The notes below the pieces were generated by a model. That model had not been told where the DNA came from. It worked only from the letters and a program-made list of their open reading frames with translations, and searched no databases. The position numbers were made by a program, and so were the translations under genes. From Hydractinia symbiolongicarpus (lineage: Eukaryota; Cnidaria; Hydrozoa; Anthoathecata; Hydractiniidae), in the NCBI RefSeq assembly GCF_029227915.1, contig NC_079883.1:2108001-2172000 (forward strand): a stretch of 64,000 bases of DNA, given 5' to 3'. This document shows, piece after piece, positions 1 to 64,000 of the stretch (position 1 is its first letter; each line of letters starts with the position of its first letter).

Positions 1-2984
1 AATTCATAGAGTCCAATTGTCTCATTTACAACATTTATAAGGTCAAAGTCCAAAGTCAATTCAATTAGGTCCCGCGGTCAACCGTTTCACTGTTAAAAGC
101 AATTCAACCTAGCAATATCGGAAATTATCGCTAAATCTATGTTGGTACGAATATGTGACGCAACCGTTGTAACTCAATCGCACTGATACCGTTAGAAAGT
201 CAGTGAAATGCAGTTTTGGAAACTGTCCCTATTTCTTAAGCGGGAGCCAATGGCTAGGATTAGTCCCGCGGTAAAAAATGCCTTATTGATATAAATTTGT
301 AAATAAAGACATAACACAGTGCGCAGTGTAACTACTGAGTTCCAGAAATCATGCCAAAGTAAGAAGAATGAAAATTCTTGGAGTTCAATTTTCTCACTTA
401 TCACATTTATAAGGTCAAAGTGAAAGATCTGCTCAATTTGTTCTCACGGTCAATCGTTTCATTGTTAAATGCGATGCAACCTAGTATTTTCGGGAGAATA
501 TCGCTAAATCTATGTTGGTACGAATATGTGACGCAACCGTTGTAACTCAATCGCACTGATACCGTTAGAAAGTCAATGAAATGTAGTTTTAGAAACTGTC
601 TCTAATTCTTCAGTGCGTGCTAATGGCTAGGATTAGTCCCGCAGTAAAAAATGGCTTATTGATATAAGTTTGTAAGTAAAGACATAACACAGCGTCCAGT
701 ATAACTGCAGAGTTCCAGCATTCATGCCAAAAGTAAGAAGAATGTTAATTCTTAGAGTCCAATTGTCTCATTTACAACATTTATAAGGTCAAAGTCCAAA
801 TTCAGTTCAATTAGGTCCCACGGTCAACCGTCTCACTGTTAAAAGCAATTCAACCTAGCAATATCGGAGACCTATCGCTAAATCTATGTTGGTACGAGTA
901 TGTGACGCAACCGTTGTAACTCAATCGCACTGATACCGTTAGAAAGTCAATGAAATGTAGTTTTAGAAACTGTCTTTAATTCTTCAGTGCGTGCTAATGG
1001 CTAGGATTAGTTCCACAGTAAAAAATGGCTTATTGATATAAGTTTGTAAGTAAAGACATAACACAGCGTCCAGTCTAACTGCAGAGTTCCAGCATTCATG
1101 CCAAAGTAAGAAGAATGTTAATTCATAGAGTCCAATCGTCTCATTTACAACATTTATAAGGTCAAAGTCCAAAGTCAATTCAATTAGGTCCCGCGGTCAA
1201 CCGTTTCACTGTTAAAAGCAATTCAACCTAGCAATATCGGAAATTATCGCTAAATCTATGTTGGTACGAATATGTGACGCAACCGTTGTAACTCACTCGC
1301 ACTGATACCGTTAGAAAGTCAGTGAAATGCAGTTTTGGAAACTGTCCCTATTTCTTAAGCGGGAGCCAATGGCTAGCATTAGTCCCGCAGTAAAATATGA
1401 CTTATTGATATAAACTTTTAAATAAAGACATAACACGGCGCGCAATGTAACTACTGAGTTCCAGAAATCATGCCAAAGTAAGAAGAATGAAAGTTCTCGG
1501 AGTCCAAGTGTCTCATTTACAACATTTATAAGGTCAAAGTCCAAAGTCAGTTCAATTAGGTCCAACGGTCAACCGTTTCACTGTTAAAAGCAATTCAACC
1601 TAGCAATATCGGAGAATTATCCCTGAATCTATGTTGGTACGAAAATGTGACGCAACCGTTGTAACTCAAACGGGCTGATACCGTTAGAAAGTCAATAAAA
1701 TGAAGTTTTGGAAACTGTCTCTATATCTTCAGCGGTAGTCAATGGCTAGGATTAGTCCCGCAGTAAAATATGACTTATTGCTTTAAACTTGTAAATAAAG
1801 ACATAACACGGCGCGCAGTGTAACTACTGAGTTCCAGAAATCATGCCAAAGTAAGAAGAATGAAAGTTCTCGGAGTCCAATTGTCTCATTTACAACATTT
1901 ATATAGTCAAAGTCCAAAGTCAGTTCAGTTAGGTCCAACGGTCAACCGTTTCACTGTTAAAAGCAATTCAACCTAGCAATTTCGGAGAATTATCGCTAAA
2001 TCTATGTTGGTACGAATATGTGACGCAACCGTTGTAACTCAATCGCACTGATACCGTTAGAAAGTCAATGAAATGTAGTTTTAGAAACTGTCTCTAATTC
2101 TTCAGTGCGTGCTAATGGCTAGGATTAGTCCCGCAGTAAAAAATGGCTTATTGATATAAGTTTGTAAGTAAAGACATAACACAGCGTCCAGTATAACTGC
2201 AGAGTTCCAGCATTCATGCCAAAGTAAGAAGAATGTTAATTCTTAGAGTCCAATTGTCTCATTTTCAACATTTATAAGGTCAAAGTCCAAAGTCAGTTCA
2301 ATTAGGTCCAACGGTCAACCGTTTCACTGTTAAAAGCAATTCAACCTAGCAATATCGGAGAATTATCGCTAAATCTATGTTGGTACGAATATGTGACGCA
2401 ACCGTTGTAACTCAATTGCACTGATACCGTTAGAAAGTCAATGAATTGTAGTTTTAGAAACTGTCTCTAATTCTTCAGTGCGTGCTAATGGCTAGGATTA
2501 GTCCCGCAGTAAAAAATGGCTTATTGATATAAGTTTGTAAGTAAAGAGGTAACACAGCGTCCAGTATAACTGCAGAGTTCCAGCATTCATGCCAAAAGTA
2601 GGAAGAATGTTAATTCTTAGAGTCCAATTGTCTCATTTACAACATTTATAAGGTCAAAGTCCAAATTCAGTTCAATTAGGTCCCACGGTCAACCGTCTCA
2701 CTGTTAAAAGCAATTCAACCTAGCAATATCGGAGACCTATCGCTAAATCTATGTTGGTACGAGTATGTGACGCAACCGTTGTAACTCAATCGCACTGATA
2801 CCGTTAGAAAGTCAATGAAATGTAGTTTTAGAAACTGTCTCTAATTCTTCAGTGCGTGCTAATGGCTAGGATTAGTCCCACAGTAAAAAATGGCTTATTG
2901 ATATAAGTTTGTAAGTAAAGACATAACACAGCGTCCAGTCTAACTGCAGAGTTCCAGCATTCATGCCAAAGTAAGAAGAATGTT
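1..2984. repeat. Higher-order repeat A, copy 1 (8-mer, 2984 bp)
   Basis: Position 1 aligns with 2985, 5596 and 8580. This copy holds eight monomers. Diagnostic variants, such as the TCATTTTCAAC monomer near 2262 and the AAAGAGGTAAC variant near 2544, occur once per copy. The true left boundary lies outside the window, so the phase is arbitrary. Confidence 0.85.
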
Positions 2985-5595
2985 AATTCATAGAGTCCAA
3001 TTGTCTCATTTACAACATTTATAAGGTCAAAGTCCAAAGTCAATTCAATTAGGTCCCGCGGTCAACCGTTTCACTGTTAAAAGCAATTCAACCTAGCAAT
3101 ATCGGAAATTATCGCTAAATCTATGTTGGTACGAATATGTGACGCAACCGTTGTAACTCAATCGCACTGATACCGTTAGAAAGTCAGTGAAATGCAGTTT
3201 TGGAAACTGTCCCTATTTCTTAAGCGGGAGCCAATGGCTAGGATTAGTCCCGCGGTAAAAAATGCCTTATTGATATAAATTTGTAAATAAAGACATAACA
3301 CAGTGCGCAGTGTAACTACTGAGTTCCAGAAATCATGCCAAAGTAAGAAGAATGAAAATTCTTGGAGTTCAATTTTCTCACTTATCACATTTATAAGGTC
3401 AAAGTGAAAGATCTGCTCAATTTGTTCTCACGGTCAATCGTTTCATTGTTAAATGCGATGCAACCTAGTATTTTCGGGAGAATATCGCTAAATCTATGTT
3501 GGTACGAATATGTGACGCAACCGTTGTAACTCAATCGCACTGATACCGTTAGAAAGTCAATGAAATGTAGTTTTAGAAACTGTCTCTAATTCTTCAGTGC
3601 GTGCTAATGGCTAGGATTAGTCCCGCAGTAAAAAATGGCTTATTGATATAAGTTTGTAAGTAAAGACATAACACAGCGTCCAGTATAACTGCAGAGTTCC
3701 AGCATTCATGCCAAAAGTAAGAAGAATGTTAATTCTTAGAGTCCAATTGTCTCATTTACAACATTTATAAGGTCAAAGTCCAAATTCAGTTCAATTAGGT
3801 CCCACGGTCAACCGTCTCACTGTTAAAAGCAATTCAACCTAGCAATATCGGAGACCTATCGCTAAATCTATGTTGGTACGAGTATGTGACGCAACCGTTG
3901 TAACTCAATCGCACTGATACCGTTAGAAAGTCAATGAAATGTAGTTTTAGAAACTGTCTTTAATTCTTCAGTGCGTGCTAATGGCTAGGATTAGTTCCAC
4001 AGTAAAAAATGGCTTATTGATATAAGTTTGTAAGTAAAGACATAACACAGCGTCCAGTCTAACTGCAGAGTTCCAGCATTCATGCCAAAGTAAGAAGAAT
4101 GTTAATTCATAGAGTCCAATCGTCTCATTTACAACATTTATAAGGTCAAAGTCCAAAGTCAATTCAATTAGGTCCCGCGGTCAACCGTTTCACTGTTAAA
4201 AGCAATTCAACCTAGCAATATCGGAAATTATCGCTAAATCTATGTTGGTACGAATATGTGACGCAACCGTTGTAACTCACTCGCACTGATACCGTTAGAA
4301 AGTCAGTGAAATGCAGTTTTGGAAACTGTCCCTATTTCTTAAGCGGGAGCCAATGGCTAGCATTAGTCCCGCAGTAAAATATGACTTATTGATATAAACT
4401 TTTAAATAAAGACATAACACGGCGCGCAATGTAACTACTGAGTTCCAGAAATCATGCCAAAGTAAGAAGAATGAAAGTTCTCGGAGTCCAAGTGTCTCAT
4501 TTACAACATTTATAAGGTCAAAGTCCAAAGTCAGTTCAATTAGGTCCAACGGTCAACCGTTTCACTGTTAAAAGCAATTCAACCTAGCAATATCGGAGAA
4601 TTATCCCTGAATCTATGTTGGTACGAAAATGTGACGCAACCGTTGTAACTCAAACGGGCTGATACCGTTAGAAAGTCAATAAAATGAAGTTTTGGAAACT
4701 GTCTCTATATCTTCAGCGGTAGTCAATGGCTAGGATTAGTCCCGCAGTAAAATATGACTTATTGCTTTAAACTTGTAAATAAAGACATAACACGGCGCGC
4801 AGTGTAACTACTGAGTTCCAGAAATCATGCCAAAGTAAGAAGAATGAAAGTTCTCGGAGTCCAATTGTCTCATTTACAACATTTATATAGTCAAAGTCCA
4901 AAGTCAGTTCAGTTAGGTCCAACGGTCAACCGTTTCACTGTTAAAAGCAATTCAACCTAGCAATTTCGGAGAATTATCGCTAAATCTATGTTGGTACGAA
5001 TATGTGACGCAACCGTTGTAACTCAATCGCACTGATACCGTTAGAAAGTCAATGAAATGTAGTTTTAGAAACTGTCTCTAATTCTTCAGTGCGTGCTAAT
5101 GGCTAGGATTAGTCCCGCAGTAAAAAATGGCTTATTGATATAAGTTTGTAAGTAAAGAGGTAACACAGCGTCCAGTATAACTGCAGAGTTCCAGCATTCA
5201 TGCCAAAAGTAGGAAGAATGTTAATTCTTAGAGTCCAATTGTCTCATTTACAACATTTATAAGGTCAAAGTCCAAATTCAGTTCAATTAGGTCCCACGGT
5301 CAACCGTCTCACTGTTAAAAGCAATTCAACCTAGCAATATCGGAGACCTATCGCTAAATCTATGTTGGTACGAGTATGTGACGCAACCGTTGTAACTCAA
5401 TCGCACTGATACCGTTAGAAAGTCAATGAAATGTAGTTTTAGAAACTGTCTCTAATTCTTCAGTGCGTGCTAATGGCTAGGATTAGTCCCACAGTAAAAA
5501 ATGGCTTATTGATATAAGTTTGTAAGTAAAGACATAACACAGCGTCCAGTCTAACTGCAGAGTTCCAGCATTCATGCCAAAGTAAGAAGAATGTT
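2985..5595. repeat. Higher-order repeat A, copy 2 (7-mer, 2611 bp)
   Basis: This copy matches copy 1 except that exactly one monomer (373 bp) is missing. The monomer with the TCATTTTCAAC variant, present near 2262 and 7855 in the 8-mer copies, is absent, and the AAAGAGGTAAC variant follows directly near 5155. A clean one-monomer loss is the expected product of unequal exchange between neighbouring monomers. Confidence 0.85.
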
Positions 5596-8579
5596 AATTC
5601 ATAGAGTCCAATTGTCTCATTTACAACATTTATAAGGTCAAAGTCCAAAGTCAATTCAATTAGGTCCCGCGGTCAACCGTTTCACTGTTAAAAGCAATTC
5701 AACCTAGCAATATCGGAAATTATCGCTAAATCTATGTTGGTACGAATATGTGACGCAACCGTTGTAACTCAATCGCACTGATACCGTTAGAAAGTCAGTG
5801 AAATGCAGTTTTGGAAACTGTCCCTATTTCTTAAGCGGGAGCCAATGGCTAGGATTAGTCCCGCGGTAAAAAATGCCTTATTGATATAAATTTGTAAATA
5901 AAGACATAACACAGTGCGCAGTGTAACTACTGAGTTCCAGAAATCATGCCAAAGTAAGAAGAATGAAAATTCTTGGAGTTCAATTTTCTCACTTATCACA
6001 TTTATAAGGTCAAAGTGAAAGATCTGCTCAATTTGTTCTCACGGTCAATCGTTTCATTGTTAAATGCGATGCAACCTAGTATTTTCGGGAGAATATCGCT
6101 AAATCTATGTTGGTACGAATATGTGACGCAACCGTTGTAACTCAATCGCACTGATACCGTTAGAAAGTCAATGAAATGTAGTTTTAGAAACTGTCTCTAA
6201 TTCTTCAGTGCGTGCTAATGGCTAGGATTAGTCCCGCAGTAAAAAATGGCTTATTGATATAAGTTTGTAAGTAAAGACATAACACAGCGTCCAGTATAAC
6301 TGCAGAGTTCCAGCATTCATGCCAAAAGTAAGAAGAATGTTAATTCTTAGAGTCCAATTGTCTCATTTACAACATTTATAAGGTCAAAGTCCAAATTCAG
6401 TTCAATTAGGTCCCACGGTCAACCGTCTCACTGTTAAAAGCAATTCAACCTAGCAATATCGGAGACCTATCGCTAAATCTATGTTGGTACGAGTATGTGA
6501 CGCAACCGTTGTAACTCAATCGCACTGATACCGTTAGAAAGTCAATGAAATGTAGTTTTAGAAACTGTCTTTAATTCTTCAGTGCGTGCTAATGGCTAGG
6601 ATTAGTTCCACAGTAAAAAATGGCTTATTGATATAAGTTTGTAAGTAAAGACATAACACAGCGTCCAGTCTAACTGCAGAGTTCCAGCATTCATGCCAAA
6701 GTAAGAAGAATGTTAATTCATAGAGTCCAATCGTCTCATTTACAACATTTATAAGGTCAAAGTCCAAAGTCAATTCAATTAGGTCCCGCGGTCAACCGTT
6801 TCACTGTTAAAAGCAATTCAACCTAGCAATATCGGAAATTATCGCTAAATCTATGTTGGTACGAATATGTGACGCAACCGTTGTAACTCACTCGCACTGA
6901 TACCGTTAGAAAGTCAGTGAAATGCAGTTTTGGAAACTGTCCCTATTTCTTAAGCGGGAGCCAATGGCTAGCATTAGTCCCGCAGTAAAATATGACTTAT
7001 TGATATAAACTTTTAAATAAAGACATAACACGGCGCGCAATGTAACTACTGAGTTCCAGAAATCATGCCAAAGTAAGAAGAATGAAAGTTCTCGGAGTCC
7101 AAGTGTCTCATTTACAACATTTATAAGGTCAAAGTCCAAAGTCAGTTCAATTAGGTCCAACGGTCAACCGTTTCACTGTTAAAAGCAATTCAACCTAGCA
7201 ATATCGGAGAATTATCCCTGAATCTATGTTGGTACGAAAATGTGACGCAACCGTTGTAACTCAAACGGGCTGATACCGTTAGAAAGTCAATAAAATGAAG
7301 TTTTGGAAACTGTCTCTATATCTTCAGCGGTAGTCAATGGCTAGGATTAGTCCCGCAGTAAAATATGACTTATTGCTTTAAACTTGTAAATAAAGACATA
7401 ACACGGCGCGCAGTGTAACTACTGAGTTCCAGAAATCATGCCAAAGTAAGAAGAATGAAAGTTCTCGGAGTCCAATTGTCTCATTTACAACATTTATATA
7501 GTCAAAGTCCAAAGTCAGTTCAGTTAGGTCCAACGGTCAACCGTTTCACTGTTAAAAGCAATTCAACCTAGCAATTTCGGAGAATTATCGCTAAATCTAT
7601 GTTGGTACGAATATGTGACGCAACCGTTGTAACTCAATCGCACTGATACCGTTAGAAAGTCAATGAAATGTAGTTTTAGAAACTGTCTCTAATTCTTCAG
7701 TGCGTGCTAATGGCTAGGATTAGTCCCGCAGTAAAAAATGGCTTATTGATATAAGTTTGTAAGTAAAGACATAACACAGCGTCCAGTATAACTGCAGAGT
7801 TCCAGCATTCATGCCAAAGTAAGAAGAATGTTAATTCTTAGAGTCCAATTGTCTCATTTTCAACATTTATAAGGTCAAAGTCCAAAGTCAGTTCAATTAG
7901 GTCCAACGGTCAACCGTTTCACTGTTAAAAGCAATTCAACCTAGCAATATCGGAGAATTATCGCTAAATCTATGTTGGTACGAATATGTGACGCAACCGT
8001 TGTAACTCAATTGCACTGATACCGTTAGAAAGTCAATGAATTGTAGTTTTAGAAACTGTCTCTAATTCTTCAGTGCGTGCTAATGGCTAGGATTAGTCCC
8101 GCAGTAAAAAATGGCTTATTGATATAAGTTTGTAAGTAAAGAGGTAACACAGCGTCCAGTATAACTGCAGAGTTCCAGCATTCATGCCAAAAGTAGGAAG
8201 AATGTTAATTCTTAGAGTCCAATTGTCTCATTTACAACATTTATAAGGTCAAAGTCCAAATTCAGTTCAATTAGGTCCCACGGTCAACCGTCTCACTGTT
8301 AAAAGCAATTCAACCTAGCAATATCGGAGACCTATCGCTAAATCTATGTTGGTACGAGTATGTGACGCAACCGTTGTAACTCAATCGCACTGATACCGTT
8401 AGAAAGTCAATGAAATGTAGTTTTAGAAACTGTCTCTAATTCTTCAGTGCGTGCTAATGGCTAGGATTAGTCCCACAGTAAAAAATGGCTTATTGATATA
8501 AGTTTGTAAGTAAAGACATAACACAGCGTCCAGTCTAACTGCAGAGTTCCAGCATTCATGCCAAAGTAAGAAGAATGTT
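5596..8579. repeat. Higher-order repeat A, copy 3 (8-mer, 2984 bp)
   Basis: Same order of eight monomer variants as copy 1, including the TCATTTTCAAC monomer near 7855 and the AAAGAGGTAAC variant near 8140. A partial fourth copy starts at 8580 and departs from the pattern near 8861, where small substitutions appear. Confidence 0.85.
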
Positions 8580-11500
8580 AATTCATAGAGTCCAATTGTC
8601 TCATTTACAACATTTATAAGGTCAAAGTCCAAAGTCAATTCAATTAGGTCCCGCGGTCAACCGTTTCACTGTTAAAAGCAATTCAACCTAGCAATATCGG
8701 AAATTATCGCTAAATCTATGTTGGTACGAATATGTGACGCAACCGTTGTAACTCAATCGCACTGATACCGTTAGAAAGTCAGTGAAATGCAGTTTTGGAA
8801 ACTGTCCCTATTTCTTAAGCGGGAGCCAATGGCTAGGATTAGTCCCGCGGTAAAAAATGCCCTATTGATATAAATTTGAAAATAAAGACATAACACAGCG
8901 CGCAGTGTAACTACTGAGTTCCAGAAATCAAGCCAAAGTAAGAAGAATGAAAATTCTTGGAGTTCAATTTTCTCACTTATCACATTTATAAGGTCAAAGT
9001 GCAAGATCTGCTCAATTAGTTCTCACGGTCAATCGTTTCATTGTTAAAAGCGATGCAACCTAGTATTATCGGGAGAATATCGCTAAATCTATGTTGGTAC
9101 GAAAATGTGACGCAACCGTTGTAACTCAAACGGGCTGATACCGTTAGAAAGTCAATAAAATGAAGTTTTAAAAACTGTCTCTATTTCTTCAGCGGGAGCC
9201 AATGGCTAGTATTAGTCCCGCAGTAAAATATGACTTATTGATATAAACTTTTAAATAAAGACATAACACGGCGCGCAATGTAACTACTGAGTTCCAGAAA
9301 TCATGCCAAAGTAAGAAGAATGAAAGTTCTCGGAGTCCAATTGTCTCATTTACAACATTTATAAGGTCAAAGTCCAAAGTCAGTTCAATTAGGTCCAACG
9401 GTCAACCGTTTCACTGTTAAAAGCAATTCAACCTAGCAATATCGGAGAATTATCGCTAAATCTATGTTGGTACGAATATCTGACGCAACCGTTGTAACTC
9501 AATCGCACTGATACCGTTAGAAAGTCAATGAAATGTAGTTTAGAAACTGTCTCTAATTCTTCAGTGCGTGCTAATGGCTAGGATTAGTCCCGCAGTAAAA
9601 TATGACTTATTGATATAAACTTGTAAATAAAGACATAACACGGCGCGCAATGTAACTACTGAGTTCCAGAAATCATGCCAAAGTAAGAAGAATGAAAGTT
9701 CTCGGAGTCCAATTGTCTCATTTACAACATTTATAAGGTCAAAGTCCAAAGTCAGTTCAATTAGGTCCAACGGTCAACCGTTTCACTGTTAAAAGCAATT
9801 CAACCTAGCAATATCGGAGAATTATCGCTAAATCTATGTTGGTACGAATATGTGACGCAACCGTTGTAACTCAATCGCACTGATACCGTTAGAAAGTCAA
9901 TGAAATGTAGTTTTAGAAACTGTCTCTAATTCTTCAGTGCGTGCTAATGGCTAGGATTAGTCCCGCAGTAAAATATGACTTATTGATATAAACTTGTAAA
10001 TAAAGACATAACACGGCGCGCAATGTAACTACTGAGTTCCAGAAATCATGCCAAAGTAAGAAGAATGAAAGTTCTCGGAGTCCAATTGTCTCATTTACAA
10101 CATTTATATAGTCAAAGTCCAAAGTCAGTTCAGTTAGGTCCAACGGTCAACCGTTTCACTGTTAAAAGCAATTCAACCTAGCAATTTCGGAGAATTATCG
10201 CTAAATCTATGTTGGTACGAATATGTGACGCAACCGTTGTAACTCAATCGCACTGATACCGTTAGAAAGTCAATGAAATGTAGTTTTAGAAACTGTCTCT
10301 ATTTCTTCAGCGGGAGCCAATGGCTAGGATTAGTCCCGCAGTAAAATATGACTTATTGATATAAACTTTTAATTAAAGACATAACACGGCGCGCAATGTA
10401 ACTACTGAGTTCCAGAAATCATGCCAAAGTAAGAAGAATGAAAGTTCTCGGAGTCCAATTGTCTCATTTACAACATTTATAAGGTCAAAGTCCAAAGTCA
10501 GTTCAATTAGGTCCAACGGTCAACCGTTTCACTGTTAAAAGCAATTCAACCTAGCAATATCGGAGAATTATCGCTAAATCTATGTTGGTACGAATATGTG
10601 ACGCAACCGTTGTAACTCACTCGCACTGATACCGTTAGAAAGTCAGTGAAATGCAGTTTTGGAAACTGTCCCTATTTCTTAAGCGGGAGCCAATGGCTAG
10701 CATTAGTCCCGCAGTAAAATATGACTTATTGATATAAACTTTTAAATAAAGACATAACACGGCGCGCAATGTAACTACTGAGTTCCAGAAATCATGCCAA
10801 AGTAAGAAGAATGAAAGTTCTCGGAGTCCAATTGTCTCAACTACAACATTTATAAGGTCAAAGTCCAAAGTCAGTTCAATTAGGTCCAACGGTCAACCGT
10901 TTCACTGTTAAAAGCAATTCAACCTAGCAATATCGGAGAATTATCGCTAAATCTATGTTGGTACGAATATGTGACGCAACCGTTGTAACTCAATCGCACT
11001 GATACCGTTAGAAAGTCAATGAAATGTAGTTTTAGAAACTGTCTCTAATTCTTCAGTGCGTGCTAATGGCTAGGATTAGTCCCGCAGTAAAATATGACTT
11101 CCAAAGTCAGTTCAGTTAGGTCCAACGGTCAACCGTTTCACTGTTAAAAGCAATTCAACCTAGCAATATCGGAGAATTATCGCTAAATCTATGTTGGTAC
11201 GAATATGTGACGCAACCGTTGTAACTCAATCGCACTGATACCGTTAGAAAGTCAATGAAATGTAGTTTTAGAAACTGTCTCTAATTCTTCAGTGCGTGCT
11301 AATGGCTAGGATTAGTCCCGCAGTAAAAAATGGCTTATTGATATAAGTTTGTAAGTAAAGACATAACACAGCGTCCAGTATAACTGCAGAGTTCCAGCAT
11401 TCATGCCAAAGTAAGAAGAATGTTAATTCTTAGAGTCCAATTGTCTCATTTACAACATTTATAAGGTCAAAGTCCAAATTCAGTTCAATTAGGTCCCACG

Positions 11501-14500
11501 GTCAACCGTCTCACTGTTAAAAGCAATTCAACCTAGCAATATCGGAGACCTATCGCTAAATCTATGTTGGTACGAGTATGTGACGCAACCGTTGTAACTC
11601 AATCGCACTGATACTGTTAGAAAGTCAATGAAATGTAGTTTTAGAAACTGTCTCTAATTCTTCAGTGCGTGCTAATGGCTAGGATTAGTCCCACAGTAAA
11701 GAATGGCTTATTGATATAAGTTTGTAAGTAAAGACATAACACAGCGTCCAGTCTAACTGCAGAGTTCCAGTATTCATGCCAAAGTAAGAAGAATGTTAAT
11801 TCATAGAGTCAAATTGTCTCATTTACAACATTTATAAGGTCAAAGTCCAAAGTCAATTCAATTAGGTCCCGCGGTCAACCGTTTCACTGTTAAAAGCAAT
11901 TCAACCTAGCAATATCGGAAATTATCGCTAAATCTATGTTGGTACGAATATGTGACGCAACCGTTGTAACTCACTCGCACTGATACCGTTAGAAAGTCAG
12001 TGAAATGCAGTTTTGGAAACTGTCCCTATTTCTTAAGCGGGAGCCAATGGCTAGGATTAGTCCCGCGGTAAAAAATGCCCTATTGATATAAATTTGAAAA
12101 TAAAGACATAACACAGCGCGCAGTGTAACTACTGAGTTCCAGAAATCATGCCAAAGTAAGAAGAATGAAAATTCTTGGAGTTCAATTTTCTCACTTATCA
12201 CATTTATAAGGTCAAAGTGCAAGATCTGCTCAATTAGTTCTCACGGTCAATCGTTTCATTGTTAAAAGCGATGCAACCTAGTATTATCGGGAGAATATCG
12301 CTAAATCTATGTTGGTACGAAAATGTGACGCAACCGTTGTAACTCAAACGGGCTGATACCGTTAGAAAGTCAGTAAATTGAAGTTTTAAAAACTGTCTCT
12401 ATTTCTTCAGCGGGAGCCAATGGCTAGGATTAGTCCCGCAGTAAAATATGACTTATTGATATAAACTTGTAAATAAAGACATAACACGGCGCGCAATGTA
12501 ACTACTGAGTTCCAGAAATCATGCCAAAGTAAGAAGAATGAAAGTTCTCGGAGTCCAATTGTCTCATTTACAACATTTATAAGGTCAAAGTCCAAAGTCA
12601 GTTCAATTAGGTCCAACGGTCAACCGTTTCACTGTTAAAAGCAATTCAACCTAGCAATATCGGAGAATTATCGCTAAATCTATGTTGGTACGAATATGTG
12701 ACGCAACCGTTGTAACTCAATCGCACTGATACCGTTAGAAAGTCAATGAAATGTAGTTTTAGAAACTGTCTCTAATTCTTCAGTGCGTGCTAATGGCTAG
12801 GATTAGTCCCGCAGTAAAATATGACTTATTGATATAAACTTGTAAATAAAGACATAACACGGCGCGCAATGTAACTACTGAGTTCCAGAAATCATGCCAA
12901 AGTAAGAAGAATGAAAGTTCTCGGAGTCCAATTGTCTCATTTACAACATTTATATAGTCAAAGTCCAAAGTCAGTTCAATTAGGTCCAACGGTCAACCGT
13001 TTCACTGTTAAAAGCAATTCAACCTAGCAATTTCGGAGAATTATCGCTAAATCTATGTTGGTACGAATATGTGACGCAACCGTTGTAACTCAATCGCACT
13101 GATACCGTTAGAAAGTCAATGAAATGTAGTTTTAGAAACTGTCTCTAATTCTTCAGTGCGTGCTAATGGCTAGGATTAGTCCCGCAGTAAAAAATGGCTT
13201 ATTGATATAAGTTTGTAAGTAAAGACATAACACAGCGTCCAGTATAACTGCAGAGTTCCAGCATTCATGCCAAAGTAAGAAGAATGTTAATTCTTAGAGT
13301 CCAATTGTCTCATTTACAACATTTATAAGGTCAAAGTCCAAAGTCAGTTCAATTAGGTCCAACGGTCAACCGTTTCACTGTTAAAAGCAATTCAACCTAG
13401 CAATATCGGAGAATTATCGCTAAATCTATGTTGGTACGAATATGTGACGCAACCGTTGTAACTCAATCGCACTGATACCGTTAGAAATTCAATGAAATGT
13501 AGTTTTAGAAACTGTCTCTAATTCTTCAGTGCGTGCTAATGGCTAGGATTAGTCCCGCAGTAAAAAATGGCTTATTGATATAAGTTTGTAAGTAAAGACA
13601 TAACACAGCGTCCAGTATAACTGCAGAGTTCCAGCATTCATGCCAAAGTAAGAAGAATGTTAATTCTTAGAGTCCAATTGTCTCATTTACAACATTTATA
13701 AGGTCAAAGTCCAAATTCAGTTCAATTAGGTCCCACGGTCAACCGTCTCACTGTTAAAAGCAATTCAACCTAGCAATATCGGAGACCTATCGCTAAATCT
13801 ATGTTGGTACGAGTATGTGACGCAACCGTTGTAACTCAATCGCACTGATACCGTTAGAAAGTCAATGAAATGTAATTTTAGAAACTGTCTCTAATTCTTC
13901 AGTGCGTGCTAATGGCTAGGATTAGTCCCACAGTAAAAAATGGCTTATTGATATAAGTTTGTAAGTAAAGACATAACACAGCGTCCAGTCTAACTGCAGA
14001 GTTCCAGCATTCATGCCAAAGTAAGAAGAATGTTAATTCTTTGAGCCCATTTTTTTCATTTATCACATTTATAACGTCAAAGTCCAGTATCAGTTCAATT
14101 AGGTGCCACTGTCAACCGTTTCACTGTTAAAAGCAATTCAACCTAGCAATATCGGAGAATTATCGCTAAATCTATGTTGCTACGAATATGTGACGCAACC
14201 GTTGTAACTCAATCGCACTGATACCGTTAGAAAGTCAATGAAATGTAGTTTTAGAAACTGTCTCTAATTCTTCAGTGCGTGCTAATGGCTAGGATTAGTC
14301 CCGCAGTAAAATATGACTTATTGATATAAACTTGTAAATAAAGACATAACACGGCGCGCAATGTAACTACTGAGTTCCAGAAATCATGCCAAAGTAAGAA
14401 GAATGAAAGTTCTCGGAGTCCAATTGTCTCATTTACAACATTTATATAGTCAAAGTCCAAAGTCAGTTCAATTAGGTCCAACGGTCAACCGTTTCACTGT

Positions 14501-15251
14501 TAAAAGCAATTCAACCTAGCAATTTCGGAGAATTATCGCTAAATCTATGTTGGTACGAATATGTGACGCAACCGTTGTAACTCAATCGCACTGATACCGT
14601 TAGAAAGTCAATGAAATGTAGTTTTAGAAACTGTCTCTAATTCTTCAGTGCGTGCTAATGGCTAGGATTAGTCCCGCAGTAAAAAATGGCTTATTGATAT
14701 AAGTTTGTAAGTAAAGACATAACACAGCGTCCAGTATAACTGCAGAGTTCCAGCATTCATGCCAAAGTAAGAAGAATGTTAATTCTTAGAGTCCAATTGT
14801 CTCATTTACAACATTTATAAGGTCAAAGTCCAAAGTCAGTTCAATTAGGTCCAACGGTCAACCGTTTCACTGTTAAAAGCAATTCAACCTAGCAATATCG
14901 GAGAATTATCGCTAAATCTATGTTGGTACGAATATGTGACGCAACCGTTGTAACTCAATCGCACTGATACCGTTAGAAATTCAATGAAATGTAGTTTTAG
15001 AAACTGTCTCTAATTCTTCAGTGCGTGCTAATGGCTAGGATTAGTCCCGCAGTAAAAAATGGCTTATTGATATAAGTTTGTAAGTAAAGACATAACACAG
15101 CGTCCAGTATAACTGCAGAGTTCCAGCATTCATGCCAAAGTAAGAAGAATGTTAATTCTTAGAGTCCAATTGTCTCATTTACAACATTTATAAGGTCAAA
15201 GTCCAAAGTCAGTTCAATTAGGTCCCACGGTCAACCGTTTCACTGTTAAAA
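8580..15251. repeat. Mosaic satellite segment between the two higher-order repeat blocks
   Basis: The monomer subtypes here are the same as in the flanking blocks but in no long periodic order. A 1492-bp (4-monomer) recurrence links about 12780 with about 14272. The segment starting at 14272 reappears 10433 bp (28 monomers) further on, at 24705, showing that this area was the source of sequence in the second higher-order block. Confidence 0.75.
10957..11192. repeat. Truncated monomer (236 bp) inside the array
   Basis: The GTTGGTA landmarks at 10957 and 11193 are only 236 bp apart, so about 137 bp are missing. The join is at about 11100, where AAATATGACTT runs directly into CCAAAGTCAG. The lost part normally holds the ATTGATATAAAC to GTCAAAGT stretch. 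At most one base of microhomology is visible at the join. Confidence 0.85.
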
Positions 15252-16742
15252 GCCATTCAACCTAGCAATATCGGAAAATTATCGCTAAATCTATGTTGGT
15301 ACGAATATGTGACGCAACCGTTGTAACTCAATCGCACTGATACCGTTAGAAAGTCAGTGAAATGCAGTTTTGGAAACTGTCCCTATTTCTTAAGCGGGAG
15401 CCAATGGTTAGGATTAGTCCCGTGGTGAAAAATGCCTTATTGATATAAATTTGTAAATAAAGACATAACACAGCGCGCAGTGTAACTACTGAGTTCCAGA
15501 AATCATGCCAAAGTAAGAAGAATGAAAATTCTTGGAGTTCAATTTTCTCATTTATCACATTTATAAGGTCAAAGTGCAAGATCTGCTCAATTAGTTCTCA
15601 CGGTCAATCGTTTCATTGTTAAAAGCGATGCAACCTAGTATTATCGGGAGAACATCGCTGAATACATGTTGGTACGAATATGTGACTCAACCGTTGTAAC
15701 TCAAACGGACTCATGCCCTTAGAAAGTCAATGAAATGTAGTTTTTGGAACTGCCTCTATTACTTCAGCGTCACTAATGGCTACGATTAGTCCCGCAGTAA
15801 GATTGACTCATTGATTTAAATTTTTAAATGAAGAGCTAACACAGCGTCCAGTCTAACTGCAGAGTTCCAGCATTCATGCCAAAGTAAGAAGAATGTTAAT
15901 TCTTAGAGTCCAATTGTCTCATTTACAACATTTATAAGGTCAAAGTCCAAAGTCTGTTCAATTAGGTCCCACGGTCAACCGTTTCACTGTTAAAAGCAAT
16001 TCAACCTAGTATTATCGGCAGAATTATCGCTAAATCTATGTTGGTACGAATATGTGACGCAACCGTTGTAACTCAATCGCACTGATACCGTTAGAAAGTC
16101 AATGAAATGTAGTTTTAGAAACTGTCTCTAATTCTTCAGTGCGTGCTAATGGCTAGGATTAGTCCCGCAGTAAAAAATGGCTTATTGATATAAGTTTGTA
16201 AGTAAAGACATAACACAGCGTCCAGTATAACTGCAGAGTTCCAGCATTCATGCCAAAGTAAGAAGAATGTTAATTCTTAGAGTCCAATTGTCTCATTTAC
16301 AACATTTATAAGGTCAAAGTCCAAAGTCAGTTCAATTAGGTCCAACGGTCAACCGTTTCACTGGTAAAAGCAATTCAACCTAGCAATATCGGAGAATTAT
16401 CGCTAAATCTATGTTGGTACGAATATGTGACGCAACCGTTGTAACTCAATCGCACTGATACCGTTAGAAATTCAATGAAATGTAGTTTTAGAAACTGTCT
16501 CTAATTCTTCAGTGCGTGCTAATGGCTAGGATTAGTCCCGCAGTAAAAAATGGCTTATTGATATAAGTTTGTAAGTAAAGACATAACACAGCGTCCAGTA
16601 TAACTGCAGAGTTCCAGCATTCATGCCAAAGTAAGAAGAATGTTAATTCTTAGAGTCCAATTGTCTCATTTACAACATTTATAAGGTCAAAGTCCAAAGT
16701 CAGTTCAATTAGGTCCCACGGTCAACCGTTTCACTGTTAAAA

Positions 16743-19700
16743 GCCATTCAACCTAGCAATATCGGAAAATTATCGCTAAATCTATGTTGGTACGAATATG
16801 TGACGCAACCGTTGTAACTCAATCGCACTGATACCGTTAGAAAGTCAGTGAAATGCAGTTTTGGAAACTGTCCCTATTTCTTAAGCGGGAGCCAATGGTT
16901 AGGATTAGTCCCGTGGTGAAAAATGCCTTATTGATATAAATTTGTAAATAAAGACATAACACAGCGCGCAGTGTAACTACTGAGTTCCAGAAATCATGCC
17001 AAAGTAAGAAGAATGAAAATTCTTGGAGTTCAATTTTCTCATTTATCACATTTATAAGGTCAAAGTGCAAGATCTGCTCAATTAGTTCTCACGGTCAATC
17101 GTTTCATTGTTAAAAGCGATGCAACCTAGTATTATCGGGAGAACATCGCTGAATACATGTTGGTACGAATATGTGACTCAACCGTTGTAACTCAAACGGA
17201 CTCATGCCCTTAGAAAGTCAATGAAATGTAGTTTTTGGAACTGCCTCTATTACTTCAGCGTCACTAATGGCTACGATTAGTCCCGCAGTAAGATTGACTC
17301 ATTGATTTAAATTTTTAAATGAAGAGCTAACACAGCGTCCAGTCTAACTGCAGAGTTCCAGCATTCATGCCAAAGTAAGAAGAATGTTAATTCTTAGAGT
17401 CCAATTGTCTCATTTACAACATTTATAAGGTCAAAGTCCAAAGTCAGTTCAATTAGGTCCCACGGTCAACCGTTTCACTGTTAAAAGCAATTCAACCTAG
17501 TATTATCGGCAGAATTATCGCTAAATCTATGTTGGTACCAAAATGTGACGCAACCGTTGTAACTCAAACGGGCTGACACCGTTAGAAAGTCAATAAAATG
17601 AAGTTTTGGAAACTGTCTCTATTTCTTCAGCGGGAGCCAATGGCTAGCATTAGTCCCGCAGTAAAATATGACTTATTGATATAAAATTTTAAATAAAGAC
17701 ATAACACGGCGCGCAATGTAACTACTGAGTTCCAGAAATCATGCCAAAGTAAGAAGAATGAAAGTTCTCGGAGTCCAAGTGTCTCATTTACAACATTTAT
17801 AATGTCAAAGTCCAAAGTCAGTCCAATTAGGTCCAACGGTCAACCGTTTCACTGTTAAAAGCAATTCAACCTAGCAATATCGGAGAATTATCCCTAAATC
17901 TATGTTGGTACGAAAATGTGACGCAACCGTTGTAACTCAAACAGGCTGATACCGTTAGAAAGTCAATAAAATGAAGTTTTGGAAACTGTCTCTATTTCTT
18001 CAGCGGGAGCCAATGGCTAGGATTAGTCCCGCAGTAAAATATGACTTATTGATATAAACTTGTAAATAAAGACATAACACGGCGCGCAGTGTAACTACTG
18101 ATTTCCAGAAATCATGCCAAAGTAAGAAGAATGAAAGTTCTCGGAGTCTAATTTTCTCATTTATCACATTTATAAGGTCAATGTGCAAAATCAGCTCAAT
18201 TAGGTCTCACGGCCAATCTTTTCATTGTTGAAAGTGATGCAACCTAGTATTATCGGGAGAATATCGCTGAATACATGTTGGTACGAATATGTGACGCAAC
18301 CGTTGTAACTCAAACGGACTCATGCTGTTAGAAATTCAATGAAATGTAGTTTTTCGAACTGCCTCTAATTCTTCAGTGCGTGCTAATGGCTAGGATTAGT
18401 CCCGCAGTAAAAAATGGCTTATTGATATAAGTTTGTAAGTAAAGACATAACACAGCGTCCAGTATAACTGCAGAGTTCCAGCATTCATGCCAAAGTAAGA
18501 AGAATGTTAATTCTTAGAGTCCAATTGTCTCATTTACAACATTGATAAGGTCAAAGTCCAAAGTCAGTTCAATTAGGTCCCACGGTCAACCGTTTCACTG
18601 TTAAAAGCAATTCAACCTAGCAATATCGGAGAATTATCGCTAAATCTATGTTGGTACGAATATGTGACGCAACCGTTGTAACTCAATCGCACTGATACCG
18701 TTAGAAAGTCAATGAAATGTAGTTTTAGAAACTGTCTCTAATTCTTCAGTGCGTGCTAATGGCTAGGATTAGTCCCGCAGTAAAAAATGGCTTATTGATA
18801 TAAGTTTGTAAGTAAAGACATAACACAGCGTCCAGTCTAACTGCAGAGTTCCAGCATTCATGCCAAAGTAAGAAGAATCTTAATTATTGGTGTCTAATTG
18901 TTCCATTTATCACATTTATAAGGTAAAAGTCCAAAATCAGTTCAACTAGGTACCGCGTTCAGTAGTTCACTTTAAAACCAATGCAACCTAGTAGTATCGG
19001 CAAAATCTCGCTAATTACATGTTGGTACTAATATGTGACGCAGCCGTTGTAACTCAAACGGACTGATACCGTTAGAAAGTCAATGAAATGTAGTTTTAGA
19101 AACTGTTTCTATTTCTTCAGCGGGAGCCAATGGCTAGGATTAGTCCCGCAGTAAAATATGACTTATTGATATAAACTTGTAAATAAAGACATAACACGGC
19201 GCGCAGTGTAACTACTGATTTCCAGAAATCATGCCAAAGTAAGAAGAATGAAAGTTCTCGGAGTCTAATTTTCTCATTTATCACATTTATAAGGTCAATG
19301 TGCAAAATCAGCTCAATTAGGTCTCACGGCCAATCTTTTCATTGTTGAAAGTGATGCAACCTAGTATTATCGGGAGAATATCGCTGAATACATGTTGGTA
19401 CGAATATGTGACGCAACCGTTGTAACTCAAACGGACTCATGCTGTTAGAAATTCAATGAAATGTAGTTTTTCGAACTGCCTCTAATTCTTCAGTGCGTGC
19501 TAATGGCTAGGATTAGTCCCGCAGTAAAAAATGGCTTATTGATATAAGTTTGTAAGTAAAGACATAACACAGCGTCCAGTATAACTGCAGAGTTCCAGCA
19601 TTCATGCCAAAGTAAGAAGAATGTTAATTCTTAGAGTCCAATTGTCTCATTTACAACATTGATAAGGTCAAAGTCCAAAGTCAGTTCAATTAGGTCCCAC

Positions 19701-20840
19701 GGTCAACCGTTTCACTGTTAAAAGCAATTCAACCTAGCAATATCGGAGAATTATCGCTAAATCTATGTTGGTACGAATATGTGACGCAACCGTTGTAACT
19801 CAATCGCACTGATACCGTTAGAAAGTCAATGAAATGTAGTTTTAGAAACTGTCTCTAATTCTTCAGTGCGTGCTAATGGCTAGGATTAGTCCCGCAGTAA
19901 AAAATGGCTTATTGATATAAGTTTGTAAGTAAAGACATAACACAGCGTCCAGTCTAACTGCAGAGTTCCAGCATTCATGCCAAAGTAAGAAGAATCTTAA
20001 TTATTGGTGTCTAATTGTTCCATTTATCACATTTATAAGGTAAAAGTCCAAAATCAGTTCAACTAGGTACCGCGTTCAGTAGTTCACTTTAAAACCAATG
20101 CAACCTAGTAGTATCGGCAAAATCTCGGTAATTACATGTTGGTACTAATATGTGACGCAGCCGTTGTAACTCAAACGGACTGATACCGTTAGAAAGTCAA
20201 TGAAATGTAGTTTTAGAAACTGTTTCTATTTCTTTAGCGCGCGCTGACAGCTTTGATTTGTACCACTGTAAAAAATGACTTATTGATCTAAATATTTATA
20301 TAAAGAGCTAACAGAGCGCCCAGTGTAACTGCGGAGTTCCAGCGGTCATCCCAAAGTAAGTAGAATGTTAATTCTTTGAGCCCATTTTTTTCATTTATCA
20401 CATTTATAACGTCAAAGTCCAGTATCAGTTCAATTAGGTGCCACTGTCAACCGTTTCACTGTTAAAAGCAATTCAACCTAGCAATATCGGAGAATTATCG
20501 CTAAATCTATGTTGGTACGAATATGTGACGCAACCGTTGTAACTCAATCGCACTGATACCGTTAGAAAGTCAATGAAATGTAGTTTTAGAAACTGTCTCT
20601 AATTCTTCAGTGCGTGCTAATGGCTAGGATTAGTCCCGCAGTAAAATATGACTTATTGATATAAACTTGTAAATAAAGACATAACACGGCGCGCAATGTA
20701 ACTACTGAGTTCCAGAAATCATGCCAAAGTAAGAAGAATGAAAGTTCTCGGAGTCCAATTGTCTCATTTACAACATTTATATAGTCAAAGTCCAAAGTCA
20801 GTTCAATTAGGTCCAACGGTCAACCGTTTCACTGTTAAAA
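16743..20840. repeat. Higher-order repeat B, copy 1 (11-mer, 4098 bp)
   Basis: Markers at 16837, 17627, 18000, 19117 and 20607 recur at exactly +4098 (20935, 21725, 22098, 23215, 24705). It contains a nested tandem 3-mer duplication (18000-19116 and 19117-20233, 1117 bp each). The markers AGCCATTCAACC at the left and ATATAGTCAAAG at the right delimit it. The join to copy 2 is a hybrid monomer at about 20822-20845, which has the left half of the 14.4-kb subtype and the right half of the 16.7-kb subtype. Confidence 0.85.
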
Positions 20841-23800
20841 GCCATTCAACCTAGCAATATCGGAAAATTATCGCTAAATCTATGTTGGTACGAATATGTG
20901 ACGCAACCGTTGTAACTCAATCGCACTGATACCGTTAGAAAGTCAGTGAAATGCAGTTTTGGAAACTGTCCCTATTTCTTAAGCGGGAGCCAATGGTTAG
21001 GATTAGTCCCGTGGTGAAAAATGCCTTATTGATATAAATTTGTAAATAAAGACATAACACAGCGCGCAGTGTAACTACTGAGTTCCAGAAATCATGCCAA
21101 AGTAAGAAGAATGAAAATTCTTGGAGTTCAATTTTCTCATTTATCACATTTATAAGGTCAAAGTGCAAGATCTGCTCAATTAGTTCTCACGGTCAATCGT
21201 TTCATTGTTAAAAGCGATGCAACCTAGTATTATCGGGAGAACATCGCTGAATACATGTTGGTACGAATATGTGACTCAACCGTTGTAACTCAAACGGACT
21301 CATGCCCTTAGAAAGTCAATGAAATGTAGTTTTTGGAACTGCCTCTATTACTTCAGCGTCACTAATGGCTACGATTAGTCCCGCAGTAAGATTGACTCAT
21401 TGATTTAAATTTTTAAATGAAGAGCTAACACAGCGTCCAGTCTAACTGCAGAGTTCCAGCATTCATGCCAAAGTAAGAAGAATGTTAATTCTTAGAGTCC
21501 AATTGTCTCATTTACAACATTTATAAGGTCAAAGTCCAAAGTCAGTTCAATTAGGTCCCACGGTCAACCGTTTCACTGTTAAAAGCAATTCAACCTAGTA
21601 TTATCGGCAGAATTATCGCTAAATCTATGTTGGTACCAAAATGTGACGCAACCGTTGTAACTCAAACGGGCTGACACCGTTAGAAAGTCAATAAAATGAA
21701 GTTTTGGAAACTGTCTCTATTTCTTCAGCGGGAGCCAATGGCTAGCATTAGTCCCGCAGTAAAATATGACTTATTGATATAAAATTTTAAATAAAGACAT
21801 AACACGGCGCGCAATGTAACTACTGAGTTCCAGAAATCATGCCAAAGTAAGAAGAATGAAAGTTCTCGGAGTCCAAGTGTCTCATTTACAACATTTATAA
21901 TGTCAAAGTCCAAAGTCAGTCCAATTAGGTCCAACGGTCAACCGTTTCACTGTTAAAAGCAATTCAACCTAGCAATATCGGAGAATTATCCCTAAATCTA
22001 TGTTGGTACGAAAATGTGACGCAACCGTTGTAACTCAAACAGGCTGATACCGTTAGAAAGTCAATAAAATGAAGTTTTGGAAACTGTCTCTATTTCTTCA
22101 GCGGGAGCCAATGGCTAGGATTAGTCCCGCAGTAAAATATGACTTATTGATATAAACTTGTAAATAAAGACATAACACGGCGCGCAGTGTAACTACTGAT
22201 TTCCAGAAATCATGCCAAAGTAAGAAGAATGAAAGTTCTCGGAGTCTAATTTTCTCATTTATCACATTTATAAGGTCAATGTGCAAAATCAGCTCAATTA
22301 GGTCTCACGGCCAATCTTTTCATTGTTGAAAGTGATGCAACCTAGTATTATCGGGAGAATATCGCTGAATACATGTTGGTACGAATATGTGACGCAACCG
22401 TTGTAACTCAAACGGACTCATGCTGTTAGAAATTCAATGAAATGTAGTTTTTCGAACTGCCTCTAATTCTTCAGTGCGTGCTAATGGCTAGGATTAGTCC
22501 CGCAGTAAAAAATGGCTTATTGATATAAGTTTGTAAGTAAAGACATAACACAGCGTCCAGTATAACTGCAGAGTTCCAGCATTCATGCCAAAGTAAGAAG
22601 AATGTTAATTCTTAGAGTCCAATTGTCTCATTTACAACATTGATAAGGTCAAAGTCCAAAGTCAGTTCAATTAGGTCCCACGGTCAACCGTTTCACTGTT
22701 AAAAGCAATTCAACCTAGCAATATCGGAGAATTATCGCTAAATCTATGTTGGTACGAATATGTGACGCAACCGTTGTAACTCAATCGCACTGATACCGTT
22801 AGAAAGTCAATGAAATGTAGTTTTAGAAACTGTCTCTAATTCTTCAGTGCGTGCTAATGGCTAGGATTAGTCCCGCAGTAAAAAATGGCTTATTGATATA
22901 AGTTTGTAAGTAAAGACATAACACAGCGTCCAGTCTAACTGCAGAGTTCCAGCATTCATGCCAAAGTAAGAAGAATCTTAATTATTGGTGTCTAATTGTT
23001 CCATTTATCACATTTATAAGGTAAAAGTCCAAAATCAGTTCAACTAGGTACCGCGTTCAGTAGTTCACTTTAAAACCAATGCAACCTAGTAGTATCGGCA
23101 AAATCTCGCTAATTACATGTTGGTACTAATATGTGACGCAGCCGTTGTAACTCAAACGGACTGATACCGTTAGAAAGTCAATGAAATGTAGTTTTAGAAA
23201 CTGTTTCTATTTCTTCAGCGGGAGCCAATGGCTAGGATTAGTCCCGCAGTAAAATATGACTTATTGATATAAACTTGTAAATAAAGACATAACACGGCGC
23301 GCAGTGTAACTACTGATTTCCAGAAATCATGCCAAAGTAAGAAGAATGAAAGTTCTCGGAGTCTAATTTTCTCATTTATCACATTTATAAGGTCAATGTG
23401 CAAAATCAGCTCAATTAGGTCTCACGGCCAATCTTTTCATTGTTGAAAGTGATGCAACCTAGTATTATCGGGAGAATATCGCTGAATACATGTTGGTACG
23501 AATATGTGACGCAACCGTTGTAACTCAAACGGACTCATGCTGTTAGAAATTCAATGAAATGTAGTTTTTCGAACTGCCTCTAATTCTTCAGTGCGTGCTA
23601 ATGGCTAGGATTAGTCCCGCAGTAAAAAATGGCTTATTGATATAAGTTTGTAAGTAAAGACATAACACAGCGTCCAGTATAACTGCAGAGTTCCAGCATT
23701 CATGCCAAAGTAAGAAGAATGTTAATTCTTAGAGTCCAATTGTCTCATTTACAACATTGATAAGGTCAAAGTCCAAAGTCAGTTCAATTAGGTCCCACGG

Positions 23801-24938
23801 TCAACCGTTTCACTGTTAAAAGCAATTCAACCTAGCAATATCGGAGAATTATCGCTAAATCTATGTTGGTACGAATATGTGACGCAACCGTTGTAACTCA
23901 ATCGCACTGATACCGTTAGAAAGTCAATGAAATGTAGTTTTAGAAACTGTCTCTAATTCTTCAGTGCGTGCTAATGGCTAGGATTAGTCCCGCAGTAAAA
24001 AATGGCTTATTGATATAAGTTTGTAAGTAAAGACATAACACAGCGTCCAGTCTAACTGCAGAGTTCCAGCATTCATGCCAAAGTAAGAAGAATCTTAATT
24101 ATTGGTGTCTAATTGTTCCATTTATCACATTTATAAGGTAAAAGTCCAAAATCAGTTCAACTAGGTACCGCGTTCAGTAGTTCACTTTAAAACCAATGCA
24201 ACCTAGTAGTATCGGCAAAATCTCGGTAATTACATGTTGGTACTAATATGTGACGCAGCCGTTGTAACTCAAACGGACTGATACCGTTAGAAAGTCAATG
24301 AAATGTAGTTTTAGAAACTGTTTCTATTTCTTTAGCGCGCGCTGACAGCTTTGATTTGTACCACTGTAAAAAATGACTTATTGATCTAAATATTTATATA
24401 AAGAGCTAACAGAGCGCCCAGTGTAACTGCGGAGTTCCAGCGGTCATCCCAAAGTAAGTAGAATGTTAATTCTTTGAGCCCATTTTTTTCATTTATCACA
24501 TTTATAACGTCAAAGTCCAGTATCAGTTCAATTAGGTGCCACTGTCAACCGTTTCACTGTTAAAAGCAATTCAACCTAGCAATATCGGAGAATTATCGCT
24601 AAATCTATGTTGGTACGAATATGTGACGCAACCGTTGTAACTCAATCGCACTGATACCGTTAGAAAGTCAATGAAATGTAGTTTTAGAAACTGTCTCTAA
24701 TTCTTCAGTGCGTGCTAATGGCTAGGATTAGTCCCGCAGTAAAATATGACTTATTGATATAAACTTGTAAATAAAGACATAACACGGCGCGCAATGTAAC
24801 TACTGAGTTCCAGAAATCATGCCAAAGTAAGAAGAATGAAAGTTCTCGGAGTCCAATTGTCTCATTTACAACATTTATATAGTCAAAGTCCAAAGTCAGT
24901 TCAATTAGGTCCAACGGTCAACCGTTTCACTGTTAAAA
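20841..24938. repeat. Higher-order repeat B, copy 2 (11-mer, 4098 bp)
   Basis: This follows copy 1 in tandem and keeps its private variants, such as AATCTCGCTAAT in the first nested 3-mer and AATCTCGGTAAT in the second. I saw no differences in the parts compared by eye. After 24938 the sequence returns to the 14.5-kb subtype (AGCAATTCAACC with the CAATTTCGG variant), so the duplication endpoint is visible. Confidence 0.85.
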
Positions 24939-27900
24939 GCAATTCAACCTAGCAATTTCGGAGAATTATCGCTAAATCTATGTTGGTACGAATATGTGAC
25001 GCAACCGTTGTAACTCAATCGCACTGATACCGTGAGAAAGTCAATGAAATGTAGTTTTAAAAACTGTCTCTAATTCTTCAGTGCGTGCTAATGGCTAGGA
25101 TTAGTCCCGCAGTAAAAAATGGCTTATTGATATAAGTTTGTAAGTAAAGACATAACACAGCGTCCAGTATAACTGCAGAGTTCCAGCATTCATGCCAAAG
25201 TAAGAAGAATGTTAATTCTTAGAGTCCAATTGTCTCATTTACAACATTTATAAGGTCAAAGTCCAAAGTCAGTTCAATTAGGTCCAACGGTCAACCGTTT
25301 CACTGTTAAAAGCAATTCAACCTAGCAATATCGGAGAATTATCGCTAAATCTATGTTTGTACGAATATGTGACGCAACCGTTGTAACTCAATCGCACTGA
25401 TACCGTTAGAAATTCAATGAAATGTAGTTTTAGAAACAGTCTCTAATTCTTCAGTGCGTGCTAATGGCTAGGATTAGTCCCGCAGTAAAAAATGGCTTAT
25501 TGATATAAGTTTGTAAGTAAAGACATAACACAGCGTCCAGTATAACTGCAGAGTTCCAGCATTCATGCCAAAGTAAGAAGAATGTTAATTCTTAGAGTCC
25601 AATTGTCTCATTTACAACATTTATAAGGTCAAAGTCCAAAGTCAGTTCAATTAGGTCCCACGGTCAACCGTTTCACTGTTAAAAGCCATTCAACCTAGCA
25701 ATATCGGAAAATTATCGCTAAATCTATGTTGGTACGAATATGTGACGCAACCGTTGTAACTCAATCGCACTGATACCGTTAGAAAGTCAGTGAAATGCAG
25801 TTTTGGAAACTGTCCCTATTTCTTAAGCGGGAGCCAATGGTTAGGATTAGTCCCGTGGTGAAAAATGCCTTATTGATATAAATTTGTAAATAAAGACATA
25901 ACACAGCGCGCAGTGTAACTACTGAGTTCCAGAAATCATGCCAAAGTAAGAAGAATGAAAATTCTTGGAGTTCAATTTTCTCATTTATCACATTTATAAG
26001 GTCAAAGTGCAAGATCTGCTCAATTAGTTCTCACGGTCAATCGTTTCATTGTTAAAAGCGATGCAACCTAGTATTATCGGGAAAACATCGCTGAATACAT
26101 GTTGGTACGAATATGTGACTCAACCGTTGTAACTCAAACGGACTCATGCCCTTAGAAAGTCAATGAAATGTAGTTTTTGGAACTGCCTCTATTACTTCAG
26201 CGTCACTAATGGCTAGGATTAGTCCCGCAGTAAGATTGACTCACTGATTTAAATTTTTAAATGAAGAGCTAACACAGCGTCCAGTCTAACTGCAGAGTTC
26301 CAGCATTCATGCCAAAGTAAGAAGAATGTTAATTCTTAGAGTCCAATTGTCTCATTTACAACATTTATAAGGTCAAAGTCCAAAGTCAGTTCAATTAGGT
26401 CCCACGGTCAACCGTTTCACTGTTAAAAGCAATTCAACCTAGTATTATCGGCAGAATTATCGCTAAATCTATGTTGGTACGAAAATGTGACGCAACCGTT
26501 GTAACTCAAACGGGCTGACACCGTTAGAAAGTCAATAAAATGAAGTTTTGGAAACTGTCTCTATTTCTTCAGCGGGAGCCAATGGCTAGCATTAGTCCCG
26601 CAGTAAAATATGACTTATTGATATAAACTTTTAAATAAAGACATAACACGGCGCGCAATGTAACTACTGAGTTCCAGAAATCATGCCAAAGTAAGAAGAA
26701 TGAAAGTTCTCGGAGTCCAAGTGTCTCATTTACAACATTTATAAGGTCAAAGTCCAAAGTCAGTTCAATTAGGTCCAACGGTCAACCGTTTCACTGTTAA
26801 AAGCAATTCAACCTAGCAATATCGGAGAACTATCCCTAAATCTATGTTGGTACGAAAATGTGACGCAACCGTTGTAACTCAAACGGGCTGATACCGTTAG
26901 AAAGTCAATAAAATGAAGTTTTGGAAACTGTCTCTATTTCTTCAGCGGTAGCCAATGGCTAGGATTAGTCCCGCAGTAAAATATGACTTATTGCTTTAAA
27001 CTTGTAAATAAAGACATAACACGGCGCGCAGTGTAACTACTGATTTCCAGAAATCATGCCAAATTAAGAAGAATGAAAGTTCTCGGAGTTCAATTTTCTC
27101 ACTTATCACATTTATAAGGTCAAAGTCCAAAGTCAGTTCAATTAGGTCCAACGGTCAACCGTTTCACTGTTAAAAGCAATTCAACCTAGCAATATCGGAG
27201 AATTATCCTTAAATCTATGTTGGTACGAAAATGTGACGCAACCGTTGTAACTCAAACGGGCTGATACCGTTAGAAAGTCAATAAAATGAAGTTTTGGAAA
27301 CTGTCTCTATTTCTTCAGCGGGAGCCAATGGCTAGGATTAGTCCCGCAGTAAAATATGACTTATTGATATAAACTTGTAAATAAAGACATAACACGGCGC
27401 GCAGTGTAACTACTGATTTCCAGAAATCATGCCAAATTAAGAAGAATGAAAGTTCTCGGAGTTCAATTTTCTCACTTATCACATTTATAAGGTCAAAGTG
27501 CAAGATCTGCTCAATTAGTTCTCACGGTCAATCGTTTCATTGTTAAAAGCGATACAACCTAGTATTATCGGGAGAATATCGCTAAATCTATGTTGGTACG
27601 AAAATGTGACGCAACCGTTGTAACTCAAACGCGCTGATACCGATAGAAAGTCAATAAAATGAAATTTTGGAAACTGTCTCTATTTCTTCAGCGGGAGCCA
27701 ATGGCTAGGATTAGTCCCGCAGTAAAATATGACTTATTGATATAAACTTGTAAATAAAGACATAACACGACGCGCAGTGTAACTACTGATTTCCAGAAAT
27801 CATGCCAAAGTAAGAAGAATGAAAGTTCTCGGAGTCTAATTTTCTCATTTATCACATTTATAAGGTCAATGTGCAAAATCAGCTCAATTAGGTCTCACGG

Positions 27901-28560
27901 CCAATCTTGTCATTGTTGAAAGTGATGCAACCTAGTATCATCGGGAGAATATCGCTGAATACATGTTGGTACGAATATGTGACGCAACCGTTGTAACTCA
28001 AACGGACCCATGCCGTTAGAAAGTCAATGAAATGTAGTTTTTGGAACTGCCTCTAATTCTTCAGTGCGTGCTAATGGCTAGGATTAGTCCCGCAGTAAAA
28101 AATGGCTTATTGATATAAGTTTGTAAGTAAAGACATAACACAGCGTCCAGTATAACTGCAGAGTTCCAGCATTCATGCCAAAGTAAGAAGAATGTTAATT
28201 CTTAGAGTCCAATTGTCTCATTTACAACATTGATAAGGTCAAAGTCCAAAGTCAGTTCAATTAGGTCCCACGGTCAACCGTTTCACTGTTAAAAGCAATT
28301 CAACCTAGCAATATCGGAGAATTATCGCTAAATCTATGTTGGTACGAATATGTGACGCAACCGTTGTAACTCAATCGCACTGATACCGTTAGAAAGTCAA
28401 TGAAATGTAGTTTTAGAAACTGTCTCTAATTCTTCAGTGCGTGCTAATGGCTAGGATTAGTCCCGCAGTTAAAAATGGCTTATTGATATAAGTTTGTAAG
28501 TAAAGACCTAACACAGCGTCCAGTCTAACTGCAGAGTTCCAGCATTCATGCCAAAGTAAG
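24939..28560. repeat. Satellite segment right of higher-order repeat B
   Basis: Monomers of the same subtypes continue, with more private substitutions than within the higher-order copies. Examples are GAGAAAG for TAGAAAG near 25035, CGATAGAAAG near 27642 and CATGCCGTTAG near 28010. The segment 25779-26778 resembles 15346-17836 with single-base differences. Confidence 0.75.
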
Positions 28561-29552
28561 AAGAATCTTAATTATTGGTGTCTAATTGTTCCATTTATCA
28601 CATTTATAAGGTAAAAGTCCAAAATCATTTCAACTAGGTACCGCGTTCAGTAGTTCACTTTAAAACCAATGCAACCTAGTAGTATCGGCAAAATCTCGCT
28701 AATTACATGTTGGTACTAATATGTGACGCAGCCGTTGTAACTCAAACGGACTGATACCGTTCGAAAATCAATGAAATTTAATTTTAGAAACTGTCTCTAT
28801 TTCTTTAGCGCGCGCTGACAGCTTTGATTTGTACCACTGTAAAAAATGACTTATTGATCTAAATATTTATATAAAGAGCTAACAGAGCGCCCAGTGTAAC
28901 TGCGGAGTTCCAGCAGTCATCCCAAAGTAAGTAGAATGTTAATTCTTTGAGCCCATTTTTTTCATTTATCACATTTATAACGTCAAAGTCCAGTATCAGT
29001 TCAATTAGGTGCCACTGTCAATCGTTCCACTTCTAAAACCAATGCAACCTAGGAATATCGGAAAAATGCCGCTAAGTACATGTTGGTGCGAATATGTGAC
29101 GCAACCGTTGTAACTCAAACGGACTGATACCGTTTGAAAGTCAATGAAATGTAGTTTTCGAAAATGTCTCTATTTCCTAATCGCGGCAAGTCCTAGTCGG
29201 CAAAATCTCGCTAAATACATGTTGGTACTAAAATGTGATTCAACCGTTATAACTCAAACGGACTGATACGGTTCGAAAGTCAATGAAATATAGTTTTATA
29301 AACTGTCTTTATTTCTTCAGCGCGCGCTGACGGCTTTGATTGGTCTCACTATAAAAAATGACTTATTGATCTAAATATTTAAATAAAGAGCTAACACACC
29401 GTCTAGTGTAACTGCAGAGTTCCAGAAGTCATCCCAAAGTAATAAGAATGTTAATTGTTGGAGTCGAATTGTCCCATTTATCACATTTATAAGATAAATG
29501 TACAAAATAAATTCAACTAGGTCCTACAGTCAATCGTTCCACTTGTAGAACC
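28561..29552. repeat. Divergent edge of the satellite array
   Basis: The last monomers carry many substitutions. One is severely shortened: the GTTGGT landmarks at 29082 and 29221 are only 139 bp apart. Satellite similarity stops at about 29552 within CACTTGTAGAACC, where unrelated GC-richer sequence begins. Decay toward an array edge, with homogenised copies inside, is the classical satellite pattern. Confidence 0.85.
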
Positions 29553-29890
29553 CTTGCCATTGGGGCTATAGCCTCGGGCCTAGGTGTCCCCTTGGCTATT
29601 GCCATGGGGGCTCACTATTGCGGCCGGGATAGGTCAAGCAGGTGTCCGGAATACCTCAAAAAGACTCGGGGTTAAGAGTAAGAAGCATGAAGGCATAAGG
29701 CTGCTTGCGGAGGCTAAATTAAATCCTATTATCAATTTTATTTCAAAGGCAATGGAGAACGGTGTGATTAGTAACTACGAGTACAGCCTTATCAGTAGGG
29801 AAAAGCAGAGGTATATGCTCAAAAGAACAAATGCGGCAGCGGTTCAATAGGATTGTGAATCGTATCAACGAGCAAGAGTGTGCCCGCTAG
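29553..29890 (+). pseudogene. Broken gene for a Gly/Ala-rich hydrophobic protein with a conserved C-terminal helix region
   Basis: The central reading frame (29584-29850) encodes a hydrophobic Gly/Ala-rich stretch, then SKRLGVKSKKHEGIRLLAEA and a helical acidic/basic tail. The KKHE..LAEAKLN pattern reminds me of an uncharacterised family that is multicopy in cnidarian mobile elements; this is memory, not a search. Two frameshifts are visible. Before about 29610 the hydrophobic segment is better in another frame, and after about 29825 the conserved-looking tail continues in a different frame to a stop at 29888-29890. It abuts the satellite directly, so the 5' part was lost at the junction. The product is probably not made. 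Confidence 0.5.
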
Positions 29891-30047
29891 TTGCTAGTAG
29901 CAGGGATGAGGGGAGAAAAGAGATGCAGGATAAGATTTTAAAAAACGTCCGACCTGCAGAGTTTGTAAGCGGTACTTCGAGTCCCCACCTGAGTATGAGC
30001 CTTAATTTGTATTATACTTTATAGGTCTACAAAGCAAAAATATGGTT
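29891..30047. other. Short spacer between convergent broken genes
   Basis: This lies between the '+' pseudogene and the minus-strand gene ending at 30048. I see only a short open stretch from an ATG near 29922, with no recognisable similarity. Confidence 0.4.
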
Positions 30048-30605
30048 TCTTAATCCTCGTCCAACAGCCATTTCTTTTTAAAGTCTTTATACCGGCATTC
30101 TGTGATGTGTACCTGAGGGTAGTGGTTTTTAACTTGTACATATACCGATGAAATAGCTAGAATGGCGCCGGCTTGGCATGGTTCATCATACGGTACGGGC
30201 ATACCATAAAATTTGGTGGTAATTGTGTCCTTATAATATTAAAGTTTAGCATTCACATAACGGTCCTTTTTCACAGGCTCCGTTGTCAATTGCTCAGATA
30301 TTAGCTCTTCAATCTTGTACCAGATTTGGCTATATTTTGCAACCCAATCAGGGTACTCCTCAAAATCGAGACTCATTTCCGGTACAGCATTAGCGTTGTA
30401 CCGGGTCACTCCATGTGCAGACCAGATTTTAGGTGTTTTTACCCTGAGTGCTCCCACGAGGTCCTGTGTATAGTATCCTACTGTATATCGTTCGTCTTAC
30501 CTCCGTTAGCAGGAATAGGGTCTGATATTGTTACATACTCCACGTTGATACCATTAATATCCGTAAAGGTAGCGGCAAAATTGTAGAATAGATTTGGGTT
30601 GACAA
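30048..30605 (-). pseudogene. Broken gene resembling small ssDNA-binding-like proteins of large DNA viruses / Polinton-type elements
   Basis: Reading down the minus strand, a frame from about 30605 gives a beta-rich segment (NLFYNFAATFTDINGINVEY). A shift and stop follow near 30480. The frame 30457-30239 then contains LRVKTPKIWSAHGVTRYN and EMSLDFEEYPDWV, hits a TAA at 30239, and continues in the same frame to a final TAA at 30048 (ending KKKWLLDED). The 'VKTP..W...GV..YN...EMSLDFE' pattern reminds me of small OB-fold-like proteins (DUF5871-like) in large DNA viruses and virus-like transposons; the family call is tentative. At least one frameshift and one in-frame stop make it a relic. Confidence 0.45.
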
Positions 30606-30632
30606 GCTCGTTTTCAAATGGTAGCATATTCT

Positions 30633-30821
30633 TTATTGTATATAGAACGATCTCAGAGAATTACATGTCATGGTACATACGCAGCCACCTCTGTTATATG
30701 TGATATATTCGTGATAGTAGTACCGACATAGCATTTTACCACTTGCCACGAACCTACGTCCACAGGTACATTTATCATATGCATCGAGCACTGCCAAACA
30801 GTCACCGCATTCCTCATTCAT
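30633..30821 (-). CDS. Small Cys-rich protein, 62 aa, function unknown
   Basis: This intact frame starts MNEECGDCLAVLDAYDKCTC and has seven cysteines, including CxxC and CxC pairs, in its first 50 residues. That pattern could bind zinc. It starts 10 bp after the end of the next minus-strand ORF and sits in a run of closely packed minus-strand frames, which is a viral or mobile-element style of layout. I recognise no family. It may equally be a chance frame; the cysteine spacing and packing are the only support. Confidence 0.3.
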   Translation of the reverse strand: MNEECGDCLAVLDAYDKCTCGRRFVASGKMLCRYYYHEYITYNRGGCVCTMTCNSLRSFYIQ

Positions 30822-30830
30822 TTATTAAGA

Positions 30831-30950
30831 CTATAGACGATCCTCCGGGTCTTTAATCCTCCGTTCATTAGACCTCTCCTTTTCTGATTCTTGTGCACAT
30901 GCCAGGGTTACAAGAGGTAGGGATAGACCGATAGCAGTCAGGAAAGTCAT
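30831..30950 (-). CDS. Very small ORF with signal-peptide or membrane-anchor character, 39 aa
   Basis: ATG at 30950-30948, stop at 30833-30831. The N-terminus MTFLTAIGLSLPLVTLACAQ is strongly hydrophobic and ends in a plausible signal-peptidase context (Ala-Cys-Ala-Gln). It is followed by a highly charged tail rich in Glu, Arg and Lys. The ORF is 10 bp upstream of the Cys-rich ORF in the same direction. It is too short to assign, and may be a remnant exon or a small secreted or membrane peptide of the virus-like cluster. Confidence 0.3.
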   Translation of the reverse strand: MTFLTAIGLSLPLVTLACAQESEKERSNERRIKDPEDRL

Positions 30951-31002
30951 GAATAACACTTTTTCAAGCTATATTGACAGTTAATGCACATTTTATTATA
31001 TC

Positions 31003-31218
31003 TTACAGATACCTCAGCAGCCATGGCTCCTTTTCAACGGCTTTATTGCACATGTCCTGTGTTTTGAACTGGTTCGGCATATATCGGAGCAGCCAGGTAT
31101 TCTTTTGAACAACCCCATTACACATGTCCCGCGTCTTGAACCTGTCTGGTACATATTTGAGCAGCCATGGCTTTTTTTTGACGACTTTGTTGCACATGTC
31201 TTGGGTCTTGAAACTCAT
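31003..31218 (-). CDS. DUF4116-like repeat protein (short), ~71 aa
   Basis: Three repeats of about 23 residues, of the type FKTQDMCNKAV-EKEPWLLRY-P, are visible. The frame is open up to 31305, but the first ~29 residues do not fit the repeat. I prefer the ATG at 31218-31216, which gives MSFKTQDMCNKVV. The repeat ('..MC..AV...PWLLKYVPD') matches what I know as DUF4116-type repeats, found in giant viruses, protists and mobile DNA of cnidarians; the function is unknown. A minus-strand AATAAA lies at 30992-30997, just after the stop. The next DUF4116-like gene ends at 31265 in another frame, so this is probably a partial tandem copy. Confidence 0.5.
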   Translation of the reverse strand: MSFKTQDMCNKVVKKKPWLLKYVPDRFKTRDMCNGVVQKNTWLLRYMPNQFKTQDMCNKAVEKEPWLLRYL

Positions 31219-31264
31219 CTTTATTAGTAGTATTATCTTGCAACAATTGCTGTAAGACAACCGC

Positions 31265-31966
31265 TTAAGCCAACCCGCACAACTTTTCAAGATGTGCCTT
31301 TTCATCCTCTGAAAGGCACCAATCGATAACCCTATCTAAATGCCATGTTATTGGAGCCAACTCCTCCATAATTATAGCCTTTTCGGCTTTCCTCTGGCGA
31401 TAGCCAGAGAGTAATTCAGGTATAGTGTTCATGATACTAGACATGTCCCGGATGACAAACCAGTCCGGGACATACTTGAATAACTCGGGATCCTCCTCAA
31501 CGGCCTTGTTACACATGTCCTGCGTCTTGAATTGATCCGGTACACCCATGGGAACCCAGAGATACCTTTCAACGGCGTTGCTACACATATCTCGCGTCTT
31601 GAACCAGTCCGGGGTATACCTGAGATATTAGGGCTCCTTTTCAACATCCTTGTTATATATATCCCAAGTCCTGAATTTTGGTGTCACGCAACTTAACACC
31701 CAGGGATCCTCTCCAACAGCCTTATTGCACATGTCCTGCATCCTGAACTGTTCCAGCACCCGGTAGAGCATCCGGGCATTCTTTTCAACGGCCTTGTTAT
31801 AAGATTCCTCTTTATCAATATCATTCTCCGACCTGGCAATCAATTCAGCTTTACATAGTCTATAATTTAAGTCCACGGGTTTTTGCAATATCGCGTAATT
31901 GTTTGAGAGTGTGTGAATCCATTTCTCTTTATTATATACAATTTTTACAAAGTCAGAGGATTTCAT
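31265..31966 (-). pseudogene. DUF4116-like repeat protein gene interrupted by one stop
   Basis: A single frame runs from ATG 31966 to the stop at 31265 except for one TAA at 31628-31630, which falls inside a repeat (KEP-stop-YLRYTPD). The part before the stop (112 aa) has a unique N-terminus (residues 1-50) and then repeats around QDMCNKAVGEDPW. The part after it has further repeats (TRDMCSNAVERY, TQDMCNKAVEEDPELFKYVP), then WFVIRDM, and a C-terminal region with WHLDRVIDWCLSEDEKAHLE, which looks like the terminal cap of this family. The length fits a complete gene of about 230 codons. The stop suggests recent inactivation. Confidence 0.55.
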
Positions 31967-32294
31967 TCTGCTCGACTAACACAGTTATTTCCCTTAGGGA
32001 ATTTCCCCTTACTCATTTTTGTATGTTAGGGAAATTCCCCGATGTGCGTAGAATGTTATGGGAAATTGTGCTAGAAAATATTGGACCTCTTATTCTACAT
32101 TGATGACGTCACAGCAGTGAATACTAGGTCTTGGATAGATGCAGTGATTCATATGGACTAGGTCTTGGATGGTACCGGATTAATAGGGATTGTTGTGACT
32201 TGCTGTGACTTGCTGTGACGTCACGGCATTGCACGCACGCGACTGTGCCAGAAGTAACATTTTTCTGTCTCTTCCCAGCATCAATAACTCTCAC
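31967..32294. other. Spacer with short direct repeats and CRE-like palindromes
   Basis: No gene is seen. ACTAGGTCTTGGAT occurs twice (about 32124 and 32157), TGACTTGCTG is repeated near 32200, and TGACGTCA occurs near 32103 and 32216. These eight-base palindromes are CREB/ATF-type consensus sites, but nothing else supports a promoter here. Confidence 0.35.
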
Positions 32295-32533
32295 TTGTAA
32301 CACTTTCAACTGCTCCTCGATGATAGAATTAAGAGGGCACACCACAAATACTATATTTTGGACACTCTTTCTTGGCAAAAAGTCTGCCAACAAATAAAAC
32401 CACATGGATTTTCCAAATCCAGTAGGTAAAACGCCACTAACATCATATCCATTTAAACGATGCTCAAAACTTTTTACTTGCTGTGGCTTTAAGATATTGT
32501 TATTAAAATTATTAATTAAAAAAGTTTGTTTGT
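32295..32533 (-). pseudogene. RecQ-like DNA helicase exon (fragment)
   Basis: The minus-strand frame encodes ILKPQQVKSFEHRLNGYDVS, then VLPTGFGKS (Walker A, motif I) and VVCPLNSIIEEQ (motif Ia region). This is the start of the helicase core of RecQ/SF2 proteins, which unwind DNA using ATP. A good splice donor (CAA|GTGAGAG) falls at 32294, straight after the conserved part. The frame is open upstream only to about 32533 and no matching neighbouring exons (DEAD box, motifs III-VI) are visible, so this is a lone exon or a transposon-borne fragment. Similar multicopy RecQ-like fragments are, as I remember, common in cnidarian repeats. Confidence 0.55.
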
Positions 32534-32898
32534 TTTTCTATGACTATGATGCAATTTACAAAATAATTGTAGTGCCTTGTTCATTTTGAAAAACGGAACC
32601 CTTTTGCCAGCTTAACTCGCCGTTCACTTTGTGAAATTTTACTCCATATATGGATGTCACATATCCATTTAAAGAACTGTCGACATAGCAAAAATGCTGA
32701 CGCTGCAGTCTAAACCCAAGATTTTTGGGTGTAAAAAGCGCCCAGGTCCATGGACTTCTTTTACGCGCCTTACCCGATATCAAAAAAGTGAAAAGAGGTA
32801 CTGGGGACGAGGTTGGGTAATTTCATCCAGTATTTTAAAAGTTATCAGACTTTGAAAATGCTGCGGGCACTTTATGCCCCTCCCATCCCCGCATACCA

Positions 32899-33015
32899 AA
32901 TAGGGTTAAGACGTGTTAGTACCTAACGTCTCTAAAACGTCACAAGAATACGCCTTTTTTTCCGTTTGTCAAAGATGTCTTTAGGGGATGTTTATATGGG
33001 AAATGTTTCCTCGGT
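32899..33015 (+). repeat. Left arm of a foldback (long inverted-repeat) element
   Basis: Two modules match the region 34411-34515 in inverted orientation: AATAGGGTTAAG (32899-32910, perfect) and GTTTATATGGGAAATGTTTC (from 32990, about 22 of 26 matches). The spacing between modules is similar on both sides (91 and 79 bp). Together with the right arm this suggests an old DNA transposon or MITE of about 1.6 kb. Confidence 0.5.
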
Positions 33016-33562
33016 TAGCGGGGAAATATTTCAGAATGATATAACTTTTACTTCATGTTCATATGGCATGGACGAGAAAACTTTTCCTCCGGTAAGAAAA
33101 TATCATGTCATATTATTATTGTTTATTGTGATAAGAATCTGTTGTTTATTTTTGAATATTATGCTGAATCGTTTCCATTAGAAGATTTGCTATCGCCGCG
33201 TCTTAAAAAGCATATCGGATAGGAAACAGGTCAATAAACTTTTCGGCATGCAAGTAATAAAAACTTCTTCAGTTTTGTGGTTTTGCTCAAAATGGCGTCG
33301 AGTAAAGTTGACTTCAGTACGCAAATTGTAATACTTCAAAATATGTGGATTTCAACACGCAATATGTTCAGTTCGGTAATTTTATTTTTAACTGGAAGAC
33401 AAAATAAAACGCAAAATAAAGTTTATTTTGAAGATGTTGGTTTCTGATTCAAATAAAAGAAGAAAAAAGAAGAAAAACCTCTAAAATACTGGACAAGACC
33501 TGGTAGAAATATTATATGCTTCACAAAAAGTTAAAAAATATCGTATTGATTTTTAAGACGAT

Positions 33563-33617
33563 TCGCTAAATCGTCTATTGGAAAGTAAGAGTTAGTTTCC
33601 ATTGGACGATTTAGCGA
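33563..33617. repeat. 22-bp inverted repeat (hairpin)
   Basis: The left arm TCGCTAAATCGTCTATTGG.. at 33563-33584 pairs with the right arm at 33596-33617 with only two or three mismatches and an 11-nt loop. The left arm also contains a small palindrome (GACGATTCGCTAAATCGTC). It lies 36 bp before the Helitron start, and its role is unknown. Confidence 0.6.
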
Positions 33618-33652
33618 GTTTGTTAACAACCCGAGATCTCGACTTGACAATA

Positions 33653-34389
33653 TCTATATAATAATACGCCAGTTCTGTCTGTCTGTCACTTTTGCAAAGT
33701 GGATTGTTATCTTCACTACTTTCTTTCATAAAGTCTGTAATACATCCCAATAAAATGGTTCTGTAATTTACCAAACTTTAACAGTGAATAATATTAACGT
33801 AAAAGGAATGTATATTAACATAAGCGAAGCCATTACACTGCACCTGAAACTTTGTGGCCAAATAACTTGGAAACGAGGTGATGACGTCAATGATTTTTTA
33901 CCGCGTGGGTAACTAGGGACCACCTAGGACAAATTTCGGTAATTTTCCCAAACCTGGGTCCCAGAATCCGTTTCGGAATGGACGGGTTGACAACTTCATC
34001 AGAAAAACATTTAAACCCCAATATTTCTGCAACCGTTTCTCAAAGGTACATCATCCTATACATTTTCTTGATCGCAGTTTCAAGATCTATGTGATGGAGG
34101 CAACAGATATACTAATTTCTAAAAAAATATTTAGGGTTTTGAGGGTTCTTTGCTGACGTGGGCAAAATTTTTAATCCCTGATATCTCCTTAGGCGTTCGT
34201 CGAGAACATATGATCCTCTACATTATTTTGACCAGCGTTTCAACCTCTACACATTACAGACAAAGAATAAACAAATTTCGCAATTTTTTTTATCTGCACT
34301 GCGCTGCTGACGTCAGCAAAACATCTAAAACAGCTTTTTTTTATTGACCTTTTGCCAAAGTGGATTTATCCACGGGCTTTATCGACTAG
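33653..34389 (+). mobile_element. Non-autonomous Helitron, 737 bp
   Basis: The 5' end TCTATATAATAATACGCC is preceded by A (33652). The 3' end has the perfect hairpin GTGGAT-TT-ATCCAC, then GGGCTTTATCGA and CTAG (34386-34389), followed by T. Helitrons insert between A and T without target duplication, start with TC and end with CTAG/CTRR after a hairpin; all these hallmarks are present. There is no Rep/helicase gene inside. The interior carries an imperfectly repeated unit (two related stretches near 33990-34130 and 34150-34310, with shared 'GATATCTCC/TCAAAGGTACATCATCC'-type sequence). It is nested in the foldback element. Confidence 0.7.
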
Positions 34390-34410
34390 TACTGTAATAC
34401 TTACCTAGTT

Positions 34411-34515
34411 CCCGAGAAAATATTTCCCATATGAACAGCTCCTTATTAGACGTTACGCTTTTAGGCATCTACGGTGGTCTTTAAAAGACGTTTCAAACAC
34501 GTGCTTAACCCTATT
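34411..34515 (-). repeat. Right arm of the foldback element
   Basis: This is the inverted counterpart of 32899-33015. Just outside it lies a strong G7/C7 hairpin (about 34521-34541, GGGGGGG and CCCCCCC around TACTG). The interior between the arms holds no transposase and is partly occupied by a younger Helitron (33653-34389). Confidence 0.5.
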
Positions 34516-35692
34516 CGGGCTGGGGGGGTACTGCCCCCCCGGTCATAGTATTCTTGAAGAAACCCGGAATGAAAAGGGTTATGATGTCTCGTGTTTACTA
34601 GGTTTCGCAATAAAAAGTATGTAATGAACCTAAAGGTTTTATCAACTAAAAACCCTTCACTTCTGCACAGATTTTTTCTTGAAAAGATGTATTCTTATCT
34701 ATATTTATATACTATTTGGAAAGTATTCTTTTGTTAGGGTTAGGGTTTTTGTTACCAATATTATTTCAATTGACATTTGTTTGAAATGCGTTACTCCTAA
34801 TCTCCTTAATATCTGCAAATGACAATGTACGGTAATCTTAAAAGTGTTTGAGATTAATTATTTAAAAAACATTTAACTACACTAATGAATTTGAAGAGAT
34901 TTTTAAGACTTCTTTTTGGTCCAAAAAATGTTGCTGCTCATCATCAGTCCGTCACAGAACAACAATGAGAGGCGTTGTTATTGGTATAATATTCTAAATT
35001 TTCAACTAACATCCGGGTGTAAAAGTTTAACATAGGGATAGGTTTGTTGTAAATCGCGTCGTTACGGTTTCTTAGTTTCTTTACATTGATTTTGTTCCAA
35101 TACAAGAGCCGAAATCACCGGGGAGGAGACTGACTTGATGTTTGGCTTAAATGTAATTACGTGCGTAACAAAACTTAAAATTCGAAAGCACAAATTTTTG
35201 TAAATAAGAACTAGGAAGTTCAGGTTGTGTTTTTTTCACAAAATATACTCTACATATTTGCGTGTGTATGTCAGTAAAGCTTCAACGTTGCCAATTTTTT
35301 ATTTGTTGATGTTCTTACTTCTCTCTATTTCTATTTAATTGAGCAAATAAAGCAAATTGGATTAATAAAACCTCTCTTTATCAACCAAAAGTTAACCTTT
35401 TTCGCCTAAGTTTTCCTCCCTAATTGCCAATATTTTTGTGAAAGGGGACAAAAGTTAGGGTGGATAACAATACAAAATATAGATCATTAAATTTATACAA
35501 TAGATCTTGTCAGCTAATATTTTGATAAGAAGATTTGCTAAATTAAACCAAACTCAAATGTAAAAACAAACTTCAGTCGCTCTCCATCACAGTGCTTGCT
35601 AGCCTTTGATTTGTTAAATAAAAGTTTAAAGATGGGAGCTATATAGCTATAGCTTTGACAAAGCTCTTGATCAAGACTTATGTTTTATTTAG
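34516..35692. other. Intergenic, AT-rich, upstream of the OTU-hAT gene
   Basis: This holds the G/C hairpin at about 34521-34541 and otherwise nothing recognisable. It should contain the upstream exon(s) and the transposon terminus of the next gene, but I could not identify either by eye. Confidence 0.4.
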
Positions 35693-38600
35693 CTCTGAAA
35701 GTACTGGAAATTGCTTGTACAGTTCTGCTTCCATCCTGCTTGTTGGTGACAATTCGTTGGTTGAGGATCTCAGAATTTTAACGTCATTAGAGTTGTTTCT
35801 GTGTTCTGAATATTACAGTAGGCACCCTGTTTTGTTGTCGTTATTTGAAGAACACAAAGGTAAGGTATTTAAATCTGTTGATAGCATTTTGCGAATGGTA
35901 ACATCTTTTGAAGCTCTTGATGCTTCAGGTTCTTCGTGCTCTAATAAGTTGGTAAAAAATGAAGCCATTGGTAACTGTAAAAATCAAAAGTGGTGTAGCT
36001 TACTTTGCATATTTGCTTTGTCGTCAGTGTCATTGGCCAACATTAATACATATTTTCCGGATTGTGGTGACTCAAGGGATAAAATTTTATTTAATTGTAT
36101 AATCAGTCCAAGAAATCCCACTCCTTCTTTAAGGACATTGAAATTTCTATTTTGTTTACAAAGTTTTAATGTTGACTCAAGTATCACCTTTAAGCCTAAT
36201 CATTTTGTTCCCATAATTTTTGTGCCTAACGGTACAAAGCGAAAGTTACCGCACATCACAAAAAAAGAAAAAATGTCTTGTGTGCCTACCAAAAAAATTT
36301 CAGTTCAGTCAAAGCTCAGTTTTTGGACTGATAAATGTAGTGACACTTTAATTTTTCCAAAAGTTATGCCATTAATAAATGTTCATAAACCTGTTGTGTC
36401 AAATCCTTTAACCATCACACCAAGTTTAGACAGCAATAGTCTCATTTTTGAATCCTCACATACAATTTGTCATCCACCTGTCCAATCCCATGTTGCAACA
36501 ACAAGCATTGTCACACAACAGATTTCACAATCAACTGTAATTTCAGAAGCTTGTGCAGTTACAAAAATGCCCTTTCCTACACCATCACCTTGTAGTAACA
36601 TGCCAGACAGTTTATTACCTGTGAATAGATTTGATGTGTCATTGTACCGTGAAAAAATGAGAACTTTGAAAAATGACACTTCAGCAATTCAAGACCTCAT
36701 TAAAAACGTTTTTAAACCAAATAACAATTATGTGTTCCCAAAAACTAAAAGATGCTTTCGTTTTGAATGGTTAAACAAATTTCCTTGGTTGTGTTATTCA
36801 CCAGCAGTTGATGGTGCATATTGTCTTCCGTGTGTTTTATTTGGAGAGAAATTTCCAACCAAAACCAACAAAATTAAAAAACTGTTTTCTGAGTCATTCA
36901 GATATTGGCCAGATGCCAATGCTCATTTCCTCAAGCATAATTCTAGCACTGGACTTCATGCTGATACATCAGCTGTATTTACTAGCTTTATAAGTAATTA
37001 TTTTGGTAAGTCCCAACCAATTGACATTCTTGTTGATAGTAACAGGAGAAAAAAAATTGCTGAAAATAGAAAAAAGCTTGTCCCTATTGTTCAAGCAATA
37101 ATCTATTCTGGTAGGCAGGGCCAGGCATTAAGAGGTCATCGAGATGACACCCAGTATCATGGTGAAGTAGGGGAGTTTTCTTGTGGAAGGGTGGGGAATT
37201 TTGTGGAATTGTTGAATTTTAGGGTGCAAGGTGGAGACACTATTCTTGCTGAGCATTTGAAAAACAGCCCTAAAAATGCAACCTATATCTCCAAAACAAC
37301 ACAAAATGAGTTAATAAGTTGTTGTGGTGAATTTATTTTGGATAAATTAGTTTCTGAGATAAAAAACAATGTGTTTTATTCTATTCTTGCTGATGAAGCC
37401 TCTGATTCATCTCACAAAGAGCAAATGTCTTTAGTCCTGCGTTTTGTGGATGATTCATTTAACATTAGAGAGGAATTCATCCAGTTTATCCATTGTGATG
37501 AAGGACTTTCTGGTAAAGACTTACAGTCTGTTTTATGCAAGTGTTTAGAACATTTGAAGTTGGACATAAAAGATTGTAGGGGTCAAGCATATGACGGTGC
37601 AGGTGCTGTGGCTGGTTATAAAAATGGTCTCTCTGCACGCATTCTTAGTCTTAACAGAAAGGCCATCTATGTTCACTGTAACAGCCACCGTCTAAATTTA
37701 TCTGTGGGAAAATCTTGTACTGTGAGCTTAGTTTCACATGTTATGACTAAAATTAAACACATTACTTATTTTTTTAAATTTTCTGAAAAGCGACATCAAG
37801 CTCTTTTGGATAACATTAAAAAATATTGTCCATTAGCTACTGTCACTAAACTTACAGATGTTTGTCGCACTAGATGGGTTGAAAGAATAACTGGTTTAGA
37901 TACTTTTCAGGAGCTATATATTGCAATTTATGTTACCCTGGAAGAAATGAAGTTAAATTTAGAGATGAAATACAACCATGATACTTCAAAACAAGCAGTT
38001 GGTTTTTTTCATCAAATAGCCAACTTTGAATTTGTTGTCACTCTTGTAATTACAAGAAGTATTTTTGATGTCACTCTGCCTGTGACACAACTGCTTCAAA
38101 ATAAATCTATAGATATAATGGACTCAATAGATTTAATAAAAACTTTACAAAATGTTTTAAGACAGACAAGAAACAACGTCGACCATTTTCATGACTTATG
38201 GTACAAGGAAACTCTTTCTCTGTGTGCAAAGGTTGGTATAGAGGAGGAAAAAAAGAGGACTGTTGGAAGACAAACTAATAGGGATAATCATCCTTTCACC
38301 TGTATGTCTGACTTCTACAAAAAAGCTGTTACTAACCCTCTCTTAGACCACCTTAACAGTGAAATGAAGTCTAGATTTGAACCTATTGCACTTAGTGTAT
38401 ATAACGGCTTATGTATTGTCCCTGCTAAAATGATAAACCTTCTTTCCAATGGTAAGGTTAATTGGAAAGAAAAATTTACATCTTTTTCCTCTTTTTATGA
38501 AGATGATCTTCCTAATGCATTAGCTTTAAGTGGCGAATTAGAACTATGGGAAAGGTACTGGGTAGATTTCAAAGGTACCAGGCCTGAAACAATTGCCCAA

Positions 38601-38861
38601 ACTTTAAAGTCGATTGATTTAAAAGTATTCGTAAATTTAAATGTGGCACTGCGTATCTTAGCCACTATACCTGTCACAACATGTGAGTGTGAGCGCTCTT
38701 TTTCATCCATGAGAAAATTAAAAAGCTATACTCGCACAACTATGGTCTCTGACAGAATTAATGGACTTGCTCTCATGTACATACATAATGAAATAGTGCC
38801 GGATGTGCATCAAGTCATAAATAAGTTTGCTAAAGACAAAAGACGTCTTGAACTTATATAA
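35693..38861 (+). CDS. OTU-like domain fused to a TTF-finger hAT transposase (ZMYM1-like)
   Basis: The open frame (about 1055 codons from here; numbering below starts at 35655) is unbroken. Residues ~15-195 resemble an OTU/vertnin-type fold: GNCLYSSAS with the Cys20 nucleophile position, and NHFVPI near 182-187 as the His strand. Residues ~365-440 form a TTF-type zinc finger (Trp373, Cys380, Cys390, Cys393, His429). A DUF4371/hAT catalytic core follows, with ADEASD (Asp580), AYDGAGAVAG (Asp647), HCNSHRLN (Cys675, His678) and RTRW. The hATC dimerisation end has CECERSFSSM (Glu1013). The Asp-Asp-Glu triad is present, so the cut-and-paste transposase may be active. The frame's first codon is TTG and there is no in-frame ATG before residue 81, but TTATGTTTTATTTAG at 35678-35692 is a good splice acceptor, so an upstream exon is likely. 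AATAAA at 38860 overlaps the stop. It could instead be a domesticated host gene. Confidence 0.85.
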
Positions 38862-38979
38862 TAAATTTGAAATAAATAATTAGATACAAATAAAATACTT
38901 ACCTTATGTAATTACTTTACTATACACTTTAACTATATATACTTTTCTACCCCACCCCTGCTACTTCTTTTTCCTTTCT

Positions 38980-39013
38980 ACAGGTTCAGCTTGCTCTGGC
39001 TGATAGCACCTGT
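38980..39013 (+). ncRNA. Structured hairpin A (bulged stem, conserved loop)
   Basis: Outer stem ACAGGT/ACCTGT (38980-38985 with 39008-39013), inner stem TCAGC/GCTGA (38986-38990 with 38999-39003), 8-nt loop TTGCTCTG, and a four-base 3' bulge TAGC. Hairpin B at 39107 has the same architecture with compensatory changes, which supports selection on RNA or DNA structure. It lies 118 bp after the hAT stop codon and may belong to the same transposon or to a different retroelement. Confidence 0.6.
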
Positions 39014-39106
39014 TCTAGGAGTCTCCTGTCAGGAGCTTTATGGCAACTTTTAACTACCTATTACGTTATTTTATTTCGTTTTATATCACTTCCACGCACT
39101 TTACCC

Positions 39107-39140
39107 CCGGGTTTAGCTTGCTCCTGCTAATAGTACCCGG
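39107..39140 (+). ncRNA. Structured hairpin B, covarying copy of hairpin A
   Basis: Outer stem CCGGGT/ACCCGG, inner stem TTAGC/GCTAA, 8-nt loop TTGCTCCT and 3' bulge TAGT. Relative to hairpin A, three stem pairs have changed on both sides (A-T to C-G, A-T to G-C and C-G to T-A) while the loop start TTGCTC and bulge start TAG are kept. It ends 18 nt before the hammerhead ribozyme. Confidence 0.6.
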
Positions 39141-39158
39141 TTTATTGGAGCGCTAGCT

Positions 39159-39249
39159 GACTGTACTTGTCTGGCACACTAAATAATATATAATGTTATT
39201 GAATGTTGCCTAGGCAAGCTGATGAGCCCTGATATTGGGCGAAACAGTC
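39159..39249 (+). ncRNA. Hammerhead self-cleaving ribozyme (type III topology)
   Basis: All core elements are in order. Stem III is GACTGT (39159-39164) pairing with ACAGTC (39244-39249). The cleavage-site triplet is GTA, with A165 as the cleaved nucleotide. Stem I is CTTGTCTGG (39166-39174) pairing with CTAGGCAAG (39210-39218), seven Watson-Crick and two G-U pairs, closed by a ~35-nt loop. The invariant CTGATGA is at 39219-39225, stem II is GCCC/GGGC around a 7-nt loop (39226-39240), and GAAA is at 39241-39244. Hammerheads cut their own RNA and in animals are typically carried by Penelope-like elements and retrozymes, so this may be a relic of such an element. GTA is a permitted cleavage triplet. 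Activity is inferred. Confidence 0.8.
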
Positions 39250-39420
39250 TGATAATATATAATTCCTACCGTTGTTTTTATTATCCCCTAACTTTATACA
39301 ACAAATACATTTTTCCAAAATTAACGCAAAAGAGTGGTTTTACACGTTAAAGAGTAAGAGGAGATTGGACTTTAATTTAGCCTGTTAACGCTTTAGAATG
39401 CCGTAAAAAGCAAAAACTTC

Positions 39421-39535
39421 CGGGGCTTCGCCCCGTACCCCATTTGGGGGGCTTACAGCGCCCCCCAAAACCTCCAGCTGTTTTGGCGCGCAGCGGTTTG
39501 CTACGCAAACGGCTGCGCTTTTTTGCTTCGCAAAA
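39421..39535. repeat. GC-rich cluster of four perfect or near-perfect hairpins
   Basis: Four successive palindromes: CGGGGC-TTC-GCCCCG (39421-39435), TTTGGGGGGC/GCCCCCCAAA (39443-39469), GCGCAGC with GTTTG pairing to CAAAC and GCTGCGC (39488-39518), and TTTTGC-TTC-GCAAAA (39521-39535). The GC content contrasts sharply with the AT-rich surroundings. Two hairpins share a TTC loop. It looks like the end of a mobile element or a transferred hairpin element; the origin is unknown. Confidence 0.7.
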
Positions 39536-39948
39536 TTTGTGACTAACATAAAATAAATTCTATATCCGCCCCTGAAAATAATGTTGAAAAACTTTATATT
39601 AATTTCGAAACAATGGAAAACGTATTTCAAAATATTTCTGAAATAAATTTTCAGACAGTTTCGAAGTAAAACTTTCGAATGTATCTCGGCCTTTAAAGAT
39701 CAGTGAAGAAGCCCATAAGACGCCTTATAATACCTGCCTAGAAGCGTGTAACGCCTCTAAGGACGTCTTTGACAGACATAAAAACGATGTCCTTTTGTGA
39801 CGTCTGGAAGGATTCCTGCATTAAAAGTGACATTTTTTTTATATTGTGGAGAATAAAAAAATTGTTTATCAAAAGTCCTTTGAAATTTTCCTTTCGTTCT
39901 CAAGTTATTTAAGATTTTTTATATTTAAAATCGGATAATTTTAGTCTG

Positions 39949-39968
39949 TTAGGCACCTGCGTGCCTAA
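39949..39968. repeat. Perfect 8-bp hairpin
   Basis: TTAGGCAC-CTGC-GTGCCTAA. It is isolated in AT-rich DNA, with a partial echo (TTTAGGTCCTATGCCTCC) just downstream. No function is assigned. Confidence 0.5.
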
Positions 39969-40423
39969 TGTTTAGGTCCTATGCCTCCCAGAACCTTAGA
40001 TATTGGCTATTCCTCAAAACTTACCCTGGAAATTTCTATGAAATCCTCATCATCGGGGAAATATAATAACTTTAGCTAGGATTGTTCTATTTTTTATCTA
40101 ACAATGGTTGATTATGAATACGAAAGATTATAAGGACAATATAATATGACGTAGATGCTTCGCTATATGCACCAACCAGAAATATAAAAACAACCACCAG
40201 TTCGGTCTAAGCCCTGCTTGTAGTCTATGTCTGTCACATTGTGTTCGTTGGATGATGTGCTTCTTTAAAGACATTAATCCAAACACCCCTTTAGAAATGC
40301 ATTTCAGTCATTACACCAAATATAAAGTAGCTACTGTATTTTTTATTTAAGAAACAAACTATATGGGTTTAAAATTTTAGAAAATGTGTAACGTGCACTT
40401 AGAAAGGACGGGATAGTTTCGCT

Positions 40424-40493
40424 AAACTATTCCTTCATTTAAACTATTCTAAATTCTGTTCTACTAAACTATTCTTCTAAACTTTCTATTCTT
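40424..40493. repeat. Irregular short tandem repeat of TAAACTATTC
   Basis: The decamer TAAACTATTC or close variants occurs about four to five times at irregular 15-20 bp spacing, immediately before a dispersed Helitron-like repeat copy. Confidence 0.5.
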
Positions 40494-40509
40494 AAAATAA
40501 TTCAAGCCT

Positions 40510-40946
40510 GGTATACTATTTTCCCTGGTGTATTTCTGGCATGGCAGAGCAAGTATTTAGTTTTTGCAGATTTAGCTTTTTACATAACCGTTGTGAGACA
40601 CCTTCGATTATGTTAGACCTTTTGCATTTTTATTTTTATTTATTTTTATTTTGTTGTTCAACCTGCTCATATTTTTACTCGTTTTGTTTCAGCGGGTATA
40701 AATATAATAATGGAGATTGTAAGCAACCTCAATCCCTGGGCATTTTTTTCTCTTTTATTTTTATTTTTTTTTTATTGCCGCACGTGCTTATTATTTTGGA
40801 CGTTTTGTTTCAGCGGTTATAGATATAGAATAATGCAAATTGTGACTTTTAAAAACTCAAATTACTGTGTTCTATGTTTTTATTTTGCACCCATCATTTG
40901 GACTCGATGAGAGATTCAGTGGATTCTTCCAAGGGACTTCGGCTAG
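40510..40946 (+). mobile_element. Helitron-like dispersed repeat, 3' part, copy 1
   Basis: The 3' end GATTCAGTGGATTCTTCC.. runs to CTAG at 40943-40946, followed by T, as in Helitrons. The body matches 42671-43074 over most of its length (shared GGTATxCT, CTGGxATGGCAxAGCAAGTAT, TTTTGTTTCAGCG and the 3' tail). In this copy the TTTTGTTTCAGCGG..TATA module is duplicated internally (about 40683 and 40803), absent from copy 2. Small T-rich ORFs here are chance frames. The 5' end is not identified. Confidence 0.5.
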
Positions 40947-41040
40947 TCTATATAATAATGCGCTTGTGTGAGTAACCATGTGAGTCCACGGCACTCAAAG
41001 TACGGGTCACTTTTTTATGACGTGGCGTTACGCTAAAACT
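40947..41040 (+). mobile_element. Start of a second Helitron-like element abutting copy 1
   Basis: Immediately after the CTAG at 40943-40946 comes TCTATATAATAATGCGC, the same 5' terminus as the Helitron at 33653. Its 3' end is not clear, so the end given is only where I stop seeing similarity. The head-to-tail join without spacer resembles the trio at 47394-47727. Confidence 0.4.
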
Positions 41041-42670
41041 TACCAAGTTAAAAATAACGCAAATCAGGAGGCTATTATTTAAATGTTTAATTCTCTTTTC
41101 TTATTACTTTTAAAAAAGAAAACTGTTTTTTTCTTATAATTTTTATAATTTTATTTTTATTTTTAAACGTTTTTATTTTTTTGTTTTGTTTTTTAAAAAC
41201 CTCACGGAATCGTTATGGAATAATTAAATTTTACCCCCGGTTTACTATGTGCGCGCCGTATCTCATGGAAACGACTTGTTTATCAACTGAAAAAGGAAAC
41301 CGAAGCGAAGAAGGTTGTCTCTTTTTCAAAGTAAGCCTGAAAAGATTTATTTCAAACAAGGCATGCCAATGTTTTCTCATCATGAGGTTAGCTTAAAGCT
41401 AATATGTTTTTTCTATATTTTTCATTTTTGTGTGCTGGGACCGAGGTTGTATCGCATTCGAATATGAATGTAATTCGAATCTAAAAAACAAACTGTTGTT
41501 TTCGAACGAAGTTAATGTTGTTGTCAGAAATATAAAACGAAGAAAAACGTACGATGATATAACATCACAAAAAGAATTGATTGGAAATGTATCAGGCAAT
41601 TGTATGCATCTTCAATTCGTTCTCTTTGGGTTAAAGTGAAGTTTAGTATTCGAAGTAAAAGACTGATTGAACTTTCATCCAGAGAACGCTAGCAAGATAC
41701 CTACTGACAAAGTGGAAAAAAAGTAGGTGTGTTGTTTAGATTATTTAGTAGAGAAATGAATTTGGGTGTATAACGATTTTTTAGCTGTTTCTTTCAGAAC
41801 TAAATTTTTCCTTGAATATTAATTGTGTTGTATTGTGTTGCGGCAGAAAATATTTTCTTTATGCACTTATTTTGCAACAATATACTCTGAAAAATGGGCC
41901 AGAAGTTTAGAATATCCTAAGAATATGTCTAAGCTTGATAGTTTGTTTTAAATATAAACATTTGTATGACGCACAAAATTGATAGTGGTTTACTTTTTTT
42001 ATTGTATATTAGGCGAACTGAACTTTTTTGTGTCGAAGCAATGGGCTGTTACATGTAGTAGAATTGCCAGCAATAGTAACCTATAGTATGCTTTATTTTA
42101 TTAAGACATTATATATTTTCAGGCCATAGTGGGAATAATGAGGATAGCATTTGTCAAAGAAGTTTAGAACATCGAAGCTGAAACTAAAACCCACTGTTCT
42201 TATAAAAACAGCGTATATATCCTAGAGAAGAATTTACATAAACTGTAAAAAGTAATTTTTCCGTGGTTACTGTTATTAATACTAGAGACTGTGTGATTCA
42301 GTGTTGATGTCGTCATAAAAAACCTAAACCTGAAACCTAAACTTAAATCAATGTTTACATCTGTTACGTTACGATCGTTTGAAATATATTCGATTCTTAA
42401 ATTCGAAAACACTGCATTGTTATCTTCTTTGATTTTATGCGTGATTTTCTTAACTATAAGTTTGGGTCTGTTCATATTTTGGATTGAAATATTTTGGTAG
42501 ATACACAATATACCAAATGATTCAAGTTTTTTAGTTCTCTTTTTCATGTGTTTTCAACTAATAATTTCTTATATTTTGAGTATAACTGTGGAAGGTTTAC
42601 CGTATGCAACAGACGGAATAGCTGATTTTGTATGACTTAACAAAAAATGTTGGATTTTTTTTTAATGTTT
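41041..42670. other. AT-rich intergenic sequence, no gene seen
   Basis: Only short, low-complexity or compositionally random frames occur. A minus-strand 115-codon frame at 42200-42547 has no recognisable domain, signal or splice context. Confidence 0.5.
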
Positions 42671-43074
42671 GGTATCCTTTTTTTCCTAGTGTAATTCTGG
42701 AATGGCAAAGCAAGTATATAGTTTTAGCGTATTCCGCTTTTTACGTAATAGTTGTTATACGCCTTGATGTTTTTGGACATTTTCCGTTTTTAATTTATAA
42801 TTACTTTTATTATTTTCTTTGTTGCACATACTTATATTTTTAGATTTTTGTTTCAGCGTTTATAAACATAGAATAAAGCAGATTGTGAGCAACCTCGATT
42901 CCTAGGCTTTTTATTCTTTATGCCATCCCGTTATAAAAAAGACAAAGAGCCCGGTGCCGAGGTTGAAATATGAGTTTTTAAAATTCAAATTACTCTGTTG
43001 TAAGTTTTTGTATGGTATCCCTTACATCGGTATAATGGGAGATTCAGTGGATTCTTCCACGGGAATTTGGCTAG
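42671..43074 (+). mobile_element. Helitron-like dispersed repeat, 3' part, copy 2
   Basis: This is a paralogue of 40510-40946 ending in GATTCTTCCACGGGAATTTGG and CTAG (43071-43074) followed by T. The terminal ATTC..GAAT can form the short subterminal hairpin expected of Helitrons. The 3' terminal pattern (CACGGG, short spacer, CTAGT) recurs in the other Helitron-like ends of the window, so they form one family. No coding capacity. Confidence 0.5.
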
Positions 43075-44711
43075 TCGTAATTCTTTTTGTACAGTATTCT
43101 AATGGATGCACACTACAAAAGGCGTACACCTGATTAACGGCCAAATTTTAGTCAAAGCTTCATAGAAATGTTTCTAAAAAGTAGACAATCAATTAGCGGA
43201 CATATTCTTGCACAAGAAATGGGTATCTAATGAGTATTCACAGCCGCAATAACAGACGGAACGTTGAGTATTATAATCTAGACATTATGCATACTAGCTA
43301 GGTATTGCCCATGAAAGGAGTTAACATCATGTCTCTAAGTCCTAAGTCGGTTGTGAACATTATTCAGTGAACTCTTACAAGTTCGGTATGGATGCTACTT
43401 AAATAAAAAAGACAGTCAATGGCTTGTTAGTGCGCTACGCTTAAACTGGTAATAATTTGTTGCACGATAAAAAAATGGATGTAAAAAGTGACGAGCTAGT
43501 TAGAATAGCAGAAACACTAAAAATGAACTAGGCTAAAAAATAAAATAGCAGCGAGATGGCTAACCACTTTCCAAAAGTTTCAAATATAAATATTCGACAC
43601 AAATTTTGAATCTGAAAACTTTTGATACATTATAGGTCCAAAATGTCAAAAATATTGGAACAGTTAACAATAATGTCTTACAAAGTTAGAAAGCCATACT
43701 TTTGGCGTGTTAGGTAACAACTGCAGAAAAATATCTTTACAAGCTAATGGCCCGGACACGGAAAGTTCCATCACAGGGGCCGCTGCGGAGTCCATGTGTT
43801 ACCAAAGACCATGTGTTACCAACATAGGAAATAATAATCCGGGGGAAGAGGCAAAAACACGTCACTTGTTTCATTTTTGTGGAAATATGATAAGATACAA
43901 CCTATTAACCTAAAAAATGCTATCGGAATTTTTTTGTAGGAAACTTGGTAAATGCAACATTGTACTTAAATTCACCCTGGACTTAAAATTAGCACCAAGG
44001 ACAAATGCAGCACACATGAAAACAGGCTTAAAATTATCAGTATTACATTACTTAAATATTAATGTTCTCTACTTAATTATTATAAAGTAGCGGAGAATGC
44101 GAGTTCAACCCATCTTCAATGTTTATCAAATACAGTGAGTCTTTTCATGGTTTATGTTTTGTTTCATAATTTCATTACCATACTAAGATATAATAGCAGG
44201 CAATTTCTTGATTAATTATTAAGCTTGAACATTGCATGTGGAAAATTTCTATTTTTGTCTTCACTTAAACTAACTTTGCGACAAATGCCATACGTGCTTA
44301 ATATACGTGCTTAAACAATTTACATAACAAACATATAAAGCGTTTCAAAAGATGATGGGAACAGAGGACGTATGTATTTAAATGTTACATCGTATATGGC
44401 CTGACTTGCTCTAAAAATGAAGACTGTTCTGTTTGCGAAGTATATTGGCACGCTAAAGATGTTTCGATGATCAGATTAATTTTGACATTACGGGTTTGTT
44501 CAAATTAGTGTCCTAAGAATCAAAATGCAAGGGTTTTCCAGCAAAAAAATACATACTGCAAGGATTTATAGATTTAATGATCTGTTCAACGCATTACACC
44601 ATACAACTTTTTAAAAGCAGAAGGTTAAACATAACTAATTTTTAGGCGCTTTTTTTGCTTTGGATGCAATATGAAACGGACCTCGTGGAAGTTGATAAAA
44701 TTCAAAGCAAA
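43075..44711. other. AT-rich intergenic sequence, no gene seen
   Basis: No frame with recognisable domains. The 68-codon frame near 43707 shows nothing convincing. Confidence 0.5.
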
Positions 44712-44717
44712 TTTATT
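44712..44717 (-). terminator. Polyadenylation signal AATAAA for the cystine-knot gene
   Basis: On the minus strand AATAAA lies 74 nt downstream of the stop codon of the gene at 44791-45222, in an A/T-rich 3' region. This is a normal distance for cleavage and polyadenylation. Confidence 0.6.
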
Positions 44718-44790
44718 ATATAAATATATTCGATCCGGAACACAGAAAAGAAAAATAATTCTACACATAGAAGAAGCAGTTTTAAGAACA

Positions 44791-45222
44791 TTAACACATT
44801 AAGCATCTGCATTTTTTTATGTTAATGTACCTGAAGTGTCTCTGCTTCTTACTTTTAGCAGATGGACAGTCTAGTTGTGCACGAGCAAAGCTAAATTTAA
44901 TAGGAAGGCAACGCCTACAGATCTTTAGATTTGGTTCGCCAGGTATATAAATTGTATGACAAGAGCCTGTACAGTATTTTGCCTGAACTTTCTTTGTTAC
45001 ACAGTTTTTATATGATATCGTCACATTGAAAAGCTTTGTTTCACATTTCGAGGAAGTAGCAGCAGCTTTTTGATATATTACACGGTCTTCGTTCTTTAAT
45101 ATAGCATTCTTGAGTCTTGATAATTTGTTATCACGAGTAACATTCTGTGGATTGAACGTATCGGTGATGGTTGCAAGAAGCAGTATCAATGTGGTAATGT
45201 TAACAAATCTATTAGTCGTCAT
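44791..45222 (-). CDS. Secreted cystine-knot (CTCK-type) protein, 143 aa
   Basis: The N-terminus is a signal peptide: after a short polar start, FVNITTLILLLATITD, residues 6-21. The domain at 60-143 has ten cysteines (60, 74, 84, 88, 102, 105, 119, 138, 140, 143) in C-terminal cystine-knot order, with the ring motif CTGSC (84-88), CRRC (102-105), LDCP (119) and a terminal KCRC..C. CTCK proteins are extracellular ligands, BMP antagonists (gremlin/DAN), bursicon-like hormones or domains of mucins. Which group this belongs to cannot be decided by eye. There are N-glycosylation sites at NVT 27-29 and 66-68. TTGCTATTGCCTTTAG just before the ATG is a plausible splice acceptor, so a 5' UTR intron may exist. 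A mini-Helitron lies 16 bp upstream. This is the most convincing host gene in the window. Confidence 0.7.
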   Translation of the reverse strand: MTTNRFVNITTLILLLATITDTFNPQNVTRDNKLSRLKNAILKNEDRVIYQKAAATSSKCETKLFNVTISYKNCVTKKVQAKYCTGSCHTIYIPGEPNLKICRRCLPIKFSFARAQLDCPSAKSKKQRHFRYINIKKCRCLMC

Positions 45223-45238
45223 CTAAAGGCAATAGCAA

Positions 45239-45358
45239 TCTATGTTATAACATGCGCATGCGTCTGTTTGTCTGTCACGAAAAATGGCGCTGCAAGCAGT
45301 GAGACGCACGCAATGCGCTATATATTGCACGGACGAACCCAAGGAAAAAACTGACTAG
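45239..45358 (+). mobile_element. Mini-Helitron, 120 bp, next to the cystine-knot gene start
   Basis: It starts TCTATGTTATAACATGCGC after A (45238) and ends GGAAAAAACTGACTAG (CTAG 45355-45358) followed by T. Like others here it has TGTTTGTCTGTCACG shortly after the start. It contains the inverted pair TGCGTCT / AGACGCA. It ends 16 bp from the ATG of the minus-strand gene, so it may contribute 5' UTR, intron or promoter sequence. Confidence 0.55.
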
Positions 45359-46788
45359 TTTTTCAAAAAAATTAGTTAAACCTGCTACAAAATTTGTGAC
45401 AGATGCTTCTTGACAGAGGCTTCTTGTCTTTTCCTTTAAACCAAAAGTAACGACGAACGTGCACACCAGCAATACAGCGCCCCCTTAAAACACGATAACA
45501 AGAATATAACGGCAAGCATATCGGGTTGTTATCAACCAATATTTAGTAACCGGGACTTACATAGTAAATTTTTTTACCAAGAAAACTTTTGCATTACTAA
45601 TTCATTTCTTTAAGTGTCAAGTTTTAATGGAAATACCTAATAAAGCTCAATGCATTTACTTCTTCCACCTTATCAGAACTGAAGCAAGGTATTTGAACAA
45701 AAAAGAATTGTTTCCAAATATTTTTAACAATATAAATAAAAAATACTTTATTTTAAAATGTATATATACTGAATATTATGGAGCCGCAACCGTTTTTCTA
45801 AAAACCGGAAACTTTTATTATCGATCTTTCGCCGACAATTTTTTGTCTTTAAACCTGATTCTGGCCACCTACTACTTTAGCGTTGATTAACGGAAGAACT
45901 GCCGTAGGAGAAATTTAATTTTCTTTTATACTGGCACGAATTTTGATATGTTGAAGCTAAGCGACCACAAGCTATAACCAATAGATAGCCTGTTAGTATA
46001 TCACGCTCGCTGAGACGACAATTCGCATCTATTCAGGGTTAAGGTAGAAAGTTTTTATGTTTTAAATATTTTTATGGGAAATACAACTGATGACAAGATA
46101 TTTCCTTGGATACAAAAAAGCTGTTTAGTTAACTTTGGGGCTCACGCCGAGATCTGTTGAAAATCAAAAATGAAGTTTCCAGTGGAGAGTTTTAAACGTT
46201 TCCCCAATTCACGATTTAATGAAGGATAAATTTATTTTCGTACGTATAATGCTTCAAAAATATAATAAATACGATCTAATAAATACGCCAATTCTACTAC
46301 ATTGATTTTGTGTTTTGAAACACCCTATTTGCCTATATAGACTTTCTTCATGAATTTGAAACAAAAAATAGAGCGCATTTCATTGGCACATTGACAGTTA
46401 TTATACCTCGGCCTTTTTAGTCCGTGTAACTTTGAAGGGGAGAGGGGACGCGCTTTATATCTCCTGAACAACTTATAAAAAAACTCTCCTCCTAAAATTA
46501 CTCTACCCTCTGCAAGACGGATAAATAAAATAAAAAAGTTTTGTCACAAGATTGAATAAATTTCAGAAAATGTCGCAAAGTTTCAACACTGAATCACAGG
46601 CACAACAAAAGATAGACATACTCAAATAAGCCACGGACACTATATGAAACCCACCCACATGGACATTTGAGAATTGAAAGGATCCTGTCAACACTAATAC
46701 GTAGTATGCACAAATTTTATTGCTCATAAGGCTAAAACATTAGCCGAAAGCAATACCGTTGTACACAGTCAGTCACGTTTTTAGCATT
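45359..46788. other. AT-rich intergenic sequence, no gene seen
   Basis: Only short open frames without domains, for example the 87-codon frame near 45627, which is Lys/Tyr/Phe-rich and probably random. Confidence 0.5.
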
Positions 46789-46836
46789 GATTCATATCGA
46801 TGCATATGGATGCATATCGATGCATATCGACGCATA
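46789..46836. repeat. 10-bp microsatellite (GATGCATATC)n, ~4.7 copies
   Basis: ATTCATATCG, ATGCATATGG, ATGCATATCG, ATGCATATCG and ACGCATA follow in register, with single-base variation. Confidence 0.8.
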
Positions 46837-47393
46837 ATTTTGTGTTTTGAATGATGTGGTTGATGACTGATAGTGTGTATATTCACCTCATGCTACTTAA
46901 TTACATTGGCAAAGTCTAAGATGCTTGCACACCATTTGTCACAATCCTGCTAAAAAAGAAATACTCATCCACACATATTTTTATTTTCTATTATAGAAAT
47001 TGATAGTACATAATGCAATACTTCAATCATGAAACAACTTAAATCATTTATCATGATGGATTGACATGAGCTGGGAAAGGAAGACGTATAATCATTTTCG
47101 AAAAACTACCATAGTTCAATTTTATAATACAGTTACTTTCTTTGCGTATTTAATCCATTGTCCTGTATTTAGCCTTTAAAAGGAAATAGAGAAAAGCAAA
47201 ATATTCCGTTTTCATTACCTCGAGAACACCGTGGCAGAGAAATTTTAACCTAAAACATGACGTAACCTGACGCTTACTGTGTTGCTTCAATGTTGCACAA
47301 AGTGCCAAGTGCCATTTAAGTTGCTTATACAAGTGTCGCCTACAAAGGTTTGTATTCTAAGAGAGAATCATTCTTATTGTAACTTTCATAATC
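46837..47393. other. Intergenic, no gene seen
   Basis: Nothing recognisable on either strand. Confidence 0.4.
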
Positions 47394-47518
47394 TCTATAA
47401 TAATAGCCGTATTCTGTCCGACTCTGCGCAAAATGATACCTCAAGTAGCCAGACATACAAATATCGTTATATAAAGTACTGCTCGAACCCGTGGAATTAT
47501 GCACGAGCCACCAACTAG
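47394..47518 (+). mobile_element. Mini-Helitron unit A of a tandem trio, 125 bp
   Basis: It starts TCTATAATAATAGCCG and includes the typical ATTCTGTCCGAC segment. It ends with a hairpin CGTG..CACG, then AGCCACCAA and CTAG (47515-47518). An alternative start two bases earlier (47392) would be preceded by A, as Helitron insertion requires. Confidence 0.6.
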
Positions 47519-47627
47519 TCTAAAATAATACGCGTTGTCCGTGTGTTTGTCTTTCTCTTACGGAAACACAAAATGCGATAGTTTAAGGACAGGCGACCCC
47601 ATGTATTTTTTACGGGTTGACGACTAG
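47519..47627 (+). mobile_element. Mini-Helitron unit B of the trio, 109 bp
   Basis: It starts directly after unit A with TCTAAAATAATACGCG and GTGTGTTTGTCTTTCTC. It ends ACGGGTTGACGA and CTAG (47624-47627). The ends match those of the 737-bp Helitron at 33653. Confidence 0.65.
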
Positions 47628-47727
47628 TCTATATTACAAGGCTTGTTATTTATTTGTTATCTAAAGATGGTAGATGCGAATAGCGATGGGCGAATTCTCG
47701 TAAATTTGTTCATGGGCTAATGACTAG
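47628..47727 (+). mobile_element. Mini-Helitron unit C of the trio, 100 bp
   Basis: It starts directly after unit B with TCTATATTACAAGGC and ends CATGGGCTAATGA and CTAG (47724-47727) followed by T. No spacer separates the three units. Confidence 0.6.
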
Positions 47728-50700
47728 TAATTTTGCATTAGCAGTGGATCCACCTTAGATCAGCTAAGCATTATAAAACCAAAGCTTGTTTCATCAGACA
47801 ACCCCATTCACTTTTTCACTACAAACACACAATTGAGTTGTAAAGTAAAGAAAATGAGCAGGACAAGTTTGAATACCCATACCTTGCTTTAAACTGCCGC
47901 AAACCAAGTTTTTTTTTCTGAACGGTTTTATGATACTAGCTATCCTAGGCTTTAAATACTGACTGGAATTCACTAATGAGATCAACAAAACTTGACTAAC
48001 TGGCTAGACCATTTAAAAATAAATTGTCAGTCATGTAACATGTTCGATGTTGCGTAATTTTGAAACCTGTCTCGTTAAGAAAGATAAATTACGTGATTAT
48101 GTCACCGTAAAAGTTAAACGCAAGCAATCCAATTTTCACGCATTCAGTAAGTATGATATTTAACGTTCCAGCATGCGAAAAAAAGTGTGATATTGAATTA
48201 AAAAGTTTAAATGACTTAAACCACGGGAATTTTTATAGTTGGAATATTGCAATACGCGTCAGTGTCTGATTTCATTGATGACTGTGCTAAAAAATGTAGA
48301 CAACTCGCTGATGCTTTAATAAGCGATATATAGTGGCATATCCCGAAATGAGTCATGCCAGTCACAGATCACCAATGCTGAATTTCAGGAAGACTTACAG
48401 TTACTCAACATTTTGCTGACATTTTATTGAAACCGTATTCTTTAATATTTGCACATTAAACCAAACTTGATTTAAAGTAGTATCACAGGACCAAAACGCA
48501 AAATGCAGTTATATACTTTTGTTTACACGAAAGAAATAACCAGAGGAAATACACTAAGTAGATTTTTACGTCACGCCGTTATGGAAAAGTAATCATTTTT
48601 TAGATTCAACTTGTTTGTTAAGAACAGGCCTTAACGACTTTATATAGAATGACTCCAAAAGTTTCCGACGTAAACAGTTTTTTGAGCGCAACTTAAAATT
48701 TTCCAACAAAGAGAGTGTCCATCATTTGCGACAACATGATTAGCTGGTTCGGACTTTGAAGACATTTTGTTATGTTCAGATTTTAAATTTTAAAGATTTA
48801 GATTTTATTTTCAAGTTTCAAACACTTTGTAGATATTATATTTTCGCTTGAAGATTATTCCAAACTGAGACCGACGGAGATGCTTAATACTTGGTATCTC
48901 ATACTAACGTTTTTTGTAATAAGAAAGCGATAAAAATAGCAAAAATGTTTTCTACTTGTGGTAAATTTTCTGAAAACAAAATTTCTTTTCTGTTTTTAAG
49001 TTGTTTGTAAAGCCGAGGTGAAGTTAATCGCAATAACAAAGTTGATTGGTGTTCACACCGCTTAAGTTATAGTACCATTACTTTCATATCATGGACTATT
49101 TTATTTAAAATAATCATAGGAAAGATTTGACTAAAGCCACTGGCTGAAGTATGCCACCCACTAAAAATAGTATAAAAGTTTTTGCTTATGTCGGCATTTT
49201 TTCTGTCACGTAACGTTATCTAAGCCTTTTAACCAAAAGATTTTTTAAAAACATAAAAAGATTCATAAACAAATTTTCAAGTTCTTTAACCCTAAATATA
49301 CTGGTGTGGGCGAAATCACCCTTCTATAAATGTTTAGAACGGTCATATGAAAGGCCAAGACATCTACTAACTGTTTAATACGCACTTTATTCAGGGCAAC
49401 TCGTGCCGTTATCAATGGAGAAGTTTAAAATCATAAAAACCGTTAAAGATTATTTAAAAAGATATACAAATTCGCAAACAACCTTTCTAGTTATTTTATA
49501 TAAAAGGTTTTAAAAATTTCTGTTTTAAAGTGGAAGGGTTAACATAGGTTCGAGTAAAATCAAAATGTATAAATGCAGAAAAAGCTAAAAGAAAAAAAGA
49601 AAAACCATAAACAAAAAACAAAACAGGTCATGCATCAAATTTAGGAGGTGAAAGAAACGTTAGATAGATGGCTTAAAGGGGCTACGAAACAATTGTTAGT
49701 TTTCGACTTTAGTGACTTAATATTGAGGATAGCTGAAAATGACAGACAAATTCATGATTTATTAGATATAAGTTCTTACCTTGCTTTTAACTCAAACTTT
49801 CTAATAAAATAATCCTTGAACATTTTTGAACTAGCTAGCTATATCCTTCTAAATTGTGCATAGAAACATACAAGTTTATTATACACAAAGCCAGTCTAAG
49901 CAACAACAATAACTTTGAGATATTTTTGAGATATTAATTACCTTCTTAAAGCTAACAAATACTGCTCCGCGTGTTGTCTGTTCCCTCGTCAAAACAAACT
50001 TTCGATTTAATGATATTTAATATATTTTACAGAACGTAGCTTATTTTACTGGTAAAAAGAATACTAAAGGAATTATTTTTTTAGAAAATAAAAATAAAAA
50101 AGTAGCAAATTCATCATATAAAAATTAATTATTTATAAACAGGTTGTCTAGACGTCTATGTGGTTCTAAAGTGTATATACTTCTTGCTTTAACTATTTTT
50201 TAAAAATAGACAGAGATTATTCTATTGGCTAAAACTATGCACCCTGTAGGCTGCTGAAGCGTTACACAAGCAGACACATAGACGAGACAAACAGCTTCTA
50301 AAACGGTTAAGTTGCTTGTTTAACACGCGACCATTACGAAAAGAAGCACACTAGACCTTAAGGATCATTTTGACGTCAGTGAATAACAATAGGTCCGCCG
50401 TAAACGAAGTGTGTCAATATCAAAATGTTCGTCTTACATCAAAAGTTTGTTCATAACTACTTGTTAAAACGGATAGAAACTGCTCCCATTACCACAATTA
50501 TTTAAACAAGATTGTAGATTATTTAATTGGAATGCGGTTTTGTTGTTGCTCATATAAAACATGTAACAGAGCGACATAGATAAAAGCTGATATCAAATGT
50601 TTCGCTTACAGCCAATCCACTAGCAACTGCCAGTCCACGGGTGTAAATTTTTCCCCAGTTATAGCATTCTATTTTGAGGTATAAGAACCAACCATTTACC

Positions 50701-51654
50701 CGTATTTGATTTCTTGTTTCATTGCTCTTTGGGAATAGAGTTTAGATAGAATTTTACTCTTACATCTTGTCACCTTTTTTAACGCATTTTTATTTTGTCA
50801 TTACCTGCAGAATCACAACTCGATATTTTTTTCAATAGATTCTTTCCAGTATCCTTGATAGTCATGTTTTCAACTTGGTCGGATTTGTTGGTCTTTCACT
50901 TCAGCACTTTGAAACCTGGTCTTTAAAAAACACACATGTTAGGTTCAATTAATGAATTGTACCGACAAACATTGATTATAAAAACTAATGATAGTTTTAA
51001 CGAAATTTTATGAAGAATAAAACTAATGAAAACGAACCAAGTAGATTTTAAAAAGGTTATGCAGAATCGAATTTGATAACTAAGTTCTTCTAGAAAGAAA
51101 ACTCGTTAAAGTTTTGCAACTCAACATTAAAATAGGAAATTTGATAACTTTTGCAGACTGTGGCAATTATACTACACAATTTTGAAAAAATTAAAATTTT
51201 AATAACAAGTAAATCGTCTAAAACATATTGCGCCAGTACGCCATTTAAAAAAGGAGCCTAAAGAGAATTTTAATGTTATACATGATCATCAATATATTTA
51301 TTTTTAGGTCTGAGTAGAACACAATGAACAACATTACTGTGTTTCGTAATTAATAGGATGTAAGATGTCTTAACATAGCATATCGTTCCATCCACAACAA
51401 AACTTGTACAATTCACCGTTTCTGTGTAATAGAGTTTTCTCAATGCCATGTGGTTAATAAACTAACACTTTACACAGATTTTTTATTACCTTGTTCAACA
51501 CCTAAAACCAGCTTTTTTCAAAGCTTTACTTCATCAAACAACATCGAAGTTACCTTAGACAATGTATCTACTGATCTTTCCGTATAAAATGCTACAAACA
51601 TTGAAAATTTGCCAATGAACTTTAAGAACAAAAGCTGCCGCTGGGGGAGGATTT
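47728..51654. other. 3.9 kb AT-rich sequence without recognisable genes
   Basis: I found no domain-bearing frame, no RNA gene and no clear repeat. It may hold introns or regulatory DNA of genes outside the window. Confidence 0.5.
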
Positions 51655-52362
51655 AAATGTTGTGTACCTCTGTGTTACAACAACTTACGAAGAAACAGAG
51701 AATTGTCGTTTTACGTCATTCGAAAGGATGAAGATTTAAGAAGGATTTGCTTCAAAAAATAAGTAGAAGAAACTTTAAACCCACATCTGGCCTCAAAGTA
51801 TGCTCTGCTCATTTTAAAGGTGGTGTAAAACATATATGAACGATATTCCAACCATTGTGCCAATAACTAAAGCATCTACACCAGTTAAAAAAAGAAACAC
51901 AATGGCAAGTCTTGGTCTAAAAAAAAACTACCTTGTCATGAAAAACCTAAAGATCCTGAGCTGACTGTAGAAGAGGTAATACAGTAAGATATTAAATATT
52001 AAAAGCTACCGTAGATAATATGAAAGTTAAAATAACAAAAAAAGAAGTTGAGGGAAATAAATTTACAGTGGACAGATTTAAACACAACACTGTATTTTAA
52101 ATTTTACACTGGTTTTAAAAGCTACGGAATGTTTAAACCTGAAGTTGAACATTTACAACCAGTTAACATTAAAAACCAAAAACTATAATGGTAAGCGTGG
52201 TCAATCCAGAGGTACAACAGCTGAAACAGAATTTTTTTATGATTCGTATTAGACTTCGCTGTGGATTTCCTATTGAACAAAATTTCAACTAGTATTTTAA
52301 GCCGTATACTTATTACTTGGATAGACTTTTTACACACTGAACTAAGAGTACTTCCTAAATGA
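51655..52362 (+). pseudogene. Broken THAP-domain / HTH DDE transposase (ISL2EU/Harbinger-like)
   Basis: A THAP zinc finger (C2CH) is recognisable: KCCVPLCYNN at the start, LSFYVIRKDEDLRRI, then after a frameshift near 51760 NFKPTSGLKVCSAHFKGG. Further on, in changing frames, come FTVDRFKHN, a segment near 52110, then GKRGQSRGTTAETEFF (about 52190-52235), IRLRCGFPIEQNFN and ILSRILITWIDFLHTEL (about 52290-52350). Together these match THAP plus helix-turn-helix (HTH_Tnp_4) architecture of ISL2EU-type transposases. At least three frameshifts and several stops are present. The catalytic DDE domain downstream is missing or unrecognisable. Confidence 0.6.
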
Positions 52363-55300
52363 GCTCAAAAAAAAAGAAAAAACAGTAGGAGATACAATGC
52401 CAAAATAACAACAAGTCTTGTGGTTTTACATTTTTCATTTTCATTGTTATTGTTAGGTAATTAAAGCGCTTTAAAAATTAGTAATTTGCATAAATTAGTA
52501 ATGTTACATTCCAATGAAACTAAATTGGATGTAACTTTGCTTCGTAGATAGGTGTCAAATGATAAGTTATTTGGTTTCGATAAAAGATTTGTCTTTTAAA
52601 AAACTAATATTCCCTATTTTAACCATGCATGGGTATGGTGCATAAGACAACAAATTTTTGTTATTTAAAAAAAAAAAAAAATACCATCTTTTACATTTAT
52701 ACTTTTAGATATGCTTAGGAATGTTTACAACGGAAAAGCAAACTTTGAATACTGTTATTTAAGGCGTTAACATTTACTCCAGACTCATGACCATCTTACT
52801 AAGCGTATTTTTTGTTCCTTTTCTTGCTATATTTATTCTCATAATCCTCAAGTTTAGCATTTATCAAAGTTCAGAAATTGCGAGTTTATTCGTGCATGCA
52901 TAACACGAACTCAACACTGTTTTTGTTCTCGTTAACCGCCATTGTTAGTGGTGTCGGTCAAGTTGTTTTGTCTGGTGTTCAACAGAAACTTCTTAAAAAA
53001 GAAAGTCGAAGGAAAGATGACCACCTATACAACAAAAAGAAGTTTTTAAACTTTCTTAAAAACAGGAACATAAAATATGTTTGTGGCTGCATGTATAGCT
53101 TGTTAGCACCTGTTTTTGGTTTGACTAACTACAATTGTGAACATAAGCAATGAAAGTAAAACCATAATTTTTTCGTCATATTACAAACATTGCCTAAATG
53201 GTCAAATGATCACTATTTTCTGCAACAAGAAGGCTGTGCAGTTGCTATTTTTCGCACACGTAGGCCAGGGAGAGAACGTGCAAAATTAACTAGTGGTATT
53301 CTTTAGTACGCTTGCACCAAAAAAATATTCCATGTCGGGACTCATCAAGGACCCGAAATTCGGGACCTCCGTACTGACATCAACAACAATAAGTTCGCTG
53401 TAGATTCTGACAAGTGACCTTAGACAAGTTCAAAATAGGCAACTTTAGTATAGAAACAACCAACGTAATCACTTGCCTGTTTCTTAATATTTTTTTCGCA
53501 GCTGTATTTTTGACGTTGTGGTTTAATTATAAATTTCTATGTGTAAGACAAAAGCTTAAAAGCTAGTTTCTGACTTATCATAGTTAGAGTTGTTAAAGTA
53601 TTGGATCCAAAATATGCCACGTGTATGACAGTAAAGTTCTTAATTACGATTAGAGTATAGCCAACGAAAAAATATTTTTCGTAACGCTCATAAAACTGCA
53701 GTATCGTAATTCATAATTATATACAGTAACCGCAACGTAAAAAATGAGCATTAACTAAAATGACGTTTTCGTTCAGTTTCGGTGTCTTGACAGATTTAAG
53801 TGTCCTGTAATTGTTTCGAATTATAATTTTCACACTAATTAACCCAAGAGAAAATTGTTCAAATAACTAAAGTTTGCATTTTGGCAGAATCTTCATTAAT
53901 TTATTAATTCAGATTGAAGGAAATGAATAAAACAAAGCCAACGTATGAGAAAAGTTGTGGTCGCCATTTCTTATTTATCCCTCTAGTTGTAGCTGATTGT
54001 CATTGACGACAATAGATCAATATTGATTTTTTTTTAGTTTTGAAAAAACAAATATCTAGAAGAAAGACATGAAATCTTGATACAAGAGTCTTTTAAATAA
54101 AAACGCATTAAGAAATTATTTATATTTTTCCATCGCTATTTGCTGTAATTGTTTTGAACAGTTAAAAAATACGTTAGCTGATGATAAAACTTATATAAAT
54201 GTACAAATATATAGATATAATTAAAAAAAGGAAAACAATTTCAGTGCCTTTTGGATAGATAAGGGTAAATTATTTTTTTTTATCTTATTTGCCTTTTTCT
54301 GTCTGCTCGGATAAGAAAGCATATGCAAGTCAATACTGTTACAACTTCTTAATATATCCAGTATTAAAATGTAGCTATGTACGTCTTTAAACCTAACCAT
54401 TAAAAAGACGGCAGAATTCTCTGGTGTTGCTACAACTTCACGTCATATTGCGAAAAAATTCAATGTCACAGGAAGGTCACAAAATTGGCTAAACTTATGA
54501 AACTTTATAATATGATTCCGTTTCATCGTTTGAAAACACTTGTGGTTTATTTACACGAAATGTCTGATATTTTAGCTTCAGAGTCGATATTTCAATCATT
54601 TTAGTGACTCATAAATTAATAATGGTACAGCGGTAATAGTACTCTTCATAATGTAAAAGGGTACAATTTCTTTTTTCGAAATCATAAAATAGGTAGGAAA
54701 GGGACTGAAAAAGGCTTGTATATTTAAATGAAATAGAAAATGGTATTTGGTTTAGAGAAAACCAAATGCCCGCCAAACCTCTCCCCCAGATACATCAGTA
54801 GATCTACCTAAAAAGGTTAAAGAGCACCTTGCGTTGATTTTAACCGAAGTTGATGAGCCCGAAGCTGTTTGCGAAGCAATAAAATAATAAAATCAATAAA
54901 TTCAAGGCTCTATTGCCATTGTAGGGTAAAAAACATTTAGTGAGGACACCGACACGAATAAAACCACATGCAAAAACTGTTATAGATATGTTTCTGTTAA
55001 TTAAACCGTTTTTAATGGAGTTGTTGTTACCCCACCCGCCTCCCACGAGTGACCATGCCTTGGCTGATCGTGTGCAAAAATAAAATTGTCAAACATTTCA
55101 GAGTAAAGTAATAAATAGCCGTTATTATACTAAGTACAACAAAACTTAGTTACACAAAGATGTTAACTCGTCAAAATAAACCTAAGTGCTCATGTCAACT
55201 AATATAAATGACGCATGGAATTTTATGAGAAGTAAATTAAAATCAAATTTAATAAACACGACTCTTTTGATTTAAAAAGAATAAATGTCGAACATTTCAT

Positions 55301-56702
55301 TTGAAAAGATTTGCAAGATGGGTTAAAACAAGTGTACAAAAATATCAAACGCAAGATCTGTATTTCAACAAAAACATATTAAGCAAAAGTCACAAAATTA
55401 AAGTTTTCAAACTGTATTAAAAACCGAGACTAACTCAATCAGGAAAACTATAAGCCACTCTGTGCCGTGAACGGAACGTTTGATTGGTGACTTAGCTAGT
55501 AGCTAAGCCTGATAAATAAAACTAATACGTTTTGTTGGTACTTTTCTTGTATCGGTCAGATAGGAGAAGGTTTCGTCGTTTAGGAGCTTTGTTTGGACTA
55601 AACCAAACATTAAACAAATCAGATGTTAAAAAAATTTCAGATTTTAGCATGGGTATGCGTGAAATCGAATTCTTAAGGAGAGTACTGCATATATATCAAG
55701 ACCATTTTGTTTTTGTCACATTGTAAATCTCTTTTTACTTAAGTACCCTCTGAGTGGAAAAAAATTTAAAGCAATCCGCTGCATTAATCTAGTGCAAAAT
55801 CTAGCTGCGACATCGTTAATTTTGACGAAAATCTCCGAGAATGCAGTTCGTTAGGAAAGTAAAAGAACACTAGGAATCTAACAACTTATTATCGAGTCGT
55901 CAATTTGGATACAGAACTGACACCTACATTCGATTTAGTCTGGGAATAAATATCCGAGGGAAACATTGTTGAAGAACCATTTATGGACTTATCAAAGATT
56001 TGATTTGATACAATAAGATTTTTAGTTTCCTTGCAAAAACTTTTATCTATGAAATCACTAACAACGCACTCGAATGGTTCACCGATTATATTTATTTGGT
56101 CGATATCAAATGATAATTTGATAGTAAGTTATTGAATGGAGAACACTTTCTTTCCTGCGAGATGTAGATTAAAAAAGGAAGAAGCACGCCGAGTGTGGTC
56201 TTTTTACCCGTTGCCTGTTTGCAGGTCAAAATACGGGTCGTCCAAACTAAGCATGACACTTCAAGCCACAAATAGCAAATGCAATATATCTCTATTGACA
56301 TTGTTTAGACCGCTGACGCATAGTGACAAATCCCAAAGCTCGATTAATATGAATAACCATACAAAGAGCTACGTTGACAAAGCGCCTTTGGATTGGAAGT
56401 ACTGGTGTAGAGGTTTAATGTTCTCTTATAGATGTTTTTCTGATCTAAATACTCTGTATTTATAAAATATTTCATTCTTATGTTTCACATATTAGAATAA
56501 ACGTTTCATAACGTTTTTGACGCATCTATAAATCTTTAATTTTAAAATTTGTTTTAAGATTTTTGCTACAAAAGTACATCCAACCTAATATGTGATGAGA
56601 AACTAGCATAGCCAACATTATTGTTGGTATTATTATTCTTGCTTATATATTAATATTCACCAATCTGACTTCTGCAGCTAGCAAGCCAACCAGCTATGTA
56701 TT
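52363..56702. other. 4.3 kb AT-rich sequence without supported genes
   Basis: The 91-codon '+' frame at 52878-53153 begins with a hydrophobic stretch (TLFLFSLTAIVSGVGQVVL) that could be a signal peptide, but nothing else supports it. Frames near 55532 and 56136 show no domain. A poly(A) tract occurs near 52668. Confidence 0.45.
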
Positions 56703-56834
56703 AATACAATAATAACAGATTACCCTGGGCTGTACCGCAAAATATCACTCGGGCTCGATGTGCCGACCGAGCTTACAATGACTGAGGGCGATATTTCCGG
56801 TACAGCACGGGGTAATCGGTTATTATTGTATTTG
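56703..56834. mobile_element. Palindromic MITE, ~130 bp, between TTAA sites
   Basis: The arms ATACAATAATAAC.GATTACCC.. (left, from 56704) and its reverse complement (right, ending 56832) pair over about 45-50 bp, with a GC-rich centre (CTCGGGCTCG..CCGACCGAGC). TTAA occurs at both borders (56701-56704 and 56835-56838), which would fit piggyBac-type insertion, though the two extremities are not identical in their first bases. Confidence 0.55.
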
Positions 56835-57100
56835 TTAACCGTCTAAGTTAGATAAAAATAAAAAATAAGAAATTCGGTTTACTGTTCTTATAATAATATA
56901 ATCTACTAGCACTACTTTCTTTAACACTCAAGGTCAAAACTCGAAACAGTCCTGTCTAAAATGCAAAATTTGACAGTCTCTATATAATAAATCTTTGTAA
57001 ACAAAATATTACGATGTTCGCCACTTACAGAAAAATGTAGAAAGTTGAATGTGCAACTAAAATTTTATTACAGCGAATATTGAAGTAAGTTTTTAAACTA

Positions 57101-57297
57101 CAATCCTGGACAAAATATATTGGAACTTTTCACATTTTACATGTTTTTGCCCTGCTCACATCCCCTTCCCCCTATTTCAATGTTGCAAGGTGCCTTATAA
57201 CCAGTCGACAGCCCGGCAACATTGAAATAGGGGGTAAGGGGGCCAAGAAGAGGATTTTCCTCAAAAGTTCCAAATATTTTGTCCGAGATTGTCTGAG
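57101..57297 (+). repeat. Left terminal block of the Rep-carrying transposon
   Basis: CAATCCTGGACAAAATAT begins the block and its near-complement ATATTTTGTCCGAGATTG ends the 191-bp palindrome at 57291. A second inner pair of arms (CCCTATTTCAATGTTGC and GCAACATTGAAATAGGG) surrounds a ~30-nt centre. The block can fold on itself, and it therefore contains an outward-type terminus in both orientations. The six bases after it (TCTGAG) have an inverted partner at the right end. Confidence 0.85.
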
Positions 57298-57435
57298 AGG
57301 AGAATATTGAGAAGACTTAAAATTTTTTGCAACCAAAAATTTTTGCGAAACTTTTTATACTTGAATTACTGTCTTAAATTAACAACATGCTTGTCTTTAT
57401 CGTTATAGTGCGTAAACACACAAAAAATAAAAAAA

Positions 57436-58646
57436 ATGGAGAACAAAAGAAAACCATACAAAAGAATGCCATCATCTCTCTCAACGTACGTAAAATACCT
57501 TCACCAGGAGAGTGGAATTGGTATTGCAGAAATGAAAAGAAGGTATCCAGCCTATTCCAAAACGACATTGTTTAGGCATATGAAGGGTAACGTTGCGGTT
57601 GAGTTTGAGGACCGTCGCCATGGAGACAGGGGCAGGCCAAGGAAAGTTTGCGACAGGGATGAAAAATCGATACTGCGCAGCTTGACACAACTTCGCAATA
57701 CTTTTGGCACCTTTTCATCGCAGGATATTCAGACGGCTAGTGGCTCTACTCATTTGAGCAACCGTACTGTTAGGCGGGTGTTAAAGAAACACAAATATGG
57801 TTTTTATCAGTGCAGGAAGAAAGGTATTCTTACCAAAGAGGATTTAACGAAACGCCTAAAATTTGCCAAAAAATGTAAAAAATTGGCTCCAAATTTTTGG
57901 ACAGACAGTAAGTTATTAAGGTTAATTATCTTGTGTTGTGTTGAGTTGTTTTATACATGCCTTGCTAGTTGATTCAACTTATTGAAACTTAAAATTTTGT
58001 TGTGCGCATCATGATATACCTGTGGGTAATTTTAGTGATATCTTTCTACCTTGATGGAACTGGCTGGGTGCATAAAACAAATTCATGCAAGGCAGCAAAA
58101 ACAACAAGGACACGGATGTGGCGGAAAAGAGGTGAAGGTTTAAGCAGAGAGTGTACGGCGAAAGGAAGAAAGGAGGGCAGTGGCGGTAGGATGGCTAAGT
58201 TCATGGTAGCGATTGCGTATGGAAAAGGTGTAATTGAGTGTCATCAATATGAAGGTGGTCTCAGTGGTGAAAAGTGTGCACAGTTTCTCAGATATCGCTT
58301 TCCAGTAATGTTTGAACGTGGAAATAACCAGCGCGGGAGACTGTTCCTTCAAGATGGAGACCCTTTACAAAACTCTCGTTTGTCGCGTGATGCTATGGAT
58401 TCCTTCGGGTGCAGACTTTTTAAGATTCCACCTCGTTCACCCGACCTTAACCCCATTGAAAACGTCTTTCATTTGGTTGGTATCCAGCTTAAGAAACAGG
58501 CCTTGGAAAGAAGACTGGAGAAAGAAACCTATGTGCAATTTTGTCGTCGGGTAAAGAAAACACTTTTAAATTATCCTTCCAGAATTATTGACAAAACAAT
58601 AGTTTTGAAAGTCAAAAAAGTTTGTGTACAACATAATTCGTCTTAG
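57436..58646 (+). CDS. Tc1/mariner DD34E transposase, two exons, ~360 aa
   Basis: Exon 1 is 57436-57907 and exon 2 is 58036-58646. Splicing removes an in-frame stop and joins the frames. The N-terminal half is a bipartite helix-turn-helix DNA-binding region (residues ~10-55 and ~75-120) separated by the AT-hook-like GRPRK (66-70). The catalytic core has FWTD (Asp157), FLQDGDP (Asp264) and SPDLNPIEN (Glu299), with 34 residues between the second Asp and Glu, the Tc1 arrangement. It would cut at the element's ends and insert at TA. The length is that of a complete Tc1/mariner transposase. No stop or frameshift is seen within exons, so it may be functional. AATAAA lies at 58688-58693, 42 nt after the stop. 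ATG at 57436 is in an AAAAAATGG context and is the first in frame. Confidence 0.85.
57908..58035 (+). other. Intron (128 bp) in the transposase gene
   Basis: The donor is ACA|GTAAGTT at 57907/57908 and the acceptor AATTTTAG|TG at 58035/58036. Joining gives an uninterrupted reading frame straight into the conserved ISFYLDGTGW segment. The intron interrupts the gene one base after the codon of the first catalytic aspartate (Asp157). Confidence 0.8.
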
Positions 58647-58687
58647 GTAGAATGCCTCTGTGATAGGAGAACAGAACCAAAGTAACA

Positions 58688-58693
58688 ATAAAT
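58688..58693 (+). terminator. AATAAA polyadenylation signal of the transposase gene
   Basis: It lies in the 96-bp gap between the two convergent genes, 42 nt after the transposase stop. No equally clear signal is seen for the Rep gene in the opposite direction. Confidence 0.5.
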
Positions 58694-58742
58694 ACGTGGT
58701 TGTTATTCGTCACAACCCATAAACACAAGTTCGGCGAAACAT

Positions 58743-60062
58743 CTACTGCAAGCTGCCAAATCTCTCTGTAGCGATGTTGGTATTTGCAAATAGGTGAAAC
58801 GTTCGCCACCTTGCCTCCATCATTGCGTCTTCCCCGTCTTTGTTGTTACTTTTGCCAGAATATTTAATTGTGGAAATGCTTGTCGCAAATATCGGTATGT
58901 CATTTTGTATGCAAATGTCTTTGGAGTAGTGTGTCTTTGGTGTTGAGAGATGGACAAGTTGTCCTTCTAGCAGGTTGAGGAATTCTTGCCATGGAATCAT
59001 GTCCTGGTTCAAGCGCAAGTCATTTAGGAAAATAAGTCCTTTGTTTTCGACACCAACAAAGGCGTATTTACTGCTTGAAGGATTTGAAAATGTGTCGTAA
59101 ATCTGTGTCAACGGGGTCAACAGAAATTTCTTGCCACAATTTGCTGGACCGATTAGCAGTAAGTTTCGATTTTTGCTTCGACCGTACTCCAGCAAAATGC
59201 GGACTGCTTCTGCAAAGACATATGCATTAATCTTGTTGTTTTTCAAAATCTCTTTAGCCATACATAACCAGTCATTGTTTACGCAGGATGCTATGCATGT
59301 GTTTTTGACACTGGCAGTGAGTCGCTCCATGCTGTTTTGCAATTGTCTGTGTAGTGTTTCGGGTGATTTAGTCATTTTCCATGTTTTATTGATAAGTTCC
59401 CGATAAACGTGCTCTGGTGTGTTAGCAATAAAGCCTTTTAGATCATTTGATCCATCTGAGGCTTGTTCCTCTGCCAAAGCTAAAAGTTCAGTTTCACTTT
59501 TGATGTTGCATGTGCGAATGATATTCATAACCGCTAATTTTGACAATTTTTGATTCTTTTTGCCTTTGCTTTTGCAAATACCGCCTTTATCTACAGGTGT
59601 AGATTCTCTACGCTTTCTCATCAAACTTTTGCTTGCACAGGATGTTGTCGGTGATGCCACCAGGTTAAGGTTTGGGTGTCCTACACTATGATAAACTTCA
59701 GGGTCCTCTTTTGTCACATATCTGTAAGCACTCATTTAGTTTTGGTGGCCATCACTAAAGTGAACGCTAATCCCAAAGTTTGCGATTAGGTACTGTTTCG
59801 CCCCACACCAGCGCTTGTTTCCGCTTAGCTTTAAACACATGTGGAAATGGTAACCGGTCTCTGCATGCAGCTCCTTACTAACTGCCCACTGCACAGGTTG
59901 CACTGAGCTTTCTTTCCTAGGATCGAATGCCTCAATAACTACCTCCCCGAACCTTTCTCTGTCAGCACATTTCTTTTCATCAACTTGACTGTAAGTAATC
60001 AAATATACTTTTCGTATTGCTCTGATGGCTAAACCGACTTCAAAGTCCTTGTCAATACTCAT
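58743..60062 (-). pseudogene. Rep-like protein: HUH endonuclease plus SF3 helicase, split by one stop
   Basis: One frame of 440 codons is cut by a TAA at 59736-59738, directly followed by an ATG. The first part (60062-59736, 108 aa) has VYLITYSQ (motif I, ~19-26) and YHFHMCLKL (motif II, HUH His72/His74). The second part (59735-58743, 330 aa) has YVTK (motif III YxxK, nicking Tyr6 and Lys9), GPANCGKK (Walker A, 196-203), GLIFLNDL (Walker B, 233-240), PIFATS (motif C, 281-286) and MMEARWRTF (arginine motif, 305-313). This is the layout of replication initiators of small circular ssDNA replicons, which nick DNA at an origin and unwind it. The stop separates motif II from motif III, and the Walker A Ser/Thr position is Lys203, so this copy is probably inactive. 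The family appears, from memory, multicopy in cnidarians. Confidence 0.75.
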
Positions 60063-60150
60063 TTTTATCTTGTTTTTTCTAAATTACAAGATCAGCACTT
60101 TTAGCACAGGTCTTTTGGTCTTCTTTTTGTTCCTTTACGTGCACAGTTAT

Positions 60151-60179
60151 GTAAATCACAGCTATGTGCTGTGATTTAC
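60151..60179. promoter_or_regulatory. Perfect 11-bp stem-loop upstream of the Rep-like gene; candidate replication origin
   Basis: GTAAATCACAG (60151-60161), 7-nt loop CTATGTG, CTGTGATTTAC (60169-60179). It lies 89 bp before the Rep start codon, between the gene and the right terminal block. Small Rep-encoding replicons keep their nicking site in such a hairpin near the rep 5' end. The loop does not contain the classical TAGTATTAC nonamer, so the role is inferred from position and perfection only. A transcriptional operator-type role is an alternative. Confidence 0.5.
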
Positions 60180-60243
60180 GGCCTAAATTTGAGTAGAAAA
60201 TCTTTGGTTGGCCAATTATCACAATTTCCTGTTCATTTTTTTG

Positions 60244-60440
60244 CTCAGACAATCCTGGACAAAATATATCGGAACTTTTCACATTTTACATGTTTTTGCC
60301 CTGTTCACATCCCCTTCCCCCTATTTCAATGTTGCAAGGTGCCTTATAACCAGTCGGCAGCCCGACAACATTGAAATAGGGGGTAAGGGGGCCAAGAAGA
60401 GGATTTTCCTCAAAAGTTCCAAATATTTTGTCCGGGATTG
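60244..60440 (-). repeat. Right terminal block of the Rep-carrying transposon
   Basis: Same 191-bp palindromic block as the left end, in the same (direct) orientation as judged by the asymmetric part between the arms (CACATTTTACATGTTTTTGC). It ends TCCGGGATTG at 60440, followed by TA. Confidence 0.85.
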
Positions 60441-60442
60441 TA

Positions 60443-61435
60443 GCTGGGCTAGCTAGCCAAGAATAACATGGACTTTAACGAGTTTTATATTGACTGAATA
60501 ACCAAAAAAAGAGTCTGAAAAAAGAGTCTGGAAATGAAGGAGACGCATTTGTTATAATCTCGTAATCCTGTATTCAGTGTTTTTAATAAAACTGGATAGA
60601 TCAGATCATCTTTTTATGGGCAATGTTTAACTAGCCATGTTAAAGAAACATCCAGACCGAATGTTGCTGAATTATTTTAACTGTTAAAACTGTTTCCCGC
60701 TTGCACAATCCAGACGGTTAACAAAAACTACTAATAAATTTTCAGATTTGTGTTTCTTGTGTTCACATCTATTTAAATAGCTGTACAGTCCTGGTAATTT
60801 GTGTTTAATATTGATATTTTCTTTTGATTACTTTTGAAACTTTTAGAGAAACTTTCCCCGCAAATTTAAGAAGCTGTGGGTGACTGTATTAGCTCAACGG
60901 GATAACGACATGCAAGATAGTTGAAATATATATAAGGATGCACCGTTGTAAGCAGTTCACACGAATGTACGTTATAGTGGCCTGTACTAACCTCCGCATA
61001 TCGGTGTCAATCACGAATAATCTTTGAACTTTCTTGGGATTAATTTTTCAGAAAAAAATTTTCTGCAATTTCAAAGTCGGCCAACATCTTTTATTCATTT
61101 TACTTAATAAAAGGTGTTAGCCAATTAACTTTTCTCGGGCTATATAACAACAGTTTCTAACCTGTGTTTATATTTTAGCTGAAATTGCAGGAAAGTTATT
61201 TTTTGAAACATACATCACACCGGAAACACTGAATCGTTATGAGTGCTACGATGCCGCACCAAGGTTCTCTACGTAAATGTGCAACACAGTTTAGCGTCGG
61301 AATATCCAGCAATCTTTATATTAGTACCCGTATCCTGCCTTTCTTAGCCAATTTCTCGCAACTTAGTTACTTTATGCTAACTAGCAAACAATGATGTACA
61401 AGATAGCAATGCCCAATGGAATATAGAATATACGA
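60443..61435. other. Intergenic, no gene seen
   Basis: A GGCTAGCTAGCC palindrome lies at about 60447-60458, just outside the transposon. Nothing else is recognisable. Confidence 0.4.
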
Positions 61436-61456
61436 CTAGTCTATAATACAATGCCT
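61436..61456 (+). mobile_element. Helitron end-to-start junction (CTAG|TCTATAATACAATGCC)
   Basis: CTAG at 61436-61439 is preceded by CCCAATGGAATATAGAATATACGA and followed directly by TCTATAATACAATGCC. This is the same end/start pairing as in the mini-Helitron trio. The far ends of the two elements were not identified. Confidence 0.4.
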
Positions 61457-64000
61457 ACTGCCCGCATTTGATCCATAGAATGAAGATATCAGGTCTTCTG
61501 CAACGTAGTAATTTTAAAATGGTGGAAGTGTGTATTTCTTTGTTTTATTTTCCACAGAATGTTAACATGCATAAAAGCATAGTTTTGAAACTTGGTAAAT
61601 ATAGAGCTTTGACCACTTCTTTAGCTAAGGCAAGTCTAGCTATTAGTTAATAGAACTATGAAAGTATATATTTCCAGCTGACCATACTAGCGCAGGAAAC
61701 GACAGCTATAACAAATGTTTTAATGCGAGACACATCTCAAAATGACCGCGTCCAAAAGGCAACATATAAACACCAGGATTAAAAATTAAACGCTACCCTC
61801 AATAGGCTGCATATATTATAGAGGATAGAAACCAAGTGCGTAAGTTGAAACGGAAAAGAATTAATAAAAAATTACTTACTTAAAAGCACTATGCAGCCCG
61901 AACAAATTTGTACACAAGCGCGCACACACATACCCTCATACAACGCAACAAAATAAATGCGTATCTCAGACAGCTAGTGACATGTAACAAATAACAAATA
62001 GTAGTTTAACATTATCAACGAAGAACTAATGGTATTCATGGGAATAAAATACTTGATAACAAATGCCTAAATCAAAAACACATTTGAGACATCGCTATCT
62101 AAAAAAGGTAACCATTAACAAAAATAAATACTGGAAATGCTTGAAAGTAATTAGCGCTAACAGACCATTTAGTTATTACAACAGGATTTATTGTAATTTT
62201 TATATTTGTTATTTTATAAAAATTTGACTGCGATATCCAGCCACAGTAAACATTGTTACTCTAGTAGATTTACGTCGTTATGTTTCTACAGGACATCACA
62301 AGGTTAACTAATTAGAGGCAGTTTTACTAAGAGCATTGAGCGCATAGAAATTTTGAAGTATCCTATATTTGGCCATCCATAAAGTACGTAGGCACCAACG
62401 TGATAATTTGCTGCATAATCCCCAACCCCCGTACCAATGTTGACACTTCTGCACTTTCGCCGTGACCCACCCTCCCTACGTACGCATGCATACACTTACT
62501 AAATTTTAGCACCCAAACTTCCCGCAGTCTTCCGGCCTTTAAAAAACTATGTTATAGTTATTAAAATATTTCGTCTACTTCTGTAAAGAGCTTGTTGTAA
62601 CGGACTTAATTGAGACAATTCAGCAAAATAAGCATCAAAATAAGAAAAATCGAAACCACAGATGATCAAAGTGCGCACGTACACATTTCTAAAAGCCTTG
62701 TCTTCCTAGCAAGCATCTGCACGCTTTTAGTCTGACCTTTACCCCTCTAGGTATGACTTAATTATTTTAGTCTTTTAGTTACACAGCCAAATTTTTTTTA
62801 AATATTCTTTGAAAGTAATATTTACCTTTTTGATGCGTCTATCAAATTGCTTTACACACCTAAGTTGTGTAGACTTTTGTTTATTCCGAGGTTTAGGGTT
62901 TACAGTTTCAGCTTTTTAGGTTTGAAAATATATGATTACGTCATATTAGACTAAAAAGATCCTTTAATTTGGGGGAGAGGTAGGTGGTCGTGGGGGTAAT
63001 AAACAAAAATTAGCACTGGAAATCAAACTTACATAATATCAAAACTTTTTTGCATATCTTGATATAAAGTTTTGTAGTTTAAAAATAATTTTATCTTTAA
63101 TAATTGGTAGAAATGTAAGCACGTCAATTTACTGATGATGTAATAAGTTCTCGGATTTTTAACTATAAACGTTGAACAACTTGAGAACGAAGAAAGATTT
63201 TCCAAAAAACCACAATGATTTCATAAACAAAATTTTATTCTCAAGACAATACAATAATGTCATTTTTAATGCAGAATTCCTCTTAATAATATAGATTTTT
63301 TAAGTTTTTATATAACTTGAATATTTGTTGATATGTATAAATATTGTAATTATTTTGCTCACAAAGTAAATGATACATTGTACAGCCGAGAATTTGAGAA
63401 AAGACAGGACGCCTTTTTTTGAATATCAATGTCTTGTAAGTAATGGTGTTTGCATTGTAAACAAATTTTCTTAACAGTTGCCAATATTTACCATTTTTAT
63501 TTTTTATTTTATAACATTTAAACCAATATTTTCAAATATATTTCGTACATATTTCAGACAAAAGGTCGCACATACAGATGGTTTTTTTGTCGTGCACTGA
63601 CATAATTCGGGCGTGATTAATATAGAGACGCGATGTCCCAACGTTGAACGCCTAGTTCAGCGTTGGGTACAGGTTAACCTTGTCGCGCAACCAGATGGAG
63701 CAGTGCAGTACAGGTACATAGTATGTTACAAATCCTTTGTAGCGCACACAGCGTTACATTGCTAATGTTTAATAATTTTTCCACAACTTTAGCAAAAATA
63801 AAAACACAAGGTACTATTTGTTGGAATAAGTTTCTATGACAGGAATGAGGATTCAGTGCGGAGTACTTGCGTTCTTTTTAGACGACAACTTCAGTTCAAA
63901 TAAAAGCACAGAAAAATCTGTCGTTAGTCGGACTAGCAAAACTGTCACTCAGGATTTTTTTTATTTACAGAATAAGTTTCAGGGAATGTTCTAAAAGAAG
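61457..64000. other. AT-rich intergenic sequence, no gene seen
   Basis: Only short frames without domains. One hairpin at 63637-63667 is listed separately. Confidence 0.5.
63637..63667. repeat. Hairpin of 12 base pairs
   Basis: CCCAACG and TGAAC (63637-63649) pair with GTTCA and CGTTGGG (63655-63667) with a single mismatch between the two blocks and a five-base loop. Function unknown. Confidence 0.55.

What the first reader, a model, noticed from the sequence alone, without database searches (positions are those of the whole stretch)
57101..60440. A Tc1/mariner transposon that also encodes a rolling-circle-type Rep (HUH + SF3 helicase)
Seen: one 3340-bp insertion with TA on both sides contains a complete spliced DD34E transposase and, on the other strand, a gene with HUH, YxxK, Walker A/B, motif C and arginine motifs. 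Known: Tc1/mariner elements need only a transposase, while HUH-SF3 Reps drive replication of circular ssDNA viruses and plasmids. Inference: the element may excise and integrate by transposase and amplify extrachromosomally through Rep, a hybrid life cycle. I recall Rep-like genes as multicopy orphans in cnidarian genomes; this locus would give them a host element. I cannot exclude that the pairing has already been described.
Basis: partly seen in the sequence, partly recalled or inferred. Interest (0 to 1): 0.9.

Follow-up and report, generated by a model that had tools for sequence, protein, structure and literature searches.

The report
Transposon carrying its own replication gene
In one animal genome we find a clan of jumping DNA elements that carry both a cut-and-paste enzyme and a virus-like DNA replication enzyme between hairpin-forming ends, which suggests that they may copy themselves as circles or chains before jumping.

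Summary
It has TA on both sides, a Tc1/mariner DD34E transposase (tnp) and, on the other strand, an HUH+SF3 Rep. Rep has an in-frame stop and a lost C-terminal frame; tnp lost its 3' end to a deletion.

The pairing is not chance: in the window's own genome 30 of 36 Rep loci with matches of at least 900 bp have tnp within 2.5 kb, all 30 tail-to-tail. Six families with Reps 45-68% different share the layout.

Elements end in 161-204-bp palindromic blocks in DIRECT orientation. Blocks are 37-59% alike between families, yet left and right are identical in two elements, and in an older one differ by side-private changes, as LTRs do. Some loci are head-to-tail arrays with one block per junction.

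Best model: Rep replicates a one-block circle or concatemer; transposase inserts block-core-block at TA. Pairing and anatomy are shown; replication is inferred. Main rival: unequal crossing-over plus gene conversion. Ten library searches listed nothing that describes the pairing; nearest are RepE1 'cressviruses' of sea anemones.

The parts
57099..57100 (.). TA target duplication, left
57101..57291 (+). left terminal block: palindrome, ends CAATCC.../...GATTG, inner C-rich/G-rich stem
57162..57240 (.). inner long stem-loop of the left block (25-nt arms, 92% complementary)
   Evidence: I5
57292..57297 (+). inner left motif TCTGAG; would pair with CTCAGA (60244-60249) across a one-block junction
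57436..57907 (+). tnp exon 1 (HTH_Tnp_Tc3_2); intron 57908-58035 inferred
   Evidence: splice inferred
58036..58646 (+). tnp exon 2 (DDE_3, DD34E); natural C-terminus lost at ~58600 by an internal deletion
58743..59735 (-). Rep SF3 piece (YxxK, Walker A/B, motif C; labels recalled); C-terminal tail out of frame
59739..60062 (-). Rep HUH piece, cut from the SF3 piece by an in-frame stop
60244..60249 (+). inner right motif CTCAGA
60250..60440 (+). right terminal block, direct repeat of the left one (97%)
60311..60389 (.). inner stem-loop of the right block
   Evidence: I8
60441..60442 (.). TA target duplication, right

Best explanation
This is a damaged copy of what is most likely a self-replicating DNA transposon. 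The full element is TA-[block]-tnp>-<Rep-[block]-TA, ~3.7-4.1 kb. SHOWN: a Tc1/mariner-type DD34E transposase and a parvovirus/E1-like HUH+SF3 Rep are an old, tail-to-tail gene pair. The block is one palindrome present at both ends in direct orientation; its two ends keep matching each other while the sequence changes from family to family. Left and right blocks are identical in two unrelated elements. Head-to-tail multimers with a single block per junction sit in the genome, one with exact transposon ends and TA on both sides. INFERRED: the block is both the transposase's end pair and Rep's origin. A circle with one block is replicated by Rep (nick at the hairpin, SF3 unwinding) into copies or concatemers. 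Transposase cuts the left end of one block and the right end of the next and inserts block-core-block at TA, which regenerates identical ends. Cutting both ends of one block would give the solo blocks seen at TA sites.
For: Pairing: 30 of 36 Rep loci (match span >=900 bp) and 34 of 55 of all Rep loci have tnp within 2.5 kb, every one convergent; tnp neighbourhoods cover ~0.11% of the genome (coordinates, count). Age: Reps of six families in this genome differ by 45-68%. Rep/tnp distances correlate over 11 pairs, one per family (r 0.43, p 0.00075; five of these pairs rest on equal contig length). Other samples: five contig lengths above 3 kb occur in both hit lists (76 Rep and 81 tnp lengths; expected 0.80, P 0.001); five such pairs plus this family give Mantel r 0.66, 2 of 720 permutations. 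Blocks: palindromes in 6 of 6 families folded (z -5.6 to -11.2; 15-19 of the first 20 bases match the far end), 37-59% alike between families. Left vs right: 204/204 (C6), 194/194 (C14), 98.1% (C4, inside an array), 96.1% (C2), 97.4% (window). In C2 the 8 left/right differences are private to one side, and one further change is shared by both blocks. Arrays: C15, 12 units of ~3978 bp, 11 one-block junctions without TA, left end TA|block; C12, 2752-bp Rep-deleted unit, TA|block at one end and block|TA at the other; C4, at least two units. CTCAGA/TCTGAG-type inner edges pair across a one-block junction (window 6 nt, C15 5, C12:17.4 5). Fold: best PDB matches AAV2 Rep68, then Rep40 and papillomavirus E1 (TM to target up to ~0.65 for the helicase part).
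Against: No circle or single-stranded form has been seen. Unequal crossing-over between the direct blocks would also make one-block arrays, and gene conversion could equalise blocks. In the C1 element left and right differ at 8-9 positions, and C1b's right block is closer to two solo blocks (3 and 4 differences) than to its own left one (8); the window left block is as close to C7's left block (5) as to its own right one (5). Inner-edge pairing is weak or absent in C6, C14 and C4 (3, 1 and 1 contiguous nt). The right blocks of C12:17.4 and C4 are not followed by TA, and in 4 of 12 Rep loci scanned no complete block was found by the end motifs (one of them, C7:4.28, has a right block cut short). 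Rep-deleted units also form arrays, so Rep is not needed in cis. Rep/tnp distance correlation within this genome alone is not significant (6 families, p 0.066). Several of the counted loci are segmental duplicates of one insertion (C1a/C1b; the two C2 loci), so 30 of 36 is not 30 independent events. Many copies have stops in one or both genes. The C15 right end is not a block end.
Confidence: 0.6

Rival explanations
1. The pair is real, but Rep is an accessory of cut-and-paste transposition (nicking or unwinding the hairpin ends, or helping gap repair). Arrays come from unequal crossing-over between the direct blocks, and equal blocks from gene conversion.
For: Direct 161-204-bp repeats are plausible substrates; Rep-deleted units also form arrays; C1 blocks are not homogenised; a 3804-bp host tandem duplication including flank shows that ordinary duplication occurs here.
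Against: SF3 Reps are replicative helicases (established for parvoviruses and papillomaviruses; recalled). Identical blocks in two unrelated families and side-private changes in C2 need frequent conversion. Both ends of the C12 array are exact transposon ends with TA, which crossing-over also permits.
Confidence: 0.3
2. It is an endogenised small DNA virus of the RepE1 type that uses a captured Tc1/mariner transposase as its integrase; a capsid gene is lost or unrecognised.
For: Rep folds like AAV Rep68 and E1; RepE1 cressviruses are reported from sea anemones, with high-copy integrations (PMC11071296 section 12); 34 of the 85 Rep-hit contigs between 1 and 8 kb are 3.5-4.75 kb long.
Against: Between the two stop codons of the C1b copy lie only ~490 bp; no further frame of 150 aa or more lies within the C7, C1a or C1b copies except one that enters from the flank; two Rep scans of IMG/VR and searches of phage and plasmid records gave no relative. 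No capsid search as such was run.
Confidence: 0.08
3. Chance co-insertion or a composite of two MITEs around unrelated genes.
For: Solo blocks of the window family exist (five full ones, four with TA on both sides).
Against: Same gene orientation at 30 of 36 loci and the same block type in divergent families; the sequences just inside the blocks are identical at three insertions of the window family.
Confidence: 0.02

Closest known systems
IS630/Tc1/mariner DD34E transposons
   Same: DD34E transposase with HTH_Tnp_Tc3_2 and DDE_3, TA target, inverted ends
   Different: second conserved gene (Rep); ends are whole palindromic blocks repeated directly; one-block head-to-tail arrays
RepE1 'cressviruses' of sea anemones (preprint PMC11071296; section 12 and found passages seen)
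   Same: E1-like HUH-SF3 Rep, cnidarian hosts, high-copy genomic copies
   Different: that text reports capsid candidates; 'transposase' occurs 0 times in its main text; whether the Reps are the same family was not tested, as no sequences were at hand
Parvoviruses/AAV (Rep68 + terminal hairpins; recalled)
   Same: Rep fold; hairpin-forming ends
   Different: no capsid gene recognised; blocks are direct repeats at a TA target with a DDE transposase
Helitrons and Replitrons (HUH transposons; recalled)
   Same: HUH nuclease in a eukaryotic transposon
   Different: those move by the HUH protein itself; here a DDE transposase and TA duplication, and an SF3 helicase
Filamentous phages of Spiroplasma with IS30-type transposases (recalled, not checked)
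   Same: ssDNA-type replicon joined to a DDE transposase
   Different: bacterial phage, unrelated proteins
Polintons/Mavericks (recalled)
   Same: concept of a self-replicating transposon
   Different: protein-primed DNA polymerase and retroviral-type integrase, much larger

Membership tests
Tc1/mariner | DD34E/D transposase with Tc1-type HTH | tested here: met
   (HTH_Tnp_Tc3_2 and DDE_3 above cut-off); DD34E counted by eye on the sequences
Tc1/mariner | TA target duplication | tested here: met
   TA both sides in the window, C1a/C1b and four of five solo blocks and in C6, C14 and C2; not after the right blocks of C12:17.4 and C4; C7's right end is damaged
Tc1/mariner | terminal inverted repeats | tested here: met
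   (I2); block ends
Tc1/mariner | transposase as only gene (usual, recalled) | tested here: not met
   Rep near 34 of 62 tnp loci; 28 without detected Rep
HUH-SF3 Rep replicon (CRESS/parvovirus) | HUH + Tyr + SF3 protein | tested here: met
   the window pieces themselves score below Pfam cut-offs
HUH-SF3 Rep replicon (CRESS/parvovirus) | capsid gene | tested here: inconclusive
   frames of 150 aa or more listed for C7, C1a, C1b only; no capsid search was run
HUH-SF3 Rep replicon (CRESS/parvovirus) | free circular or hairpin-ended DNA form | not testable with these tools
   needs reads or wet work
Helitron | no target duplication, 5'-TC...CTRR-3', SF1 helicase (recalled) | tested here: not met
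   TA duplication and CAATCC ends; SF3 fold
MITE composite | blocks independent of the core | tested here: not met
   same block type at the ends of other families, although solo blocks of the window family exist

The most novel reading that the evidence does not exclude
A new class of eukaryotic mobile element, the replicon-transposon: a Tc1/mariner transposase inserts and excises, while a parvovirus/E1-like Rep copies a one-block circle as concatemers from the same palindrome that serves as transposon ends. Such elements could be a source or relic of RepE1 viruses in cnidarians.
Probability: 0.55. Interest if true: 0.93.

Novelty: new variant of a known kind. Interest (0 to 1): 0.86.

Why it matters
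Cut-and-paste transposons are thought to depend on the host's replication to gain copies. An element that owns a replication protein and keeps LTR-like identical ends would be a way to raise copy number without reverse transcription, and it gives orphan Rep-like genes of coral and anemone genomes a home. It also links eukaryotic DNA transposons directly with the Rep lineage of parvo-, papilloma- and CRESS-type viruses, and makes head-to-tail arrays a testable product.

Tried and rejected
Chance pairing: rejected. Composite of two MITEs: rejected as origin of the family, although solo blocks exist. Rolling-hairpin flip/flop: considered because C13's left block is inverted, but in the window, C7, C1 and E-group copies the orientation is constant, so not favoured. 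C7's second Rep half first looked like an element array; it is a 3804-bp host tandem duplication with flank. The C13 array with 2735-bp spacing carries a tnp fragment, and no block was found in the 10 kb fetched. Scans that gave no Rep relative: viral contigs, genome contigs, plasmids, phages. Literature: ten searches, of which I saw the listings; none of the listed titles and abstract starts describes the pairing. Searches used the phrase 'Tc1 mariner', which may miss the form with a slash. Opened: PMC11071296 (found passages, section 12), PMC6431247 and PMC6668415 (found passages only). The 'all' Mantel value is not used, because some rows share no columns. The three contig-length coincidences under 3 kb (1260, 1802, 2175) are not relied on; with them the Mantel test gives r 0.44, p 0.002.
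Full report
What is in the window. The insertion at 57101-60440 is flanked by TA on both sides and ends in two 191-bp blocks (57101-57291, 60250-60440) that are 97% identical and in DIRECT orientation. Each block is by itself a complete palindrome: as single-stranded DNA the left one folds at -51.1 kcal/mol, z -10. Because of that, the whole element also has inverted outer ends. Between the blocks lie a transposase gene on the + strand (Pfam HTH_Tnp_Tc3_2 and DDE_3 above cut-off) and a Rep-like gene on the - strand. The window's Rep pieces score below Pfam cut-offs for E1, NS1 and REP_ORF2-G2P, but the intact relative P0001 reaches two of them (PPV_E1_C 30.6 against 26.5 bits, Parvo_NS1 21.6 against 20). 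The model of P0001 (mean pLDDT 85) matches AAV2 Rep68 best, then AAV2 Rep40 and papillomavirus E1. Motif names (HUH, YxxK, Walker, motif C) are recalled labels placed on the alignment.

The copy is broken. Compared with the C7, C1a and C1b copies, 449-468 bp are missing at ~58600, and the transposase loses its conserved C-terminus. Rep has an in-frame stop between the HUH and the YxxK/SF3 pieces, its C-terminal tail is out of frame, and its Walker A differs. Open Rep frames exist elsewhere in the genome, and at least one locus has both genes without stops over the matched range.

The genome. The window lies at C9:2108001-2172000 of a 481-Mb, 76-contig assembly. Among the few named relatives of Rep are Acropora millepora and Porites evermanni, so I take the family to be at home in cnidarians (inference). 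The window's own family has a 3793-bp copy on C7, whose right block is cut short, and one insertion on C1 that was later duplicated with its flanks (C1a, C1b); the sequences just inside the blocks are identical in these three insertions. A further group on C1 shares one left flank and is a duplicated, truncated insertion.

The pair is conserved. A search of the genome with P0001 gave 102 Rep matches (171 candidates, 94 scored) and with P0126 gave 120 transposase matches (291 candidates, 112 scored), so counts are lower bounds. After merging, 30 of 36 Rep loci with a match span of at least 900 bp have a transposase within 2.5 kb, and all 30 are tail-to-tail; over all sizes it is 34 of 55. The remaining 6 and 21 have none detected. 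In reverse, 34 of 62 transposase loci have a Rep near, 28 have none detected. Transposase neighbourhoods cover about 0.11% of the genome. Some loci are segmental duplicates of one insertion (C1a/C1b; the two C2 loci), so the loci are not all independent. Among transposase loci without Rep are the C12 array, whose unit is a Rep-deleted derivative with short matches to both Rep ends left, and truncated copies of the window family. In the 30 loci fetched around the best Rep matches the pair can be read directly: 25 show transposase homology within the fetched flanks; L111, L131-L134 and L140 do not, but a transposase lies just beyond L140's flank.

Old association. Six families in this genome have Reps differing by 45-68% and transposases by 45-56% (longest stop-free fragments). 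Over 11 pairs, one per family, Rep and transposase distances correlate (r 0.43, p 0.00075); for the six families of this genome alone r is 0.46 with p 0.066. In the protein collection, five contig lengths above 3 kb appear in both the Rep list and the transposase lists (3771, 3799, 3916, 15355, 15997; 76 and 81 lengths, expected 0.80, P 0.001; lengths; the query was itself a member of one such pair). That these are shared contigs is inference; I could not fetch them. Their distances together with this family's (Rep of the C7 copy, transposase exon 2 of the window) give Mantel r 0.66, 2 of 720 permutations. Of 85 Rep-hit contigs between 1 and 8 kb, 34 are 3.5-4.75 kb long, the size of one element; a second hump lies below 2.5 kb.

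The blocks. I scanned 12 Rep loci for a right-hand block by its end motifs; 8 show one (L114, L116, L126, L128, L130, L135, L137, L138), 4 do not (L112, whose right end is cut short, L115, L131, L140). Five of the eight are followed by TA; L130 and L135 are not, and L116 is an array junction. Left blocks were found complete in C6, C14, C4 and both C2 loci, only 40 bases of it in C12:17.4, and not in C7:18.8. In the six families folded, all blocks are palindromes (z -5.6 to -11.2) with a C-rich/G-rich inner stem, and their two ends match at 15-19 of 20 bases although the end sequence differs between families. Between families blocks are only 37-59% identical. Within an element they are 204/204 identical in C6 and 194/194 in C14, both with TA on both sides; 98.1% in C4 (part of an array), 96.1% and 95.6% in the two C2 duplicates, 97.4% in the window. 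In the C2 element the eight differences are private to one side, and one further change is shared by both blocks against C6 and C7:18.8. This is how LTRs behave. Against it, C1's two blocks differ at 8-9 positions and C1b's right one is nearest to solo blocks, and the window's left block is as near to C7's as to its own right one.

Arrays. On C15, 12 units of about 3978 bp stand head to tail; 11 junctions read core-CAGA-[block]-TCTGAG-core with no TA. The array begins with TA|block and ends inside the last unit, 5' of Rep. On C12 a 2752-bp Rep-deleted unit of the same family forms an array with 7 transposase matches, 8 units by arithmetic from its two ends if one unit has lost ~563 bp; one unit and both ends were read: TA|block on one side and block|TA on the other. 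Matches with the same 2752-bp spacing lie on C1:26.35-26.38 Mb (not read). On C4 at least two units share a block. The inner edges pair with each other across a one-block junction in the window family, C15 and C12:17.4 (6, 5 and 5 nt), but not convincingly in C6, C14 or C4.

How it may work. Shown: gene pair, block anatomy, equal blocks in two families, one-block arrays with transposon ends. Established knowledge (recalled): DD34E enzymes insert at TA; HUH-SF3 Reps nick hairpins and unwind DNA for rolling-circle or rolling-hairpin replication. Inference: a circle with one block is the replicating form; concatemers are cut by transposase at the left end of one block and the right end of another, which makes elements with equal ends, multimeric insertions (arrays) and, if one block is cut at both ends, solo blocks (five full solo blocks of the window family, four with TA on both sides). 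The simpler rival is cut-and-paste plus unequal crossing-over and conversion, with Rep as helper; the Rep-deleted arrays fit both if Rep can act in trans.

Known or new. Ten searches of the open library listed nothing that describes this pairing (two of them used a form that may miss 'Tc1/mariner' with a slash). The closest is the report of E1-like Reps in sea-anemone 'cressviruses' with high-copy genomic copies (PMC11071296, section 12), whose main text holds the word transposase 0 times. Repbase-type collections and subscription papers were not searched. As the transposase and target are those of Tc1/mariner, I file it as a new variant of a known kind; if the replicating circle is shown, it becomes a new class.

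Noticed in passing
window 1-29176: 29-kb tandem satellite, period 373 bp, ~78 copies
   Followed up: no
window 35655-38861: 1068-aa frame with DUF4371 and a hAT dimerisation domain, a hAT-type transposase relative
   Followed up: no
G000 C13:8873745-8920508 (part in L109): repeated matches with 2735-bp spacing that carry a 3' fragment of this transposase; no block seen in the fetched part
   Followed up: partly
L091 575-8178 (C7): recent 3804-bp host tandem duplication that copies the Rep half of the element with its flank
   Followed up: yes
L091 ~5922-5940 (C7): right end of the C7 copy is cut short and followed by a repeat of ~14 bp of the left flank, as after a faulty gap repair
   Followed up: no
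L103 1349-1537 (C13): left block inverted relative to its core
   Followed up: partly
protein P0236: transposase named as from a Nitrosomonadaceae MAG; probably a eukaryotic contaminant contig (inference)
   Followed up: no
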